This document shows positions 1-64,000 of a stretch of DNA of 64,000 nt, piece by piece (position 1 is the first letter of the stretch; each line of letters starts with the position of its first letter). A program made the position numbers and the translations under genes. This DNA is from Streptomyces sp. NBC_01775 (lineage in GTDB: Bacteria > Actinomycetota > Actinomycetes > Streptomycetales > Streptomycetaceae). The stretch is from contig NZ_CP109104.1 of NCBI RefSeq assembly GCF_035917675.1, positions 744,001-808,000 of the forward strand, written 5' to 3'. Below the pieces are notes generated by a model, which saw nothing but the letters and a program-made list of their open reading frames with translations, was not told the origin of the DNA and searched no databases.

Positions 1-1
1 C

Positions 2-2599
2 GAGGCGGCGGCGAACCCGATCGTCCAGGTGCCCTACGAGTACGAACCCACGGCGATGGGCGACAAGGCGACCGCGGGTGAAGCGCCGCTGTACCGGCTC
101 ACCGAGCTGTCGGTCGCCCTGCGCGACCGAGAGGTGTGGGAGCTGCTCCAGGACGTGACCACCCTCGACGGGCTCGTCGACGTCCTCCCTGCTCAGGGAG
201 CGCGGCGCGCGGAGATCGTGCACGCCCTGGAGCGGATGGTCGACGTCATGGATCCCGACGACGTGGCCGGAACCGCCGCGCGCGGACGCGAGGCCCTCGC
301 ACCGGTCCTGGCCGGCCGCGCCGCGGACAGCTCCCTGATCGTGTCGGCGGCCGGTCACGCCCACATCGACTGCGCCTGGCTGTGGCCGACCCGGGAGACG
401 GTGCGGAAGGTGGCGCGGACGTTCGCCAACGTGCTGGACCTCAGCGAACGCCACCCGGATTTCGTGTTCGCCGCCTCGTCGGCGCAGCAGTACGCCTGGC
501 TCAAGGAGACCCAGCCGGGCCTGTTCGAACGGGTGCGCAAGGCAGTGGCCGACGGCGTCATCCGCCCGGTCGGCGGCATGTGGGTCGAGTCCGACACCAA
601 CATGCCCGGTGGCGAGGCGCTGGCGCGTCAGTTCGTGCTCGGCAAGCGCTTCTTCTTCGAGGAGTTCGGGGTGGACAGCGACGAGGTGTGGCTGCCCGAC
701 TCCTTCGGATACACCGCGGCGATGCCGCAGATCGCCCGGGCCGCGGGCACCCGCTACTTCCTCACCCAGAAGCCGTCCTGGAACGAGACCAACCCGATGC
801 CCCACTCCAGCTTCCACTGGGAAGGCGTCGACGGCTCCCGGGTGTTCACCCACTTCCCGCCGGCGGAGACCTACAACTCCGACCTCGGCGCAGCGGACCT
901 CGCGCGCACCGAGCGGACGTTCCGGCAGAAGGGGAAGGCACGGCACGTCCTCGGGCTGTACGGATGGGGCGACGGCGGTGGCGGCCCCACCCGGGAGATG
1001 CTGGCCGCGGCCCAGCGCAAGCAGGACCTGGACGGCTCGCCGCGGGTGCGGCTGGCCGATCCGGACAGCTTCTTCCGCGCCGCCGAGGCGGAGCTGGAAT
1101 CACCGCCGGTGTGGGTCGGCGAGATGTATCTGGAGCTGCACCGCGGCACCCTGATCTCGCAGGCGCGGAGCAAGCGCGGCAACCGGCACAGCGAGGCCCT
1201 GCTCCGCGAGGCCGAGCTGTGGGCGGCCACAGCGGCCGTACGCCGCGGGGCCCCGTACCCGTACGAGGAGCTGCGACGGATCTGGGAGACGGTGCTGCTG
1301 TTGCAGTTCCACGACATCCTGCCCGGTACGTCGATCGCCTGGGTCCACCAGGAGGCCGAGCGGGACTACGAGCGCGTGGCGGACGAGCTGACGACGCTGA
1401 TCACCACCGCGCTGGACGCGCTTCGCGGCGACGGCGGTGACTCCCCGGACAACGGCACTCCGGTCGCCGCCAACGCCGGCCCGTACCCGCGGCACGGCGT
1501 ACCGGCGATGGGCCTCGGACCGGTGACTCCGCCCACGGCGGCAACACCGCGCCGGGCGGGCGACCGGATCGTGCTCGACGACGGAAAGCTGCACGTCGAG
1601 ATCGACGGGCGGGGCACGCTCGTCTCGGTCGTCGACCTGGAAGCGGATCGCGAAGTGCTGCCGCGCGGCGTCGCGGGCGGTGTCCTGCAGCTCTTCCGCG
1701 ACACCCCTCGGGAGTGGGACGCGTGGGACATCAACGACGAGGACAAGCGCAGCTGTCGCGACCTCACCGAGCCTGCGTCGGTCGACATCGTCGACGATAC
1801 GGTGGTGGTGCGGCACGAGCGCGGCCGAACGGCGATCGCCATGTCCGTGCGGCTGGCTGACGGCAGGATCGACTACGCCTTCGACATCGACTGGCACGAG
1901 TCGCAGAAGCTGCTCAAGCTCGCCTTCCCGCTGGACGTCCGCGCCGACCGGTCCACCTCGGAGATCCAGTTCGGTCACCTGCACCGGCCGATCCACCAGA
2001 ACACCTCTTGGGACGCCGCCCGCTTCGAGACCGTCGCGCACCGATGGATCCATGTCGGCGAACCCGGTTACGGGGTCGCCCTCGCCAACGACGTGGTCTA
2101 CGGCCACGACATCCGCAACGCGCAGGCGCCCGACGGCCGGCCGATGACGACGGCGCGGCTCTCGCTGCTCCGCGCGCCGCGCTACCCGGACCCTTCAGCG
2201 GACCAGGGGCGGCACACCTTCTCCGTGAGCCTTCGCCCCGGTGGGATCCCCGACGCGGTCGCGGACGGGTACGCCCTGCACCTCCCGCTGCGCACCGTGC
2301 CGGGCGCCGCCGCTGAGCCGCTGCTCGACGTCACGGACCCCGCCGTGGTCGTGGAGAGCGTCAAGCTCGCCGAGGACCGCTCCGGAGACCTCGTCGTGCG
2401 GCTGTACGAGGCGCACGGCAATCGCTCCCGCGCGGCCGTACGGACCCGGTTCTCCTGGCGCGAAGCCGTCGCCACCGACCTGCTGGAGCGCGCCGTGGAG
2501 GGCGAGGCGGTCCACGGTACGACGCCCGGCGCCGAGGTCCAGCTCGAACTGCGCCCGTTCGAACTGCTCACGCTTCGCTTCCGCGACCTGGTGGCCTGA
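2..2599 (+). CDS. GH38 alpha-mannosidase, 5' end outside the window
   Basis: The frame is open to the left edge, so the real start lies upstream; a GTG at 29 begins the longest internal ORF (856 aa). GH38 enzymes release alpha-mannose from glycans and use a bound divalent metal. Counting from that GTG, residues 111-120 (AHIDCAWLWP) carry the family His/Asp metal ligands and D224 in WLPDSFGY is the expected nucleophile. The C-terminal half is the usual all-beta mannosidase region. No signal peptide can be judged. The next gene follows after 24 bases, and a GH2 enzyme and a sulfatase come after it, so the substrate is probably a complex, possibly sulfated, glycan. The family call is strong; linkage specificity is not readable. 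Confidence 0.93.
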   Translation, partial: EAAANPIVQVPYEYEPTAMGDKATAGEAPLYRLTELSVALRDREVWELLQDVTTLDGLVDVLPAQGARRAEIVHALERMVDVMDPDDVAGTAARGREALAPVLAGRAADSSLIVSAAGHAHIDCAWLWPTRETVRKVARTFANVLDLSERHPDFVFAASSAQQYAWLKETQPGLFERVRKAVADGVIRPVGGMWVESDTNMPGGEALARQFVLGKRFFFEEFGVDSDEVWLPDSFGYTAAMPQIARAAGTRYFLTQKPSWNETNPMPHSSFHWEGVDGSRVFTHFPPAETYNSDLGAADLARTERTFRQKGKARHVLGLYGWGDGGGGPTREMLAAAQRKQDLDGSPRVRLADPDSFFRAAEAELESPPVWVGEMYLELHRGTLISQARSKRGNRHSEALLREAELWAATAAVRRGAPYPYEELRRIWETVLLLQFHDILPGTSIAWVHQEAERDYERVADELTTLITTALDALRGDGGDSPDNGTPVAANAGPYPRHGVPAMGLGPVTPPTAATPRRAGDRIVLDDGKLHVEIDGRGTLVSVVDLEADREVLPRGVAGGVLQLFRDTPREWDAWDINDEDKRSCRDLTEPASVDIVDDTVVVRHERGRTAIAMSVRLADGRIDYAFDIDWHESQKLLKLAFPLDVRADRSTSEIQFGHLHRPIHQNTSWDAARFETVAHRWIHVGEPGYGVALANDVVYGHDIRNAQAPDGRPMTTARLSLLRAPRYPDPSADQGRHTFSVSLRPGGIPDAVADGYALHLPLRTVPGAAAEPLLDVTDPAVVVESVKLAEDRSGDLVVRLYEAHGNRSRAAVRTRFSWREAVATDLLERAVEGEAVHGTTPGAEVQLELRPFELLTLRFRDLVA

Positions 2600-2623
2600 G
2601 AGCCCAAAGGAAAGGTTGTTCCC

Positions 2624-4513
2624 ATGTCGCTCGACCGGTCGGATCTGCCCCGGCCCGAATATCCGCGCCCGCAATTCCGGCGCGACCGCTGGCTGAATCT
2701 CAACGGGAGATGGGAGTTCGAGATCGACCGGTCCGACACCGGCCGGGAACGCGGTCTGGTCGAGCGTGACCTGACCGACGGGATCACGGTGCCCTTCGCC
2801 CCCGAGGCCAGGTTCTCGGGCGTCGGGGAGCAGGACTTCATGCGCGCGGTCTGGTACCGCCGTACGGTCACCGTGCCCGAGCAGTGGGACGGTGACCGGG
2901 TGCTGCTGCACTTCGGTGCGGTCGACCACGACGCGACGGTGTGGGTGAACGGCATCGAGGTCGGGCGGCACCGGGGCGGGTTCTCCGGTTTCACCTTCGA
3001 CATCACCGACGCAGCGCCCGCCGGGGTGCCGGTGCCGCTGGTGGTACGGGCCCGGGACGAGCCGGAGGGGCCACAGGCCAGGGGAAAGCAGTCGGCGGAG
3101 TACACACCGATCGCGGCCAAGTACTGGCGCACGACAGGCATCTGGCAGACCGTCTGGATGGAACCGGTGCCGCCGACCCACCTGCGCCGCCCCCGCATCA
3201 CCCCGAACGTCGCGGGCGGGGCACTCGACGTGGAGGTGCCGCTCTCCGCGAACCTGCCCGGCGGTGCGGTGCACCTCCGGGTCCGCGACGCCGCGGGCGA
3301 CGTGGCCGAGGGCACCGTCCGCGCCGACCTCGACCTGGCCCCGCGGCTGAGCCTCGTGCTGCCCCAGGAGCGGATACGCCTGTGGTCGCCGTCCGACCCG
3401 CATCTCTACGACGTCGACATCGAGCTGCGGGACGCGGAGGGACGGGTCGTCGACACGATGGAGTCGTACGCCGGTCTCCGCAGCGTCGCCATCACCGGCA
3501 AGCAGATCCGAATCAACGGCGACGTCGTCTTCCAGCGGCTGGTCCTCGACCAGGGCTACTACCCCGACGGGCTGATGACCGCGCCCAGCGACGCCGACCT
3601 GGTCCGTGACATCGAACTCGGCCAGGCGGCCGGTTTCAACGGCGCGCGGCTGCACCAGAAGGTCTTCGAGGAGCGCTACCTCTACCATGCCGACCGGCTG
3701 GGCTACCTGGTGTGGGGCGAGTTCGGTGACTGGGGCTGCAACACCGACCTGGGCCAGAGCACCAACCAGCAACCGGACGCGTCGTACGTACAGGAGTGGC
3801 TGGAGGTGCTGGAACGGGACCACTCCCACCCGGCGATCATCGGCTGGTGCCCGATGAACGAGACCTGGCAGGACTACGGCGACCGGGTCACCGCGCTGGA
3901 CGACGTGATGCGCGGGATGTTCCTGGCCACCAAGGCGCACGACACCTCCCGGCCGGTGCTCGACACGTCCGGCTACGCGCACCGGATCCGCGAGTCCGAC
4001 GTGTTCGACAGCCACGACTACGAGCAGGACCCGGAGGTGTTCGCGGCCAACTACCGGGTGCTCTCCGACGGCCTCCCCTACGTGAACCGGTCCGACAGCA
4101 CAGGTGAGTCCTGGTCCATCGGCTACCGGGGGCAGCCCTTCTTCGTCAGTGAGTTCGGCGGTATCTGGTGGAACCCTGCCGAGGCCGACCGTCCGCAGTC
4201 GGCCACCCGGTCCGGGTCCTGGGGGTACGGAGACCGGGTGCGTACCCTCGACGAGTTCTACGCCCGCTTCGACGGGCTCGTCGGCGCACTGCTCGACCAC
4301 CCGGACATGTTCGGCTACTGCTACACGCAGCTCACCGACGTCTTCCAGGAAGAGAACGGCATCTTCGGCTTCGACCGCTCGGCGAAGTTCGACACCGAGC
4401 GCATCCGGGCGGCCCAGCTCCGGCCCGCGGCGATCGAGACCGGAACACGGCAGACCAACACACGGCAGGAGGCCGACGCACGGCAGCGGGACACGAAAGG
4501 GCCTCACGCATGA
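2624..4513 (+). CDS. GH2 family glycoside hydrolase (beta-galactosidase/glucuronidase/mannosidase type)
   Basis: 629 aa, ATG preceded by an AAAGGAAAGG ribosome site. It shows the GH2 order: jelly-roll sugar-binding domain (residues ~20-180, WLNLNGRWEF and WVNGIEVGRHRGGF), immunoglobulin-like domain (~185-290), then a TIM barrel. The acid/base pair is N412-E413 in PMNETW and the nucleophile is E510 in VSEFGG. There is no signal peptide, so action is probably intracellular on imported oligosaccharides. The stop overlaps the sulfatase start by 4 bases (ATGA), which indicates translational coupling. The last ~25 residues are Arg/Thr/Gln-rich and look like a linker tail. GH2 subfamily and substrate cannot be fixed from sequence reading. 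Confidence 0.93.
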   Translation: MSLDRSDLPRPEYPRPQFRRDRWLNLNGRWEFEIDRSDTGRERGLVERDLTDGITVPFAPEARFSGVGEQDFMRAVWYRRTVTVPEQWDGDRVLLHFGAVDHDATVWVNGIEVGRHRGGFSGFTFDITDAAPAGVPVPLVVRARDEPEGPQARGKQSAEYTPIAAKYWRTTGIWQTVWMEPVPPTHLRRPRITPNVAGGALDVEVPLSANLPGGAVHLRVRDAAGDVAEGTVRADLDLAPRLSLVLPQERIRLWSPSDPHLYDVDIELRDAEGRVVDTMESYAGLRSVAITGKQIRINGDVVFQRLVLDQGYYPDGLMTAPSDADLVRDIELGQAAGFNGARLHQKVFEERYLYHADRLGYLVWGEFGDWGCNTDLGQSTNQQPDASYVQEWLEVLERDHSHPAIIGWCPMNETWQDYGDRVTALDDVMRGMFLATKAHDTSRPVLDTSGYAHRIRESDVFDSHDYEQDPEVFAANYRVLSDGLPYVNRSDSTGESWSIGYRGQPFFVSEFGGIWWNPAEADRPQSATRSGSWGYGDRVRTLDEFYARFDGLVGALLDHPDMFGYCYTQLTDVFQEENGIFGFDRSAKFDTERIRAAQLRPAAIETGTRQTNTRQEADARQRDTKGPHA

Positions 4514-6318
4514 AGGCCATCATGGTCATGTTCGACAGCCTGAACCGCCGCATGCTGCCTCCCTACGGCGCGGACTGGGCGCACGCCCCGAACTTCACCC
4601 GCCTCGCCGCCCGCTCGACCACGTACGACAACTGCTACGTCGGCTCGATGCCCTGCATGCCGGCGCGGCGGGAACTGCACACGGGCCGGCACAACTTCCT
4701 GCACCGGAGCTGGGGCCCGCTGGAGCCGTTCGACGACTCCATGCCGGAACTCCTGAAACAGCACGGTGTGTACACCCACCTGGTCAGCGACCACCAGCAC
4801 TACTGGGAGGACGGCGGCGCCACCTACCACGGGCGCTACAACACCTGGGAATTCTTCCGGGGCCAGGAGGGCGACGCCTGGAAGGGGCAGGTGGCCGACC
4901 CGGAACCGCCGGAGGACCTGCGCAGCAACCGCAACGACCTCTGGCGTCAGGACTGGGTCAACCGCGCCCACATGGACACCGAGGAGATGCATCCGCAGAC
5001 GCTCACGTTCGACGCGGGGCTGGAATTCCTGCGGGTCAACCGGGATGCGGACGACTGGTTCGTCCAGATCGAGACCTTCGATCCGCATGAGCCCTTCTTC
5101 GCGCACAAGCAGTACAAGGACCTCTATCCGCACGACTACGAGGGCCCGCACTTCGACTGGCCGGACTACGGGAAGGTCACCGAGACCGAAGCGCAGACCG
5201 CCCACGCGCGCCTGGAGTACGCCGCCCTGCTGTCCATGTGCGACCACTCGCTGGGCCGGGTGCTGGACGCCATGGACGCGTACGGCATGTGGGACGACAC
5301 ACTGCTGTTCGTCTGCACCGACCACGGCCTGCTGCTCGGCGAGAAGGGCTGGTGGGGGAAGCTCGTCCAGCCCTGGTACAACGAGCTGGCGCACATCCCG
5401 CTGTTCGTCCACGACCCGCGCCGGCCGGCGCACGCGGGCCGCCGCCATTCCGGCCTCGTGCAGACGATCGACATCGCCCCGACGCTCCTGGAGTTCTTCG
5501 GCGTCGACCGCACCCCCGACATGCGGGGCCGCCCCCTGAGCGAGGCGTTCGACGACTCCCCCGGCAAGGTGCCGCCGCCCCGCGGATCCGTGCTCTTCGG
5601 TATGTTCGGCGGTCACGTCAACATCACCGACGGCCGTTGGGTCTACATGCGCTCCTGTCACGACTCGACCAACCAGCCGCTCTACGAACACACCCTGATG
5701 CCCACCCACGGACGGGGCCGCTTCGCTCCGCACGAGCTGGCCGACGCCGAACTCGCGGGGCCCTTCAGCTTCACCAAGGGCGTACGCACGCTGCGGGCAC
5801 CCGCCAGAACCGGCCCCGGCTTCGACCCCTCCCGCTTCGGTGCCCTGCTGTACGACCTGGCCGACGACCCCCGGCAGGAGCGGCCGGTCCTGGACGACGA
5901 AGTGGAGCTTCGTATGATCCGCCTGCTGGTGGAGCAGCTCGGGGACAACGACGCTCCACCGGACCAGTACGCGCGCCTGGGCCTGCCCCGGGAACCGGAG
6001 CAGGTGACTGCCGCCCATCTTCAGGTGGCCGCGCACCGCGAGCATCCGGAGCAGGCGGCGGCGTTGGGTCCCGCCCCGCGGGCCGACGACTTTCCCGAGG
6101 GAAAGCTGAGCCTGCGTACACCGCTTGCTGTGCTGTTGTCCGATCCGGTGGCCGTAGAAGCGGTGCGCCGTTTCGTGCCCGGTCTCACCGACTCCGAACT
6201 TCTGACGATGCGGAGCAGCGTGTCGCTGCTCCAACTGGCCGCCGGCACAGGGCAGCCCGGCCGCGATCAACTCACCGGGCTGGCAGACGAGTTGGCGCGC
6301 CTCTTCCCCAGGAGCTGA
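4510..6318 (+). CDS. Formylglycine-dependent sulfatase
   Basis: Type I sulfatase/alkaline phosphatase superfamily, 602 aa from the ATG at 4510; this start is favoured by the ATGA overlap with the GH2 gene even though the frame stays open upstream. C49-M-P-A-R53 is the Cys-type CxPxR motif in which the Cys becomes formylglycine; D9 in the first strand and the CTDHG segment near residue 275 supply metal ligands. No signal peptide is visible, so it is likely cytosolic. It would remove sulfate esters from a sugar before or between the GH38 and GH2 steps. A dedicated formylglycine-generating enzyme is not in the window. Substrate is unknown. Confidence 0.92.
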   Translation: MKAIMVMFDSLNRRMLPPYGADWAHAPNFTRLAARSTTYDNCYVGSMPCMPARRELHTGRHNFLHRSWGPLEPFDDSMPELLKQHGVYTHLVSDHQHYWEDGGATYHGRYNTWEFFRGQEGDAWKGQVADPEPPEDLRSNRNDLWRQDWVNRAHMDTEEMHPQTLTFDAGLEFLRVNRDADDWFVQIETFDPHEPFFAHKQYKDLYPHDYEGPHFDWPDYGKVTETEAQTAHARLEYAALLSMCDHSLGRVLDAMDAYGMWDDTLLFVCTDHGLLLGEKGWWGKLVQPWYNELAHIPLFVHDPRRPAHAGRRHSGLVQTIDIAPTLLEFFGVDRTPDMRGRPLSEAFDDSPGKVPPPRGSVLFGMFGGHVNITDGRWVYMRSCHDSTNQPLYEHTLMPTHGRGRFAPHELADAELAGPFSFTKGVRTLRAPARTGPGFDPSRFGALLYDLADDPRQERPVLDDEVELRMIRLLVEQLGDNDAPPDQYARLGLPREPEQVTAAHLQVAAHREHPEQAAALGPAPRADDFPEGKLSLRTPLAVLLSDPVAVEAVRRFVPGLTDSELLTMRSSVSLLQLAAGTGQPGRDQLTGLADELARLFPRS

Positions 6319-6360
6319 ACCAATCTCCGGCTGGCGCACGTCAGCCAGTTCTGACTGAGG

Positions 6361-7008
6361 GCCGACACGTTCGCCGCGGCGAACGCCGCTGCAGGTTTCC
6401 CGGACCTCAACGGCTTCGGGCGCCGCGCCATGGACCTGTCCTACGACGAGGTCCGCACCGACACGCTCTACCAGGTCGGCGCCCTGGACGCGTTCGCCCG
6501 CGCGGGTGGCGGCCGACTTTCCCACATCCTCCCGCACGGCCGCCTCGGCAACCTCGTCGTCACCGACTCCGAGTACGCTCGCGCTGTCACCGACGCTGTC
6601 GCCGCCTACGACGACGACTTGATTGTCGTCACGCAGGAGGGGGAACTCGCCCGAACTGCCCGGGAGATAGGGCTCAAGGTCGGCATCATGTTCCTGGCCG
6701 ACCGGGGCTATGAGGACGACGGAACACTCGTCCGCCGAACCGAGCCCGGGGCCCTGATCCACGACGCCGATACCATCGCCGAGCGGACTGTCCGGATGGC
6801 CACCGAAGGCGTCGTCACCTCCATCCATGGCACCGACGTCCACGTCGACTGCGATGTCGTCCTGCTCCACGGCGACCACCCCGAAGCCCTCGCCAACGGC
6901 CGCGCCCTGCGCACCGCCCTGGAGTCGGCCGGAGTCCGCATCGCCCCGCTCCGCACCGTCCTCCACGGCAAGGACCGCGAAACGACCGAGGCCTGCGCAG
7001 CAGTATGA
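6361..7008 (+). pseudogene. pxpA: pxpA (5-oxoprolinase subunit A, LamB/YcsF family), 5'-truncated
   Basis: The frame beginning with FPDLNGFGRRAMDL at ~6400 matches the middle of PxpA, the LamB/YcsF barrel that with PxpBC hydrolyses 5-oxoproline to glutamate. The family N-terminus (~60 residues with the metal- and substrate-binding MDLNADLGE start) is missing; an in-frame stop lies just upstream at 6352-6354. A 192-aa ORF could start at ATG 6430 but would lack the active site. The C-terminus is intact and its stop overlaps the following ATG (ATGA at 7005), preserving the ancestral operon join. The gene is therefore read as a remnant. Confidence 0.8.
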
Positions 7009-7750
7009 CCACCGCCACGTCCCCCAACACCGATCGCATCTCGACGTTCACCACCGAGCCCTACGGTGATGCGGCCGTCATGGTGCACGCGCACCATCCT
7101 GATCCAGCCGCCCGACGCTCCCTGGCCCGCCGACTGCGCACCGCCCTGCTCGACGATCTCCCGTACGGCGCCCACGACGTCGTCTCCGGCTTCGAATCCG
7201 TCCTGGTCGAGTTCGACTGCACGCTCACCGCGCACCCGCACGTCGAGCAGGCCGTGCGCGCGGCGCTGCGCACCCTGCCCACCAAGGCCCGCGCAGGTGG
7301 CCTGCTCTTCGAGATCCCCGTCGTCTTCGGCGGCGAGTACGGCCCGGACCTCACGGACGTAGCCGCCGAGCACGGCCTCACCGAGCAAGCCGTCGTCGAC
7401 GCCTACACCACACACCCACTCACCATCGACCTCCTCGGCACGGCCATGTCCCCGATGATGCACGGTGCTGACCTTGGCGGCGAGACCACCCGACGGGCCG
7501 AGCCCCGCACCCGTGTCGAACGCGGTTCACTCCCTCTCGCCGGCCCGAACGCGCTTCTGTATCCCGTCACCGGCCCGACCGGCCGGCGTGTCATCGGCCC
7601 CGCACCCCGCTCAGCCTCGTCGAGGTCGCCCGCGACCCGGCGGTCCCCTACGGCCCCGGCGACCGCCTCCGGTTCGTGCGCCTCTCGCCAGCTGACTGGA
7701 ACACATGGGCCGACCGACCCCTGACCGCAGGAGCCCACGTTGCTCGCTGA
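7005..7750 (+). pseudogene. pxpB: pxpB (5-oxoprolinase subunit B, KipI-like), frameshifted near 7595
   Basis: Residues 1-190 follow the KipI/PxpB pattern (TEPYGDAAVMV, HDVVSGFESVLVEF). After GRRVIG the original frame turns into Ser/Pro-rich nonsense, whereas the next frame reads TPLSLVEVARDPAVPYGPGDRLRF, the normal KipI tail, and runs to a stop at 7748-7750. One base has therefore been lost (or two gained) around 7590-7600. The family GFAPGFAY segment is also replaced by GTAMSPMM. The restored stop overlaps the TTG of the pxpC remnant, as expected for the ancestral operon. A sequencing error could mimic the frameshift, but both flanking genes are also broken. Confidence 0.75.
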
Positions 7751-8253
7751 GTCCGTCCTGACCGTCACCGACCCTGGCTGGCTACCGTCCAGGATCTGGG
7801 ACGCACGGGCAGCGAACGGACGGCCCGGAGACAGCGGCCGTCCGTGGCATCCGCGAGCTGCTCACCTCCGCCACCTACACCGTCGGCGAACGCAGCGACC
7901 ACGTCGGCCTGCGTCTGACCGGACCGGTCCGCCACCCCGCTCCCGGCAGCCCTGAGATCGTCTCTCACGGCGTCCCGATCGGCGCGATCGAGCTCCCGCC
8001 ATCCGAGGAACTGATCGTCCTCCAGCGCTCCCGGGCCCTCACCGCCGGCTACCCGGTCGCCGCCATCGCAACGCGCGCTTCTCTCCCCCTCCTCGGCCAG
8101 GCCGGCCCCGGACGCCGTCTGCGATTCCGCTGGCGCACGCTGGACCAGGCGGTCGCCGACGAGCGGGCCGCCGCACGGGAACTGGACGTGGTGGAGGCAC
8201 GACTGGCATCGGCGTACTCGGCGATGGGGTTGACTCAAGTGGCAGAAGGGTGA
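7740..8253 (+). pseudogene. pxpC: pxpC (5-oxoprolinase subunit C, KipA-like), internal deletion and frameshifts
   Basis: The start (TTG 7740) gives LTVTDPGWL, the PxpC N-terminus; the expected continuation ATVQDLGRTGS is present but in another frame, as if one GGCT unit had been lost from a repeated CTGGCTGGCT stretch near 7775. About 130-150 residues of the family are then absent, and the C-terminal part resumes at ~7822 in a third frame (LLTSATYTVGERSDHVGLRL ... GYPVAAIATRASLPLL) and ends at 8253. This is the end of a fully decayed pxpABC operon. Confidence 0.72.
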
Positions 8254-8389
8254 CGACGACCCCCGCGCCCACTGCCGTCACCGCGAACACGGCCCTGGGC
8301 GGCCGAGCGTGCCGGAACGGGCCCCAGCGAAGATCCCCAGGGGCGGCCCCGGCTCCGCTTCCCGGCCGGGCAGGCCCGGGACGGCGGCG

Positions 8390-8635
8390 ATGGAGCTGCG
8401 GGGTGAAGTGGTGGAGGTGCTCGTAGGCGAGGTCGTCGAGGCGGATGGCACCGAGGGCGGGGATGAGGTCGTTGCGGGTGTAGTCGCGGTAGCGGACCCA
8501 CGTGGTGGGCTTGAGCCGCAACTTCTGCGCGGCAAGCCAGTCCGTGAGGTACTCCCCCACGGTCTGGTTGGGATCGCCGCTGATACCGATACGCCGGCCG
8601 GCGAGGTAGCGGTGGAGCGCGGCGCGGGCGAGGTC
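8390..8635 (-). pseudogene. Tyrosine recombinase (phage-type integrase), N-terminal core-binding fragment
   Basis: The minus frame reads LARAALHRYLAGRRIGISGD followed by TVGEYLTDWLAAQKLRLKPT and TWVRYRDYTRNDLIPALGAI, the SAM-like DNA-binding region of actinobacterial integrases. No catalytic domain (Arg...HxxR...Tyr) follows. It is joined in frame to the tail of a transposase, so a deletion or insertion has fused two mobile-element remnants. Confidence 0.65.
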
Positions 8636-8740
8636 CTTGAGCCAGACCATCGAGGCGCGAAGGTAGAGGCCGGAGAGGTAGCTCGCGTGTGTCTTGTCGT
8701 ACCGGGTGGCGGTACCTCGCCACGCCTTCAGCTTCCGGCC
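8633..8740 (-). mobile_element. IS5-family transposase, C-terminal stub
   Basis: The minus frame reads RKLKAWRGTATRYDKTHASY followed by LSGLYLRASMVWL, the conserved last helix of IS5-type DDE transposases around the catalytic Glu region. The rest of the element is absent here. Another IS5 stub holding an N-terminal part lies at 10595-10933, but nothing shows that they were once one element. Confidence 0.6.
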
Positions 8741-8886
8741 AACCGTGCGCTGGGCACGATGCGCGCCATCGCCATGCACGTGGGTGTCCGCGCGCCGTCA
8801 GGTTATCGAGACACGCCTCCTCCAAGCCACCGCCCCAGCCCCGGACCGTGCGTGAGACACACCTGAATCGGCGCTTACGAGAGCGC

Positions 8887-9621
8887 TCATACCTGCGCGT
8901 ATCCACCGTCGGCGAAGAACTCGGCACCGTTGACGTAGCTCGACGCGTCCGAGGCGAGGAACGTCGTCACGGCGGCGATCTCCTCGGGCTCGGCAAGCCG
9001 GCCGAGGGGAACAGCGACTTCGGCCTGCTTGAGGATCTCGGGTGGGACCAGCTCAAGCAGACCGGGGGTACGCGTACCGCCCGGGGATACGACGTTGACC
9101 CGGAAGCCGTGTGTGCGCGCGCTGCGAGCCCAGCCGCGGGCGAGCGTGCGGATTGCGGCCTTCGACGCTCCGTAGACCTCAAGTCCCGGGTCGGGCCGTG
9201 TCGCAGCGGTCGAACCCGTCAGGATTACCGAAGCGTTTGTACTGAGCAGCGGCAGTGCCTGCTGGAGAGTGAAGATCGCTCCCTTGACGTTGGTGGCGAA
9301 CACCGAGTCGATCAGATCTTCCGTCACCTCGCCGAGCGGCGCCGCGGTGCCGACGCCGGCGTTGGCGACCAGCACGTCGATGCGTCCGGCCTGGTCGCGC
9401 ACGGTGCTGTAGAACGCATCGAGCTCTGAGGGCACCGAAGCATCGCAGACCACGCCGGTCACGCCAGGTCCGAGCTCGGCCACCGCGGCGTCGAGCGCGT
9501 CTTTGCGGCGACCAGTGATGAACACCGTGGCGCCCTCGTCGCGGAATGCGCGCGCGGTCGCGAACCCGATGCCGATGCTGGCCCCGGTGACCACCGCGAC
9601 CTTGTCTTCCAAGACGGCCAT
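8887..9621 (-). CDS. SDR family NAD(P)-dependent oxidoreductase
   Basis: 244 aa from ATG at 9621, chosen because GAAGGAGGG lies 6-14 bases upstream; the frame stays open further upstream but is not coding. It has the Rossmann TGASIGIG motif (residues ~13-20), NAG at ~90, catalytic Ser and Y-x-x-x-K (YGASK). The C-terminus (SYVNGAEFFADGGYAQV) is the classical SDR ending. Substrate is unknown. A TetR gene lies upstream on the same strand and a perfect inverted repeat (9638-9659) sits just before this gene's ribosome site, so TetR-type repression is likely. Confidence 0.88.
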   Translation of the reverse strand: MAVLEDKVAVVTGASIGIGFATARAFRDEGATVFITGRRKDALDAAVAELGPGVTGVVCDASVPSELDAFYSTVRDQAGRIDVLVANAGVGTAAPLGEVTEDLIDSVFATNVKGAIFTLQQALPLLSTNASVILTGSTAATRPDPGLEVYGASKAAIRTLARGWARSARTHGFRVNVVSPGGTRTPGLLELVPPEILKQAEVAVPLGRLAEPEEIAAVTTFLASDASSYVNGAEFFADGGYAQV

Positions 9622-9637
9622 GCCGCCCTCCTTCAAG

Positions 9638-9659
9638 TTGTGGACTGTTGCGTCCACAA
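9638..9659. promoter_or_regulatory. Inverted repeat, probable TetR operator
   Basis: TTGTGGAC and GTCCACAA form perfect 8-bp arms separated by 6 bases (TGTTGC). It lies 17-38 bases upstream of the SDR start at 9621, where a repressor would block transcription. The TetR product of 9995-10591 is the obvious candidate binder. The remaining 335 bases up to 9994 show no gene. Confidence 0.6.
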
Positions 9660-9994
9660 CCTTCCCCGATATGGACCGCACAGTCAAGATTGCTTCGGCA
9701 TCGGGGCTTCCCGGCGCGGCCCCGTGGACGGGCTGCGCAGGCTGCGGGCAGTTGTCCCGCACCCGCGACCTCTGGTCGGACAACTGCGGGACCACACCAC
9801 CGGCAGCGCCGACCGCCGCGGCGGTATCGGCCTGCCGGGTCGCGGTACGAGTCGCCCGACGACTGGCAGCGCGCAGGAGCCCGGCCTGCGGAGCGCGGCC
9901 CTCCGCAGGAGCCGCAGCGCACAGCTTCAGGGCGCGCCCAGGGTCCGGAGCCGGTTGCGGGCCGTGGCGGTACAGGTCGGCCGGCGCGTTGCCG

Positions 9995-10591
9995 CTACTG
10001 CGCCGGAGTGGGCAGCAACCGTGCCAGGGCGGACCGGGCCATCGCGGTGAGCGCTCCGATGTCCATGCCGGTGCGCCCGAGAGCGATGAGGCCGAGTTGC
10101 GCGACGAGGGCCGCGCGGGCGGTCTCAGAAGGGTCGATGCCGGGGTCGAGGTCACCTTCGCTCTGGGCGCGCTCCAGCGCCGCGGTGAGGACGGTGGCGA
10201 TCGCGTCGTAACTGCGGCGAGCCTCAGCTGCGACGTCCGGAGTGCTGGCGGCAAGCTCGGCGTTGCTGTTGGCCAGCAGGCAGCCCCGACGCGCAACCGC
10301 CCCGGTCGGATCGCCGGTCAGGCCGAGTACGAACTCGCGCACCACGTCGATCCCCCGCGCCGCGGAAACCAGGCGCTCGCGCAGCATCAGCAGGTTCGCG
10401 TCGTCGTAGTCGCGCAGCACCCGCAGGAACAGGCTGCGCTTATCCCCGAACGCCCCGTAGAGGCTGCCTTTGCCCAGCCCGCTCACGCGCAGCAGGTCGT
10501 CCATCGATGTCGCCGCGTAGCCCTTGTCCCAGAACTCGTCACGGATAGCGAGAAGCACACGATTTTCATCGAACTCACGAGGTCGAGGCAT
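9995..10591 (-). CDS. TetR/AcrR family transcriptional regulator
   Basis: 198 aa from ATG at 10591. The N-terminal helix-turn-helix reads VLLAIRDEFWDKGYAATSMD followed by DLLRVSGLGKGSLYGAFGDK, a classic TetR DNA-binding domain; the C-terminal helical domain (residues ~60-190) would bind an inducer. The frame continues upstream into a transposase stub, which is not part of this protein. It probably controls the SDR gene at 8887-9621. Ligand unknown. Confidence 0.88.
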   Translation of the reverse strand: MPRPREFDENRVLLAIRDEFWDKGYAATSMDDLLRVSGLGKGSLYGAFGDKRSLFLRVLRDYDDANLLMLRERLVSAARGIDVVREFVLGLTGDPTGAVARRGCLLANSNAELAASTPDVAAEARRSYDAIATVLTAALERAQSEGDLDPGIDPSETARAALVAQLGLIALGRTGMDIGALTAMARSALARLLPTPAQ

Positions 10592-10594
10592 GCC

Positions 10595-10933
10595 CGCACA
10601 ATACAAGTTCTGGACCGCGTGGAACACAATGGACTCGGGGCCGCCATGTGCCCGGCTCAGCTCGGGAAAGTCCAGCGCGTTCGCGCCGCGAAGCCTGGCG
10701 AGGAGGGCCTCGTGCAGCCGGGGCCATACCCCGGCCTCGGTCCACTCGGCCAGGCGGCGCCAGCAGGTCATGCCCGAGCCGAAGCCGAGTCCCTGCGGCA
10801 GGTGTTCCCAGGCGATCCCGGTGTGCAGCACGAACAGGATGCCCTGGAACACCAGCCGGTCCGGATGCCGCTTGCCTTCCGGATGCCGGGTCCGCTCGAC
10901 CGTGGGCAACAGCGGCTCGGCCACCTCCCACAA
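10595..10933 (-). mobile_element. IS5-family transposase, N-terminal stub
   Basis: The minus frame starting at a TTG (10933) reads LWEVAEPLLP ... HPDRLVFQGILFVLHTGIAW and EHLPQGLGFGSGMTCWRRLA, the N-terminal DUF4096-like domain of IS5 transposases. The DDE region is absent, and the frame runs straight into the TetR gene, creating a misleading 312-aa ORF. Upstream residues (VDE) appear in another frame, so the stub is also frameshifted. Confidence 0.7.
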
Positions 10934-10937
10934 GGCT

Positions 10938-11293
10938 CATCGACATCCCACGGCTTCGGCCGAGCCACCCCGCACCCCGGATCAACGGCCCCGGAGTGAT
11001 CCAACCACTCCCGAGATCATTCTGTTGGGAGTTCTCAGGGGTGGGACAGATTCGCTCACTTGGATTCCCCACCCGCACCGTGCTGACCTGGGACGGAACG
11101 TCGCATCGCCGGGTTCGCCCGACAGCCGGCCGAACTTGGGACCGGACGAGCCGTCCAGGGCGGGCGTTGCCCGTCGCCCGCGACGCCGAAGACGCCCATT
11201 GACGAGCGGAGTTGCCCTGAACCCTGTACTGGCGGGCGAATCCCGCCTCGTACTCCAGCCGGAGATCATGTGACGTGGTCTCCGGTTGGAGTG
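10938..11293. other. No gene seen
   Basis: About 355 bases between the IS5 stub and the next hypothetical. Short ORFs on both strands show no codon bias, ribosome site or recognisable motif. Confidence 0.5.
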
Positions 11294-11782
11294 CTACGTG
11301 CTGTGGCGTTCGGTGAGTGGGCCGACCTCAAGATCTTCGCGCATGAACTTGCGCATCTTGGCAGCCGCTTTGCCGCGTGCCTCCCAGCGCGCGTGATCCT
11401 CTGGGCTGCTGACAGCAGTGCCGTCGATGTAGCCGTCGCAGATGCGTCGCAGGCAGTGGAAGACGCTGTTGGAGGCCTTGACGACAGGTTGGGGCGCGAT
11501 GAGCCACATCCGTTCGGATGCGATGGCGATGTCCGATTTCCGAAAGGCTTCGCGCAGCGCAAGCGCCCGCTCGTCGTCGGAAGGATGCTCTCGCTCGGCC
11601 AAGGACCGCAGGGTCTCACCGAGGACCTTCACGGCGGTGGTGTACTGCGTGTAGATGTCGAGCCGCAGCCGAAGAGCTTCTTTGGCATCCTCGCGCTTCC
11701 ACCGGTTCCGATCCGCGATGAGAGTAGCGACGATGCCGATCGCAGCCCCGGCCAGGGTGGAAAGCAGTGGCAACCAATCCAT
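11294..11782 (-). CDS. Hypothetical protein with one N-terminal membrane segment
   Basis: 162 aa. Residues ~4-23 (LPLLSTLAGAAIGIVATLIA) form one hydrophobic helix followed at once by DRNRWKRED, giving a membrane-anchored protein with a cytoplasmic body. The rest is helical and charged (DAKEALRLRLDIYTQYTTAV and similar), with coiled-coil potential and no catalytic motif. Similar small anchored proteins are widespread and unassigned in Streptomyces. It stands alone, between mobile-element debris and a region without genes. Confidence 0.72.
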   Translation of the reverse strand: MDWLPLLSTLAGAAIGIVATLIADRNRWKREDAKEALRLRLDIYTQYTTAVKVLGETLRSLAEREHPSDDERALALREAFRKSDIAIASERMWLIAPQPVVKASNSVFHCLRRICDGYIDGTAVSSPEDHARWEARGKAAAKMRKFMREDLEVGPLTERHST

Positions 11783-12270
11783 GCGGGCCAGCTTGCGTCA
11801 TACGTAGCGGCGGCACCAGATGGGCTTCGGGGCCGGACCTGTGCCGCCGGGCTGTGGTACTCGTCGACCCGGGCAATCGACTGGGGAACGATGAGCACAA
11901 CCGGCCATTTTCAAGGCTCTGGCCGCGCTTCCGTGAAGGATTGACTCGATGAGGTACAGCCCGGCGATGCATCTGCCCCAGCAGTCATGGAAGCGCGGCC
12001 GCAACGATCTCCGGCGAGCGGATCCGGTTTCGGGTTCCGACGAGGGTGGATCAGGGCCCGGCCGGTCGCACGGAGACAGTCGGCCAGCGCTTCGGGCCGG
12101 TACTGCAGCTTCTTCAGCTTCCTGACCGCCACCCGGGCCCTGTGATCCGGAATGTATTGAAAGGGACGCTTCGGTGGCCAGCTCGCTCTCGCCGAGACGT
12201 CGTGGGACGCGACTGTGAGACCGACCTGACCGGAGTCGGTCGCTTCCGACGAGTGCTCGGAAGGTCTCTC
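11783..12270. other. No confident gene; possible coding remnant on the minus strand
   Basis: A minus-strand stretch around 12060-12160 reads FQYIPDHRARVAVRKLKKLQ and then YRPEALADCLRATG, which looks like the end of a real protein but has no start, and the frame is lost on both sides. The family was not recognised. The rest of this stretch shows nothing. Confidence 0.3.
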
Positions 12271-12906
12271 TCACGCGTCCGGACCGGTGTCGACGACGTC
12301 ATCGCCGAAGGCGGCAGTAAGCGCCTTGGCGATCAAGTTGGGCAGTTCGGTCTGTCCGTCGTCCTCGGCCCAGCGCACCAGTGCCGTGTGCATTGCGGCC
12401 AGGCAGGCGCCGACCGCCGCTTGGGCGTGGAACGCCGTGTCTGGATCGGTGGTATCGGCCCCGAGGGCGTCGACGATTGCCTGTTGAAGGGCGTAGTGGT
12501 TGTCCAGGTGCTTGGCCCGCAGGGCCGGCGTCGAGATCATGAGCCGGAGGCGGGCGAGCAAGAACTGCTCGTTCGCTGTCAGGTCGTCTCCGTGGCCGCC
12601 CCTGGTCAACGTCGCGGCCGCGTCGATGAGCGCGCTGCCGATGCGACGGACCAGGGGCTGCGTGGCGGACGACGCGGCGATCTGCTCAGCGACGAGCCGG
12701 CCGTGCTGGTCGACGAGCACGAGGTCTTCCTTTGTGGGGAAGTGCCGGTACACGGTCATGGGCGACACGCCTGCGGCTTCGGCGACGTCGGTCACGGTCG
12801 TGGCGTCGTATCCGCTATCGGTGAACAGCCGTACCGCGTGTGCCTGGATCGTGCGCTGCGTCTCGGCTCGCCGTTGGACTCGCAGTGTTGAGTGCTGGTC
12901 GGGCAT
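12271..12906 (-). CDS. TetR/AcrR family transcriptional regulator, divergent from an SDR
   Basis: 211 aa from ATG at 12906. The helix-turn-helix reads VTDVAEAAGVSPMTVYRHFP. The C-terminal domain has the helical ligand-binding pattern. It faces the SDR gene at 12974 across 67 bases containing a perfect 10-5-10 inverted repeat, which could control both genes. The longer upstream frame (475 aa) is antisense to the SDR gene and is rejected. Confidence 0.9.
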   Translation of the reverse strand: MPDQHSTLRVQRRAETQRTIQAHAVRLFTDSGYDATTVTDVAEAAGVSPMTVYRHFPTKEDLVLVDQHGRLVAEQIAASSATQPLVRRIGSALIDAAATLTRGGHGDDLTANEQFLLARLRLMISTPALRAKHLDNHYALQQAIVDALGADTTDPDTAFHAQAAVGACLAAMHTALVRWAEDDGQTELPNLIAKALTAAFGDDVVDTGPDA

Positions 12907-12929
12907 GTGATAGACCCTACCGGAGTGGT

Positions 12930-12954
12930 AGTGACTACCAAAACGGTAGTCACT
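12930..12954. promoter_or_regulatory. TetR operator between divergent tetR and SDR genes
   Basis: AGTGACTACC and GGTAGTCACT are perfect 10-bp arms with a 5-base spacer (AAAAC). The site is centred between the divergent starts, 24 bases from the tetR ATG and 20 from the SDR ATG, where a bound dimer would block both promoters. Confidence 0.78.
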
Positions 12955-12973
12955 CACATGACGGGTGGTGGAG

Positions 12974-13741
12974 ATGAGCGATCTGACCGGCAGGACAGCT
13001 CTGGTGACCGGAGCATCGCGCGGCATCGGCAGGGCGATCGCGGTCCGGCTGGCGGAGAAGGGGGCAGTGGTCATCGTGCATTTCGGCACGGACGAGGACG
13101 GCGCGACGGCGACGGTCGACGAGATCGAGCGTGCCGGTGGAACCGCGCTCGCCGTCCGGGCGGAGCTGGGTGTGGACGGCGACGTCGAGACGCTCTTCGC
13201 GGGAGTCGAGGCCGGCCTGGCCGGGCGGCCACTCGACCTCCTCGTCAACAACGCGGCGGCTGCGCCCGCCGGCCCGCTCGGAGCCACAACCCGGAAGGAG
13301 TTCGACCACCTCTTCGCGGTGAACGTGCGAGCGCCGTACTTCATCATCCAGCGAGCATTGCCATCGCTCCGCGACGGTGGCCGCATCATCACGATCTCGT
13401 CCGTGGCGACCCGGATGGCCAACCCCACCCAGACGTCCTTCGCCATGACGAAGGGCGCGGTCGAGACGATGAGCATGACCTTGGCCAACGAGCTCGGGGT
13501 CCGAGGAATCACAGTGAACGCGGTTGCTCCCGGCGCCACTCGGACGGCGACCAACGGATCGTTCTTCGAAGCGCCTGGCCTGGCCGAACTCATCGCCGGA
13601 ACGACGGCGCTCGATCGGCTGGGCGGGCCCGACGACGTCGCCGACGTAGTCGCGTTCCTCGCCTCCGACGCGGCGCGCTGGATCACCGGGCAGGTCATCG
13701 ACGCAAGCGGTGGACTGTTCCTCGGACCGCGCGCCGGTTAG
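12974..13741 (+). CDS. SDR family oxidoreductase with Phe in place of the catalytic Tyr
   Basis: 255 aa from ATG 12974; a GTG at 12965 is in frame and either could be used because no clear ribosome site exists. TGASRGIG (residues ~13-20), NNAA and the C-terminal RWITGQVIDASGGLFLGP are typical of classical SDRs. The Y-x-x-x-K motif reads F156-A-M-T-K160 (codon TTC at 13439-13441), so the proton-donating Tyr is missing, which predicts altered or lost reductase activity. It is probably controlled by the divergent TetR through the shared operator. Confidence 0.9.
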   Translation: MSDLTGRTALVTGASRGIGRAIAVRLAEKGAVVIVHFGTDEDGATATVDEIERAGGTALAVRAELGVDGDVETLFAGVEAGLAGRPLDLLVNNAAAAPAGPLGATTRKEFDHLFAVNVRAPYFIIQRALPSLRDGGRIITISSVATRMANPTQTSFAMTKGAVETMSMTLANELGVRGITVNAVAPGATRTATNGSFFEAPGLAELIAGTTALDRLGGPDDVADVVAFLASDAARWITGQVIDASGGLFLGPRAG

Positions 13742-13838
13742 CAAGAGACGGCCCCGGCCCAGCCAACTGTGACGACCACGGAGAGCCTGGTCCGGCAGCG
13801 CCGGATGCGGGGCCGTTCCACCAGGGAATCCCTTCCTC

Positions 13839-14150
13839 ATGCGAGTGGAGACACTTGAGGACGTCCTCTGGCCCGGCATGTACCTCATGGTGCGGCAACT
13901 CAAGGCCGTGGACGGCCACTTGGTGGTCGACGCGGCGGGATGCGGGCCGCCGGGCAGGTGTCCGCAGTGTGAGCATCCTGCCACGCGGTTCCACAGCCGA
14001 TATTGGCGTCAGATATCCGAGTTACCCGTCAGCGGGCGGGGGCTGATCGTCCGCCTGCACGTGCGTCGGTTCTTCTGCGATCAGAGCCAGTGCCAACGCC
14101 GGACGTTCGTGGAACAGGTGACGGGCCTATTGACGCGGCGTCCGTTCGAG
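13839..14150 (+). mobile_element. ISL3-family transposase, N-terminal zinc-finger fragment
   Basis: From ATG 13839 the frame has GRCPQCEHPATRFHSRYWRQ, ISELPVSGRGLIVRLHVRRF and FCDQSQCQRRTFVEQVTGLL. This is the Cys-rich N-terminal domain and first block of ISL3 transposases. The sequence departs from the family after ~14145 and no DDE domain follows. The element is truncated. Confidence 0.72.
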
Positions 14151-14186
14151 GTCGGTGTTTCAGCGGCGGAGCCTGCGCCCGTGGTG

Positions 14187-14753
14187 TCAGGCGGTAGTGG
14201 GTGAGCGGGAGCGTGCCCTCGCTTCGCTCAGCCCGAGGGCCTCCCCGACCGCCTCCGCGGGCACCTCTCCGGCGCGGATCTCGAAGGCGGCTGTGCTGCC
14301 GACATCGGCGGCCAGGCGCTCCAGTGCGCCCAACGCCCTCAGCGCTGCGGTCGGCGACTGCTCGGCCAGCGCGTGCAGCCGCTCCGCCAGCACTTCCAGC
14401 CCGTCTGTCACCTCGGCCGGGAGCGGTACTGCGCGGGCTGCGACCTCGTCGATATGCGCCGACCAGTCCTCGTAGGACTCGGAGTCGAAGGCGGCGGGCC
14501 CGGTTTCCTTGATGCGGTCCCAGTCCAGCTCGATGCGGCGCGGGCCGCGCCAGCCACAGGTGCACGCGGCCCGCGCCTGGGCGGCCACCGGCCTGTTCAG
14601 GATGCCGCTGTAGGCCCACCACGCGCTGGTCTTCTCCATGTGGCTGCCGCTGCCGGCATCCAGGTACACCGGCTTGGGCTCGCTCCCGTCGGCCAGGAGC
14701 GCCCCGGTCCATCCCTTGCGCGAGTCCCCGAACTCTTCACTCGCCCACCCCAT
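14187..14753 (-). CDS. Hypothetical protein, possibly carried with mobile DNA
   Basis: 188 aa; ATG at 14753 follows a GAGGAG ribosome site by 5 bases. The N-terminal part has aromatic blocks (HMEKTSAWWAYSGILNRPVA) and a C-x-C pair (ACTCGWRGPRRIELDWDRIK). The C-terminal half is a helical Glu/Ala/Leu-rich region ending in EALGLSEARARSRSP. No family was recognised. It lies between an ISL3 fragment and an IS5 fragment, as accessory genes of integrated elements often do. Confidence 0.6.
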   Translation of the reverse strand: MGWASEEFGDSRKGWTGALLADGSEPKPVYLDAGSGSHMEKTSAWWAYSGILNRPVAAQARAACTCGWRGPRRIELDWDRIKETGPAAFDSESYEDWSAHIDEVAARAVPLPAEVTDGLEVLAERLHALAEQSPTAALRALGALERLAADVGSTAAFEIRAGEVPAEAVGEALGLSEARARSRSPTTA

Positions 14754-14964
14754 CGCTTCTCCTCACCTTGCCGGGCCTGCTGCGAGGACACGCGGCGTGA
14801 CGACGATGAGCGCCGCGTGTCCCAGGAGTCGAGCATGACCGAGGAGCTCGGGCGAATACCCGAATCAGTGGTGCCCGAACGCTTCTCCCCGCCGGGCTGT
14901 ACGCCCGGGGCTCTGGCACGCCGGGCCGGGTCGCAGCGCACCAGGCCCAGGGGGACGCCTGGCC

Positions 14965-15347
14965 CGCGGCGAGGACATCGGCGTCATCGAGGCCGTCGCG
15001 GGCTCGTTCGACGCCGGCACGCACGACCTGACCGCGGCCCGCACTCCCCACATCCTCCGGGTCTGCGAACGCCAGGGCGTGGCCCTCCTGGCCGACTGCG
15101 CCTACATCGATGCGGGGTCGGCATCGGTGCGGGGTCGTAGGTGACCACGCCACGACGACGTCCGCCCAAGGGCGAGCTGTCCCCGACGCGGCGGACCGTC
15201 AACCGGGCGCTGTCCCAGGCCAGGGCAGCCGTCGAGCGTGGCCCGGCCCGACTCAACAGATGGCAGATCTTCCGCAAGGCACGGTGCAGTCCGAATCGAA
15301 TGACATCAATCGCCCGAGGGGTCCTCACTCTGGAGCGGCATCACTGA
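14965..15347 (+). mobile_element. IS5-type DDE transposase, C-terminal remnant with a frameshift
   Basis: Frame 1 (14965-~15115) reads GEDIGVIEAVAGSFDAGTHD, LTAARTPHILRVCERQGVAL and LADCAYIDAGS, the DDE block with HDLTAAR and LAD. Frame 3 (GTG 15141 to 15347) reads GELSPTRRTVNRALSQARAA, VERGPARLNRWQIFRKARCS and PNRMTSIARGVLTLE, the Glu-containing C-terminal end. The two halves belong to one protein split by a frameshift near 15115-15140. The N-terminal helix-turn-helix part is missing. Confidence 0.72.
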
Positions 15348-15396
15348 AAGAGCTCACTCCCTCACGTGGGACGCCATCCGACCGGCTCCGGGGCTA

Positions 15397-15860
15397 TTAC
15401 ACAAACCGGCAGGTGTCCGTCGAGGATGCCGATGCGGTCACATCACCGACCACGACACGATGATCCTCATTGCGGGTGTTACGCAGATAGCAGGCCCGCG
15501 AGTTGATGCCCCGGTGCAGCAGGTATTCGAACTTCTTGCCCGCGCCCTCACCCCCTCTTGGGTGCCGTTGCACCACCGGTGGTACGTCTTACCGCAGTAA
15601 AAATCAGCGTCCCGGTAGGCCGGACGCTGTTCCCACACCGGCTTCATCTGACTGTTGTCCCAGGGCTCGGTATTGAAGTCACCGCCCAGCAGTGTGTGCT
15701 GGTAGGGACGCGCCGCATCGATCAGGTCCCTTATTGCTTGAGCCGAGTTGTGGCGCCTTTAGAACTGTTCAAGTGCGTGTTGAAGACCGTCACGGTCCGC
15801 CCGGCGAGCGTGGTCGTGAACCTGCTGCAACGTGCACAAAGCCAGGCAGCCGACTGAATT
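15397..15860 (-). pseudogene. Endonuclease/exonuclease/phosphatase-family protein, frameshifted C-terminal remnant
   Basis: Three minus frames must be joined: RTVTVFNTHLNSSKGATTRL (ending in a stop), then AQAIRDLIDAARPYQHTLLG and GDFNTEPWD ... FYCGKTYHRW, then KKFEYLLHRGINSRACYLRN and TRNEDHRVVVGDV. FNTHL, GGDFN and the late D-H pair are the EEP catalytic blocks. The N-terminal half is absent. GC content is lower than in neighbours, hinting at foreign origin or long decay. Probably once a secreted nuclease or phosphatase. Confidence 0.62.
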
Positions 15861-15958
15861 CGGCCTCACCCGAAACACCTGGTGCTGTCCGCGCGGGCGC
15901 CCCTAACGTTGGACAGGTCGGTCTGAACCAGCTGATCGACCGTACAAGGGGGAAAGGC

Positions 15959-16414
15959 ATGGCAATGCCTGGAAAATCTGCACTCAAGCACGTCAGGTCC
16001 GCAGCCGCCGTGGTGGCGATCGCGACCGCCGCCACCCTGGCGGGCCCGGCGCCCAGCGCGAGCGCGGGCGGTTCGTGCGACCCGGGTTGGTGCTCCCAGA
16101 CCTGGAACGACAGTGGCAAGGGCTTCTACGCACTGAAGAACTGGTGCATTGACCACACCGGCACCGGCGACACCACCACCAAGAAACCGACCTGCGGAAA
16201 CCAGAAGTGGAACTACCTCAAGGCCGGCGAGCGGACCAAGGGCACCAAGGACTGGGACGTCTTCCAGGTGAAGAAGGGACGCTGCTTCAAGGTCGACTTC
16301 GAGATCTCTTACGGCAAGGACTACTCGATCACGTACAACCGCAAGAACAAGAAGACCATCTACGTCAAGGTCGCCAACGACGCCTTCGCGAAGGTCCGCA
16401 GCTCCACCTGCTGA
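15959..16414 (+). CDS. Small secreted protein, Cys-containing, unknown function
   Basis: 151 aa from ATG 15959 after a GGGGGAAAGG ribosome site. A signal peptide covers residues ~1-37 (AAAVVAIATAATLAGPAPSA), with cleavage likely near ASA-GG. The mature part is small, basic and polar with six Cys residues, probably forming disulfides, and a Lys-rich C-terminal stretch (YNRKNKKTIYVKVANDAFAK). No enzymatic motif was recognised. A secreted protein of 198 aa at 18163 has similar style but no clear homology by eye. It stands alone amid broken genes. Confidence 0.8.
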   Translation: MAMPGKSALKHVRSAAAVVAIATAATLAGPAPSASAGGSCDPGWCSQTWNDSGKGFYALKNWCIDHTGTGDTTTKKPTCGNQKWNYLKAGERTKGTKDWDVFQVKKGRCFKVDFEISYGKDYSITYNRKNKKTIYVKVANDAFAKVRSSTC

Positions 16415-16535
16415 ACGCGGCGCGTGTACGGGGGCGTGCAGCAACCGCACGGGGCACTGCGAGCCACTCGGCTCGCGGTGCCCTGCCGTATGCGGCTACG
16501 AAGCCGCCATCGCCGCCGTGCGGTACACCGCGCCC

Positions 16536-16579
16536 GCGGGCCCGAAGGCATTGCGGGCCCGAAGGCATTGCGGGCCCGC
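16536..16579. repeat. 17-bp tandem repeat, ~2.6 copies
   Basis: Unit GCGGGCCCGAAGGCATT at 16536-16552 and 16553-16569, then a partial third copy (GCGGGCCCG) from 16570. Each copy contains the palindrome CGGGCCCG. It sits just beyond the integrase remnant. Confidence 0.8.
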
Positions 16580-16742
16580 GTAGACGCAGGTCCGCTTCGT
16601 GAACGACAGATCAGTGTGACCAACCCACGCGCTCACGATCGTGTCCGGCGCCCCGTTGTTCGCCGTCCACGTCAGCTCCGTGCCACGCACCTGCGCACTC
16701 CGGCCTCCTCCATCAACGTGTACACCGCGCGGCGCGGCTTGT
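16580..16742 (-). pseudogene. Tyrosine recombinase C-terminal fragment, frameshifted
   Basis: Minus strand: one frame gives RRAVYTLMEEAGVRR, the next gives LTWTANNGAPDTIVSAWVGH and TDLSFTKRTCVY. Together they match the C-terminal catalytic end of Streptomyces integrases, with GH in the box II position and a Tyr in TxxVY. One frameshift separates them and nothing else of the enzyme remains. Confidence 0.62.
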
Positions 16743-16791
16743 CGGGAGGGCGGGGACGGCCGAGTTCATCGACGAGGACATACCGCTGTCC

Positions 16792-17349
16792 TCACCTGTC
16801 CTCGGCGGGCGGGCCTTCGGTCGAGCCGGTGAAGCCGACGGTCTGCCGCCAGCTGAGTTCCTCGCCCCCGTCCCGGAAGACCACTCGCAACCCGCTCCAC
16901 GAGAATCGCGGTTTTCCCCAATGAAGCCATCCCGCACTGAGGTGCTTGTCCCATTCGTCGAGGTCGCCGTCGCTGACCGCGACGATCACTACCTGGGCCT
17001 CGGAATCGGCGTAACATGCGGGTCCGAAATAGTCTGCGATCACAGTGACGGTGTTCCGGTACGTGCTGAGGCTGACCCCGCATTCGGGGTCTCCCCCTTT
17101 GGGATAGAGCACCCTTGGTCGTGACCAGGGTCGCCCTTTGGCATCCTGGTGCCGCTCGACCAGGCCCTTTTTCGTGAACTTGACCAACACCCGGCGCCCG
17201 TCCTCCAGCTGAACCGGTTTGTCCCCGAAGTGTGACGACTCACCCGTCGCTGTCGGGGCCTTGTTGACGGGCCACTCGACACACCGCACCCACGCCGCCA
17301 TCAGCGTGAGCGACAGCACCCCCGCCACCAGAACACTTCTCCTGCGCAT
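16792..17349 (-). CDS. Putative exported or membrane-anchored hypothetical protein
   Basis: 185 aa from ATG at 17349 (GGTAAAGGTG upstream); an upstream ATG at 17442 would bury the signal sequence. Residues ~5-22 (SVLVAGVLSLTLMAAWVRC) form a signal peptide or anchor; the Cys after the hydrophobic core does not fit a clean lipobox. The mature part is Trp- and Asp-rich, with VLVKFTKKGLVERHQDAKGR and CGVSLSTYRNTVTVIADYFG. No family recognised. It is on the opposite strand to the secreted gene at 15959. Confidence 0.72.
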   Translation of the reverse strand: MRRRSVLVAGVLSLTLMAAWVRCVEWPVNKAPTATGESSHFGDKPVQLEDGRRVLVKFTKKGLVERHQDAKGRPWSRPRVLYPKGGDPECGVSLSTYRNTVTVIADYFGPACYADSEAQVVIVAVSDGDLDEWDKHLSAGWLHWGKPRFSWSGLRVVFRDGGEELSWRQTVGFTGSTEGPPAEDR

Positions 17350-17449
17350 AGCACCTTTACCTGCCCGGTCGGCTTCCGAGGTGACGACGCCGTCCACCGC
17401 CGTCCGGTTCCGACACCGACGACGGCGCCCCGTCATCCTCACGGAGCAC

Positions 17450-17808
17450 GAGCTCAGCGTTTGGCCTCACCAGACAGCACAGGTTCGACCTCTGACCTGT
17501 TACTCGGGCCATCGAAGCCGAGAAACCGCCCGACCGCGTCACCATACTGCGGCGCGACGGCAAATCACGTCGTGCCCGTACGGGCCTCCCGGCGGGCACG
17601 ACAGCGGTACCCGTACACACGACCGCCCGGGGACGCGGACAGGCGCCGGGCTCCTTGCCCCAGGCCGACATGCCGATGAGCCGTTCCAGTAACCGGGTTC
17701 GGGCCTTCTTGCGGGCCACCCGATCCGAGCTGCTGACTCGCACTCGTGATGTCGGTCGGATCGTGGTGTCGTGCAGGCCGGAAGCCGCTGGACGCCGGCG
17801 GTCCGGGA
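17450..17808. other. No gene seen
   Basis: ORFs on both strands here are Arg/Ser/Pro-rich and lack starts with ribosome sites. Nothing recognisable. Confidence 0.45.
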
Positions 17809-17965
17809 TCAAGAGCGTGGCTGCGGCCAGTGACGCGCGGCGGCCGGTGTCACCTCGATGTCGTCGCGCCATGAACGGACTTCCAGCCACGACAGGTAGC
17901 CGCCCTGTGTGAAGACCAAGACCTCGCCGGGGCACTCACCGGCCTCGGTGACGAGCTGGGCTCCG
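17809..17965 (-). pseudogene. C-terminal fragment of a conserved Streptomyces hypothetical protein
   Basis: The minus frame ends with LVTEAGECPGEVLVFTQGGY, LSWLEVRSWRDDIEVTPAAA and RHWPQPRS before a stop at 17809. The GYLSWLEV...WSDD-type ending is a pattern I associate with a family of Streptomyces proteins of unknown function. Upstream sequence loses coding character, so only the tail survives. Confidence 0.4.
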
Positions 17966-18162
17966 CTCGTCCGGGCTGGCGGCCATTCCCCCGGCCGCCG
18001 GCCCGGACGACGTGGGCCCCACCCGCCGCTTCCGCTTCCTTCTCCGCCGGTGCCGGGGAGCTGCGCGCTGATTCGGCCTGGTCCGAAACACGGCGCGGCA
18101 TCCCGTTCGCGTATGCACCCTGGTCCTGAGTGACAGTCCGATACGAGACAGCAGGAGGAGTC

Positions 18163-18759
18163 ATGAGCAAGACACGAGCCGTGCGGGCGGCTTCGCTCGC
18201 CGTGGCCGCGATGTCGATGATCGCGCTCGGCACCGGCACCGCCCTCGCGGGAAACAACGACGGTGCCCCGGGTAGCGGCAGTTTCGCCCCCGAGGACGAA
18301 GGCGCCGACTCCCCGGGCGGCGCCGGGCCGGTATCCGCGGGATCCGCGTCGAGCAAGGCCGCACGGTGCCAGGATGCCGACGGCCTCTTCCTGAAGACTT
18401 ACAAGGCGGTCCACTACAAGGGCCGGACCGCAGAGCTGCAAACCGAGGCGCTCGATGACCAGCAGGCGATCGGCTACGCCAAGGACATCGCCACAGGCGA
18501 CACGGTGTACGTCCTGCGCAGCAAGAAGAAGTACGAGATGGAGAACGAGCCCCAGTACTTCAAGGAGATCAAAGGCGGCCACGTGGGATGCTCCCGCACC
18601 GCAGACTGGTTCGAGGCCAACATCAAGGACTACGTGACAAGCCCGGCGGTGCAGCTCCAGATCCCCGGCAAGAACCTCAGCCACGCCGTGAAGATGTGCG
18701 TCGCCCCCCAGGAGGGCGGCCTGAAGTGCCAGAAGAAGTGGGTCGTGGACCACAAGTGA
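18163..18759 (+). CDS. Secreted protein of unknown function
   Basis: 198 aa; ATG 18163 follows AGGAGGAG by 2-3 bases. Signal peptide at residues ~1-29 (SLAVAAMSMIALGTGTALAG), then an acidic Gly/Ser/Pro linker (~30-65) and a compact domain with four Cys (KAARCQDAD, HVGCSRTAD, VKMCVAPQE, LKCQKK). The four Cys spacing suggests two disulfides. No catalytic motif. The stop codon touches a 17-bp sequence (18759-18775) that recurs as one arm of the palindrome at 19176-19210. Confidence 0.82.
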   Translation: MSKTRAVRAASLAVAAMSMIALGTGTALAGNNDGAPGSGSFAPEDEGADSPGGAGPVSAGSASSKAARCQDADGLFLKTYKAVHYKGRTAELQTEALDDQQAIGYAKDIATGDTVYVLRSKKKYEMENEPQYFKEIKGGHVGCSRTADWFEANIKDYVTSPAVQLQIPGKNLSHAVKMCVAPQEGGLKCQKKWVVDHK

Positions 18760-18775
18760 GCTTGAGTTTTAACCT
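18759..18775. repeat. Extra copy of the 19194-19210 half-site
   Basis: AGCTTGAGTTTTAACCT differs at one base from the right arm of the 35-bp palindrome (AGCTTGAGTTTTAGCCT). It starts at the last base of the upstream stop codon. The two copies are direct repeats 435 bp apart. Confidence 0.7.
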
Positions 18776-18911
18776 CCACCCGGTTATCAGGAGGCGCTGG
18801 GTGGCGTGAACGGCTACGAGCAGGTCCGGCTGTGGTGGACCAAGAGCGGGCCGGCTTGGTGATGACAGCCGCCGTCGGGGCCCCGCGCTGGGGGCCCGAC
18901 AGCGGGTGACG

Positions 18912-19151
18912 TCAGGCGGACCGGCCGACGTCGTCGAAGTCGGTGGAGGCCGACAGCTCGGACCATGCCAGCATGTCGCGCTCGAAGGCGTCGAGTCCGG
19001 CCTGGACGAGCCGAAGCGCGTCGGGGCCGAGCAGCAGGCGCGTCGGCGGCTGGTCCGCCGCCACGATGCGCAGCACCGCAGCCGCGGCCTTGTCCGGGTC
19101 GCCCGGCTGGCGCCCGCTGCCGTGGAGGCGCCGCGCGCGCTTCGTGCCGCG
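18912..19151 (-). pseudogene. SDR oxidoreductase, C-terminal remnant
   Basis: The minus frame reads HGSGRQPGDPDKAAAAVLRI, VAADQPPTRLLLGPDALRLV and QAGLDAFERDMLAWSELSAS, the C-terminal cap region of a frequent Streptomyces SDR subgroup (oxidoreductases without the usual ITG ending). The Rossmann and catalytic parts are missing: beyond 19151 the sequence changes abruptly to the palindromic promoter-like region. Confidence 0.62.
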
Positions 19152-19175
19152 CAATAACTCTCAACACGTAGTCAG

Positions 19176-19210
19176 AGGCTAAAACTCAAGCTGAGCTTGA
19201 GTTTTAGCCT
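19176..19210. promoter_or_regulatory. 35-bp near-perfect palindrome with CTTGAG half-sites
   Basis: Arms AGGCTAAAACTCAAGCT and AGCTTGAGTTTTAGCCT are perfect 17-bp inverted repeats around one central G. The CTCAAG...CTTGAG core resembles operators of MerR-family regulators, which often control SDR genes, and an SDR remnant lies next to it. No MerR gene is nearby. It could alternatively form a hairpin in RNA. Confidence 0.65.
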
Positions 19211-19286
19211 TCAGGCGGTTGCGTTCGATGCTCGCGGGGTGGGCGCCGACCCATAGTGGGAGAAGGCCGCCCGAGGATGCGGCACG

Positions 19287-19823
19287 TCAGTCGTCGTCCG
19301 AACTGGACAGAGCCTCTGTGATCAGGCGGGTGGCGAAGTCGGGGTTTTCGGTGATGCGGTTGATGTGATCCGCGAGCAGGAAGGCGGTGACTTCCAGGGG
19401 AGTCATCTCCGCCTCGGTCCAGTCTCCGTACTGCTTGCGCCACAGGTTGGGGCTCAGGCCGGTACCCGCGGCGACGACCAGGCCGGCCATGGTGGGGACG
19501 GCCTCGGGGCGGACGCTCTTGGGCATCATGCGCATCGTGGCCACGAGGTTGGGCACCACGTACTCGATGACGTCCTTGTCGTGGTCCTCGTGGGCCTTCC
19601 GCAGCCACGTCATGAACATGAAGATGAGCGAACACGCGCCGTCCAGCACGTCATTGACTCCCTTGGGGCCCAGTGACGCGGCGAACTGGTCGATCAGCGC
19701 CTGTTGTTCGGGGTCGGTCTCGGTCTTGCCGTCGTGGATGCCTTTGAGCCGAGAGTCGATCATCATGAGCGCTGCGCCCACATCGCCGGCGGGAGCGTGC
19801 TCGGGACCGTAGGGCGATGACAC
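19287..19823 (-). CDS. Hypothetical protein
   Basis: 178 aa from GTG at 19823, chosen because GAGGAGGAATCCT lies directly upstream. Mostly helical, with SLGPKGVNDVLDGACSLIFM, FMTWLRKAHEDHDKDVIEYV and LSPNLWRKQYGDWTEAEMTP as the most distinctive parts; the C-terminus is acidic (SSSDDD). No membrane segment, signal or catalytic motif. Codon use looks normal for the genome. Function unknown. Confidence 0.75.
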   Translation of the reverse strand: MSSPYGPEHAPAGDVGAALMMIDSRLKGIHDGKTETDPEQQALIDQFAASLGPKGVNDVLDGACSLIFMFMTWLRKAHEDHDKDVIEYVVPNLVATMRMMPKSVRPEAVPTMAGLVVAAGTGLSPNLWRKQYGDWTEAEMTPLEVTAFLLADHINRITENPDFATRLITEALSSSDDD

Positions 19824-20499
19824 AGGATTCCTCCTCGGAGGCCGCGATGGGCTGCGCGGCGTATCCGTACAGTAGACGGCCAATGCGACGGGCCGGTGGT
19901 GTATCACCTTTACGGCGACGGAGTGGTGGGTGGTACCAGGACGCGCCCAGGGTGCCTACTCGCAGGATGCCGGCGGGGCGGTCACGTTACGGCTCCAGGC
20001 CGGCCTCGGTCAGCCCGCGGACGATCTGGCCGACGTAGCCGCGGAGTGCGAGCACCCGCGGCCGGGAGGCGGCGGCCCTCAACGCACCGCGCCGGCCGGG
20101 CTGACACCCTGGCGCTCGGCGAACTGGGCCGTGTTGACGGCCAGGTGACGGCGGCCTGCGCGGATCACGGGCCTCTCCCGGGGCCAGGGGTTGGCCGCGG
20201 CCGGTCCGGCGCGCGGGGCATTTCCCCCGCCGGCCACATACCGGCGTGCGGTAGCGCCGGCGCTCCTGGCAGACCGCCGGCGCTCTTGGCGGACGAGGAC
20301 ACCCCGGCGGAGCTGGGCCGGGAGTACTCGCTCCGGCGTCTTTGCCCGGCAGTAGACCACCCGGAGTTGCGACACTCAGTGATCATTGAACATGTGTCCG
20401 CGCTACCCTCACGGCCGACCGCACCACTCCCGGACCAAGGCACAGTCCTACCGCCCGAGCAGCCACTCGGCCTGCGAAGCGGACCTGCGGCCCGCCGTG
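19824..20499. other. No confident gene
   Basis: About 675 bases of Arg/Gly/Pro-rich open frames with no recognised protein. A minus frame near 20000-20080 reads RPRVLALRGYVGQIVRGLTE and AGLEP before a stop, which could be a broken gene tail, but no start or family was identified. Confidence 0.35.
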
Positions 20500-20554
20500 C
20501 AAGGCGCACGCTGCCCCAGCTGGCATCGCGCCTTCCGGGGCAGCGTGTGCCTTG
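20500..20554. terminator. Strong hairpin, terminator-like
   Basis: CAAGGCGCACGCTGCCCC pairs with GGGGCAGCGTGTGCCTTG (18-bp stem with one G-U type mismatch) around a 19-base loop. It lies 50 bases past the end of the minus-strand dehydrogenase gene and is well placed to end that transcript. Confidence 0.65.
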
Positions 20555-20603
20555 CCTGGCGGGCGACTCCGACGCGCGTCGGATTACGGCTTGTGGCGCA
20601 CGT

Positions 20604-21683
20604 CTACACCGCGCCGTCGATGAACGCGGCGCGGATGCCGTCGACGTCGGAGCCGAGCAGGCCCAGCGTCTGCGCCGTGCGGCCACCGGCCACGAAGTCT
20701 TGTCCGCAGAGGGGCCCGCTCAGGGCGACGAACGAGTCGGTCAGGGGCAGGGAGAGGCCGACCTGCGCGGCCAGCGAACTCCAGATGACCAGTCCGAAGG
20801 AGATGTCTTCGGTGAAGTACCGGTGCTTGACCGAGTCGGGTTCGGGGAATCCCTGACGGCCGTAGCCCTGCACGATGCGCTCGACGAAGCTGCCCTCGGT
20901 CACCCCGTAGGCGGTGTTGAGGAAGTCCCAGAAGCTGGCCGCCTTCACTCCGAGGACGTCCGCCAGGGCAAGGCGTTCGCGGTCCAGGGCGTCGATGACC
21001 TCGGCGATACGCGGTGTCACCAGGCTGTGCAGCGGGTGGCAGTCGGCGTCTTCGACCGTCTTGAAGTTCAGCAGCGCCGGCGGAACATGGTAAATGGGGT
21101 TGCAGTTGTTGAGTCCGACGGTCAGCGCGTCCTCGCCCGGGACGTACCGGTCGCCGAAGTACGCCCGCAGGATGTCGAGGGCCCGGGGCGTGTCCGCACT
21201 GGGTACGGCGGCCAGCGGGACGGCGTGCTTGATCGCCCCGATGTAGACGTTCGCGGGGCGGCGCAGCCGGCACGTGTACAGACTGGTCGGCGTCTCCGCG
21301 ATGAGGCAGGGCTGCCGGTCGGCGAGCGCGAACATGCGCGCGAGCTCGACGCCGCTGCCGAGCACGCCCGGCTGGAACAGGACGAGCTGGTCCGGATCGA
21401 GGACGAACGCGAGTTCCTTGGACAGGTAGGCGTGTGCGAAGGCGGGCGCGGCGATGATGACCACCTCGGCGCCGCTGACGGCCTGCTCAAGGTCGGTCGT
21501 CAGCACCGAGGGTGTGCCGTGGCCCTCCACGTCGCCGGTCATGTCGATGCCGTTGTTGGCCTTGATCGGTTCGAGATCGCGGCCCCACCTGTCGAAGATC
21601 CGTACGTCGTGTCCCTTGACGGACATGTGACCGGCGATTGCCTGGCCGACGTTGCCTGCGCCGATGATGGCGATGCTGCCCAT
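20604..21683 (-). CDS. NAD(P)-dependent octopine/nopaline (opine) dehydrogenase family enzyme
   Basis: 359 aa from ATG at 21683 (GGAAAG upstream). N-terminal Rossmann domain with GAGNVGQAIAGHMSVKGHDV; the C-terminal all-helical domain carries the family segment HVPPALLNFKTVEDAD. Opine dehydrogenases reductively condense or oxidatively split N-(carboxyalkyl) amino acids; related enzymes make metallophores. An AbgT transporter lies 151 bases upstream on the same strand with a small hairpin (21802-21819) between, and a GntR regulator is divergent, so a catabolic role on an imported amidated or alkylated amino acid is plausible. Substrate is inference. Confidence 0.85.
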   Translation of the reverse strand: MGSIAIIGAGNVGQAIAGHMSVKGHDVRIFDRWGRDLEPIKANNGIDMTGDVEGHGTPSVLTTDLEQAVSGAEVVIIAAPAFAHAYLSKELAFVLDPDQLVLFQPGVLGSGVELARMFALADRQPCLIAETPTSLYTCRLRRPANVYIGAIKHAVPLAAVPSADTPRALDILRAYFGDRYVPGEDALTVGLNNCNPIYHVPPALLNFKTVEDADCHPLHSLVTPRIAEVIDALDRERLALADVLGVKAASFWDFLNTAYGVTEGSFVERIVQGYGRQGFPEPDSVKHRYFTEDISFGLVIWSSLAAQVGLSLPLTDSFVALSGPLCGQDFVAGGRTAQTLGLLGSDVDGIRAAFIDGAV

Positions 21684-21834
21684 AGTGCGTGACTTTCCGT
21701 TCTGAAGTGGTGCGGGAGTGGGCTCGGTCGTTCCGAGGTGCCGAAGTCGTGATGTCGTGGCAGCCGTTCGCGGCTTCCTTTCGGTCATCGGGCGCCAGTT
21801 GCCGGCGGGATACCGCCGGGACGGGCGGCGGAGG

Positions 21835-23442
21835 TCATCTGACGGGCACCCCTGGGCCGAGCGGGATTCCCAGGGCGTACCAGAGGGCGAAGAAGGACGA
21901 CCACGAGACGAGTACGGCGAGAGCCACGGGAACCGTGAAGGACAGCATGGTTCCGATGCCCGCGTCCTTCCGGAACTGCTGGAGGAATCCCAGGGCCAGG
22001 ACGAAGTAGGCGTTCATGGGCGTGGTGTTGGTGACCGAGTCCCCGATCATGAAGGAGACCATCGTCGCCTGGGGGGAGAGCCCGATGTACATCGCCAGGG
22101 GGATCAAGACGGGGGCGAGGATGGACCACATCGCCGAACCGCTGGTGATGATGATGTTCAGTCCGCTGATGGCCAGGATGATCACCAGCAGGATGATGAG
22201 GTGGGGCGCGTCCAGGGACTTCAGGAGCCGGGCACCCTCGACGGTGATCACATTGCTGATGCCGGTCCAGGTGAAGTAGGCGAGGAACTGCGAGACCACG
22301 AAGAACAGCACGATCACGGGAACGAAGGACTTCACCCCGTCGGCCATGGCGGAGGGGACGGACGACAGCGAGGGGATCGTGCCCACCTGCCTGCCGTAGA
22401 CGATCCCGAGGACCGCGAACAGCAGCGAGATGAACACGGCGATGTTCACCACGACCACGGACTGGACGATGCTGCCGCCCTCGCCGCGGAACGGGGATCC
22501 TGGCAGCAGGAGCGCGGCCACTGCCAGGCCATAGAGCACGAGCACCGCGCCGGACAGTCTCATGGCGCGTTTCTCGACGGCGCTCAACGTGAATTCGGAG
22601 GGGGCCTCGGCGGCTTGCCTGCCGCGCTGTGGTGCCTCGCCTTGGGTGGCGGTGTTGAAGAGCCTGTCAGCAGCCTCAACGTCCTCGGGCGTCGGCACGA
22701 ACTCGGGCCGTCGGGCCAGGACGCGGTCGACCGTGAGGGCGATGACGGCGGCGAGGAACACCGATGAGGCCGCGGTGAAGAAGTACGTGGCCACCGGAGT
22801 GATGACGTAGTCCGGATCGACGGTGTGTGCGGCCTCGGCCGCCAGGGACGACCTGACCGCGTCGGCCGGTGTCACCAGCGGGCTGGCGTTGAAGCCGATG
22901 GCTGTCGAGGCGTACGCGACCATCAGACCGAGCACCGGGCTGCGGCCCACGGTCCGGAAGGCCAGCGCCCCCAGCGGAATCATCACGATGTAGGCCGAGT
23001 CGCTCATGATGTGCGCGATCATGGAGCTGAACGCGATGGAGAAGGTCAGCCACCGAACGGGCAGACGGCCGATCGTGACGCGAAGAAGCGCGGTGAGAAG
23101 GCCGCTCTTCTCGGTGACGCTGACGCCGAGAAGAACCACCACCACGACCGACAGCGGTGCGAACCCGGCGAAGTTGTCCAGGGCCGACTCCGCGGCGAAC
23201 TTGGCTCCCTGAAGAGAGAGCAGGCTCTTGACCGCGACGGAGTCACCCGTCGACGGCAGGGTGACAGACATGCCCGCCCCGGCCAGCACGGCACTGACCA
23301 CAGCGAGCAGTGCCACGAAGATCCAAAACAGCCAGAACGGATGGGGAAGCTTGTTCCCTGCCCGTTCCAGGGCGCTGAGCGCCCGGAACAACCGGTTCAT
23401 GGAGCCGTCCGCTCTCGGACCGCTGCTTCGAAGTTGCGTCAT
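21835..23442 (-). CDS. AbgT family transporter
   Basis: 535 aa, ATG at 23442. The AbgT pattern is clear: KLPHPFWLFWIFVALLAVVS near the N-terminus, the SDSAYIVMIPLGALAF block, FNASPLVTPADA, and the late ITSGSAMWSILAPVLIPLAM and GDSVTNTTPMNAYF re-entrant loops. About 11-13 membrane segments are predicted with a cytoplasmic loop around residues 235-290. The family imports p-aminobenzoyl-glutamate in E. coli, and homologues export sulfonamides. With the neighbouring opine-type dehydrogenase the substrate is more likely an N-substituted amino acid. Confidence 0.92.
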   Translation of the reverse strand: MTQLRSSGPRADGSMNRLFRALSALERAGNKLPHPFWLFWIFVALLAVVSAVLAGAGMSVTLPSTGDSVAVKSLLSLQGAKFAAESALDNFAGFAPLSVVVVVLLGVSVTEKSGLLTALLRVTIGRLPVRWLTFSIAFSSMIAHIMSDSAYIVMIPLGALAFRTVGRSPVLGLMVAYASTAIGFNASPLVTPADAVRSSLAAEAAHTVDPDYVITPVATYFFTAASSVFLAAVIALTVDRVLARRPEFVPTPEDVEAADRLFNTATQGEAPQRGRQAAEAPSEFTLSAVEKRAMRLSGAVLVLYGLAVAALLLPGSPFRGEGGSIVQSVVVVNIAVFISLLFAVLGIVYGRQVGTIPSLSSVPSAMADGVKSFVPVIVLFFVVSQFLAYFTWTGISNVITVEGARLLKSLDAPHLIILLVIILAISGLNIIITSGSAMWSILAPVLIPLAMYIGLSPQATMVSFMIGDSVTNTTPMNAYFVLALGFLQQFRKDAGIGTMLSFTVPVALAVLVSWSSFFALWYALGIPLGPGVPVR

Positions 23443-23622
23443 CTGGGGCCTTATCGGGTCGACGGTGAACGCGGCTCATAGGGCGATGTGTGCTGCTCCG
23501 GCTGTTACGCAAGGCCGACCGCGAGGACGCCCGGCGCCGCGATGGCCAGGCCGGTACGCGTCCGGCTCAGCAGATGCTTGCGAGAGAGATCCGCTTCTGT
23601 TCAGGACGAGCCAGCCCGTGCA

Positions 23623-23646
23623 ATCCCTGTGATATTTCACAGGGAT
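23623..23646. promoter_or_regulatory. 24-bp perfect palindrome, GntR operator between divergent genes
   Basis: ATCCCTGTGA and TCACAGGGAT, separated by TATT. It is AT-richer than its surroundings, lies 95 bases before the GntR start and 180 before the AbgT start, and is the only strong dyad in the divergent promoter region. Likely target of the GntR regulator beside it. Confidence 0.75.
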
Positions 23647-23740
23647 GATACGCTGCGGAAGGTAGATGTCAACAGGTCTTCGCGCAGGTGGACGCCGGAA
23701 GACGAGGGCCACCACACAGTGCTTGAAGAGGAGCTGTGGT

Positions 23741-24412
23741 TTGAGTTCGGGACCGTCGATGGCGGAGCAGGCGTACGCATCCCTCAAGCGCGACATCATC
23801 CGGTGCCACCTCCGCCCCGGCGACGTCATCGTCGAAGCGTGGCTCGCGGAGCGGTACGGGATGAGCAAGACCCCGGTGCGCGAAGCCATCAACGCGCTGC
23901 GCAGGGAGGGCCTTGTCGTAGTCGTCCCCCGGCGCGGCACATTCGTCAAGCCGACGGACCTCGGCGACCTCCAGGACACCTACCGCCTGCGACGGCTCCT
24001 TGAGCCGGAAGCGGCCGTGCTCGCCTCCCAGCGAGCCGGCGCCGAAGACTTGGACCGCCTGGGCGCCCTCAGCGCCGCGACCGTAGCGGCGAACGCCTCA
24101 CGTCCCGACTTGAACGAAGCGAACCGGCTGCTGCACGTGGCGATCGCCGAGGTCGCGCGCGTGTCGCTGATGATTCCAATGATCAACACGCTGCACGAAG
24201 AGATCGAACGCTTCCTCAACCTCCGGGGGGAACTCGGCCGGCCTCCCTACACAAGCGTCAACCATGGACGGTTGGTCGAGACCATCAGGAAGGGCTCGGA
24301 GGAAGAGATCAGACAGGTCGTCCTCGAAGGCATCGAACGCTCGCGCAAGTACATGCTGGACACCCTGCTGTCCGGAGGGAGCGGGACGAGCGGCGCGGAG
24401 AAGCCTGTGTGA
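23741..24412 (+). CDS. GntR family regulator (FadR subfamily, FCD domain)
   Basis: 223 aa from TTG 23741, which sits 7 bases after AAGAGGAG; the ATG at 23759 is an alternative start, while the ATG at 23666 lacks a ribosome site. Winged helix at residues ~10-75 (GDVIVEAWLAERYGMSKTPV, REAINALRREGLVVVVPRRG), then a helical FCD domain with the metal-site pattern (DLNEANRLLHVAIAEVARVS and H in VNHGRLVETIRKGSEEE). Divergent from the AbgT gene; the palindrome at 23623 is the probable operator. Confidence 0.9.
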   Translation: MSSGPSMAEQAYASLKRDIIRCHLRPGDVIVEAWLAERYGMSKTPVREAINALRREGLVVVVPRRGTFVKPTDLGDLQDTYRLRRLLEPEAAVLASQRAGAEDLDRLGALSAATVAANASRPDLNEANRLLHVAIAEVARVSLMIPMINTLHEEIERFLNLRGELGRPPYTSVNHGRLVETIRKGSEEEIRQVVLEGIERSRKYMLDTLLSGGSGTSGAEKPV

Positions 24413-24515
24413 GGCTCCCGCCCTTCTTCCGGGTGATCGCGAGGTGATCGGGGTGGGTCCGGGCCTCCCCGCCCGCCGCGAGGAGGTCGAGGAACTCCCC
24501 GCCCGCCACCCACGC

Positions 24516-24543
24516 TGACGGCCCCACCGAAGCGGGGCCGTCA
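24516..24543. terminator. Bidirectional terminator hairpin
   Basis: TGACGGCCCC and GGGGCCGTCA form a perfect 10-bp stem with an 8-base loop between the converging GntR and permease genes. Confidence 0.75.
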
Positions 24544-24573
24544 CGGCACTACGGAACGAGCGGGGCGGCGCCG

Positions 24574-26019
24574 TCAAGGACGAGTCGGGGCGTCCTCGTT
24601 CCTGCCCTTGGCGATCCGGTCGCGCACGAGCGAGATCCCGACCACGAGCGCGGCGACCAACAGCGACAGCACCAACTGCTCGCGGGCATCCGGGTCGGTG
24701 AGCATGTACACCAGCACGAACGAGATCATCCCGATCGTCGCCCACGTCAGATACGGGAACAGCCACATACGGACGACGAGCTTGTCCGGTGCCTCCCGCA
24801 GCACGATCCCCCGCATCCGCAGCTGCGTGAAGCAGATGACGAGCCAGACGAACAGCGCGACGGCGCCCGAGGAGTTCACCAGGAAGGCGAAGACCGTCTC
24901 GGGCCACTTGTAATTGAAGAAGACGGCGACGAAGCCGAACAGCACGGACATGAGAATTGCCGCCTGCGGTACGCCTCGGTGGTTCGTACGGGCGAAGGCA
25001 CGCGGCGCGTCGCCGCGCTGCCCGAGCGAGAACGCCATGCGGGAGGCGGTGTAGAGGCCGGAGTTGAGGCAGGAGAGCACGGCGGTCAGCACGATGACGT
25101 TCATGATCTGCCCGGCGTGCGGGATCCCGACGGCGTCCAGTGCCGCCACGTAACTCCCCTTCTTGATCAGCGCATCGGAGTTCCAGGGCACCAGGCAGAG
25201 CACGACGAAGATGGAGCCGAGGTAGAACACGGCCACCCGCCAGATGACGCTGTTGGTGGCCTTGGTGACCGCGCGCCGTGGGTTGGGGGACTCGCCCGCC
25301 GCGAGGGTGACGATCTCGCTGCCCATGAACGAGAAGACGACGAGCAGCACACCTGTGAGGATGCCGCCCGGCCCGTGCGGCAGAAACCCGCCGTGCGAGG
25401 TGAGGTTGCCGACGGACGCCGAGTCCGCGTCCCCGGGCAGCAGCCCGAACACGGCGAGACCGCCGAGCACGATGAACGCCGCGATCGCGACGACCTTGAT
25501 CCCCGCGAACCAGAATTCGAACTCGCCGAAGGAGCCCACCGAGATCAGATTGGTGCCGGTGAGCACCACCATCACGATCAGCGCCCAGGCCCACTGCGGT
25601 ACGGCCGGTATCCAGCCCGCCAGGATGGAGGCGCCCGCGGTGGCCTCGACCGCGAGCACCACGACCCAGAAGAACCAGTAGAGCCAGCCGATGGAGAAGC
25701 CCGCCCAACGCCCCAACGCCCGGTCTGCGTAGGCGGAGAAGGAGCCGGAGGCCGGGTCGGCCGCGGCCATTTCGCCCAGCATCCGCATGACGAAGACGAC
25801 CAGCATGCCGACCAGGGCGTAGGAGAGGAGGATGCCGGGTCCCGCGGCGGCGATGCCGGAACCGGATCCGACGAACAGGCCGGCGCCGATGACACCGGCG
25901 ATGGCGATCATGGACAGGTGACGGTTCTTGAGACCGGCCTGCAATCCGCCCTGGCCCGTCTGCGGGCCCGGGTCGGAGGCAGAGGTCTCTGCCTTGGTGG
26001 TCGTCGGCTGCGCGTTCAT
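24574..26019 (-). CDS. APC-superfamily amino acid permease (GABA/aromatic amino acid type)
   Basis: 481 aa from ATG at 26019, preceded by GAAGGA; an in-frame ATG at 26034 lacks a ribosome site. Twelve membrane segments are expected. The first helix carries the family GVIGAGLFVGSGSGIAAAGP block, followed by RMLGEMAAADPASGSFSAYA and a later GSEIVTLAAGESPNPRRAVT, which are diagnostic of the AAT family (GabP, AroP, ProY). It would import an amino acid with protons. It stands alone between the terminator at 24516 and a 650-base gap, so the substrate cannot be deduced. Confidence 0.92.
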   Translation of the reverse strand: MNAQPTTTKAETSASDPGPQTGQGGLQAGLKNRHLSMIAIAGVIGAGLFVGSGSGIAAAGPGILLSYALVGMLVVFVMRMLGEMAAADPASGSFSAYADRALGRWAGFSIGWLYWFFWVVVLAVEATAGASILAGWIPAVPQWAWALIVMVVLTGTNLISVGSFGEFEFWFAGIKVVAIAAFIVLGGLAVFGLLPGDADSASVGNLTSHGGFLPHGPGGILTGVLLVVFSFMGSEIVTLAAGESPNPRRAVTKATNSVIWRVAVFYLGSIFVVLCLVPWNSDALIKKGSYVAALDAVGIPHAGQIMNVIVLTAVLSCLNSGLYTASRMAFSLGQRGDAPRAFARTNHRGVPQAAILMSVLFGFVAVFFNYKWPETVFAFLVNSSGAVALFVWLVICFTQLRMRGIVLREAPDKLVVRMWLFPYLTWATIGMISFVLVYMLTDPDAREQLVLSLLVAALVVGISLVRDRIAKGRNEDAPTRP

Positions 26020-26674
26020 GGATTCCTTCGACATTCGACGGAGTTCAGGGCACGGAACAGCACCCCTGATCAATACGCACTGTGAGGACCGCGCACTCCC
26101 GTGGGCGCCGCGGCAGGCCGGTCGCGGCATTCGCCTTTCCTGCTGATACAGCCGCTCGGCGACCGGGATCGTAAGCACATCCAACACGGCAAGAAAAGAG
26201 GTGTGAACGAATTCGGGAAACTCCCGCTGAACTCGCGGTTGGCGTTGTACATCTGTAGGAAACCTCGGCGCCGACGGTGTGACACTTGCTCATGGCGCCG
26301 GGCGTGACCTGCCCCTATCTTCTGGGGAACGTGCGACGCGCAGGACAACCTCCACCGCTCGCACAGCGGGCGTACGGCACGACATCACCCATCGGACACA
26401 CCGCTTCATCCGATGGGCCCCGCAGCCCCGCCTCCCTGTCTTGCACTCCCCCGCCCTCCCGGATTTCCGGAGCATCCGGCGCCACGGAATGTCCTGGATT
26501 CCTCTTTTCCGTAGACACCTGGCATTCACCCGGTAACCCTGCACATCTGCTGGATCCAGCGCGCGGGTTTCCCTGGAACGCCGGACGCGCGCGAGGAATT
26601 CACGAGCTACGCGACGCCATTCCGTCGTCCCCGGATAAATTCCCCGCCTTCTTTCCGTACCCTCTGCTGAGCTG
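26020..26674. other. Intergenic region between divergent genes
   Basis: About 650 bases, noticeably lower in GC than the genes. ORFs here lack ribosome sites. It must hold the permease and channel-like gene promoters, but no convincing -10/-35 pair or dyad stands out. Confidence 0.5.
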
Positions 26675-28072
26675 ATGTCTGCACCCGACTCTTCCGAGAA
26701 TTTCCCTACGGATATATCGAGCACGGCCTCGTCACTCACCGACACATCGCCCACCGGCCCTTCGCGGCACTTCGTCGTGATCGGCGGCGACATGGCCCGC
26801 AGGGTCTGCGGCTCCCTACAGGCGACGGGGCACCTGGTGAAGCACCTGGCCCAGCCCACGGACGAGGAGTTGCGCGGCGCGCTGCACGACGATGTGGCAG
26901 GCGCCGCGGTGCTCCTCGACGACGACGCCGAGTCGCTGCGCTACGCGCTGGCCGTGGAGCACATCCGCCCCAGCCTGCGGCTGGTGGTATCGATCTTCGA
27001 CCGTACGGTCGGGGAGCAGCTCGTCCGCTACGTGCCCAACTGTCGCGTCACCTCGCCCGCCGACGTCGCCGCCCCGGTGCTCCTCGCCGCCTGCCTCCAG
27101 CCCGGCCTCCTCGCCCTCACACACACCAGCGGCGGTCACGCCGGCATCTCCTGGAACGGGGACGACGGCAGCGTCCGCCGGGAGCCGTACCGGACGCCGC
27201 GCTCACTGACGTACCAGGCACGGATCGGCAAGATCCGCGGCCAGTTCCGTCCGCATGACGGCAGTTCACGGATCATGCTCACGGGCATCGCAGGCCTGTT
27301 CGCCGTGCTGTTGTCGGACTGGACCTTGCTGGTGACCTTCCATCACCGCCCGCCGGTGGAAGCCCTGTTCGATGCGACGCGCACGGTCGCCACGGTGGGC
27401 CCGGTCTCCGCACACGGAGAGGGCCTCGCCTATCCCGTGTTCGCGATCGTCGCGATGCTCATCACCCTCGTCTTCACCGCCGTTTTCACCGCGGGCATGG
27501 TCGACCGCCTGCTGGCGCCGCGCTCGGTCGGCATCGTCGGCCCGCGGGCCCAGCCCCGGGCCGGTCACGTGGTGGTCGTGGGGCTCGGGCAGGTGGGACT
27601 GCGGCTGTGCACCCGGCTCCAGGAACTGGGCGTCGGAGTCGTCGCCGTCGAACGGAATCCGGCTGCCCCGAATCTGCGCCTTGCCAAGGCACTTGGCGTG
27701 CCCGTTGTCGTGGCGGACGCCAAGGACAGGTTCGTGCTCCGCGAACTCGGCCTCGGCAAGGCCCAGGCCCTGGCCGCCGTGGCTTCCGACGATCTGGACA
27801 ATATCGCGGTGAGCGTGACGGCCCGGGCGGTTGCCCCCGAGCTACACGTGGTCATGCGCGCCGGGGACCACGAGGCCATCGAGGAGACCCGCTCGCTGTT
27901 CCGGATCGGCCAGGTCCACGACCTCGGCAGCCTCACCTCGGCGTACACCACCGCCGGGCTCACCGGCATGCGGCCACAGGGCGTACTGGCCCACGATAAA
28001 CGCCTCCTGGTGGAGCTGCCGGACGGGGAATTCATCACCTGGCCACACGCCGAACGGTGCGACCACCCGTAA
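26675..28072 (+). CDS. Two-Rossmann-domain (TrkA-N/RCK) membrane protein, K+ channel-like
   Basis: 465 aa. A first TrkA-N-like domain (residues ~30-150, HFVVIGGDMARRV), then two membrane helices (~200-220 and ~252-278) with a pore-loop-like segment between them, then a canonical TrkA-N domain (~297-430, VVVVGLGQVGLRLCTRLQEL). This is the order of bacterial ligand-gated K+ channels with two regulatory domains. The filter-like stretch reads TVATVGPVSAHG rather than TVGYG, so K+ selectivity is doubtful; some actinobacterial homologues share such changes. The first domain also has an imperfect glycine motif (GGDMAR). Confidence 0.82.
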   Translation: MSAPDSSENFPTDISSTASSLTDTSPTGPSRHFVVIGGDMARRVCGSLQATGHLVKHLAQPTDEELRGALHDDVAGAAVLLDDDAESLRYALAVEHIRPSLRLVVSIFDRTVGEQLVRYVPNCRVTSPADVAAPVLLAACLQPGLLALTHTSGGHAGISWNGDDGSVRREPYRTPRSLTYQARIGKIRGQFRPHDGSSRIMLTGIAGLFAVLLSDWTLLVTFHHRPPVEALFDATRTVATVGPVSAHGEGLAYPVFAIVAMLITLVFTAVFTAGMVDRLLAPRSVGIVGPRAQPRAGHVVVVGLGQVGLRLCTRLQELGVGVVAVERNPAAPNLRLAKALGVPVVVADAKDRFVLRELGLGKAQALAAVASDDLDNIAVSVTARAVAPELHVVMRAGDHEAIEETRSLFRIGQVHDLGSLTSAYTTAGLTGMRPQGVLAHDKRLLVELPDGEFITWPHAERCDHP

Positions 28073-28089
28073 GGCCGGGGCCCGGTTGC

Positions 28090-28225
28090 GCGGTCCCGGT
28101 CCGCCCCTGAACCACCTGGCGACGCGTCGGGACAGCGGCCGACGGCCGCCTCGTCGATCACGACGCGGTGGTGGTGGGTCTTGCCCACGTCGATGCCGGC
28201 CCGGATCGCGGCCAGGTCCTCCTCC
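28090..28225 (-). mobile_element. IS110-family transposase, N-terminal stub with a frameshift
   Basis: Minus strand: AGIDVGKTHHHRVVIDE, then in the next frame GGRRPLSRRVA. This is the start of IS110 (DEDD) transposases, where the first Asp is catalytic. Only ~45 codons remain, split by a frameshift. Confidence 0.6.
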
Positions 28226-28538
28226 CGGCTGCGGTCGAGGTGCTGCTCCAGCCGGGCTTCCTCGCTGGGCGGCGACGTGGCACGTCCGTTCCCGCACCAC
28301 GAAGCGCAAGAGGGCCGAGGTAAGAGCTACAGAGCGCGTGGCGGTGCGCGATTGTCCGGAAACCCGGGCGGGACGGAAATCCCTCTTTCCTGTCCTGACC
28401 GGTGATGAGAACCGACGCGCGTGAATCTCTTACCGAGACCAGGGAGGGGACTGTCCACCAGGCGGCCCCGAGTGCGGAGGTGGAGTCCGGCCAGGCAGAC
28501 GGCCGCGGTCTGCTGTGTCACCGCGGTGCGTGCTCGAA

Positions 28539-28579
28539 GGGGGTACCTCCCCGCGCGAGCGAAGCCGAGAGCTTGGGGG
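28539..28579. repeat. Streptomyces intergenic palindromic repeat (GGGGGTACC...GCTTGGGGG)
   Basis: The stretch GGGGGTACCTCCCC followed by GCGAGCGAAGCCGAGAGCTTGGGGG is the common Streptomyces short interspersed repeat, here just 3' of the MarR gene. Related copies occur at 34857-35053. Confidence 0.6.
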
Positions 28580-28621
28580 CGCGGGCCGGGCGTCGCGGCA
28601 GGGCGAACGTGGCCTGTCGGG

Positions 28622-29047
28622 TCACCAGCGTGTGGCGAGCCGCTCCAGCAGGGCGGCGCTCCGTGCCAGCAACGCCCGTTCCTCATCCGTGAGTTCGGCC
28701 TCGATGGCCTGCGCGAGCCAACCGGCCCTGCGACCGCGCTCCGCTTCGAGCGCGGCGCGGCCCGCGTCCGACAGCTCGACCAGCGACTTGCGGCCGTCCG
28801 TGGGGTGTGCCCGGCGCGTGATCAGGTTCTGTTCCATGAGCAGCCCCACCGCGCGGGTCATCGACTGGGGGCGTACGCGCTGATCGGCGGCGAGGTCGCT
28901 GGTGGTCATGGCGCCGTCGCGGTCGAGTGCACCGAGCACCGCGACCTGGCCCAGCGGGATGCGGTCCTCGTGTTTGACGCGTCGGGTGAGCTTGCCCATC
29001 GCGGTGCGCAGTTCGGCGGCGATGGCGGCGGCTTCCGAGGTGGGCAT
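28622..29047 (-). CDS. MarR family transcriptional regulator, divergent from enolase
   Basis: 141 aa from ATG at 29047; the frame extends 22 codons upstream into the operator region and is not used. The winged helix reads TTSDLAADQRVRPQSMTRAV and ITRRAHPTDGRKSLVELSDA, the usual MarR recognition helix and wing. The promoter between it and the enolase gene contains two strong dyads (29075-29113) that it probably binds. Control of a glycolytic enzyme by MarR is unusual; the signal may be a phenolic or stress compound. Confidence 0.92.
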   Translation of the reverse strand: MPTSEAAAIAAELRTAMGKLTRRVKHEDRIPLGQVAVLGALDRDGAMTTSDLAADQRVRPQSMTRAVGLLMEQNLITRRAHPTDGRKSLVELSDAGRAALEAERGRRAGWLAQAIEAELTDEERALLARSAALLERLATRW

Positions 29048-29074
29048 AGGGCATTTTACCCCGTTGGTCAGCAA

Positions 29075-29113
29075 TGCTGTGCACCTGGCCTGCACAGCAA
29101 TGCTGTACAGCAA
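29075..29113. promoter_or_regulatory. Two adjacent MarR-type operators
   Basis: TGCTGTGCA / TGCACAGCA (9-bp arms, 7-base spacer) at 29075-29099 and the 12-bp palindrome TGCTGTACAGCA at 29101-29112. A further TTGGCTGTATGG half-site lies at ~29124. TGCTGT half-sites repeat throughout, in the divergent marR-eno promoter. Confidence 0.75.
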
Positions 29114-29210
29114 AACTGATCAGCTTGGCTGTATGGTTTGACGTTGTCGGGCTCAGCGCCAACGGTGTCGCAGCCGGGGCCACGGCACACGACAACGGGA
29201 AGGAACTCCC

Positions 29211-30518
29211 ATGTCCGCAAAGGCAGTCGAAACCGTCAACGCCGCCATCGAGACCGTCACCGCCCGCCGGATCATCGACAGCCGGGGCAACCCCACGGTC
29301 GAGGTCGACGTCGCCCTGACGGACGGGTCCCTGGGGCGCGCGGCTGTCCCCTCCGGCGCCTCCACCGGTGCCCGGGAGGCCGTGGAACTGCGCGACGGAG
29401 ACTCCGCGCGCTGGCACGGCAAGGGCGTCGACCGCGCGGTGGCCCATGTCAACGGGGAGATCGCGGCGTCCGTGCGCGGCCGGGACGCGGCGGACCAGGC
29501 AGGTCTCGACGCCGCGCTGGTCGCCCTCGACGGCAGCGCCACGAAGTCTCGACTCGGCGCCAACGCGATCCTCGGCGTCTCCCTCGCCGCCGCCAAGGCC
29601 GCCGCGGCGGCCCACCGCCAGCCCCTCTACCGCTACCTCGGCGGCGCCGACGCCCGCCTCCTGCCGCTGCCGATGATGAACATCGTCAACGGCGGTGCCC
29701 ACGCCGACAATCCGCTGGATTTCCAGGAGTTCATGATCGCGCCCTTGGGCGCGGACACTTTCGCCGAAGCCGTCCGCATGGGCAGCGAGGTCTTCCACAC
29801 CCTGCGCCGCGATCTGCTGGCCGCCGGGCACTCCACGGGCGTCGGCGACGAGGGTGGCTTCGCGCCCGCGCTGCGTACCGCTGAGGAGGCGCTCGACTTC
29901 GTGATAGCCGCCATCGAGCGCACCGGCTACCGCCCCGGCACGGACATCGGCCTGATCATGGACCCGGCGTCGTCGGAGTTCTTCCGCGACGGGGTGTACG
30001 ACTACGCGGGCGAGGGCGTGCGCCGCACCCCGTCCGAGAACGCCGACTACCTGGCCAAGCTCATCGACGCCTACCCGGTCGTCTCCATCGAGGACCCGAT
30101 GGCGGAGAACGACCTGGAGGGCTGGCGCGAGCTGACCGCCCGCGTCGGCGACCGCTGTCAGCTCACCGGCGACGACGTCTTCTGCACCAACGAGACGCTG
30201 CTGCGCGAGGGCATCCGCACCGGCGTCGGCAACTCGGTTCTGGTCAAGGTCAATCAGATCGGGACCCTGACCGAGGCGCTGTCCGCGGTGGCCACGGCCC
30301 ACCAGGCGGGCTGGACGGCTGTCATGTCGCACCGCTCGGGCGAGACGGAGGACACCACCATCGCGGATCTGGCGGTGGCGACCGGCTGCGGTCAGATCAA
30401 GACCGGCTCGCTCTCCCGCTCCGACCGCACCGCGAAGTACAACCAACTGATCCGGATCGAAGAGGAGTTGGGCGACTCGGCGCGCTTCGCGGGCCGCTCC
30501 GCACTGCGTCGGGCGTGA
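29211..30518 (+). CDS. eno: Enolase (phosphopyruvate hydratase), probably a second copy
   Basis: 435 aa, ATG 29211 after GGGAAGGAACTCCC. It interconverts 2-phosphoglycerate and phosphoenolpyruvate. All key parts are present: [45 protein letters not shown], metal ligand Asp in [18 protein letters not shown], catalytic Lys in [13 protein letters not shown] and [20 protein letters not shown]. Usual length is ~430. The setting, divergent from marR and not with housekeeping genes, points to a conditional paralogue rather than the primary eno. The terminator at 30542 ends the transcript, so it is monocistronic. Confidence 0.96.
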
Positions 30519-30541
30519 ACAGCAGGCAGAGGTAGAGACCA

Positions 30542-30573
30542 AGCGGGCCCCTCGTTCACGACCGGGGCCCGCT
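30542..30573. terminator. Terminator hairpin after eno
   Basis: AGCGGGCCCC and GGGGCCCGCT form a perfect 10-bp stem with a 12-base loop, 24 bases after the enolase stop and just before the converging permease remnant. Confidence 0.78.
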
Positions 30574-30592
30574 CGCGTGCCGGGGGACTTTG

Positions 30593-31303
30593 TCAGGTCA
30601 GCCGGCGGCGGATCCACCAGGTGCAGAATCCGGTCAGGGCCAGGGCGAGGGCGAGGTAGAGCCCGGTCTCGGCCGCTTGCAGGGCCCAGAAGTTGTCGGC
30701 GGGCTGGTAGGTGACCTGTTGTCGGTAGCCGGCCTTGGTGAGGGTGGCGGCGCAGTCCGACATGGAGGAGCAGTCGGTGAGCGATGCCGGCAGGGCGGTT
30801 GAATGACCGGAGGCGTTGACGGTCTGTTCGGACAGGACCCAGGCGCCCGGCTGACCGAAGTCCACCTCGCGCACGGCGTCGACACCGATGTTCACCGGCT
30901 TGGCCTCGGTGAAGGACAAGGTGGCATCGACGGCGGGGGCCAGGTGGAGCCGGACCCACAGGGGCGTGGCGATCTGGACGGCGGCGAAGGTCGCCAGGGT
31001 GGCGGCCATCGCGGGCACGGTGCGCCGGATGAGCGCCCCCAGGGTTACGCCGAGGATGAAGGCGAAGGCGGCGTAGCCGATCGGGACGATGCCGCGCCCG
31101 CCGAAGACCAGGGGATCGATGCGTGGGTAGAAGGGGTCCGCGCCCGCTCCGCCACTGTTGACGGCCTGGTCGATCGGGCCGCTCCACCAGGTCACCGCCA
31201 GGGTGGTCAGTGCGGCGGCGACCATGGTGGCCACGCCGGTGAGGATCAGTTTGGTGGCGAGCCAGCGGGTGCGGGTGAGCTCGCGTGTGATGAGCGGCGC
31301 CTG
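30593..31303 (-). pseudogene. ABC transporter permease, N-terminus deleted
   Basis: The minus frame from APLITRELTRTRWLATKLIL through membrane helices (VATMVAAALTTLAVTW, GIVPIGYAAFAFILGVTLGA, AMAATLATFAAVQIATPLWV) to YLALALALTGFCTWWIRRRL matches the C-terminal ~230 residues of the Streptomyces permease found in GntR-ATPase-permease operons. The first ~100 residues, including the first membrane helices, are missing: the sequence runs directly into the truncated ATPase gene at ~31303. Confidence 0.75.
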
Positions 31304-31602
31304 CCGAAGTCCAGGTGATCGGCGACGCTCAGGGCGGCGTAGGTCGGGGCGTCCTGGGCGACGAAGCCGACCTTGGCCAGCTGTTCCACGCCTCCGGCGG
31401 GACGGCAGCCGCACACCTCGATGGTGCCGGCCGTCGGAGTCAGCATGCCGGAGGCCAGGTTCAACAGGGTGGACTTGCCTGCTCCGTTGGGGCCGACCAG
31501 GCCCACCACCCGGCCGGCCGGCACGTCCAGGTCGCAGTTCTGCAGCGCCCAGCGCTGCTTGTACCTCTTGCCCAGGCCCTGGGCACGCAAGACGGCGCTC
31601 AC
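31303..31602 (-). pseudogene. ABC transporter ATP-binding protein, C-terminal two-thirds deleted
   Basis: GTG at 31602 overlaps the upstream gntR stop by 4 bases (GTGA). Walker A (GPNGAGKST, residues ~36-44) and the Q-loop (KVGFVAQD) are intact, but after SVADHLDFG the sequence jumps into permease sequence in another frame. The signature LSGGQ, Walker B and H-loop are absent, so no active ATPase can be made. The join is a single deletion of roughly 0.8-1 kb. Confidence 0.8.
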
Positions 31603-31990
31603 GCCACGTCCTCTCCGGCCGCGCCACGAAAGGTGTTCATGAACAGCGCCTCGATGCTCTCCTCATCCAGCCCGGCCAGGCGGGCCTTGGTCAGCCAGCG
31701 CTCCAGGTCCTTGCGCAGCGGTCCGTGCGCGGCCAGCGTGGCGTCGGCCAGCGTCCGGGTCACGAACGTCCCCACGCCCGGGCGGGCGGCCACCAGGCCG
31801 TCGTGCTCCAGCTCGCGGTACGCCTTCAGAACGGTGTTCGGGTTGACCGCCATCTGCTTCGCCACATCCTTGACCGTCGGCAGCCGGTCCCCCTCCTTCA
31901 GCAGACCCAGGCGCAGCGCATGACGCACTGCTGGACCAGCTGCTGGTACGGAGACAGGCCGGACCGGCCGTTCAGGTGGAACTCAATCAC
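31599..31990 (-). pseudogene. YtrA-type GntR regulator with a single-base frameshift
   Basis: GTG at 31990 gives VIEFHLNGRSGLSPYQQLVQ, the normal start of this family; at ~31925 one G is missing and the following text (RHALRLGLLKEGDRLPTVKD, VAKQMAVNPNTVLKAYRELE) continues in another frame to 31599. The winged helix and short helical tail are otherwise complete. Such regulators repress the ATPase-permease genes that follow them. Since the downstream genes are deleted too, real decay is more likely than a sequencing error. Confidence 0.75.
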
Positions 31991-32165
31991 CGGTTCCTGG
32001 TCTCGCTGAGGACCGGGGCGGGCAGGTCGCCGGCGAACGCGAGCAGGGCGGTGTCACGGCCCGGGTGGGCAGACAGGCCGTGGCTGCGAAGCTTGCGGGC
32101 GAGGGTGGCGGCGGAGTGGCGCGTTCCTGCCGCGTAGCCGGGGAAGAGCCGTGCGGTGCGTGGGG
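31987..32165 (-). pseudogene. Possible tyrosine recombinase C-terminal fragment
   Basis: The minus frame reads RLFPGYAAGTRHSAATLARK, LRSHGLSAHPGRDTALLAFA and GDLPAPVLSETRNR before a stop at 31987. The LFPG...LARKLR...GR-TALL pattern resembles the C-terminal part of some Streptomyces integrases. No start or catalytic residues are present. Confidence 0.4.
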
Positions 32166-32171
32166 TGACGC

Positions 32172-32807
32172 TCAGCCCGACACGGCCCCCATCGGGTACC
32201 GCTCCTGGATGAGAGCACTGAGCTCTGCTCGGACGGTCTCCAACTTGTCAGCGGTAACGGTCATCTCGTGCCGCACCCTTGAAAGCCGTCCGTCTCCCCG
32301 CCTGCTGTTGATGACCTCATTGAGCTCGGCGTGGTGGCTGTCCACCCAGGCCACCCGTGCTTCAACGGCTCTGTCGAACTCGCTCAGCAGGTCGGGGCAG
32401 TAGACGTGCATCATGCTGCGCAGATTACGGCGAGCGGCTTGGCGGCGTCTTGTCCCGCTCCATTTCTGGGCGAGGGGCGCAGAGGGTGACATCAGGGCAT
32501 CGATTTCGCGTCGAGTGCGCCGAGCAAGGGTGCGTCGGGCAAAGGAGCGCCGGAAAGGTACGGGGCCGGCGTAATGGTTGCTGTGGGGGTGTGCGGCCTT
32601 GGCCAGGTGAGGCTGATCGGTAAGGATCAGCTCCACCACTTTGCTCGTGCTTCTTGCCGCCTCGCACCATTCTCGCAAGATCTCGTGTAACTCGATCAGC
32701 CCTTCATGCATGTTCGGCAACGATGGTGTGCCTGATGCCTGATTCACAACGCCGCGCAGCACGCTGCTACTGGCCCTGACGACAGCAGCCGCCTCCGGTG
32801 CCACCAT
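32172..32807 (-). CDS. Hypothetical protein
   Basis: 211 aa. Mostly helical with many His, Arg and Glu residues; blocks include HEILREWCEAARSTSKVVEL, FRRSFARRTLARRTRREIDA and MTVTADKLETVRAELSALIQ. No membrane segment or enzymatic motif. The C-terminal helix suggests a coiled coil. It lies between broken mobile or ABC genes and may be an element-borne accessory gene. GC is slightly below that of its neighbours. Start uncertain. Confidence 0.55.
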   Translation of the reverse strand: MVAPEAAAVVRASSSVLRGVVNQASGTPSLPNMHEGLIELHEILREWCEAARSTSKVVELILTDQPHLAKAAHPHSNHYAGPVPFRRSFARRTLARRTRREIDALMSPSAPLAQKWSGTRRRQAARRNLRSMMHVYCPDLLSEFDRAVEARVAWVDSHHAELNEVINSRRGDGRLSRVRHEMTVTADKLETVRAELSALIQERYPMGAVSG

Positions 32808-33083
32808 GGCGAGCCCCGCTCTCAGTGTCTGTGTGGATGCTCAAGGATGCCCAGCCTCATGATGGTGAGCAAGGTCGTGAGGAATAGTCAGACCCGTGGA
32901 TCGGCGTGCCAGGCTCTTCTTCCCGCCTGCCGTGTTGCTGACCACGCTGATCTTCGCCACCGTCTTGGCCATGGTGAAGCCCTGGGGCCGCATCCGGGGA
33001 GGCCGGACACGGCGGGGATGAATTTCGCCGTGGTTTCCAGTCTGTATCCACACACCCGGTCAACCACATTCAAGGAGAACATC
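32808..33083. other. Intergenic, possible membrane-protein tail
   Basis: A plus frame at ~32900-33020 reads FFPPAVLLTTLIFATVLAMV followed by KPWGRIRGGRTRRG before a stop. This looks like the last membrane helix of a lost protein. No start is present. Confidence 0.3.
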
Positions 33084-33662
33084 ATGACCGCTGGCTACAC
33101 CTTCGACGTCTTTTCCAGCCTCGACGGCTACGGCGCCGCCAGCGGCAGCTGGACCGGCTACTGGGGCAAGCAGGGCCCCGAGCTGCTCGACCACCGCCTC
33201 GCCCTGTACGACGAGGAGCAGCGGATGGTCTTCGGAGCCAACACGTATCGGGCGTTCGCGCGGATGCTGGCCACGAGCACCGAGGAGTCCGACGTGCGTG
33301 ACCCATGGGTCACGCGGATGAGGAGCCTGCCGGCAACGGTGGTGTCGACCACGCTGGAAGGGCCCCTCGACTGGCCGGATGCGAATCTCGTGAGCGGTGA
33401 CGCCGTCGACATCGTCGCCCGGCTCAAGGAGGAGTCCGACGTGCCGTTGCGCTCGCACGGCAGTCTGTCGATGAACCGGGCGCTGATGGCCGCCGGTCTG
33501 GTCGACCGCGTCCAGGTGACGCTCTTCCCTGTGATCACCGGTCGGACCGGAGTGGACCCGATCTTCCAGGGTGCGGCCGACTTCGACCTCGAGCTGATCG
33601 AGCGCCGGACGCTCGACGGTCACATCCAAGAACTCATCTACCGGCCCACCCTGCATGTCTGA
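33084..33662 (+). CDS. Dihydrofolate reductase / RibD C-terminal domain family protein
   Basis: 192 aa; ATG 33084 follows CAAGGAG by 6 bases; the longer upstream frame is not coding. It has the RibD_C/DHFR-like layout: FDVFSSLDGYGAASGSWTGY near the start, a middle region with MVFGANTYRAFARML, VSTTLEGPLDWPDANLVSGD, then the LRSHGSLSMNRALMAAGLVD and FPVITGRTGVDPIF blocks that bind NADPH. Stand-alone members are common in Streptomyces and are usually uncharacterised reductases. Neighbours give no clue. Confidence 0.87.
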   Translation: MTAGYTFDVFSSLDGYGAASGSWTGYWGKQGPELLDHRLALYDEEQRMVFGANTYRAFARMLATSTEESDVRDPWVTRMRSLPATVVSTTLEGPLDWPDANLVSGDAVDIVARLKEESDVPLRSHGSLSMNRALMAAGLVDRVQVTLFPVITGRTGVDPIFQGAADFDLELIERRTLDGHIQELIYRPTLHV

Positions 33663-33983
33663 GTCCATCCGAGCACCCCACCCTGGCAAGCAGCCGAACC
33701 TGGCCACGGCTACGGCGCTTTGACCGACACTTCGAAGCGGCTGTCCGCGGCCGGGATGGACTGGCACAAAGCCGCATGTGAAAACGACCCCGCCCGGGTG
33801 TCCGGCAGGCTCAGAATTGAGGTATCGCTCAAGCCTCAAAGGCTCCTGTCGGCCTTCCACATGGACGTCTGCCGTCAGCGTGAATTCTCCCCATGCCGAC
33901 ACCCTCAGTTCGAACTCTGTTGCCCGGTCCGTGACGACACGATCCGGCTCGGGGAAGGTCGGATGAAGGTGGTGAACGATCTC
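33663..33983. other. No gene seen
   Basis: About 320 bases with no protein recognised on either strand. Confidence 0.45.
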
Positions 33984-34330
33984 CTGGACCGAGGGCCGCC
34001 CGCAGCTGTGGGAGACGGTCGTAGACCTGCCGCGCCGACCGGGGGCGCTGTCCGCGATCGCGTCGCAGAAGCTCGGCGACGAGCGCGGTCACTCCAGGCC
34101 GCAGGTCAGAGCGGAGCACGTCCAGGCGGGGGGCTTCTTCTTCATCTTTGCGCCGGATGACCGCCGGCCAGTTGTGACCGGTGAAGGGAGGTCGGCCGGC
34201 GAGCAGGGCGAACAGCACCCCGCAGAGTGCATACAGGTCGGAGCGTTCATCCCCGCGCTCGGCGAGGAATTGTTCGGGCGCGCCGTACTCCACGGTGCCG
34301 GCAGGTTCCAGCTGGGAGGAGCGCGCCACG
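33984..34330 (-). pseudogene. Ser/Thr protein kinase, C-lobe fragment
   Basis: The minus frame reads AGTVEYGAPEQFLAERGDER and SDLYALCGVLFALLAGRPPF, the activation-segment APE and the DxxSLG-type Asp of Hanks kinases, followed by LRRDRGQRPRSARQVYDRLP. The N-lobe (P-loop, VAIK Lys) and catalytic HRD/DFG are absent upstream. Only the C-lobe survives. Confidence 0.68.
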
Positions 34331-34856
34331 GAGAACGCGGTCCGTCTGCTCGACGCGCTCGGTTCGGCCGACTTGGCAGGGCGCCTCGACGGCCCGGCTC
34401 AGGGGGCCTGCCAGGACCCAGACCGCGTGCAGCATCAGCAGGGAGCCGGCCCGCGCCGGGCCTCGGGGCTACAACGTCCGGGAGTCGAGGCCCCGTGGGC
34501 CGGTTCAGCTTCCCCGAGGAGCCCGCGCTCCCCCAGCCCTTGTTGCTTCCGCTCCCGCTGCGCGCTGGAGTGCGGACAACTCGGCGACAAGCCTGAGCGC
34601 AGCGGCCTTCGAGCCGGCGGTCCCGGCGTGTCACGCCGGCTCCTCCATGCGGCGGGCGACGCCCAGACGTTCGGCCGCTACGCGGTGTCCACGGCCCCGG
34701 TGAGGGCGTCGGCCACCGACGACGAGGTCAGCGCGCCGCCGCCATGCCGACGGCCTCGGCCGGCTCGCTGACCGAGCAGGGGCCCGGTGTGCTGCGGTCG
34801 GTCTAGTGCCCCTCCCGGCAAGCTTTGCCCCGTCGCGCCGCCCGGCACGCACCGCA
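34331..34856. other. No confident gene
   Basis: About 525 bases with conflicting low-quality frames on both strands; no family recognised. Probably degraded sequence upstream of the kinase fragment. Confidence 0.4.
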
Positions 34857-35053
34857 CTCCCCCAAGCTCTCCGAGCAGGGGGTGCCCCCAGCCGCGTTGG
34901 CCAAAAGCCCTGGTAGCTCCTTCCCCAAGCTCTCAACTTCTCCCCCGGCCTTCCCCCAGAGCAGGGGAGACCCCGATCAAGGACTTCCGGCCGCCTTGCG
35001 ACCGCACGCTCCCCCACGCTCGGCCCCGCTCGCGCGGGCGGTGCCCCCACGAC
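34857..35053. repeat. Cluster of three Streptomyces interspersed palindromic repeats
   Basis: Copies near 34857-34891 (CTCCCCCAAGCTCTCCGAGC... GGGGGTGCCCCC), 34921-34974 (TTCCCCAAGCTCTC ... CAGAGCAGGGGAGACCCC) and 35009-35053 (CTCCCCCACGCTCGG ... GGTGCCCCCAC). They share the CCCCCAAGCTC / GAGC-GGGGG pattern and can form hairpins. Confidence 0.6.
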
Positions 35054-35089
35054 GACGCTCCTTCCGGGCAAACATTGCCGGTCACGGCA

Positions 35090-35662
35090 CTAGCCATGGT
35101 TCGCCGCGCCGTAGCGCAACCCGTCATAGAGGATCGTGGCGATGCGTACCGCGTCGTCCTTCCAACCGTTGGCACGCATCCCGCAGATGCCACCGAGGGC
35201 GCGCAGGACGATGCGTCCGCTGATGCCACTGCGGACGACGCCGGCCGCAACGCCCGCGGCGAGCAGTTCGTCCAGGGCACGGGCCATCTCGTCGCGTGTG
35301 TCGTCGAAGACCGGCGAGTCGGTCGCCATGATGCTCTCCAGCACTTCACCCATCCCTCTGCCGACTGCCGCGTGCTCCACGAGCAGCAGCAAGAAGGCGC
35401 GCAGGGCTTCGTCCGGAGCCTGTTGGGCGAGCAGCCGGGCGGGGGCTTCGCAGAGCTCGGCGACCTCTTGGCGGTAGACCTCGGCGACGAGCGCTTCGCG
35501 CGTTTCGAAGTGGCGGTAGAGCGTGCCAACAGCCACGCCGGCCCGACGGGCGATCTCCTCCACATGGGCGTCGTCGGCGGCGAGGAACGCTTCACGCGCC
35601 GCGGCCAGAAGGGCTTCGCGGTTGCGGCGGGCATCGGCGCGCAGCGGACGTGATGACGGCAA
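35090..35662 (-). CDS. TetR/AcrR family regulator, divergent from an SDR/VOC operon
   Basis: 190 aa. The helix-turn-helix reads EIARRAGVAVGTLYRHFETR. The C-terminal domain ends AVRIATILYDGLRYGAANHG, typical of the TetR subgroup that controls divergent oxidoreductases. The ATG at 35662 leaves an 80-base gap to the SDR start, containing an imperfect inverted repeat (35677-35722). It probably represses both itself and the SDR-VOC pair. Confidence 0.92.
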   Translation of the reverse strand: MPSSRPLRADARRNREALLAAAREAFLAADDAHVEEIARRAGVAVGTLYRHFETREALVAEVYRQEVAELCEAPARLLAQQAPDEALRAFLLLLVEHAAVGRGMGEVLESIMATDSPVFDDTRDEMARALDELLAAGVAAGVVRSGISGRIVLRALGGICGMRANGWKDDAVRIATILYDGLRYGAANHG

Positions 35663-35676
35663 CAGTCCTCCATAAG

Positions 35677-35722
35677 GTGAGCCAGACTCCGCTTATGTGT
35701 ACAGTTCCGGAGCCAGGTTCAC
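35677..35722. promoter_or_regulatory. Imperfect inverted repeat, candidate TetR operator
   Basis: GTGAGCCAGACTCCG and CGGAGCCAGGTTCAC match at 12 of 15 positions across a 16-base spacer containing TATGTGTACA. It fills the divergent promoter between tetR and the SDR gene. Confidence 0.5.
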
Positions 35723-35742
35723 TTTACTCAAGGAGTACGCCC

Positions 35743-36516
35743 ATGACGGTCGAGGACGAGAGGCTTGACGGCCTGCGAGTACTGGTGACCGGCGGTAGCC
35801 GAGGGCTGGGGAAAGCGACGGCCCGCCGCTTCGCCGCTGCCGGCGCCACCGTGCTGACGGCCTCGCGCACCGCGCCCCCGGAAGACCTGCCTGCCACCTT
35901 CATCCCCGCCGACCTGCGGTCCGAGGAGGGAGTGCGGGAACTGGGGCGGCGCGTGCTGGACAGCGTCGGGGGCGTTGATGTCCTGGTGAACAACGCGGGA
36001 GCCACGACCGGACCGATACCGACCCTGGAGCGGTCCGACGCGTCCTGGCTCGCCGACCTGGAGATGAACCTGCTCTCCGCGGTCCGTCTCGACCGTGCTC
36101 TGGTCCCGGGGATGGTCGAGCGCGGTTCCGGCGTCGTGGTGCACGTCTCCTCCATCGCCAGCCACCTCCCCCAGCCTGCCGACGCCTCGTACGCGGCATC
36201 GAAGGCGGCGCTCAACGCCTACAGCCGCGAGCTGGCGACGGCGATGGGAGAGCACGGCGTACGGGTGGTGTGCGTTCTGCCGGGCTTCGTCGTCACCGAG
36301 GGAGCGGCCAACCACCTCCAGCAGAGGGCCGACAGCCAGGGCATCGGCGTCGACGAGGTCAAGCAGCAGATCGTGGACCACCTGAAGCCGCCGATGGGGC
36401 GCCCCGGCGAGCCCGAGGACGTCGCCGAGATGATCGCGTTCCTCGCCTCCGGCCGCGCCAAATGGCTCACCGGCGCCCAGTTCCGGGTCGACGGCGGCAT
36501 CATCCCCACGGTCTGA
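35743..36516 (+). CDS. SDR family NAD(P)-dependent oxidoreductase
   Basis: 257 aa, ATG 35743 after AAGGAG. TGGSRGLG (residues ~16-23), NNAG, catalytic Ser in VSSIAS, YAASK and the terminal AKWLTGAQFRVDGGIIPTV are all present, so it should be active. The first gene of a two-gene unit with the VOC protein 35 bases downstream. Substrate unknown; the pair with a TetR regulator suggests a response to a small hydrophobic compound. Confidence 0.92.
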   Translation: MTVEDERLDGLRVLVTGGSRGLGKATARRFAAAGATVLTASRTAPPEDLPATFIPADLRSEEGVRELGRRVLDSVGGVDVLVNNAGATTGPIPTLERSDASWLADLEMNLLSAVRLDRALVPGMVERGSGVVVHVSSIASHLPQPADASYAASKAALNAYSRELATAMGEHGVRVVCVLPGFVVTEGAANHLQQRADSQGIGVDEVKQQIVDHLKPPMGRPGEPEDVAEMIAFLASGRAKWLTGAQFRVDGGIIPTV

Positions 36517-36551
36517 GCCGCGCCCCCACGAACACGGAACGGAGCATCACC

Positions 36552-36920
36552 ATGAACTTCAGCCTGATGTCACTGATCGTGGACGCCGCGGACCTGGAGA
36601 GCGAGAGCTCGTTCTGGCACCGGCTGCTCGGCGGCTCGATCACGAGGACGGCAGCACACCACTTTCTGCGGGCCGACGGCCTCCCCGTGATCGTGATCCA
36701 GCACGCTCCGGGACATGCGCCGCCGCAGTGGCCCGACGGCACTCCCCAGCAGCTGCACTTCGACCTCGCCACCGACGACATGGCGGTCGCGGACGAGCGG
36801 GTGCTTGACGGCGGCGGCCGACGGCTGCGGCCGACGGACGACGTCGTCGCCTCCGCCCAGCAGGGCTCCCGGGTGTACGCCAGCCCCGCCGGACACCCCT
36901 TCTGCCTCCGCTCAGCCTGA
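36552..36920 (+). CDS. VOC (glyoxalase/bleomycin-resistance) superfamily protein
   Basis: 122 aa, a single vicinal-oxygen-chelate domain of the short beta-alpha-beta-beta-beta pattern: LMSLIVDAADLESESSFWHR at the start, QLHFDLATDDMAVADERVLD in the middle, and SPAGHPFCLRSA at the end. Members chelate a metal or bind a drug. Translated with the SDR gene before it; role unknown. Confidence 0.88.
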   Translation: MNFSLMSLIVDAADLESESSFWHRLLGGSITRTAAHHFLRADGLPVIVIQHAPGHAPPQWPDGTPQQLHFDLATDDMAVADERVLDGGGRRLRPTDDVVASAQQGSRVYASPAGHPFCLRSA

Positions 36921-36946
36921 CCCGCCGGACGAGCCCGCAGGGTCGT

Positions 36947-38182
36947 TCAGGGCCTGCGGCCGTGGAAGGTGCGGCGCAGGTCGCTCACCCAGGCGTCGGG
37001 GTTCTCCCAGGGGATGAAGTGGCCGCCGTGGTCGTGGGCGTTGACGTTGACGTGGTTGAACGAATCGGCCAGCGGGCCGGTCTTGAAGGCCCGGACGCGC
37101 TCGTCGGCGGTGTGGATGCCGGGCGGGTTCTCGTACGTGACGAAGGTGAGGCCGGCCGGGGCCTGCACGACCGGGGTGCGGTCGTGGGCTGGGGCCCAGG
37201 GGTAGCGGTTGGCGTTGGCGTAGTAACGCATCGAGGTGGCGATGGAGTTGTTCACCCAGTAGATCGTGGCGTGGGTGAGCAGGTCGTCCTTGGTGAAGAC
37301 GGACTCGACGTCGCCGCCGTTGTCGCTCCAGCCGTTCCAGCGCTCCAGCAGCCAGGCGAGCAGTCCGGCGGGTGAGTCGCTCAGCCCGTGGGCCAGGGTG
37401 GCGCCGTCGAGCATGTGCGCGGCGAGGTGGGACGCGAAGTGGTGGTCCAGCTCGATGATGCGGTCGCGGACGTCGGCGGGCTGGTCGTCGGTGAGGGGCC
37501 GATTCCGGGCGAAGTCCCAGGCGCGGGGACCGGTGAAGAAGTCGAGCGGCAGCCCGGAGCCGATGTGGATGCCGTACAGCTCGTCGGCGTACTTGTGGCC
37601 GAGCTGGCTGGAGACGATCCCGCCGATGTCGCAGCCCCCGGCGGCGTACTTCTCGTATCCCAGGGTCTCGGTCATCAGCGTGTGCCAGAGGTCGGAGACC
37701 TTCCAGAAGTTGACGTCCGAAAAGCCGGTGAGCGGGCCGGGGAAACCGAAGCCGGGCAGGGACGGCACGATGACGTCGAACGCGTCGGCGGGGTCACCGC
37801 CGAACGCGGCCGGGTCGGCGAGCGGGTCGATCACCTTCGACCAGTGCCAGAACGTCCACGGCCAGCCGTGGGTGAGGATCAACGGGATCGGGCGGGGGCC
37901 GCGGCCGGGCTTGCGCATGAAGTGCACCGGGACACCGGCGACGCTCACCTCGTAGTGCTCGTAGGCGTTGATGGCGGCCTCGGCCTCGCGCCAGTCGTAG
38001 CCGTCCCGCCAGTAGGCGACCAGCTCACGGAGATAGCTGTCCGGGACGCCGTAGGACCAGTCCCCGTTCCCCTCGTCCAGCGGCGGCCGGGTCAGTGCGA
38101 GACGGGTGCGCAGGTCATCGAGGACCTCGTCCGGCACATGGATCGGGGTGGGCTCCAGGGGGAAGGCGTGCGGGGTGGTCAT
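36947..38182 (-). CDS. Epoxide hydrolase (alpha/beta hydrolase with EHN domain)
   Basis: 411 aa from ATG at 38182 (GAGGAA upstream); the longer frame includes antisense remnants. N-terminal epoxide-hydrolase cap domain (residues ~10-110), HGWPW oxyanion motif (105-109), nucleophile D185 in GCDIGG and the catalytic His near the C-terminus in HDHGGHFIPWENPD. Juvenile-hormone/microsomal-type epoxide hydrolases with this architecture convert epoxides to diols. It is convergent with the VOC gene and not in an operon. Streptomyces carry several such enzymes. Confidence 0.93.
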   Translation of the reverse strand: MTTPHAFPLEPTPIHVPDEVLDDLRTRLALTRPPLDEGNGDWSYGVPDSYLRELVAYWRDGYDWREAEAAINAYEHYEVSVAGVPVHFMRKPGRGPRPIPLILTHGWPWTFWHWSKVIDPLADPAAFGGDPADAFDVIVPSLPGFGFPGPLTGFSDVNFWKVSDLWHTLMTETLGYEKYAAGGCDIGGIVSSQLGHKYADELYGIHIGSGLPLDFFTGPRAWDFARNRPLTDDQPADVRDRIIELDHHFASHLAAHMLDGATLAHGLSDSPAGLLAWLLERWNGWSDNGGDVESVFTKDDLLTHATIYWVNNSIATSMRYYANANRYPWAPAHDRTPVVQAPAGLTFVTYENPPGIHTADERVRAFKTGPLADSFNHVNVNAHDHGGHFIPWENPDAWVSDLRRTFHGRRP

Positions 38183-38225
38183 GGCATGGTTCCTCACTGG
38201 GTGTGGGCAGCGGTGCCGTCGGCCT

Positions 38226-38345
38226 GTTGGGGGGGGTCGGCGGCCCGGCGTCACCGACAACGACATGCTGTCCATGGCCCTCCAGCTCCGCAACCAGGAT
38301 ATGAGCCTGCGCGACACCGCAGAGCGCCTCGTCATCACCACGGGC
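38226..38345 (+). pseudogene. Fragment of a site-specific recombinase C-terminal region
   Basis: The plus frame reads TDNDMLSMALQLRNQDMSLR and DTAERLVITTGTRIGN. The LR-x-x-x-x-SLRxIAxxLVITTGxKxG pattern resembles a helix-turn-helix tail I associate with serine-recombinase proteins of Streptomyces. No catalytic part is present. Confidence 0.4.
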
Positions 38346-38529
38346 ACGAGGATTGGGAACGCTCGCTCGACGATGTCCGGCTGGAACACCAGGCGGATTC
38401 CATTCGACCAGTCCGCGCACGCCGGAGGAAGATGTCCGCGATGTCAGGACCGGCCGGCTGGATGGCCGGGGGCCGCTCGTAACGGGTGGCGGCGCGCCGG
38501 CCCGCTTCTCAGGCGCGCCGGCCCGCTTC

Positions 38530-39912
38530 TCAGCTGATGGTGACGACGCGCGCCCAGGGCGGCGGAGTGTCCGGGACGTAGTCGGGGTTCTCCTCGTCCG
38601 CGGCGCGGGTGGGACGGGGGAAGAGACCGACGACGGTCCGGCAGGGCGGCTGCGCGGAGGGCCACGGTGTCTGACCGTCCGTCAGGGCAACGATCACGTC
38701 CGGGCGTGGCCCGGAGCGGAGCGCTCGGGCGAAGCCGGAGCGCAGATCCGTTCCCCCGCCGCCGACCAGCTCGATGTTCTCGGCGCGGCAGAGCGGGACA
38801 GCGACTCCGGCCGCCGCGTCGCAGGAGATCACCGAGACCAGGTCGCGCCGCCCGCCCACCGTCCGTGAGATCGCCGCCACCTCCAGCAGCGCGCTGCCCA
38901 GCTCGGCGTCACTCACCGACCCGGAGGTGTCAATCACGACGCAGACCCGGGGCGGTGTGCGGCGCAGGCTCGGCAGCAGCACACCGGGGACACCGGCCGA
39001 GCGCCGGGACGGACGCCGGTAGCTGTGGTCCTCGCCCACCCCCGGCGCACTCGCCGCCGAGCGGATCGCCGCTCCCAGCAGCTGCCGCCACGGCTGCGGT
39101 GGACGGAACGCCTCGTCAGCCCATCGGCGCCACCCCTCCGGCGCGTCGCCCGGCCGGCCCTTGATCCCCTCCGCGACCCGGAAGCGGACCGCGTCCCGCT
39201 GCTGCCTGCTCAGCCCGTGCGCCCCGTCGGGCCCCAGCTCCCACGGCCGGACCTGCCCGTCGGCGCCACTTCCGCAGTCCAGCCAGGCCAGGTCCGCGGC
39301 GAGCCCGGACATCGACGCCGTCCGCAGGTACTCCTCCATCAGCAACCCGTCGGGCAGCCGCAACAGCGACGGCAGTACCGCCCCCTCGGGCTGGGGCAGA
39401 CCGTCACCGTAGATGTCGTCGTTGATCTCGAAGTCGGCGGCGATGTTCCGCCGCAGCCTCCCCCCGCCTTCGCCCGGGGGGACCCCTCCCTCGCCCGGCC
39501 CGTGCTCCTCGTGCGCCCGCGCGTACCGCTCGCCCCGCCCATGGTGGTCCCGGAGCAGATGGGAGACCTCGTGCACCCAGACCCCCGCCAGCTCCTCCAC
39601 CGGGGTGCGCGCCACGAAGCCGGGGGAAACGTAGCAGCGCCAGTGCGCGTCCACCGCCATCGTCGGCACGGACCGGTCCTCCACCACGTGCAGCGCGAAG
39701 AGCGCGTCGGCCAGGTAGGGACGGACCTTCACCGCGTGCAGCCGGGCGGCCAGCAACTTCTCCATGTCCAGCGGAAGTCCGGACCGGCCGGCCCGCCCGT
39801 CGGAGCCGGACAGCGGCCTCGGCACGGCGGCCCGCACCGGGCGCGGCGGGGCGGGCCGGGACATCGGGCGCGGCAGCGGGCGCGGGCCCGGGCGTTTCGC
39901 GGGCCCCGTCAT
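38530..39912 (-). CDS. VWA-like protein with an N-terminal metallopeptidase-type domain (DUF2201-like)
   Basis: 460 aa; ATG at 39912 overlaps the stop of the MoxR gene by 4 bases (ATGA), so the two are co-translated. After a Pro/Arg-rich ~45-residue tail come a putative metallopeptidase fold with HEVSH (114-118) plus DHH, then a VWA-like C-terminal domain with D328-T-S-G-S (MIDAS), GGGTDL (385-390) and TDG (411-413). This is the known partner type of MoxR ATPases. The pair probably remodels or chelates metal into an unknown protein target. Whether the protease-like site cleaves anything is not known. Confidence 0.86.
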   Translation of the reverse strand: MTGPAKRPGPRPLPRPMSRPAPPRPVRAAVPRPLSGSDGRAGRSGLPLDMEKLLAARLHAVKVRPYLADALFALHVVEDRSVPTMAVDAHWRCYVSPGFVARTPVEELAGVWVHEVSHLLRDHHGRGERYARAHEEHGPGEGGVPPGEGGGRLRRNIAADFEINDDIYGDGLPQPEGAVLPSLLRLPDGLLMEEYLRTASMSGLAADLAWLDCGSGADGQVRPWELGPDGAHGLSRQQRDAVRFRVAEGIKGRPGDAPEGWRRWADEAFRPPQPWRQLLGAAIRSAASAPGVGEDHSYRRPSRRSAGVPGVLLPSLRRTPPRVCVVIDTSGSVSDAELGSALLEVAAISRTVGGRRDLVSVISCDAAAGVAVPLCRAENIELVGGGGTDLRSGFARALRSGPRPDVIVALTDGQTPWPSAQPPCRTVVGLFPRPTRAADEENPDYVPDTPPPWARVVTIS

Positions 39913-41240
39913 CGGCGCGCACCCGTCGCAGGCCCGGCGTCGGCCGCCGCCGCGGCCCGCCCGACCGACCGGTCCGCCCGCCGGGCGAGGCCGACCACCC
40001 CGGCCAGCCGCTCCAGCGCCTCCGGCACCTCCCAGTCGTCGCGCCGCAGCGCGGACAGCGCCGTCGCCGGGGCGACCAGCAGGTCCGGGGTGCCGGTCTC
40101 CAACGCCCGGACCAGCACCGCCCAGCCCGCCTCCCACCTCTCCCGCTCCGGCCGCGCCCCGACGGCGGCCACCACCGCCTCCAGCGCGGCCTGACGCAGA
40201 TCGCCGCGCGCCGGCAGCTCGGCGGAGGCCGGATCGGCCAGCAGCGACTCCGGGTCGGGCAGGTCCATCCGGTCCAGATGGGCGAGGAGTTCGAGCCCCG
40301 GCCCGTCCCCCACCGCGCCCCGCACCAGCAGCGCCAGCACCTCCCGGGAGACGGAGGCCGCCGTGCCGAAGGCCAGCAGGGTCAACGCGGACTCCCAGCT
40401 CCGGGGCGAGGGCCAGGCACCGCCGCGCCGCGTCTCGGTGCTCGGCAGCCGATGGATCAGCGTCGGCCGGACTTCCAGGAAGCCGCAGAGCGCACGCCGG
40501 GCGAAAGCCACCGCCTCCGCAAGCCGCTCCGGCACCAGCCGGGGCAGCTCAGCGCGGGGCCAGACTCCGCCCAGCCCGCGCACCACCACCTCCTGGTCGT
40601 GCACCCAGTGCAGATGCACGAACCGGTTGGCCAGCGGCGGGCTCAGCTCCCATCCGTCCGCCGCCGAAGCGCGCGGATTGGCGGCGGCCACGATCCGCAC
40701 CCCCGGAGGCAGTCGCAGCGCACCGACCCTCCGCTCCAGGACGACCCGGAGCAGCGCGGCCTGGACGGCCGGAGTGGCGGTGGAGAGCTCGTCCAGGAAG
40801 AGCAGCCCCCGCCCGGCGCGCACGAGCTCCACGGCCCACTGCGGCGGCGCCATCGGCACCCCCTCCACCGCCGGGTCGTCCCCCACGATGGGCAGCCCGG
40901 AGAAGTCGGACGGCTCGTGGACGCTGGCGATCACGGTCGTCAGCGGCAGATCGAGGGAGGCGGCGAGCTGCGTCAGGGCCGCGGTCTTGCCGATACCCGG
41001 CTCGCCCCAGAGCAGCACGGGCAGGTCGGCCGCGACAGCCAGGGTGAGCGCTTCGAGCTGCTCGTCGGGGCGCGGCTCGGTGGTGGTCGTCCGCAGGCGG
41101 GTCAGAAGGTCATCGGCGAGGGCAAGGTGAGTGCCGGTTCCGGATGAGCCGGCGGGAATGGGCGCGGGCGTGCCGGTGGCCGGGACGGGGGCAGGGGCAG
41201 AGGCAGAGGCAGAGGCAGGGCGAAGGGTGCTGGTGGTCAT
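39909..41240 (-). CDS. MoxR-type AAA+ ATPase
   Basis: 443 aa from ATG at 41240 (AGGTGAT 5-6 bases upstream; ATG 41246 is possible). Ala/Pro-rich ~40-residue N-tail, then an AAA+ core: Walker A GEPGIGKT (79-86), Walker B GLLFLDEL (145-152), sensor I in AAANPRASAADGWELSPPLA and an Arg finger region in NRFVHLHW. MoxR proteins act as chaperones with VWA partners, here the next gene. The C-terminal half is a helical lid. 171 bases after the upstream gene; likely one operon. Confidence 0.9.
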   Translation of the reverse strand: MTTSTLRPASASASAPAPVPATGTPAPIPAGSSGTGTHLALADDLLTRLRTTTTEPRPDEQLEALTLAVAADLPVLLWGEPGIGKTAALTQLAASLDLPLTTVIASVHEPSDFSGLPIVGDDPAVEGVPMAPPQWAVELVRAGRGLLFLDELSTATPAVQAALLRVVLERRVGALRLPPGVRIVAAANPRASAADGWELSPPLANRFVHLHWVHDQEVVVRGLGGVWPRAELPRLVPERLAEAVAFARRALCGFLEVRPTLIHRLPSTETRRGGAWPSPRSWESALTLLAFGTAASVSREVLALLVRGAVGDGPGLELLAHLDRMDLPDPESLLADPASAELPARGDLRQAALEAVVAAVGARPERERWEAGWAVLVRALETGTPDLLVAPATALSALRRDDWEVPEALERLAGVVGLARRADRSVGRAAAAADAGPATGARR

Positions 41241-41342
41241 GGGCATCACCTGGGGTGGGATAAGGGAACGGGACGGGCCCGTACCGGATGTCGTGGGGGC
41301 GTACGGCGCGGAGACGCGCGGTGCTGGTGGGGGCTCCGAGGA

Positions 41343-41419
41343 GGGCAGCCGGTCAGCAGGTTTAAGGGCAGGTGGTAGGGCAGCTGGTCAGCAGGCGGTG
41401 GGGGCAGCCGGTCAGCAGG
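41343..41419. repeat. Three direct repeats of ~18 bp
   Basis: GGGCAGCCGGTCAGCAGG at 41343-41360 and 41402-41419, and GGGCAGCTGGTCAGCAGG at 41378-41395. The last copy covers the stop codon of the 41412-42905 gene, so the 3' end appears duplicated into the spacer before the MoxR gene. Confidence 0.75.
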
Positions 41420-42905
41420 TCAGGCCGGTGCGGGGCCGGGCCCGGCTGCTCAGCTTGCCGCGCCTTGCCCGAGGCGTACGGCGGTCGAGCCGGAGACGGT
41501 GGCCGGCGTCCGGGTGCCCCACGCCCGAGGCGCTCCCGCCCCCTGCCGCACCGGCACCGGGGTGCGCGTCGACCAGCCCGGAGCGGAAGAGCCCGTGGTC
41601 GATGCGGCGGGCCGCGGCCGACTCCAGTTCCTCTCGGAGCGGCCCGTCGCGCAGGACCGCGCCGGGACCGAGCAGCCCCTCGACCACGGCCAGCGCCCCC
41701 GCGACATCACCGTGGCCGAGCCGCTCCCGGACCGCGGGCAGCGCCTCCGGATTACGGTGCACCGCGTCGATCGCCCGCAGGCAGGGCAGCCCCGGCCCGC
41801 CGAGCGCCACCAGCAATGCCTCCCGGCGCAGTTGGGCCGGGCCGTGGTCGATCGCCGTCAACACCCCGTCCCGCAGCGCGATCCGGTGGACCTCGTCCCC
41901 GCACTCCACCCGGTGCGGGTCGCCGGGCTCGGGGGCGGGGCCGGCCACCGGTGCCGGTCCGGACTCAGCCAGTGCTGCGGCGACGAGCGGATGCAGCCGC
42001 TCGGCCGGGACCAGCCCGGCCCGCAGCAGCTCCAGGTCCGGGAGGACCCGGGCCGCCGCCTCCGGCAGCACCGGAAGCGCCGCGATCTCCTGCGGCGGCA
42101 GCGCCTCCCGCAGCGGCCGGAACGTCGGGGCATGGCTGTCGTCGGGGGCGACGAGTTCGAGCGCCGTGCGGCTCCGCGTACCGAGCCGCACGGTGAAGGC
42201 GCCGCGAGGGCGCCCCTCGGCCCGCAACAGCAACTCCGCCTCGGCGGCCCAGCTGGTCACCGCCCATGGGGAATCGTGATGGGTGGGCCGATCCGGCAGA
42301 TCCGGCAGGACCGACCGGCCGGATGTGTGGGGCCGGCCGGGCGACGCCATGGACGGTGCCCCGGCGGCACCGCACCGCCGCGCCAGTTCGCCGCTTCGCC
42401 CGGAGTCCCAGAGATGACGGTGCAGGTCGAGCCGGAAGCGCCGGTCGGGATGCGGGTGTGGATGGTGCTCCGGGCCGTCGTCCCCGGACCCCTCCCACAG
42501 GGCCAGGGACATCCGCTGTCCGGCGTCCGCCCAGGCCGGCGGTGTCCGCACCACCAGCCGCAGCGGCGTGACACCGGAACTCCGGTAACCGGCGAGAGGG
42601 ATGGTGAGGCCGGGCCGGAGCCGCCCGTCGGGGGCGATCCGGGGCATGTGCCATCGGAGCAGATCCGGCGCCAGCCGACGCAGATCTGCACGAAGGCGGG
42701 AGACGAGATCGGTGCCGTGGCGGTCGCGCACGGCGCGCAGATCGAGATCGACGTCGATACGGGCGGCGGCACAAGCCCCCGCCCAGTCACCGACCGCACA
42801 CCGTGCGGTCGCGGTCTCGATCATGGACGGTGGCACGGCGTACTCGCGCACGCGCTGCCACATCAGCAGGCGGGTCGGAATCCTGTTCGCGAAGTGATGT
42901 GCCAT
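41412..42905 (-). CDS. Conserved hypothetical partner of the MoxR/VWA pair
   Basis: 497 aa from ATG at 42905 (AGGTGAG 6 bases upstream). The N-terminal part has MWQRVREYAVPPSMIETATA and a DVDLDLRAVRDRHG block, followed by RLRADLRRLAPDLLRWHMPR. The middle is His-rich (HHPHPHPDRRFRLDLHRHLW). The C-terminal region is helical and Leu-rich. No catalytic motif. It lies first in the apparent operon, ahead of MoxR and VWA genes; I associate this arrangement with Streptomyces generally, but that is from memory. It could be the substrate-recognition or client protein. Confidence 0.8.
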   Translation of the reverse strand: MAHHFANRIPTRLLMWQRVREYAVPPSMIETATARCAVGDWAGACAAARIDVDLDLRAVRDRHGTDLVSRLRADLRRLAPDLLRWHMPRIAPDGRLRPGLTIPLAGYRSSGVTPLRLVVRTPPAWADAGQRMSLALWEGSGDDGPEHHPHPHPDRRFRLDLHRHLWDSGRSGELARRCGAAGAPSMASPGRPHTSGRSVLPDLPDRPTHHDSPWAVTSWAAEAELLLRAEGRPRGAFTVRLGTRSRTALELVAPDDSHAPTFRPLREALPPQEIAALPVLPEAAARVLPDLELLRAGLVPAERLHPLVAAALAESGPAPVAGPAPEPGDPHRVECGDEVHRIALRDGVLTAIDHGPAQLRREALLVALGGPGLPCLRAIDAVHRNPEALPAVRERLGHGDVAGALAVVEGLLGPGAVLRDGPLREELESAAARRIDHGLFRSGLVDAHPGAGAAGGGSASGVGHPDAGHRLRLDRRTPRARRGKLSSRARPRTGLTC

Positions 42906-43104
42906 CAGCACTCACCTTGCGCGAACGATTCCCCCAATCCGTACAGGGAAGAGTTCATCATCGCCAGCATCGTAACCATCCCGACGGTGATCTGTCAGTC
43001 CCCTTGTTACTCCAGTTGCCGTTCGCCATCGTTGCTGGTCAGCGGGATACCTTCGAGCACCCCTGCCTGACGGGCCGCCATGTGGCGGGAGTTCACGCGG
43101 CCGG
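42906..43104. other. Promoter region of the triad
   Basis: 200 bases, lower in GC, with no ORF of interest. Must hold the MoxR-operon promoter. Confidence 0.4.
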
Positions 43105-43473
43105 TCACAGCTCCTCCTCCAGCCGAATCGCCTGCCGTAGCGAGTCCCTTGCCCGGTGCGACTCGCCCTCCTGGGCCTCCAGCATGGCCGCCGCGATCGC
43201 GTCCAGCTTGCGCTGGAGAGCGTCTTCGGCCCGCCGTTCGGAGTTCTTGAGCAGGGCCAGCATGACCAGGTTGACGGAAGTGAGTACGTCGCCCGCGAAG
43301 ATCAGCCAGGGAACAGGCAGATGCACCAGGTGGACGATGACCATCCCGGTGATCAGGATCAGACAGATCAGGAAGAAGAGCGGCGAGCTGGTCAGGTTCG
43401 AGGCGGCCTCCGCGAGGCGGGCGAACCGGCCGCGGCGGTCGCCGCCCCGATGGGACGGGTGCTGGAAGATCAT
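43105..43473 (-). CDS. Low-affinity iron permease-like small membrane protein
   Basis: 122 aa from ATG 43473; a GTG at 43521 would add 16 residues. After RFARLAEAASNLTSSPLFFL come two membrane helices (FFLICLILITGMVIVHLVHL, PWLIFAGDVLTSVNLVMLAL) and a helical cytoplasmic tail (KNSERRAEDALQRKLDAIAA). This matches the low-affinity Fe/Cu permease family (similar in layout to yeast Fet4 segments), whose bacterial role is unproven. It is alone on its strand. Confidence 0.72.
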   Translation of the reverse strand: MIFQHPSHRGGDRRGRFARLAEAASNLTSSPLFFLICLILITGMVIVHLVHLPVPWLIFAGDVLTSVNLVMLALLKNSERRAEDALQRKLDAIAAAMLEAQEGESHRARDSLRQAIRLEEEL

Positions 43474-43521
43474 GCACTCCGTGTTCCCCCGACGCCAGGG
43501 ATGAGGCACCCCGTCTGTCAC

Positions 43522-43968
43522 TCACGCATCAGCCGGGGGCATCACCCCCAACGGAAACGAGGGCTCCACGGTCTCGTCCGCGCCGGCGAGCTTGCTCATG
43601 CGTTACGCGTTCGACGCCCCGCTGATCCGGCAGTGGGCCCGGGAGCCGGGTCGAGCGCTGTGCCCGACGACGCGGTCGTCGGCCGCGTCACCGAGCGCCG
43701 GGCCCGCCAGGTGCTGACCACTTTGGGAAGGCGGCTCCGGGAAGGCGGCTCCTGCGCAAGCTCCGCTGCTCCACCACCCGCACCACCAACCTCGTCCAGG
43801 CCGTCCTCACCCTGCCTCGTTCGAATGGCCCTGGAAATCCACGGGCCCGATACGACAGGCCAAGCGCCGCAGAACGGAACTCTTGTTCGCCGCGTACCCG
43901 TAACGGCACCCGTTTCGGGTCCGTTCTTAGAGCACCAGTACCCCTCGTGCGCCCATCCGGAGGACACC
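43522..43968. other. Degraded region with a 14-bp tandem duplication
   Basis: GGGAAGGCGGCTCC occurs twice in tandem (43725-43752). A plus frame around it reads DDAVVGRVTERRARQVLTTL followed by GRRLREGG; family not recognised. No complete gene. Confidence 0.4.
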
Positions 43969-44292
43969 GTGGCTCGCAGACCTGCTCCAGCGTCTCCTTT
44001 CACCGCAATCGAACAGAACCGTCCCGGCAGCCCCTCCGCCATGGACGCGTGGCGCGGCGTTGACGCCGCCGCGCTCAGCGCCGCCGGCCCCGGATGCTGC
44101 GAGACAGGGGTCCAGACCCGCGGCGGGCCTGGCCGGCGAGCCCACAGCGTGCCGGACCGGTGTGCCGATGAGTCCTTGTCCACGGGGGCCGCCCCGCACC
44201 TCACCGCAAACGCGAGGCCCGCGCCGGCGACCTCACCCTTTCCGGGATCGGACCGGTCCCTTCCTCCCGCGACACAGGGACGGTGTGCATGA
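43969..44292 (+). CDS. Small ORF upstream of and coupled to the ABC transporter
   Basis: 107 aa from GTG 43969, which follows ATCCGGAGGACACC (GGAGG, 6-base spacing). It ends with ATGA overlap onto the ABC gene. The sequence is Pro/Ala/Arg-rich with one GPGCCETG Cys pair. It has no recognised domain and could be a short conserved protein, a leader for coupling, or a peptide substrate of the exporter. Coding bias is moderate. Confidence 0.42.
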   Translation: MARRPAPASPFTAIEQNRPGSPSAMDAWRGVDAAALSAAGPGCCETGVQTRGGPGRRAHSVPDRCADESLSTGAAPHLTANARPAPATSPFPGSDRSLPPATQGRCA

Positions 44293-46298
44293 GGCTGCGA
44301 CGGAAGCCGGACCGGACCGCGCGCGGGATCTCGGACGCGGAGCGGGAGCTGTACGGGGGCCGGCTGCGCTATGACATGTCGTTCGTGCACCACGAGGGCG
44401 CGCTGACCCGGATGGGCTTCGGGAAGATGGCCGCGGCGCTGCCGCGCATGGCGGGGATGGTTCTGCGCACCGGATGGGCCGCAGACCGCCGTGCGCTGGC
44501 CGGTGTCGTGGTGGCACAGCTCGGGCAGGGCGTGACCGCCGCCTGGGGCCTGGTCGCGGTCAACAGCGTCCTCACCCAGCTGTTCTCCCGGGGCCCGACC
44601 GCGGACAAGCTCCGCGAGGCCCTCCCCTCGCTGGTGGTGCTGGCGCTGGTGTCGGTGGGGGCAGCGGTGCTGGCGGCGTGGTCGACGGCGATGTCCGGCC
44701 GTCTGGAGCCGCAGGTGGAACGGGCGGTCTCCGCCCGCTACTACGAGGCCGTCACCCGGGTCGAGGTGGAGGCGACCGAACGCCCGGAGGTCCAACGCGT
44801 CCTGGAAGCGGGGAAGTTCGGCACCGACTCCGCTCGCAACATGCTCCGGCTGTCAGTGGGTGTGGGCAATGTGCTGATCAGCATGGTGGCAGCCGCGGCC
44901 GTGCTGGCCTCGCTGCACCCTCTGCTGCTGCCGATGCTGCTGGCCATCGCCCTGCCCAAGGGATGGGGCGCGGTGCGCTCGGCCCGCCGCGAGTACACCT
45001 CACGGCTGAACTGGGTCGATCACCGGCGTGCCATCGCCTCGCTGCTGGCGTACCTGACCCGGCCGCACGCCGCGGGCGAGATCCGCGCGCACGCGGCCGG
45101 TGCCAGGCTGCTGCGCGGCTATGAGGAGATGTCCCGGCAGACGGAAGGCGAACAGCGGCGGCTGGCGCGGGCACAGGCCCACACCGATCTGGCGGCGGGA
45201 GGCTTCTCCGGGCTGGCGTCCCTGGCCTGCTACGGCATGCTGTGGTGGCTGCTCACCAGCGGCGCGCTGCCGCTGGCCGTCGGCGGCACCGCGGTCATCG
45301 CCATCCGCAACTCCACCGCGCGGCTCACCTCCCTCGTCCAGCAGGTCAACCGCCTCTACGAAGAGACCCTCTTCCTGACCGACACCAAGAACGCCACCGA
45401 ACTGGCCGCGCGGCACGCCATCCCGCGGACGGGCACGCCACTGCCCTCCCCCGTACAGGCCATCCACGTCGAGGATGTCTCCTTCACCTACCCCGGCGCG
45501 GAAACGCCCTCGCTGGAGGGCGTGAGCGTGTCCGTGCGGCGGGGTGAGGTGACGGCGCTGGTCGGGGCGAACGGTTCGGGCAAGACCACGCTCACCAAGA
45601 TCCTCGCCGGTCTGCTGCTTCCCGCCGACGGGAACGTGTGGTGGGAAGGTGCGGCCGGCAACCGCGTCGAGATCCGCGAAGCGGACCGCACCCAGGTCTT
45701 CGCCTCCGTCGGGCTGCTGAGCCAGGACTTCCCCCACTGGGAGATGACCGCCGGCACGAACGTGGCCATCGGCGCCGGAGACCGGCCCCGGGACATGGAC
45801 CGGATCAAGGAGGCCGCACAGGCCGCCGATGTGAGAACGCTGATCGAGGGCCTGCCCCACGCCTGGGACTCCATCGTCTTCAAAGGCTACGAGCGCGGGG
45901 TCCAGCTCTCCGGCGGGCAGTGGCAGAAGCTGGGAAACGCTCGGAGCCGATACAGGAACGCACCGTTCTTCCTCGTCGACGAACCCACCTCCGCACTCGA
46001 CCCCCATGCGGAAATCGAGGCGTTCGAGGGGCTGTGGACCCTGGCTGACAACGGTGCCGCGGTCGTCCTCGTCACGCACCGGCTCGCCGCGACCGCGAAG
46101 GCGGACCACATCTACGTCCTCGACCAGGGCGCCGTCGTCGAAAAGGGCACCCACGGGCAGCTCATGGCCCGCGACGGTGGCCGGTACCGCGAGATGTTCG
46201 AGGCCCAGGCCGCCCAGTACGGGGCCGGCCCGGCGCCCGCAGAGTACCTCCCCTCCCCCCGCCGCGGCGCCACCCCCCAGCCCAAGGAGAACCAGTGA
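44289..46298 (+). CDS. ABC exporter, fused membrane and ATPase domains
   Basis: 669 aa. The N-terminal half has about six membrane helices (e.g. GVVVAQLGQGVTAAWGLVAV, LVVLALVSVGAAVLAAWSTA, NVLISMVAAAAVLASLHPLL). The ATPase half has Walker A GANGSGKT, Q-loop SQD, signature LSGGQWQKLGNARSRYRNAP, Walker B FFLVDEPTSALD and H-loop THR. The region after LSGGQ is unusual (LGNARSRYR in place of IALARAL). One-gene half-exporters act as dimers. Start ATG 44289 is coupled to the small ORF before it and its stop overlaps the Nudix gene (GTGA). Confidence 0.9.
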   Translation: MRLRRKPDRTARGISDAERELYGGRLRYDMSFVHHEGALTRMGFGKMAAALPRMAGMVLRTGWAADRRALAGVVVAQLGQGVTAAWGLVAVNSVLTQLFSRGPTADKLREALPSLVVLALVSVGAAVLAAWSTAMSGRLEPQVERAVSARYYEAVTRVEVEATERPEVQRVLEAGKFGTDSARNMLRLSVGVGNVLISMVAAAAVLASLHPLLLPMLLAIALPKGWGAVRSARREYTSRLNWVDHRRAIASLLAYLTRPHAAGEIRAHAAGARLLRGYEEMSRQTEGEQRRLARAQAHTDLAAGGFSGLASLACYGMLWWLLTSGALPLAVGGTAVIAIRNSTARLTSLVQQVNRLYEETLFLTDTKNATELAARHAIPRTGTPLPSPVQAIHVEDVSFTYPGAETPSLEGVSVSVRRGEVTALVGANGSGKTTLTKILAGLLLPADGNVWWEGAAGNRVEIREADRTQVFASVGLLSQDFPHWEMTAGTNVAIGAGDRPRDMDRIKEAAQAADVRTLIEGLPHAWDSIVFKGYERGVQLSGGQWQKLGNARSRYRNAPFFLVDEPTSALDPHAEIEAFEGLWTLADNGAAVVLVTHRLAATAKADHIYVLDQGAVVEKGTHGQLMARDGGRYREMFEAQAAQYGAGPAPAEYLPSPRRGATPQPKENQ

Positions 46299-47179
46299 GC
46301 ACGCACCGCGCCCCGATGCCGTCTCAGGGCGAAGCCCGGCGGCCTGCCACCACGCGCGAGCCCGTGAACGCCTCGGCCCTGATCCGCAACGACGAGGGCC
46401 AGTACCTGCTGCACCTGCGCGACCATCTGCCGGGCCTGATCCGGGAACCGGGTGCCTGGTCGCTCCTGGGCGGCTGTCGTCAACCGCAGGACCAGTCGCT
46501 GGAGGAGACCGTCCGCAGGGAACCGCGGGAAGAAGCCGGCCTGGACATCGCCGTACTGGAACCGCTCGCCATCGAGGAAGCCCGCGGCAGCGACGGTGAG
46601 ACCGTCCCCATCGCCGTCTACGCGGGCCGGTGGAACGGTGAACCCGCCGATCTCGCGCTGACCGAGGGAGTGATGCTGCACCGGTTCACCCCGGACGTGT
46701 TCCCCCGCCCGCGGATCAGCCCCTCGACCCTCGCTCTGGTGCGTCGCCACGCCGTCGGCGGAACCGAGCCCGCCTGCGGCGATACGTCACCACAGGCCGA
46801 GCCCTTCGCCTCCGGCGAGCCTCCTGGAGCCCGACAAATGCACCGGCTGGGGCTGGTGGCACCCCGACGCGCTTCCCGAGCAGGTCGTGCCCTACACCCG
46901 GGCAGCCATCGAAGGCATCCGAGCGGGACGCCGCTACACCGAGCTGGGCTGGTCATGACCGCCCAGCCGACTCCGGGTGCAGGCCGAACCGGCCTGCACA
47001 AGGGCACACTTCCCCGGCGAGCCCCGGGCACGCAAACGGGAGCCGCGCCTGAGACGGCCGCTGCCCGGGCAGCGACGGCCGGCCGGCTTGAGGCCACCGG
47101 CGCCCTCGGCCCCGGCCTGGTGCGCGAGGACCTGCGCGCGCTGCCGCGCGAAGTGCACCCCACCCGAGGTGAAGTATGA
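46295..47179 (+). CDS. Nudix hydrolase fused in one ORF to unrelated remnants
   Basis: 294-aa ORF from GTG 46295. Residues ~20-155 are a Nudix domain (NASALIRNDEGQYLLHLRDH; Nudix box GGCRQPQDQSLEETVRREPR-EEAGL, with Asp replacing one Glu and a Pro inside). After RRHAVGGTEP the coding text changes: between ~46822 and 46958 another frame reads LEPDKCTGWGWWHPDALPEQ and YTRAAIEGIRAGRRYTELGW, the end of a second Nudix protein. From ATG 46955 the frame (74 aa, ending ATGA at 47179) may be a methyltransferase N-terminal stub. The domain is probably real, the remaining ORF is a composite. Confidence 0.62.
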   Translation: MSTHRAPMPSQGEARRPATTREPVNASALIRNDEGQYLLHLRDHLPGLIREPGAWSLLGGCRQPQDQSLEETVRREPREEAGLDIAVLEPLAIEEARGSDGETVPIAVYAGRWNGEPADLALTEGVMLHRFTPDVFPRPRISPSTLALVRRHAVGGTEPACGDTSPQAEPFASGEPPGARQMHRLGLVAPRRASRAGRALHPGSHRRHPSGTPLHRAGLVMTAQPTPGAGRTGLHKGTLPRRAPGTQTGAAPETAAARAATAGRLEATGALGPGLVREDLRALPREVHPTRGEV

Positions 47180-48570
47180 GCAACGCTCCACAACGGCACA
47201 CGGAGCCCGTCGACGTGCACGTGATCCTGCGGCGCGAGGGCACGGTGGGCCCGGAGGTACTGCTCTCACGTCGAGCCGGCACCGTGTACGCGTCCGGGCT
47301 GTGGCACCTGCCGAGCGGGCACCTGGACGGCCCGCACGAGGACGTCGTCGAAGCGCTGGTGCGCGAGGCGCGCGAGGAGACCGGCGTCGTCATCGACCCC
47401 GTCGATGTCCGTACGGCCGCCACAGTGCACCACCGCAGCCCCGGCGGGGACGCCCGGCTCGGGCTCTTCTTCGAGGTCCGGCGCTGGCAGCGCTCACCAC
47501 ACATCCGAGAGCCGCAGGTGTGCGACGCCATGGGCTTCTACCGGCTGGACGAGCTTCCAGCGCCGATGGTGGCCTACTGCCGGGCCGGGCTGGACGCCTA
47601 CCGCAGCGGTGGACGGCTCGCGGTGCACTTCCAAGAGCCGGGGGACTCGATCGCCTGCAACCCTGCGCAAGACCGGCTCCGCCTCATCCCCGCCACCGGC
47701 GAACCGCCCGAGGGGAACCGGCCGAAGACAGCGGTGCGGGAGTTCGCGGAGCGGGCGGTCGGACCCGTCGCCACCTGGACGGACACCTCCTGGTCCCGTG
47801 AAACCAGCCAGGTGTGGCGGGCCAGCGGTAGGGCGGGGGGAACGTGGTACGTCAAAGTCCACGCCGGCGACCGCTTCCACGGCCGGGAGGTGACCGCCTA
47901 CCGGACCTGGATCCCACACCTGGGCGCGGCCGTGCCCAGGCTGGTGGCCGCTGACGCACAACTGCGTGCCATCGTCGTCACCGCGGTGCCCGGCCGCCCA
48001 CTGCACGGCGCCGTACACCCGCCCGAGGAGCAGCAGCGGCTCTTCCGCCGGATCGGCGCCCTCGCCTCGGCCATCCACCGCAGCGCGTCCTCGCACCCCG
48101 CCGCGGCCGACCACGGCCCGAACCTGGGAAAGGTCGACCGTCATCTGCGAGGAGCACGCCCCCACCTCGGCCCAGGAGACGAGGAGTTCATCCGCACCCT
48201 CATCCAACGGGCTCAGGATCTGCCGGGCCTGGAGCAGGTGATCACTCACGGGGACTTCCAGCTCCGCAACCTGCTACGGGCCGAGGACGGCTCTGTCACC
48301 GTGATCGACTTCGAAAGAAGCGAGCCCGCCCCGGCCGTACGGGATCTGGTCCGCCTCTCCGACGCGTGGGCCGGCCGACCAGACCTCTTCGACGCGTTCC
48401 TCACCGGCTACGGCCGCAAGCTCACCCCTCTCGAAGAGCGGCGTCTGGTCACCGACTCCGCCCTCGATTCCCTCTCCGGGATGCGGTTCGGCACCGCCCA
48501 CGGCGATCCCGAACTGGTTGAGCGAGGGCGCCGCACCCTGACGCACCTCCGCGCCGAACACCGGCTGTGA
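47176..48570 (+). CDS. Nudix hydrolase fused to an aminoglycoside-phosphotransferase-like kinase
   Basis: 464 aa from ATG 47176, coupled to the preceding ORF by ATGA. Residues ~12-150 form a Nudix domain (box GHLDGPHEDVVEALVREARE-ETGV). Residues ~180-455 form an APH/choline-kinase fold with catalytic HGDFQLRN (from residue 358) and DFE (378-380). The enzyme could cleave a nucleoside diphosphate-linked compound and phosphorylate a small molecule. Fusion of these two domains is uncommon. The cluster with an ABC exporter suggests a self-contained modification, export or resistance module. Substrate unknown. Confidence 0.87.
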   Translation: MSNAPQRHTEPVDVHVILRREGTVGPEVLLSRRAGTVYASGLWHLPSGHLDGPHEDVVEALVREAREETGVVIDPVDVRTAATVHHRSPGGDARLGLFFEVRRWQRSPHIREPQVCDAMGFYRLDELPAPMVAYCRAGLDAYRSGGRLAVHFQEPGDSIACNPAQDRLRLIPATGEPPEGNRPKTAVREFAERAVGPVATWTDTSWSRETSQVWRASGRAGGTWYVKVHAGDRFHGREVTAYRTWIPHLGAAVPRLVAADAQLRAIVVTAVPGRPLHGAVHPPEEQQRLFRRIGALASAIHRSASSHPAAADHGPNLGKVDRHLRGARPHLGPGDEEFIRTLIQRAQDLPGLEQVITHGDFQLRNLLRAEDGSVTVIDFERSEPAPAVRDLVRLSDAWAGRPDLFDAFLTGYGRKLTPLEERRLVTDSALDSLSGMRFGTAHGDPELVERGRRTLTHLRAEHRL

Positions 48571-48589
48571 ACGACCGTCTCCCACCGCC

Positions 48590-48715
48590 CCGCCGGGCGG
48601 GACCGCGAGCGCCACATCCAGCAGGATCTTGCCCGGATCACGCACCGCCCGGGGCTTCCGCCATGGCGCCGGTGCTGACGACAACGCCGAATCCAGACCG
48701 CTCGGTGACCCGGTA
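48590..48715 (-). mobile_element. IS1380-family transposase, N-terminal stub (copy 1)
   Basis: The minus frame reads DSALSSAPAPWRKPRAVRDP and GKILLDVALAVPPGG, matching the IS1380 N-terminal block W-R-x-P-x-A-x-x-DPGK-x-LLDLALA. A second stub with the same block lies at 54095-54255. The rest of the element is missing. Confidence 0.6.
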
Positions 48716-48737
48716 CGCCGGGCACCGTGCCTGGTGC

Positions 48738-50015
48738 TCAGCGCAGCGGGTCGAGGTGCCGCAGGAGCGGTGGCACTTCGCCGTTGCCGGTCATGGCGTC
48801 GGCGAGGAGCCTGCCGGTGAGCGGCCCGAGCACCATGCCCCACATCCCGTGTCCTCCGGCTATCTGCACCCGGGGTGAGCGGCTTGGACCGACCAGTGGC
48901 AGCCCGTCCGCGGTGCAGGGGCGCGATCCGACCCACTCCTCGTGGCGGTCGTTCCAGTCGATGCCGGAGAACATCGGCCGTGCGGATTCGATGATGGTGC
49001 GAATACGCCGGGGATCCAACGGCGCGTCGGGCGCGCGGAACTCCATGCTGCCGGTGACCCGGAAGCGGTCGCCCAGCGGATTGCAGGCGATCCGCTGGCC
49101 CGACAGGTAGATCGGGTGCGTGGGCATCACCCGCGGTCGTACCGTGAAGCTGTATCCACGTCCCGCCTGCACCCGCATGCGTACGCCGAAGGGTTGTGCC
49201 AGGTCGTTGAGCCAGGCGCCACCGGCGAGTACGACGGCGTCGGCACGTACCGTGTCCGTCGCCTTCGAGGTGGCGGAGGGGACCAACTCGACGCCGGTTT
49301 CACCCAGATCGTGGACCCGGGCCACGGAGAAATCCTCGACGATCTCGCCACCCCGGTCGCGGATGTCTTCCGCGAGAGTGCGCATGAATTCGGGCGGGTT
49401 GATGAAGCGTTGCCCGTACACCCGCAGTCCGGTGCGGACTTCGGCACTGAGTACGGGCTCGAGTTCCCGCAGCTCCCCACCGGTGACGGTCTCGTACCGG
49501 GCCTCGTCGCCGCCGCTCGCGCTCATGTGCGCGAATTCCTCCAGTATGTGCTCCCGGTCCTGACGGTTCCGGCAGGCGATGACGAGCGGGTCGGCGCTCT
49601 TCACCGGCGCGCTCACGCCGCCCTCGGCGAGCTGCTCGTACGCCGCGAGACAGGCGCGGTTGAGTTCGTTGAACACCGTCATCGTGCGCTGCCACTGCCG
49701 TGCCGTGCAGTTGCGTGCGAACGACAGGAGAAACGACCAGAGTTGCCGGTCGATCGCCGGCGGTATGGACACCGGCGAGGAGCGGTCGAGGAACGACCTG
49801 AAGCCGTAGCGCAACACGGAAGGTTCCGGAAGCGGCACGGTGAACGCGGGATTCAGCATGCCCGCATTACCCCAGGAACTGCCCGCGGCAACTCCCGTAC
49901 GGTCCAGCACGGTCACGCGCACACCGCGTTCCTGGAGGAACCACGCGGTGGAGAGTCCGGCCATGCCGGCGCCGACGACGGCAACATGCTCGGGGGCGGT
50001 ACGGGTTGTGTTCAC
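48738..50015 (-). CDS. FAD-dependent D-amino-acid dehydrogenase (DadA-like)
   Basis: 425 aa from GTG at 50015 (GAGGTGA close upstream). N-terminal FAD-binding GxGxxG: VAVVGAGMAGLSTAWFLQER. Later SSWGNAGMLNPAFTVPLPEP, GGELRELEPVL and the C-terminal SRPCTADGLPLVGPSRSPRV and GHGMWGMVLGPLTGRLLADA are typical of the DadA/glycine-oxidase family. It would oxidise a D-amino acid or an N-alkyl amino acid. Last gene of a three-gene operon with the MHS transporter and an M24-type hydrolase; LysR regulator divergent. Confidence 0.9.
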   Translation of the reverse strand: MNTTRTAPEHVAVVGAGMAGLSTAWFLQERGVRVTVLDRTGVAAGSSWGNAGMLNPAFTVPLPEPSVLRYGFRSFLDRSSPVSIPPAIDRQLWSFLLSFARNCTARQWQRTMTVFNELNRACLAAYEQLAEGGVSAPVKSADPLVIACRNRQDREHILEEFAHMSASGGDEARYETVTGGELRELEPVLSAEVRTGLRVYGQRFINPPEFMRTLAEDIRDRGGEIVEDFSVARVHDLGETGVELVPSATSKATDTVRADAVVLAGGAWLNDLAQPFGVRMRVQAGRGYSFTVRPRVMPTHPIYLSGQRIACNPLGDRFRVTGSMEFRAPDAPLDPRRIRTIIESARPMFSGIDWNDRHEEWVGSRPCTADGLPLVGPSRSPRVQIAGGHGMWGMVLGPLTGRLLADAMTGNGEVPPLLRHLDPLR

Positions 50016-50063
50016 GATCACCTCAGAATGCGCTGGAGAGGGAATACGGTCTGCGGGCACCTG

Positions 50064-51368
50064 TCAGTCGAGAGGTTTTCCGGCGGTCTCCGGCATGAAC
50101 GCCACAGGAATCAGCGTCACCAACGCCACCAACATCAGGTAGAACGCGGGTATGTTCAGGTTTCCGGTCTTCTCGACCACGAAGGTCATCAGGAGAGGAG
50201 CCGTACCGCCGAAAATGGCGAAGGATACGTTGTAGCCGATGGCCACGCCCGTGCCGCGCACCCGGGCGGGGAACAGCGCGGGCAAGGTGGCGGTGGTGGT
50301 CCCCAGAATCGGGATGTGGCAGAGCGTGAGAATGAGTATTCCGGCGAGCACGGGGGGCCAACTGGCCTGCTGAATCAGCTGGAAGGCCGGATAGGCCAGC
50401 ACGGCGTACGCGAGGGCCGCGCCCATCAGCATGGTCTTGCGTCCGACGCGGTCGGAGAGCATGCCCGCGAAGGGAATGGCCACGGTGAGCAGTGCTCCGG
50501 CGATGAACACCAGGAACTGCGTGGTCGCCGAGGCCATGCCCAGCTCTTCGGAGAGGTAACTGGGCAGATAGGTGAGCAGCACATAGGTGCCGATGCTGGA
50601 GCAGATGACGATGCCCCCGCAGATGAGCACCCGCAGTCGATGCTCTGTGAGTGCCTCCCGGACGGGGGCGCCCGGTTCGGCGTCCTGCTCGACGAGTGCG
50701 TGGAAGCTCGGCGTATCCGTCAGGCGCATCCGGAGGTAGAGGCCGATGGTGCCGAGCGGCAGGGCGATCAGGAAGGGGATCCGCCAACCCCAGGATTCCA
50801 TTGCCGCGTCGGACAGCAGATAAGTGAGCGCGGTGGTGAGTCCCGAGGCCAGCAGAAAGCCGGCGAGTGCCCCGCACTCCAGCCAGCTCGCCCAGAATCC
50901 GCGGCGCCGGTCGGGGGCGTACTCGACGACGAAGGTCGAGGCTCCGCCGTATTCGCCGCCCACCGCGAAGCCCTGCACCATCCGGGCCAGGAGCAGCGCG
51001 AGGGGAGCGAACACGCCTGCTGTGCCGTAGCCGGGCAGCAGGCCGATGACGCTGGTGGCTCCGGCCATGGTGAGGATCGTCAGCGAAAGTGTCTTCTTAC
51101 GGCCGATCTTGTCGTTCAGCGGCCCCAGTACAAAGGCGCCCAACGGCCGGACGGCGAAGGCCAGCGCGAAGGTGGCGAAGGATGCGAGCAGTGAGAGACT
51201 GGATTCCGACTGCGGGAAGAACACCTTCGCCAGCACCACGGCGAGATAGCCGTACGTGGCGTAGTCGTACCATTCGGTGGCATTGCCGATCATCGCGGCT
51301 GTCACCGCACGGCGCTGCATCGCTCTGTCGGTCTGTGGGCGAGGGCCTTTTTCCCGCAGTTCGCTCAT
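50064..51368 (-). CDS. MFS transporter, metabolite:H+ symporter (MHS) family
   Basis: 434 aa, ATG at 51368. Twelve helices expected. The MHS signature is visible: NATEWYDYATYGYLAVVLAK near the N-terminus, RPLGAFVLGPLNDKIGRKKT, MVQGFAVGGEYGGASTFVVE and a later GMLSDRVGRKTMLM. The family carries betaines, proline, shikimate and dicarboxylates. In this operon it probably brings in the substrate of the two enzymes, such as an N-methylated or cyclic amino acid. Confidence 0.93.
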   Translation of the reverse strand: MSELREKGPRPQTDRAMQRRAVTAAMIGNATEWYDYATYGYLAVVLAKVFFPQSESSLSLLASFATFALAFAVRPLGAFVLGPLNDKIGRKKTLSLTILTMAGATSVIGLLPGYGTAGVFAPLALLLARMVQGFAVGGEYGGASTFVVEYAPDRRRGFWASWLECGALAGFLLASGLTTALTYLLSDAAMESWGWRIPFLIALPLGTIGLYLRMRLTDTPSFHALVEQDAEPGAPVREALTEHRLRVLICGGIVICSSIGTYVLLTYLPSYLSEELGMASATTQFLVFIAGALLTVAIPFAGMLSDRVGRKTMLMGAALAYAVLAYPAFQLIQQASWPPVLAGILILTLCHIPILGTTTATLPALFPARVRGTGVAIGYNVSFAIFGGTAPLLMTFVVEKTGNLNIPAFYLMLVALVTLIPVAFMPETAGKPLD

Positions 51369-51440
51369 CCTGGGCTTCCTGTCCGACTGTTCCGGGTGTT
51401 CCGGCGCGTACGCGCCGGAACGGTTCAGGTCATTGCGGAT

Positions 51441-52691
51441 TCACGCTTCGATGATGTCCGCCGGCCCGTGGGTGAGTACTCGGGTGCCGTGCTCCTCCAC
51501 CACGAAGGTCTGGCTCAGTCCGACCATCGACTTGCCGAAGGAACGGAACGAGCCCGGAATGTGGAACACCATCCCGCTCACCAGAGGTTCGTGATTGTCG
51601 GGAGTGAGATAGAACGGGGCACCGTCCATCCAGTGCGGCTTGTGGGCCAGGCCGACGGGATATCCGAAGAGCTGGTGAAACATGACGTCGTCCGGGAGCC
51701 GGCCGAGCGCCTTCCCCGCCTGGACGGCGACCTGCGAGGCGGTGACGCCGTCCGCCGCGGTCTCCAGCACGGCGGCGACGGCGGTACGCGCGAGCTCGGC
51801 CAGCCGCTGGTCCGCGGCGCCCAGCGCGCCGCCTCGCACCACGGTGCGCATCACCGGCGCGTGGTAGCGCGACCGGGTGCCGGCGAACTCCATGAAGGTG
51901 GGCCCACTGCCCAACTCCCGTCCCACCCAGCTCGAATGCGGAATGCCGCTGCGCTGCCCGGTGACGACGAGCGGCCCCCAGGCGGAGGGCGAGTCGGCCT
52001 CGGCGTACAGCGCCGCGGCGATCGCGGCGGCCACGGAAGAGTCGGTGGCGCCGGGGACGTGGGTGGCGGCCACTCCCGCCTCCACCCCCCGCTGCGTCAC
52101 CGCGGCTGCCTCCTCCACCCGGCGCAGCTCGGCGGAGGAGAGCACCAGACGGGCCCGCTCGACGAGGTAGTCGGGGTGCACGACCGTCAGACCGTGCTCG
52201 CGCAGGATGTCCAGCGCGCGCGGGGGTGTGGAGGCATGCCCGATCTCGACGCCCACGCGGGCGCCCTCGGGGAGCACCGATGCCGCGTGCTGAAGGAAGA
52301 GTTCGAGCCCGACCAGCGCGTCCGCGTAACCGCAGAAGTGGAGATTCCCGGCCACCGAACTGGCCAGCGCCCTGCCGACTTCCAGGTCGGGAAGGTAGAG
52401 ATGGGTGTCGGAGGCGGTGACCAGCAGCGGTTGGGGAGCCGTCTCCGCTGTGTGATAGCCGCACAGGTACTCCACGCTGGAGGGGCGGAAGACCAGCATC
52501 GCGTCCAGCGGCAGCCGGTCCATGCGACCGCGCAGCTCGCTCAGCCGCGCACCGTACTCGGCCTCGTCGAAGGCGGGGCCCTCGGCGGCCCGTACCGCCG
52601 CCGCGGACTCCTCGGTGAGCCAACCCGGCGACGGAGCGTTGCCGAGCCGGGTGATGTTCGGGCCGTATCCGCTGTGCTCTGAGGTACCCAT
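51441..52691 (-). CDS. M24 family hydrolase without the metal site (creatinase / ectoine-hydrolase-like)
   Basis: 416 aa from ATG at 52691 (GAAGAGGG upstream). Pita-bread fold layout. The usual aminopeptidase-P Asp ligands are replaced: FMEFAGTRSRYHAPVMRTVV and GYPVGLAHKPHWMDG resemble creatinase and DoeA (ectoine hydrolase), which need no metal. A likely catalytic His lies in RSGIPHSSWVGREL. It probably cleaves a C-N bond of a cyclic or amidated compound. First gene of an operon with MHS transport and DadA-like oxidation. Substrate is inference. Confidence 0.87.
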   Translation of the reverse strand: MGTSEHSGYGPNITRLGNAPSPGWLTEESAAAVRAAEGPAFDEAEYGARLSELRGRMDRLPLDAMLVFRPSSVEYLCGYHTAETAPQPLLVTASDTHLYLPDLEVGRALASSVAGNLHFCGYADALVGLELFLQHAASVLPEGARVGVEIGHASTPPRALDILREHGLTVVHPDYLVERARLVLSSAELRRVEEAAAVTQRGVEAGVAATHVPGATDSSVAAAIAAALYAEADSPSAWGPLVVTGQRSGIPHSSWVGRELGSGPTFMEFAGTRSRYHAPVMRTVVRGGALGAADQRLAELARTAVAAVLETAADGVTASQVAVQAGKALGRLPDDVMFHQLFGYPVGLAHKPHWMDGAPFYLTPDNHEPLVSGMVFHIPGSFRSFGKSMVGLSQTFVVEEHGTRVLTHGPADIIEA

Positions 52692-53069
52692 GTGACCCTC
52701 TTCCTGATGAAGGATTTCCCGTGGCTCGTTCGGTGGCCGCACGCCCTGCCTGCCGCGGCATGCGTGCCGCGGCGGGCTGCGGGACATTCGGGCGGCCTGG
52801 TGCTCGTGCTCTCCCCGGCGTGCGGCTACGGGCCGGGCCGCGTTCGGCCGTTTCCCGGCCGTGCCGGCTGTGCTGACGTATGCGAGGGACCGGCGTGATC
52901 GCTGAGACAGGTGGATGACGCTGAGACAGGTGGATGACTGAGATCGGGCTGCCCGGGCTGCGCGAGCGAGGTCAGCCGACCTTCGCTTCTCGCTGTGCAC
53001 GCAGTCTGGTTCACCGAATTCCTTCACGTCTATTGGGAAATCCTTCAGTCATCACTTTAGATTTGGTTA
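52692..53069. promoter_or_regulatory. Divergent promoter region, LysR-controlled
   Basis: 378 bases between the M24-type gene and lysR, with no ORF of interest. It contains the tandem 19-bp repeat at 52901-52938 and an AT-rich stretch (TTTAGATTTGGTTA) just before the lysR ATG, which lacks a ribosome site. Confidence 0.5.
52901..52938. repeat. 19-bp tandem repeat
   Basis: GCTGAGACAGGTGGATGAC occurs twice back-to-back (52901-52919, 52920-52938), followed by TGAGATC. It lies in the divergent promoter and might be a regulator site. Confidence 0.8.
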
Positions 53070-54089
53070 ATGGAACTCTCGCTGAACCGTCTCCGGATGC
53101 TCCGGGAGCTGGCCCGCTGCGGCACCCTCACCGAAGCGGCGGCGGCGCTCCACTACACGCCCTCCGCCGTCTCCCAGCAGTTGGCGGCGCTGGAGCGTGA
53201 GGTGTGTGTGCCGCTGCTGGAGCATGTCGGGCGCCGCGTGCGCCTGACGGAGACCGGGCGTGTGCTCGCGCAACACGCCGAGGAGATCCTGGCCGCCGAG
53301 GAGCGCGCCCGGATAGCGCTCGAGCAGGCCCGGGAAACCCTCACGGCCGACCTCACCGTGGGCGTACTGGCGACCCTCGCGGGCACCCTCGTGCCACCCA
53401 CGCTGGCCACCCTCGCCGAACGGCACCCCGGCGTACGGGTCAAGACCAGGGAGGTCGTACCGGAGGAGACGCAGTCGGCCGTACGGGACGGCGACCTCGA
53501 CCTGGCGTTCGTGCTGGACTATCCAGCCGCACCCGGCTCCGCCGTCCGGGACAGCGCCCTGGAGTGCACGCTCATCGGCGTGGAACAGCTCCACCTCGTC
53601 GCCCCGCACGGGAGCCTGGGCGCACCGACGGATCCCAGGGGGTCCGCCGAGCGGCCTCCCCCGGCTGCCGCTTTGCCGCGGCATACCGGCGAGGACCGTA
53701 CGGTTTCGGGCGCCCCGGTGGAGCTCGCGGACCTGGCCGAGTGCTCCTGGGTCGCGTCCGGGACCGACACCGAGTTCGGCCGCGCCCTGTTGTCGGTGTG
53801 CCGGGCGGCCGGCTTCACGCCGCACATCGCGCATCAGATCGACGAGCAGTCGACAGCGATGGCGATGGTGGCGATGGGTCTCGGCGTCACTCTGGTCGCC
53901 GAACTCGCGTTGCCGCTGCGGCCCGTGGGCGTCGACGTCTTCCCCTTCCGCGAGCCGATCAGGCGCCGGATCACCGTCATCCGGCGGACGTCGACCAGGG
54001 ACCGCCCGTCGGAGCGGGCCTTCGTCCGTGCCGCTCTGGACACGGCCACCTCGCTCCGGTTGCTCAAGGATCCGGCCGACGAAGGCTGA
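53070..54089 (+). CDS. LysR family transcriptional regulator
   Basis: 339 aa, ATG 53070. The N-terminal winged helix reads RMLRELARCGTLTEAAAALH, YTPSAVSQQLAALEREVCVP and LLEHVGRRVRLTETG, typical LysR. The C-terminal periplasmic-binding-like domain (~90-310) has a Pro-rich insertion at ~195-225 (GSAERPPPAAALPRHTGEDR) that is longer than usual. It faces the M24/MHS/DadA operon and probably activates it in response to its substrate. The start is nearly leaderless. Confidence 0.93.
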   Translation: MELSLNRLRMLRELARCGTLTEAAAALHYTPSAVSQQLAALEREVCVPLLEHVGRRVRLTETGRVLAQHAEEILAAEERARIALEQARETLTADLTVGVLATLAGTLVPPTLATLAERHPGVRVKTREVVPEETQSAVRDGDLDLAFVLDYPAAPGSAVRDSALECTLIGVEQLHLVAPHGSLGAPTDPRGSAERPPPAAALPRHTGEDRTVSGAPVELADLAECSWVASGTDTEFGRALLSVCRAAGFTPHIAHQIDEQSTAMAMVAMGLGVTLVAELALPLRPVGVDVFPFREPIRRRITVIRRTSTRDRPSERAFVRAALDTATSLRLLKDPADEG

Positions 54090-54094
54090 CCTCA

Positions 54095-54255
54095 GCACCG
54101 CGACACCGGCCGGGCAGTCCCCGCCCAGGGCAGTCGCGAGCGCCAAGGTCCAGCGGGGTCTTGCCCGGGTCACGCACCGCCCGCGGCTCGCGCCACGGCG
54201 CGAGCGCCGCCGGCAATGCCGCGTTCACGCCACTCTTCCGAGCCGTCTCCACCAG
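54095..54255 (-). mobile_element. IS1380-family transposase, N-terminal stub (copy 2)
   Basis: The minus strand reads NAALPAALAPWREPRAVRDP and GKTPLDL, then in another frame ALATALGGDCPAGVAVLRS. This is the IS1380 N-terminal block in two frames. It closely matches the stub at 48590-48715, 5.5 kb away, with LysR and the operon between. Confidence 0.6.
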
Positions 54256-54464
54256 CGGGACCGGGGATGACCCCGCGGCGCGGCACGGGCTGCGATCTCC
54301 CGGGCACAGCGGATCGGCGAATTGTTTTGGACATGATGAAAAATCCTGGGATCGGCCTTGCCCTCTCAAGATCGCGGTGACTCAATGGGACCGCTTCCGG
54401 AAGCTGACCAGCCATCAGATCTGGGGTGCGCACCCACCCCACCCCCACACGAAGGCGGGACTTC
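54256..54464. other. Intergenic
   Basis: No gene seen; must contain the promoter of the secreted-protein gene. Confidence 0.4.
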
Positions 54465-54935
54465 ATGAGACACGGCAGACTCGCAACAGGCACGGCCCTG
54501 AGTATCGGCGCCGCCGTCGCCGGCACGCTCGCCCTGGCACCGAGCGCCTACGCGGTGGAGCCGCAGACCGCCACGATCTCCTTCGACTGCGGAACATGGG
54601 GTTCGGGCGAGGCCACGCTCGACGCGACCCAGGACGGCACCGCCGCGACCATCACGGTCACCACCGACGCGATCACTTCACCCATCGACGTGGCGGCCGG
54701 CTCCGTCTCCTCGACGCTCACCCTGAGCAAGAACGAGACCGGGACCACGCAGTTCACCGGTAGCGCCAACCCGGCCCTCCCCGCCGGCAGCCCGGTCTCC
54801 ACCGGCCCACTGGACGGCACGGTCGCCTCCGGCGACGCCCTGGAGGCCCAGTCACTGACGATCACGGTTCTGGGTGTCACCGTGACCTGCGACGCCACCT
54901 CCCCGCAGACTCCCGGGCCATTCGTGTTCGACTGA
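54465..54935 (+). CDS. Small secreted protein, beta-rich
   Basis: 156 aa from ATG 54465 (GGCGGGAC upstream); an in-frame ATG at 54426 would hide the signal. Signal peptide, residues ~1-30 (RLATGTALSIGAAVAGTLAL and a likely APSAYA-VE cleavage). The mature part has two Cys (FDCGTWGSGEA, VTVTCDATS) that likely bond, and Thr/Ser-rich beta strands. Such small secreted proteins are common in Streptomyces, and this one shows no recognised catalytic site. A perfect terminator follows at 54960. Confidence 0.8.
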   Translation: MRHGRLATGTALSIGAAVAGTLALAPSAYAVEPQTATISFDCGTWGSGEATLDATQDGTAATITVTTDAITSPIDVAAGSVSSTLTLSKNETGTTQFTGSANPALPAGSPVSTGPLDGTVASGDALEAQSLTITVLGVTVTCDATSPQTPGPFVFD

Positions 54936-54959
54936 GCGCCCGACCGGGCCTAGGACACC

Positions 54960-54990
54960 GTCCCGGCACCGGGGCCCCCGGTGCCGGGAC
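54960..54990. terminator. Perfect terminator hairpin
   Basis: GTCCCGGCACCGGGG and CCCCGGTGCCGGGAC are 15-bp arms around a single C, 24 bases beyond the secreted-protein stop. Confidence 0.8.
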
Positions 54991-55065
54991 GACTGCGCGG
55001 CGCACAGCGTGCCACCGGCTCACGCCCCGGTCCCGGCGTCGTGGCCACTCCGGTCCGCAATCTCG

Positions 55066-55368
55066 TCAGCGTTCCAGCAGGACCCTGACGTCCCAGGCGT
55101 TCAGCCTCAGTTCTTCCCCCGCCTGGTGATCCGTGCCGTCGGGCACGTCCCGGACGACGGCGGGGCGCCGGACCGGTACCTCGGCCCAGGACCAGTTGTG
55201 CACGAAACGCAGCCTGCGGCCGTCGGGAGCGGTGGCACCCGTGCTGGTGACGCTCTCCTGCCCGAACCTCCAGCCGTCGTCCTGGCCGGGGACGGTCCAC
55301 CGGAGCAGTGAGGCGGCGAACCGGGTCCGGTACGGTGCCGTCTTCGCCGTAGGCGACGCCCCGAACAC
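55066..55368 (-). pseudogene. Beta-galactosidase (GH42-like) C-terminal fragment
   Basis: The minus frame reads LLRWTVPGQDDGWRFGQESV, TSTGATAPDGRRLRFVHNWS and HQAGEELRLNAWDVRVLLER, the C-terminal beta-sandwich of GH42-type beta-galactosidases (FVHNWS / LRLxxWDVRVL). The barrel and trimerisation domains are absent. It lies directly after the operon at 55402-61473 on the same strand, so the remnant may once have belonged with that locus. Confidence 0.55.
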
Positions 55369-55401
55369 GGCGCAGGGGCTGCTGGAGTGCCAGGTGTCGC
55401 G

Positions 55402-56265
55402 TCAGCGCTTGATCTCCTTGATCTTCAGCATGCGCGTGATGACCTTGTCGAGCTCGGCGTCGTCGAAGACCTTCTTCCAGTCGTCGCGGACGATCGATTC
55501 GCGGCCGTAGTCCATGGCGATGAGGCAGGCGTCGGAGAACGGGTTGGAGCCCTTGAGCGTGTTCGCGAGCGCGACCTGCGTGTGGCCGAGCAGCATGGCG
55601 CGGGCGGCGTTCTCGGGGACGCCGACGGTGTGCACGGTCTCGTGCAGCGCCTCGGTGAGCAGAGCGCCGACCATGCAGGCGATGGTCTCGACAAGGGTCG
55701 GCTCCAGGACGGCGAGCTGCTTGACGGTCACCCAGTGGACGTCGACGACCGGGGCGTACATGACGCGGATGACGGACTCGGCGAGCGCCTGCTTGTCGGC
55801 GTCGCCGCCCTCGTACGCGGCGACGACCTCCTGCGGCGCGGCGATACCGCCGAAGGTGTCCTGCCACTCCTCCTTGGTGGTGCGCTCCAGGAAGACGGAC
55901 GGGTGGCAGGGGTGCGCGCAGGTGTAGTGCACGTCGTCGCGGGCGAACAGCAGGCCCGCGTAGGCGGCGGCCGGGTCGAGGGTGAGGACGACGGCGCCCG
56001 GCTTCATCAGCGGCACCAGCTGCTCCGAGACGGTGCCAAGGACGATGTCCGGCACCGCGAGGATCACGACGTCGGCCTCCTTGGCGGCGGCGTCGGAGTC
56101 GGTCAGCTCGCGGCCGAGCGAGCGGATCAGCTCCTGCCCCTTCTCGGATGCCTCGCTGAAGAGCACCCGGAAGTCGCTCCCGACCAGGTTGTCGGAGACA
56201 CGCTGGCCCATCTTGCCGGCGGCCCCGATGACGGCGACGGTCTGGTTCGCGGTGGCCATGGTCAT
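55402..56265 (-). CDS. ApnO-like NAD(P) dehydrogenase with phosphogluconate-dehydrogenase C-terminal domain
   Basis: 287 aa from ATG at 56265, whose ATGA overlap with the gene before it decides the start. N-terminal Rossmann domain with VAVIGAAGKMGQRVSDNLVG, then a helical domain with HPCHPSVFLERTTKEEWQDT and VDVHWVTVKQLAVLEPTLVE. This is the family that includes D-apionate oxidoisomerase (ApnO), which oxidises and rearranges D-apionate to 3-oxo-isoapionate. Last gene of a six-gene operon whose other members fit the later steps. Specific substrate remains inference; close relatives also act on other C4-C5 sugar acids. Confidence 0.82.
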   Translation of the reverse strand: MTMATANQTVAVIGAAGKMGQRVSDNLVGSDFRVLFSEASEKGQELIRSLGRELTDSDAAAKEADVVILAVPDIVLGTVSEQLVPLMKPGAVVLTLDPAAAYAGLLFARDDVHYTCAHPCHPSVFLERTTKEEWQDTFGGIAAPQEVVAAYEGGDADKQALAESVIRVMYAPVVDVHWVTVKQLAVLEPTLVETIACMVGALLTEALHETVHTVGVPENAARAMLLGHTQVALANTLKGSNPFSDACLIAMDYGRESIVRDDWKKVFDDAELDKVITRMLKIKEIKR

Positions 56266-57077
56266 TCGCTCCTCAGAAGGGTGTTGCTGGAAAGGGTGCT
56301 GATGCTGTGCCGGGTCCACTGGTCTTCGAGGCGGGCCGTCGTGTCGAAGCCGTCGTCCTGCCACGGGAGCCAGTGCTCCACGATCTGGTTGATGCCGCGC
56401 TCGTGCGGCCGGACCGCGGCGGTCATGGCGGCGTAGTCCAGCAGGCCGGTACCCAGCGGGCAGCCCGCGTAGGTGAAGCCCACCCAGCCGTCGCGCCGGG
56501 TGAAGGCGAAGTCCTTGACGTGGACGTTGACCACGTACGGGGCGGTGGCCTCGACGACGTCGACGGGCCGCTCCAGGCGGGCGACGCTGTTCCCGGGGTC
56601 GAGGACGACGCCCAGCCGCCGGCTGCCCACGTTCTCCACCACGGTGACGAGGTCGTCGGTGGAGACCTGCTCGTAGGTCTCCAGGCCGAGGGTGACACCT
56701 GCCTCGGTGCAGGCGGGCAGTGCCTGCCGCAGCAGGGTCGTGGCCTCTTCGACGGTCGGCCGGTGGTCGGCCGTGTTCATCATGGAGCGGACGAGCGTGA
56801 CGTCCAACTGCCCGGCGATATCCAGGTACTTGGCCAGATGTCCGGGGCGTACGCCCCGGGTTCCGAGCTCCAGGGTCAGCCCCAGGTCGCGTGCGGCGTC
56901 GCGGACGTCGGCCAGGCGGGCGGCGTCGTAGGACTCGATGGGCGGGTAGTCGCAGATCTGGAAGACCCGGCCGCCGAGCTGATTGGTGTCCACGAGCATG
57001 TCCAGGAGGGACAGCGGCTTCGGAGCGCGTTCGGAGATCCGCCAGAAGTACGCGTACGTGCTGATGCCGTATGCCAT
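56262..57077 (-). CDS. Sugar phosphate isomerase/epimerase-type TIM barrel, OiaC candidate
   Basis: 271 aa from ATG at 57077. Xylose-isomerase-like barrel (AP endonuclease 2 family) with metal-ligand segments TLGLETYEQVSTDDLVTVVE, LGVVLDPGNSVARLERPVDV and VVNVHVKDFAFTRRDGWVGF. Members include epimerases and the 3-oxo-isoapionate decarboxylase OiaC, which would turn the ApnO product into L-erythrulose. Overlaps the downstream dehydrogenase (ATGA) and the upstream TIM-like gene (TGATG), so synthesis is coupled. Family secure; decarboxylase role is inference from context. Confidence 0.82.
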   Translation of the reverse strand: MAYGISTYAYFWRISERAPKPLSLLDMLVDTNQLGGRVFQICDYPPIESYDAARLADVRDAARDLGLTLELGTRGVRPGHLAKYLDIAGQLDVTLVRSMMNTADHRPTVEEATTLLRQALPACTEAGVTLGLETYEQVSTDDLVTVVENVGSRRLGVVLDPGNSVARLERPVDVVEATAPYVVNVHVKDFAFTRRDGWVGFTYAGCPLGTGLLDYAAMTAAVRPHERGINQIVEHWLPWQDDGFDTTARLEDQWTRHSISTLSSNTLLRSE

Positions 57078-57838
57078 CACGCCACCGCCGCACGGGGGTT
57101 GATCTCGTCGAGGATGTTCCCGACGGCCGACGAGTTGTGCGCGAAGCGCCCCAGGAACAGACCGCCGACCGAACCACCGAGGCGGGTGAGCAGGCCGGGC
57201 CCGGCGCTGCCGCCGTAGATGACGGTCGAGCCGGCGTACTGGGGACCGGAGTTCAGCCACTCCGCCAACGCCTCGCACACCGTGGTGATGTGCTCGGGCG
57301 AGGCCGGCTCGGGCGCGCCGATGGCCCACTGCGGCTCGTACGCGAGGACGACCTTGCCGCTGAGCCCGTGCAGCAGGCGCGCCGCCTCGGCGACGGTGCG
57401 GCGCGCGGCCTCCTCCGGCTCGACCGGGTCCAGTTCACCGACGCACAGGACGGGGGTGAGCTTGTTGCGCAGGGCGGCGGCCGTCTTCCCGGCGACGACC
57501 GTGTCGCCCTCGCCGTAGAGGCGGCGCCGCTCGGCGTGGCCGACCTCGGCGTAGCGGCAGCCGATCTCCCTCAGGTACGGGCCGGAGACCTCGCCGGTGT
57601 AGGCGCCGGTGTCCTCCGTGGCGATGTCCTGCGCGCCGATGTCGACGCCGCTGCGCGCGAGGACCCCGGCCACCGGCACGATCGCCGGGAAGGCGGGGAG
57701 CACGAACAGGCGGGCCGCGCCGCTGGTGACGGCGGGGTGCTCGTCGGCCAGTTGGACGATCTTCCGCGCCCAGTTGAGGGTCTCGTGGTGGCCGAAGTAC
57801 ATCTTCAGGCTCACCCCGAGCAGGACGGGGGCGTTCAT
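57077..57838 (-). CDS. Triose-phosphate-isomerase-like, probably L-erythrulose-1-phosphate isomerase (LerI/EryH type)
   Basis: 253 aa from ATG at 57838, stop overlapping as TGATG with RpiB. It has the TIM catalytic set: Lys in SLKMY, VGHAERR (His electrophile), catalytic Glu in AYEPQWAIG and YGGSAGP. The N-terminal motif is SLKMY instead of the glycolytic NWKMN, a difference seen in tetrulose-phosphate isomerases. Together with RpiB and a DhaK-type kinase it fits L-erythrulose 1-phosphate to D-erythrulose 4-phosphate. A second metabolic TIM for C3 sugars is less likely. Confidence 0.88.
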   Translation of the reverse strand: MNAPVLLGVSLKMYFGHHETLNWARKIVQLADEHPAVTSGAARLFVLPAFPAIVPVAGVLARSGVDIGAQDIATEDTGAYTGEVSGPYLREIGCRYAEVGHAERRRLYGEGDTVVAGKTAAALRNKLTPVLCVGELDPVEPEEAARRTVAEAARLLHGLSGKVVLAYEPQWAIGAPEPASPEHITTVCEALAEWLNSGPQYAGSTVIYGGSAGPGLLTRLGGSVGGLFLGRFAHNSSAVGNILDEINPRAAVA

Positions 57839-58311
57839 CAGGCGGCCTCGGACTCGTTCTCGTAGTCGCTCATCAACTGGACCTTCTCGGCGGACGGCGA
57901 GGCGTCGTCGAAGCGGTAGGTCAGCCACTCGGCGGCCAGCCGGCGGGCCAGTTCCAGGCCGACGACGCGCTGCCCGAAGGTGAGGACCTGCGCGTCGTTG
58001 GAGAGGATCGCGCGCTCCACGGAGAACGAGTCGTGAGCGGTGACCGCGCGGATCCCCTTGACCTTGTTGGCGGCGATCGCCACGCCCAGGCCGGTGCCGC
58101 ACACGAGCAGCGCCCGGTCGGCGTCGCCGCGCGCCACCATCTCCGCGGCGGCTATGGCGATCTCGGGGTAGGGGGTGTGCCCGTCGGCGTCCACGCCCAC
58201 GTCGGTCACGGAGGCGACAAGGTCGCTGGCCTGGAGGTCCTTCTTCAGTACCTCCTTGTACTGGTGGCCGGCGTCGTCGCTGCCGACGACCATCCGCAGC
58301 TGCTCACTCAT
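57838..58311 (-). CDS. RpiB/LacAB-family isomerase, probably D-erythrulose-4-phosphate isomerase (DerI/EryI type)
   Basis: 157 aa, ATG at 58311 after AAGGAC. RpiB pattern: [20 protein letters not shown], the catalytic Cys in [20 protein letters not shown] and the substrate-site [20 protein letters not shown]. RpiB-family enzymes isomerise ribose 5-phosphate or tetrulose 4-phosphates. Coupled to the TIM-like gene and 55 bases after the kinase gene. D-Erythrose 4-phosphate would enter the pentose phosphate pathway. Confidence 0.9.
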
Positions 58312-58366
58312 GTGACATGTCCTTACGGGGAGTCAGGGGGTCAGAGGGTTGGAGAGGGTCGGGGTG

Positions 58367-60100
58367 TTACCGGCGGTGGGCGAGCGCGCTGTGGACGGCG
58401 CGGACTATCAGGGCGAGGGAGTGTGCGCCCGCGTCGGGGGTGCCCAGGGACTTCTCGGCGTGCGGACGGGCCCGTCCCATGCGGGGCAGCAGGCGCGCGG
58501 TGTCGCTGGCGGCCGTCTCGGCGGCGTCGGCGGCGACGTCCCAGGCGGCGGGCAGCGCGGCGCCCTCGGAGATCTGCCGGCCGAGCGTGTCGGCGAACGG
58601 TACGAGGACGTCGACCATCGTCTTGTCGCCGACCTCGGCGCCGCCGGCCTCGCGCACACCGTCGGACGCCCGCACGACTCCGCGGGCGACGGTCGCCGGG
58701 GTTGGCCGGTCGGTGTCGCCGAGCGCGTCGGCCATCGAGCGGAGGATGACGCCCCACAGAGCGCCGGAGGTACCGCCGGCCTTGTCCGCCCAGGCGTCGG
58801 CGGCCTCGGTGAGCAGGCTGCGGGCTCCGGCCCCCGACTCCTGGGCGCGCAGCGCCGCCTCGTGGGCGCCGCCGGCGCCGCGCTGCATGCCGATGCCGTG
58901 GTCACCGTCGCCGGCGACGGCGTCGATGTGTCCGAGTTCGTCGGTGTGCGCGTCGACGGTCTCCTTGATCAGCCGCAGGGCGTCGAGTGCGATGCCGGCG
59001 GCCCGGCGGGAGTCGTCACTCGCGCGGTACGGCTCGGGGCCGCTGTCGGTCTCCTGCGACGTCTCCTCCGCGTCGGCGGCGGCCACCTGCGGCACAGCGC
59101 CCTTCCGGTAGGCGGGTGTGTCGGCGGGCGCGGTCCACAACGCTTCGAGCGTGTCGTCGAGCCAGGTCACAGAGAGGGAGACGCCGGCCATGTCGAAGCT
59201 GGTCACGAGCTCGCCGACCTCGGGATCGACGGTCTGCACGCCCGCGTCGTCGAGCAGCTGGGCCACGCGCCGGTAGACGACGAAGAGTTCCTCGTACTTG
59301 ACGGAGCCGAGGCCGTTGAGGATCACGGCGGCGCGCTGTCCGCGCGACCCGGCCACGCCGTCGGGGAGTTCCTTCAGGAGGGTCGACACCAGGAGCTCGG
59401 CGGCCTCGTCGGCGGTGGGCACGGCCTGTTCGCCGATGCCGGGTTCGCCGTGGATGCCGAGACCGACGGCCATCCGCCCCTCCGGGACGGTGAACAGCGG
59501 GTGGTCTGCACCGGGCAGGGTGCAGCCGGAGAAGGCGATGCCGAAGGAGCGGGTGCGGGCGTTGGCGTGCTCGGCCACCCGCGCCACCTCGTCGAGCGGC
59601 AGGCCTTGCTCGGCGGCGGCGGCCGTGACCTTGAAGACGGGCAGGTCACCCGCGATGCCACGGCGCTTGTGAGCCTCCTCGGGCGCGGCGCTGGACAGGT
59701 CGTCGGCGACGGCGAGGGTACGGGCCGGGATGCCGTCGGCGGCCAGTCGCTCGGCGGCCTGACCGAAGTGCAGGACGTCGCCCGCGTAGTTGCCGTACAG
59801 GAGCATGACCCCGCCGCCGGACTGCGCGGCCTTGGCGACCGTGCGGATCTGTAGCGCGGAGGGGGAGGCGAAGACATTGCCCACGGCGGCACCGTGCGCG
59901 AGGCCCTGTCCGACCAGGCCGGAGAAGGCCGGGTAGTGGCCGGAGCCACCACCGATGACGACGGCCACCTGGCCGGGGACCTTCGCGGTGGCCCGGACCA
60001 CACCGCCGGGGACGGGGCGCACCCAGCGGCGATGGGCGGCGGCGAACCCTTCGAGTGCTTCGTCGGCGAAGGCAGCGGGGTCGTTGTACAGGCGGGTCAT
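58367..60100 (-). CDS. DhaK-DhaL-type ATP-dependent kinase, probably L-erythrulose kinase
   Basis: 577 aa from ATG at 60100, overlapping the MFS stop (ATGA). Residues ~1-330 form DhaK (VIGGGSGHYPAFSGLVGQGL, GLGIHGEPGIGEQAVPTADE with the covalent His), then a linker (~335-375) and DhaL (~380-570, VAGDGDHGIGMQRG metal-binding Asp cluster, DKTMVDVLVPF). Single-chain DhaKL kinases use ATP and include L- and D-erythrulose kinases. It is the phosphorylation step of the operon. Confidence 0.9.
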   Translation of the reverse strand: MTRLYNDPAAFADEALEGFAAAHRRWVRPVPGGVVRATAKVPGQVAVVIGGGSGHYPAFSGLVGQGLAHGAAVGNVFASPSALQIRTVAKAAQSGGGVMLLYGNYAGDVLHFGQAAERLAADGIPARTLAVADDLSSAAPEEAHKRRGIAGDLPVFKVTAAAAEQGLPLDEVARVAEHANARTRSFGIAFSGCTLPGADHPLFTVPEGRMAVGLGIHGEPGIGEQAVPTADEAAELLVSTLLKELPDGVAGSRGQRAAVILNGLGSVKYEELFVVYRRVAQLLDDAGVQTVDPEVGELVTSFDMAGVSLSVTWLDDTLEALWTAPADTPAYRKGAVPQVAAADAEETSQETDSGPEPYRASDDSRRAAGIALDALRLIKETVDAHTDELGHIDAVAGDGDHGIGMQRGAGGAHEAALRAQESGAGARSLLTEAADAWADKAGGTSGALWGVILRSMADALGDTDRPTPATVARGVVRASDGVREAGGAEVGDKTMVDVLVPFADTLGRQISEGAALPAAWDVAADAAETAASDTARLLPRMGRARPHAEKSLGTPDAGAHSLALIVRAVHSALAHRR

Positions 60101-61473
60101 CGCTGGGTCTCCGCGGGAGCTGAGGGGGCGGACGGGGACTGGGGGGCACGGGAGGCGAGGAAGATCATCAGGGCGGCGGACAGGAGCATGAAGGCGCCGA
60201 CGAGGTAGAGCGGCACGGAGTAGTCGCCGGTCCAGTCCTTGAGCCAGCCGGTGATGTAGCTGGAGGCGAATCCGGCGATGTTGCCCGCCGTGTTGATCAG
60301 GGCGATGCCGACCGCGGCAGCCGCGCCGGTCAGGAAGCGGGAGGGGACGGCCCAGAACACCGGCAGGGCGGCGAAGATCGAACAGGCGGTGACCGTGATG
60401 ACGGCGACGGTGGCCCCCGGGGAGCCCATGTAAAGGGCGAGGGGGATGGAGACGCCGCCGACGATCGCGGGCCCGGCGACGTGCCGGGTGCGGGTGCCGT
60501 TGCGGGTGGCGTGCCGGCTCCAGAAGTAGAGGACGACGGCGGCCGGCAGGTAGGGAATGGCGGTGATCCACGCCTTGTCCATCACGCTGAAGGTGGTGTC
60601 GAACTCCTCCTGGAAGCCGTTGATGATGGTCGGCAGGAAGAACGCGAGCGCGTACAGGCCGTAGACGAACCCGAAGTAGACGAGGGCGAGGATCCACACG
60701 CGGGCGTTGGTGAAGGCGGCCTTCAGGTCGCCCTTGGCATGCTTGCCCTCGTGACCCGTCTTCTCGGCGTTCTCGGCGGCGAGCTCCGTGGTGAGCCAGT
60801 CCCGCTCCTCCGGCGTGAGCCACTTGGCGTCGGCCGGGCGGTCGATCAGGTAGAACCAGGCGACGACGCCCAGCAGGATCGCCGGGACCGAGACGAACAG
60901 GAACATCACGCGCCAGCCCTCGAGCCCGAAGAGGCCGTGGTGGCCGATGAGCCAGCCCGCGAGCGGGGCGCCGAGGACCGTGGTCAGCGGCTGGGCCAGG
61001 TAGAAGAGACCCAGGATCTTGGTGCGGTGGCGGCTGGGTACCCACTGGCTCAGGTAGAGGATCGCGCCCGGGAAGAAGCCGGCCTCGGCGACGCCCAGCA
61101 AGAAGCGCAGCGTGTAGAGCTGCTCGGTGCCGTTCACCCAGGTGAACAGCAGTGAGACGACGCCCCAGGTGACCATGATCCGGGCCAGCCAGCGGCGGGC
61201 TCCGAAGCGGTGCAGGGCCATGTTGCTGGGGATCTCCAGCACGATGTAGCCGAGGAAGAAGATCCCGGAGGCGAAGCCGAACTGGGCGGCCGTGAGCGCC
61301 AGGTCCTCCCCCATCCCGTTGGGTTCGGCGAACGACACCGCGGTGCGGTCCAGGTAGTTCACGAAGAACATCAGGGCCACGAACGGGACGAGACGGGTCG
61401 AGATCTTCCTGATCGCCGACGCTTCGACGGCTGACCTCGGTTTCGCCACGGGCGACGCGGGACTGACAGGCAT
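60097..61473 (-). CDS. MFS transporter, anion:cation symporter (ACS) family
   Basis: 458 aa from ATG at 61473 after GAGGAG (6 bases). Twelve helices expected; motifs NYLDRTAVSFAEPNGMGEDL, ILEIPSNMALHRFGARRWLA and LLGVAEAGFFPGAILYLSQW are typical of ACS permeases, which import sugar acids such as D-galactonate, tartrate or phthalate. This favours an acid substrate for the operon rather than a neutral tetritol. Central loop (~200-260) is charged. First gene of the operon; promoter and FadR operator lie upstream. Confidence 0.92.
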   Translation of the reverse strand: MPVSPASPVAKPRSAVEASAIRKISTRLVPFVALMFFVNYLDRTAVSFAEPNGMGEDLALTAAQFGFASGIFFLGYIVLEIPSNMALHRFGARRWLARIMVTWGVVSLLFTWVNGTEQLYTLRFLLGVAEAGFFPGAILYLSQWVPSRHRTKILGLFYLAQPLTTVLGAPLAGWLIGHHGLFGLEGWRVMFLFVSVPAILLGVVAWFYLIDRPADAKWLTPEERDWLTTELAAENAEKTGHEGKHAKGDLKAAFTNARVWILALVYFGFVYGLYALAFFLPTIINGFQEEFDTTFSVMDKAWITAIPYLPAAVVLYFWSRHATRNGTRTRHVAGPAIVGGVSIPLALYMGSPGATVAVITVTACSIFAALPVFWAVPSRFLTGAAAAVGIALINTAGNIAGFASSYITGWLKDWTGDYSVPLYLVGAFMLLSAALMIFLASRAPQSPSAPSAPAETQR

Positions 61474-61599
61474 GGCCACTCCTCGGCTCTCCGGACAGCT
61501 CTGTCCGGACTTGGGGCACTCTCGGCACACGAAGGGGGTCAGCGGGGCTGGCCACGCCGGACGGGGCCGATCTGCGATTCACGCTAAGCCCGGTCCAGC

Positions 61600-61616
61600 A
61601 AATTGGTCACCAATTT
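61600..61616. promoter_or_regulatory. FadR-type operator in the divergent promoter
   Basis: AAATTGGT C ACCAATTT is a perfect 17-bp palindrome with the TGGTNACCA-type core of FadR-subfamily GntR regulators. It sits 127 bases upstream of the MFS start and 114 upstream of the regulator. A weaker TGGTCTACTGGT lies over the regulator start (61720-61731). Confidence 0.78.
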
Positions 61617-61729
61617 ACCAATGTGGCGAGGATCGCACTTCCTCCTCGCGGTGAACCCTTGACAAAACGGGCGCGATAAGACGCCATACACGCTCCCTGA
61701 GCAGGAGCGACGCGCCATCTGGTCTACTG

Positions 61730-62479
61730 GTGACCGTGACGAGTCAGCCCTCCAGCACCGACGAGCCCCAGCCCGACCTCGCCCAACTCCTGCGCCCCGT
61801 CGTACGGGAGTCCTCCGTGAGCGAGGTCGCCAAGCGCCTCCTCGACCACCTCTCCGCGGGCAACATCAAGCCCGGGGCACGGCTGCCCGCCGAGCGCCAG
61901 CTCGCCGAGGCGCTGGGGGTGGCGCGCTCCAGCGTCCGCGGCGCGCTGTCCGCGCTCGACGTGCTCGGGATCATCGAGATCCGGCCGGGTTCGGGCTCGT
62001 ACGTGCGCGAGGGCACCTCGGAGTTCCTCCCGCGGGCCATCAACTGGGGCCTGATGCTGGGTCAGCGCCGCACGCAGGATCTGGTCGAGGTGCGGACCTA
62101 CATGGAGAGCGTCTCGGCCCGGCTCGCCGCGGAGCGGGCGACGGAGGAGGACGTGGCCCGGCTGGAGGAGCATCTGCGGCACATGCGGGAGGCGGGCAGT
62201 GACGTCAAGGCGTTCATCGACGCCGACATCGCCTTCCACCTGGAGTGCGCGGCCATCGCGCGCAACACGGTGCTCAGCGACATCCTGCACAGCATCCGCG
62301 CGCTGCTCCAGGTGTGGATGGAACGCGTCAGCGACGTCGAGGGAACCGTCAGCGGCACCCTGTGCGAGCACGACACGATCCTCAAGGCGATCCGCGACCG
62401 GGATCCGGAAAGCGCGGACCGGGCGATGGCCGAGCACATGCGGATGGCGAGCGCACGACTGCGCGAATCGGTGGGGTGA
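61730..62479 (+). CDS. GntR family regulator (FadR subfamily), divergent from the apionate-like operon
   Basis: 249 aa from GTG 61730 (a GTG at 61736 is close). Winged helix (NIKPGARLPAERQLAEALGV, ARSSVRGALSALDVLGIIEI) and C-terminal FCD domain with metal-ligand positions (D in IDADIAFHLECAAIARNTVL, H in CEHDTILKAI and AMAEHMRMA). FadR-type proteins commonly repress sugar-acid catabolism genes and release DNA on binding the substrate. The palindrome at 61600 is the likely target. Start region is nearly leaderless. Confidence 0.93.
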   Translation: MTVTSQPSSTDEPQPDLAQLLRPVVRESSVSEVAKRLLDHLSAGNIKPGARLPAERQLAEALGVARSSVRGALSALDVLGIIEIRPGSGSYVREGTSEFLPRAINWGLMLGQRRTQDLVEVRTYMESVSARLAAERATEEDVARLEEHLRHMREAGSDVKAFIDADIAFHLECAAIARNTVLSDILHSIRALLQVWMERVSDVEGTVSGTLCEHDTILKAIRDRDPESADRAMAEHMRMASARLRESVG

Positions 62480-62487
62480 GCCCTTCC

Positions 62488-62510
62488 CCGCACCGCCGCC
62501 CGCGGTGCGG
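62488..62510. terminator. Terminator-like hairpin after the FadR gene
   Basis: CCGCACCGC and GCGGTGCGG are perfect 9-bp arms with a 5-base loop, 9 bases after the stop. Confidence 0.65.
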
Positions 62511-62751
62511 CTCCACCAGCGCCCGGGAGTGCGCCCGCTCGACCAGCACGTACTCGTCGAACAGCCCGGTCCCGGTGAATGACTGTCCGCTCAGGAACGT
62601 GTCAGCGTGCTCCTCGGCGCCTTGTCCCACCAGCGGATACTTTTCCTGCTCAACGTCCTGTCCTGCGCCTCGCATTGGACATTCGCTGTCCGCGGTCTCT
62701 GGGTGTGCCGCCCGCTGCTCCGGGGGCGGCCGGACCGCAGGTCCCGCCCGG
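62511..62751. other. Intergenic, orphan minus-strand ORF
   Basis: A minus frame from ATG 62675 reads GQDVEQEKYPLVGQGAEEHA, DTFLSGQSFTGTGLFDEYVL and VERAHSRALVEPHRGRR. It looks protein-like but runs into the FadR gene end and has no ribosome site. Family not recognised; perhaps a remnant. Confidence 0.3.
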
Positions 62752-63711
62752 TCAGGCAACCGGCGGCCCCGTCAGGTAGGTGCCGTCGCGGTCGTAGGGC
62801 CACGGGTTCGCCACGCAGCCGTGCAGCCCCTTGATCTGCTGCATCATCGCCGGAGCGGGCCGGCCCGGCCCGGCACACGTCCGGTGCTGGTAGCCGAGGA
62901 AGTGTCCCACCTCGTGGTTGACCGTCAGCGCGTGGTAGTCGGACAGGCTGTGCTGGTAGTACGGGTTGGCCAGCAGCCAGCGCTTGACGTTGACCACCAC
63001 GTTCTTGCCTACGCGGCAGTTGACCTCGCCCCCGGTGTCGAGACCACCGCGCCCGCACATGCGGTCCACGGTGTCAGGCGTGGCGACGACCACGGTGAAG
63101 TCGTGCGCCCCGCCTGTGACCTGTTGAAAGGAGGCCGCGTCACTGGCCGTCCAGCCGCGCGGGTCGGCGAGGATCCGACGCACCTCGTTCGAGATCCCGT
63201 CCGGGGTCTGCGCCAGGTTGTTCTCCACCTTGACCTTGTAGCGAAAGAGCCGGCCCGCGCTGCCGATCCGCTTTCCTGAGACCGTCGCCGTGCGGAATTC
63301 CCCGGGGCCGTCCGCCGGGTAGCGCGCGTCCGGGTCCACGGCGTCGCCGCTGGGGGGCGGGGAGGTGCGCGGCGACGCCTTGGGTGCGGAGCGGCTCGGC
63401 TCCGGGCTGTCCGACCGTGGGGCGTCCTCCGCCACCTCGCCGGGTGTGTGGGACGGCGACGCGGCCACCTCGCCGCCGCCGGCCCGCCCGGGGTGGTGCT
63501 CCGGGAGCAGGACACTGCCCACGAGCGCGGCCGAGGCGACCACCGTGACGCCGGACACCGCCAGCAACACGGAGCGTGACCGCGAGCGGCGTCTGCGCCG
63601 ACGGCCGTGCCCCCGTGACGGCGACACGGCGCGCCAGGCTACGCGCCCCGCCCCGCTGGTGGGGATGACGCCGGTGTTGCCGTACTGCTCATTCATCGTG
63701 CCCTGTCCCAT
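62752..63711 (-). CDS. DUF3152-like membrane-anchored protein with HExxHxxGxxH motif
   Basis: 319 aa from ATG at 63711 (ATG at 63696 also possible). An Arg-rich cytoplasmic N-terminus (GHGRRRRRRSRSRSVLLAVS) is followed by one membrane helix (~55-75, AVSGVTVVASAALVGSVLLP), a Pro/Ser linker and an extracellular domain with HEVGHFLGYQHRTC, the zincin motif, and GCVANPWPYDRDG near the end. Known DUF3152 proteins in actinobacteria have this motif but no proven substrate. Alone on its strand. Confidence 0.87.
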   Translation of the reverse strand: MGQGTMNEQYGNTGVIPTSGAGRVAWRAVSPSRGHGRRRRRRSRSRSVLLAVSGVTVVASAALVGSVLLPEHHPGRAGGGEVAASPSHTPGEVAEDAPRSDSPEPSRSAPKASPRTSPPPSGDAVDPDARYPADGPGEFRTATVSGKRIGSAGRLFRYKVKVENNLAQTPDGISNEVRRILADPRGWTASDAASFQQVTGGAHDFTVVVATPDTVDRMCGRGGLDTGGEVNCRVGKNVVVNVKRWLLANPYYQHSLSDYHALTVNHEVGHFLGYQHRTCAGPGRPAPAMMQQIKGLHGCVANPWPYDRDGTYLTGPPVA

Positions 63712-64000
63712 CTGCAGAGGCACTCCAACCTCGTGCAGATGGTCAGATGCACGCACAGCGGCGAAAGTTCACGGGGAATCGCACCACTGCTCTCGGCCAT
63801 GATCCCCGCACGAGTACCTCCACCCAGCCTGACCTGGACGGATGATGATTCGGCACCCGCACGGTCCGGCGTCGGCAATGTGGCCGTCCCACAGCGGCGC
63901 ACCAAGACGGCTGGCGGGTCGGCACGTTCGCCCGCCTCGGTCCGCGCCCTAGGTTGCGGCTGACCGGGCCCCGTGCCCGCACTCCCCCACGAGCACCACG
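63712..64000. other. No gene seen at the right edge
   Basis: Upstream region of the DUF3152-like gene; short frames only. Confidence 0.4.

Follow-up and report, generated by a model that had tools for sequence, protein, structure and literature searches.

A six-gene operon of Streptomyces sp. NBC_01775, equipped with its own regulator, very probably breaks down D-apionate, a branched sugar acid of plant origin, along a route that is already in the literature. The order in which its enzymes would act is ApnO-OiaC-LerK-LerI-DerI, and the sequences give us good confidence that this GntR/FCD-regulated operon converts D-apionate to D-erythrose 4-phosphate. A D-apionate oxidoisomerase/3-oxo-isoapionate decarboxylase route made of these same enzymes is reported to have been described by Carter et al. 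in 2018 (doi 10.1038/s41589-018-0067-7). In the proposed scheme, the MFS protein would bring in D-apionate, which ApnO would oxidise and rearrange to 3-oxo-isoapionate. This beta-keto acid would then be decarboxylated to L-erythrulose by OiaC, a presumably metal-dependent TIM barrel. LerK would convert L-erythrulose to L-erythrulose 1-phosphate and LerI would yield D-erythrulose 4-phosphate. Finally, DerI would produce D-erythrose 4-phosphate, entering the pentose phosphate pathway. On this reading, the operon is a clean actinobacterial example of a known route and leaves the understanding of the pathway unchanged.

Positions given here refer to the window, that is, the whole stretch of 64,000 nucleotides that was analysed. 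The six genes are all carried by the minus strand between 61473 and 55402, in the order MFS transporter, DhaK-DhaL kinase, RpiB, TIM-like protein, barrel and PF16896 dehydrogenase. Pfam and NCBIfam profile matches bear out the enzyme families that a preliminary description had given for all six ORFs. The interval it had delimited, 55402..62479, does contain the six operon genes, but the divergent GntR/FCD regulator that also lies inside had been omitted. As to the gene junctions, the 4-base overlap of MFS and kinase, the 55-base gap between kinase and RpiB and the 1-base overlaps of RpiB with TIM-like and of TIM-like with barrel stand as described, whereas the 4-base overlap of barrel and dehydrogenase is conditional, requiring that the dehydrogenase start at the ATG at 56265. 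Read by eye, an alternative in-frame ATG at 56259 lies 9 bases from a GAGGAG sequence (56274-56269), versus 3 for the ATG at 56265. Because of this better spacing, the two genes may in fact be separated by 2 bases rather than overlap. The window gave no match to Rfam. A remnant gene considered downstream of the operon was discarded, with no Pfam match and a best E value of 0.26 or worse in the loci searched.

The putative D-apionate oxidoisomerase (55402..56265 with the start at 56265, or at 56259; minus strand) matches PF16896 (PGDH_C) with 224 bits and PDB entry 5t57 with an E value of 1.9e-65. No curated ApnO model was matched in the NCBIfam profile search. A close Streptomyces homologue (P0177, 90% identity) bears the NCBI name D-apionate oxidoisomerase. 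Moreover, the dehydrogenase shares 43% identity with the ApnO candidate of Rhizobium etli p42f, which lies with genes recognised as OiaX, ApnL and DerI by curated NCBIfam models, at scores above cut-off. The profile score, this resemblance and the public name all point to the ApnO-like enzyme that had been proposed.

The adjacent gene (56262..57077, minus strand) encodes a xylose-isomerase-like TIM barrel (PF01261, AP_endonuc_2), predicted to be the 3-oxo-isoapionate decarboxylase. A close Streptomyces homologue, 76% identical, is so named by NCBI; the NCBIfam profile search matched no curated OiaC model. The presumed metal ligands E133, D160, H186 and E234 are kept in 85/85 aligned sequences, a count taken from aligned columns, which supersedes strict motif patterns matching only 56-66 of 84. 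The structure model has a pLDDT of 92.5. The fold is common to many epimerases and isomerases and the structure search confirmed the fold only; fold alone cannot tell a decarboxylase from an isomerase. Barrels 28-30% identical occur in alphaproteobacterial loci devoid of an ApnO neighbour. PDB entry 5tnv, considered as a possible OiaC structure, was dropped: it is unlisted by phmmer up to an E value of 10, gives a profile E value of 0.0014 and ranks 27th in the fold search, at 19% identity. The names of the barrel homologues, the kept ligands and the constant association with an ApnO-type dehydrogenase nonetheless argue for the barrel as a candidate OiaC.

This association was followed in two samples, 80 loci selected by the barrel and same-genus genomes selected by the dehydrogenase. 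The barrel gene adjoins the dehydrogenase gene in 80/80 fetched loci, from Enterobacterales, halomonads and actinobacteria. Within the genus, the dehydrogenase is carried by 16 of the 246 genomes searched, with barrel and TIM-like genes beside it in 16/16. Across the 80 loci, homologues of the other operon genes are frequent (MFS in 72, TIM-like in 70, kinase in 68, an RpiB in 68). The fetched stretches lack a TIM-like gene in 10/80 cases and a kinase gene in 12/80; contig ends cut some of them, not all. No OiaX is present among the operon genes and the R. etli OiaX query matched 0/80 related loci, so that the OiaX branch was set aside for this operon. The barrel-type (OiaC) route appears as one conserved block across Enterobacterales, halomonads and actinobacteria. 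Together with the public names of homologues and the R. etli p42f context, this synteny supports the conversion of D-apionate to D-erythrose 4-phosphate that had been put forward. All the proteins belong to large families, and sugar-phosphate enzymes that share no pathway might therefore be imagined to cluster by chance or as housekeeping genes. Yet the gene set is kept in Pseudomonadota and Actinomycetota, and the pairwise distances of five proteins correlate with r of 0.85-0.97 (62 loci and the window). Since the gene order is kept in other phyla, such a cluster is ruled out to near certainty.

The three remaining enzymes would handle the tetrulose and its phosphates. The predicted L-erythrulose kinase (58367..60100, minus strand) is a DhaK-DhaL fusion (PF02733, Dak1, and PF02734, Dak2). 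The active-site histidine H217 and the DhaL aspartates D398 and D400 are found in 66/66 aligned sequences, after removal of 7 rows with <80% coverage. Both domains and these residues fit the LerK-type enzyme initially claimed. The TIM homologue (57077..57838, minus strand; PF00121), predicted to be the L-erythrulose-1-phosphate isomerase, reaches the cut-off of none of the nine TIM-type NCBIfam models that were listed. Its catalytic K12, H101 and E168 are present in 74/74 aligned sequences, as is a serine at the position of the TIM asparagine. Ordinary triosephosphate isomerases head its PDB matches, and the 21st is a chain named L-erythrulose-1-phosphate isomerase. The RpiB homologue (57838..58311, minus strand; PF02502, LacAB_rpiB), the putative D-erythrulose-4-phosphate isomerase, is of the Cys type. 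It passes the cut-off of TIGR02133, a non-discriminating model passed by three proteins of the same genome. In NCBIfam, the kinase is above the cut-off of the dihydroxyacetone kinase family NF011049. RpiB scores 140 bits against a cut-off of 240 on NF051858, the one curated DerI model. The genome encodes a second, distinct RpiB, of the Glu type and 29% identical, and the operon RpiB is therefore not its only copy.

Tetrulose phosphates are reportedly handled by a set of kinase, TIM-like and RpiB proteins (Huang et al. 2015), and this set would suit an operon for tetritols or tetruloses (threitol, erythritol, erythrulose), with an accessory function for dehydrogenase and barrel. Such an operon is nevertheless very improbable: the six genes include no polyol dehydrogenase, the PF16896 dehydrogenase and the barrel accompany the block without exception (80/80 loci), the MFS protein is similar to a sugar-acid transporter, albeit with a score under the cut-off, and the genome has a separate DhaKL-RpiB locus, devoid of a TIM-like gene, at another place.

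The predicted D-apionate importer (60097..61473, minus strand; PF07690) has as its best NCBIfam model TIGR00893, a D-galactonate transporter, with 296.6 bits, below the cut-off of 395. Upstream functions were searched in the whole genome. No apiosidase (PF13204) was found, 2/14 controls being matched. No ApnL was detected, R. etli, Arthrobacter and Kushneria being positive in the same search, and ApsD had no close match, the best Gfo/Idh match being 28%. Because these three were not found, the organism probably imports D-apionate itself. Thus, the pathway, previously called complete, is so from D-apionate onward but not for the upstream D-apiose genes. The same result leaves nothing in this genome to tie the operon to D-apiose and, as the profile does not settle the specificity of the MFS protein, favours a different branched or linear sugar acid as substrate, from which dehydrogenase and barrel would give a tetrulose, the kinase and isomerases acting as proposed. 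We consider this unlikely: dehydrogenase and barrel have very close relatives that make up a single syntenic unit, this unit is found close to ApsD-like and ApnL-like genes in five halomonad loci, and the public names of homologues indicate D-apionate. It is similarly doubtful that the ApnO-OiaC pair of this genome, with no ApsD, ApnL or apiosidase gene alongside, now serves another branched sugar acid of the soil and converges on L-erythrulose. If true, the operon would mark out a new substrate by which the tetrulose phosphate route is entered.

The GntR/FCD regulator (61730..62479, plus strand; PF07729 FCD and PF00392 GntR) is divergent from the operon, and in Streptomyces and Arthrobacter loci a homologue likewise precedes the operon in divergent orientation. 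Between regulator and MFS gene lies the palindrome AAATTGGTGACCAATTT (61600..61616, minus strand), the sole site of the window within 3 mismatches. The 9.3-Mb genome contains the core of this palindrome, ATTGGTNACCAAT, at a single place, and AATTGGTGACCAATTT is found between regulator and MFS, at the same position, in the loci of 6/6 Streptomyces relatives. The palindrome is likely the site of the regulator, which would most likely act there, presumably as a repressor. This site is the new detail added to the operon description, and regulator and site are directly testable. The same palindrome does not extend to Arthrobacter-type loci: TTGGT-N1..2-ACCAA is missing from 21/21 tested, where the regulators are 47-51% identical, and the looser TGGT-N2-ACCA is present in 1/21.

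D-apionate enzymes are the subject of PMC11747546. The operon resembles the ApnO-OiaC-LerK-LerI-DerI route by its five enzyme families and transporter gathered in one operon, and by homologues publicly bearing the pathway names. It differs by the lack of detectable ApsD and ApnL in this genome and by an RpiB of actinobacterial type, under the curated rhizobial DerI cut-off. Two different RpiB lineages would appear at the same pathway step. The 3-oxo-isoapionate 4-phosphate branch (OiaK-OiaX type) of R. etli CFN42 p42f shares an ApnO homologue (43%), a TIM homologue and an RpiB, there passing the DerI model. However, a four-carbon acid sugar kinase and the RuBisCO-like OiaX replace barrel and DhaKL, and an ApsD candidate and ApnL are present. 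In Pantoea sp. At-9b pPAT9B04 and Erwinia sp. E602, a divergently oriented rpiB gives a product closer to R. etli DerI (59-60%), and the regulator is a sugar-binding-domain protein located downstream. Both nevertheless share with the window the order MFS-DhaKL-TIM-like-barrel-dehydrogenase, with barrels 55-56% and dehydrogenases 61-62% identical.

Open reading frames and family searches place the six genes on the minus strand, in a genome of 9,336,717 bases in two contigs: an MFS transporter gene (61473-60097), a DhaK-DhaL kinase gene (60100-58367), an RpiB gene (58311-57838), a TIM-like gene (57838-57077), a xylose-isomerase-like barrel gene (57077-56262) and a PF16896 dehydrogenase gene (56265 or 56259 to 55402). 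A divergent GntR/FCD regulator gene (61730-62479) completes the locus. These frames, families and junctions confirm the six-gene operon of the preliminary description. The junctions are as claimed there, apart from the overlap of the barrel and dehydrogenase genes, which is uncertain: because of a better spacing from GAGGAG, the dehydrogenase may start at 56259, 2 bases after the barrel gene. Directly 3' of the dehydrogenase gene, a stretch of 100 amino acids (55066-55368, minus strand) resembles by eye the C-terminus of a glycoside hydrolase and is perhaps a gene remnant; it has no Pfam match, and nothing below E 0.26 was found in the loci searched. Farther on (48738-54089), genes resembling by eye an FAD-dependent amino-acid oxidase, an MFS transporter and a creatinase/Xaa-Pro peptidase, with a LysR regulator, perhaps form another small catabolic cluster.

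The dehydrogenase carries the C-terminal domain PF16896 (224 bits) and matches PDB entries 5t57 (E 1.9e-65) and 3c24 (E 9.6e-52). Among 120 listed of its 4041 homologues, P0177 (90% identical) is named D-apionate oxidoisomerase by NCBI, the others bearing mostly domain names only. Among 120 listed of 2517 barrel homologues, P0043 and P0090 (76%) are named 3-oxo-isoapionate decarboxylase, and among 120 listed relatives of the Pectobacterium carotovorum barrel, four have the JGI name 3-oxoisoapionate decarboxylase. Such names were probably transferred by similarity, and thus support the ApnO/OiaC assignment rather than prove it. Neither window protein matches a curated NCBIfam model for ApnO or OiaC. 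The barrel sequence alone has its best PDB match at E 6.1e-07; its predicted structure (mean pLDDT 92.5) has Art22 and sugar epimerases and isomerases as best solved neighbours (TM at most 0.78, identity 12-19%, 50 listed).

In aligned columns, residues whose functional roles we take from the families are invariant: E133, D160, H186 and E234 of the barrel and K18, H118, H121 and E188 of the dehydrogenase (85/85 each), K12, H101 and E168 of the TIM-like protein (74/74), H217, D398 and D400 of the kinase (66/66), and C71 and H93 of RpiB (72/72), rows below 80% coverage being left out (1 TIM-like, 7 kinase, 1 RpiB). Ser replaces the usual Asn in all 74 TIM-like rows; dehydrogenase D245 is found in 60 of 85 rows, with Glu in the other 25.

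The operon RpiB scores 211.4 on TIGR02133 (cut-off 168.2), a model that does not discriminate, with three proteins in this genome above its cut-off. One of these, a Glu-type RpiB 29% identical to that of the operon, is likely the housekeeping enzyme. On the rhizobial DerI model, the operon RpiB reaches 140, below the cut-off of 240. In enterobacterial loci, the RpiB gene lies divergently and its product is 52-61% identical to DerI of R. etli; one pathway step seems to be served by two lineages of RpiB. The TIM-like protein falls under every listed NCBIfam TIM cut-off, yet in the PDB it is matched best by triosephosphate isomerases, with 11ef, an entry named L-erythrulose-1-phosphate isomerase, in 21st place (E 1.8e-25). 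The kinase clears the broad model of the dihydroxyacetone kinase family but none of the equivalog models, as expected for a relative with another substrate. Elsewhere in this genome (G000:C1:3994000-4013000), a second DhaK-DhaL gene (54% to the operon kinase) and RpiB gene (67%) stand with FGGY kinase, 2-hydroxyacid dehydrogenase and HAD hydrolase genes and with divergently oriented DeoR regulator and MFS genes. No TIM-like match occurs there, and this is perhaps another tetrulose route, in which LerI is not needed.

Scanning genomes with an alignment headed by the Pantoea barrel gave 242 confirmed relatives. The best 80 were kept and gene presence was scored by tblastn with bit-score thresholds, contig ends cutting some loci; as these loci were selected by closeness to one barrel, the result is valid for that clade only. 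Their hosts include Pantoea, Erwinia, Pectobacterium, Serratia, Kushneria, Salinicola, Halotalea, Arthrobacter, Prauserella and Streptomyces. The dehydrogenase gene adjoins the barrel gene on the same strand in all 80; TIM-like, kinase and MFS homologues occur in 70, 68 and 72, an RpiB of either kind in 68, the regulator family in 36, ApnL matches in 18, ApsD in 5 and OiaX in none. In the fetched stretch, 10 loci show no TIM-like gene and 12 no kinase gene, some of them, though not all, being cut by contig ends. Over the window and 62 loci whose genes are nearly full length, distances of five proteins correlate (r 0.85-0.97), which, uncorrected for species relatedness, indicates joint inheritance only. 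Two results weigh in the opposite direction. In plasmid records, the dehydrogenase query has 251 matches versus 105 for the barrel, only 17 of the latter covering at least 80% of the query; ApnO-like proteins thus often occur without an operon-type barrel. Three alphaproteobacterial barrels (28-30% identical) have no neighbour annotated as ApnO in their loci. On Salipiger profundus pTPRO1 (L038, 8001-12613), a 29% identical barrel gene has a DhaK/DhaL gene and transketolase genes, the latter split, as its neighbours, and perhaps marks a related sugar route.

Within the genus, 16 of the 246 genomes searched, among them the present one, have a match to the dehydrogenase (E up to 1e-60), and barrel and TIM-like genes adjoin it in all 16 fetched loci. 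A family-wide sample of 150 genomes gave strong barrel matches in 3, this one included, and only weak ones (best 3.6e-15) in 36 more. On these counts, the distribution of the operon is sporadic.

The 256 bases between the regulator and MFS genes contain AAATTGGTGACCAATTT (61600-61616); no other site of the window matches it with 3 mismatches or fewer (mean by chance 0.02). The whole genome has ATTGGTNACCAAT at a single place, and AATTGGTGACCAATTT lies between the two genes in all six Streptomyces loci of the 80 (L090, L098, L110, L112, L114, L115); TTGGT-N1..2-ACCAA was found in none of 21 Arthrobacter-type loci tested. The best reading is that of a local regulator with a single predicted target, and the GntR/FCD protein would act as a repressor of the operon.

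Seven halomonad loci (L075, L079, L081, L086, L102, L103, L106), among those of the 80 without a TIM-like gene or kinase, keep only MFS, barrel and dehydrogenase genes of the set; no LerK, LerI or DerI homologue lies in their fetched stretches. In five of them (L075, L081, L086, L103, L106) there is a gene like ApsD (50-53% to R. etli), accompanied in 5/5 by an ApnL-like match; this ties the pair of barrel and dehydrogenase to the oxidation of D-apiose. A protein of one Arthrobacter locus, at 155.6 far under the ApnL cut-off of 750, is only ApnL-like. In the present genome, no apiosidase domain was found (2/14 controls matched), nor ApnL, for which the R. etli, Arthrobacter and Kushneria controls all matched; ApnL was also missed in other genome searches, in which no control matched. 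No close ApsD was found, only remote Gfo/Idh proteins (best 28%). The strain probably imports D-apionate set free by others, or has non-homologous enzymes.

As far as sequence reaches, the proposed D-apionate pathway is supported. The pathway was reportedly published by Carter et al. in 2018, so that the operon is a further example of a known route, of low surprise. PMC11747546 describes growth on D-apiose by a marine isolate that has a cluster with the names ApnO, OiaK and OiaX. On R. etli p42f, the ApnO candidate is 43% identical to the window dehydrogenase and stands beside proteins passing the models for OiaX (783.9, cut-off 700), ApnL (1049.7, cut-off 750) and DerI (257.9, cut-off 240); the kinase there reaches 473 on OiaK, below the cut-off of 700.
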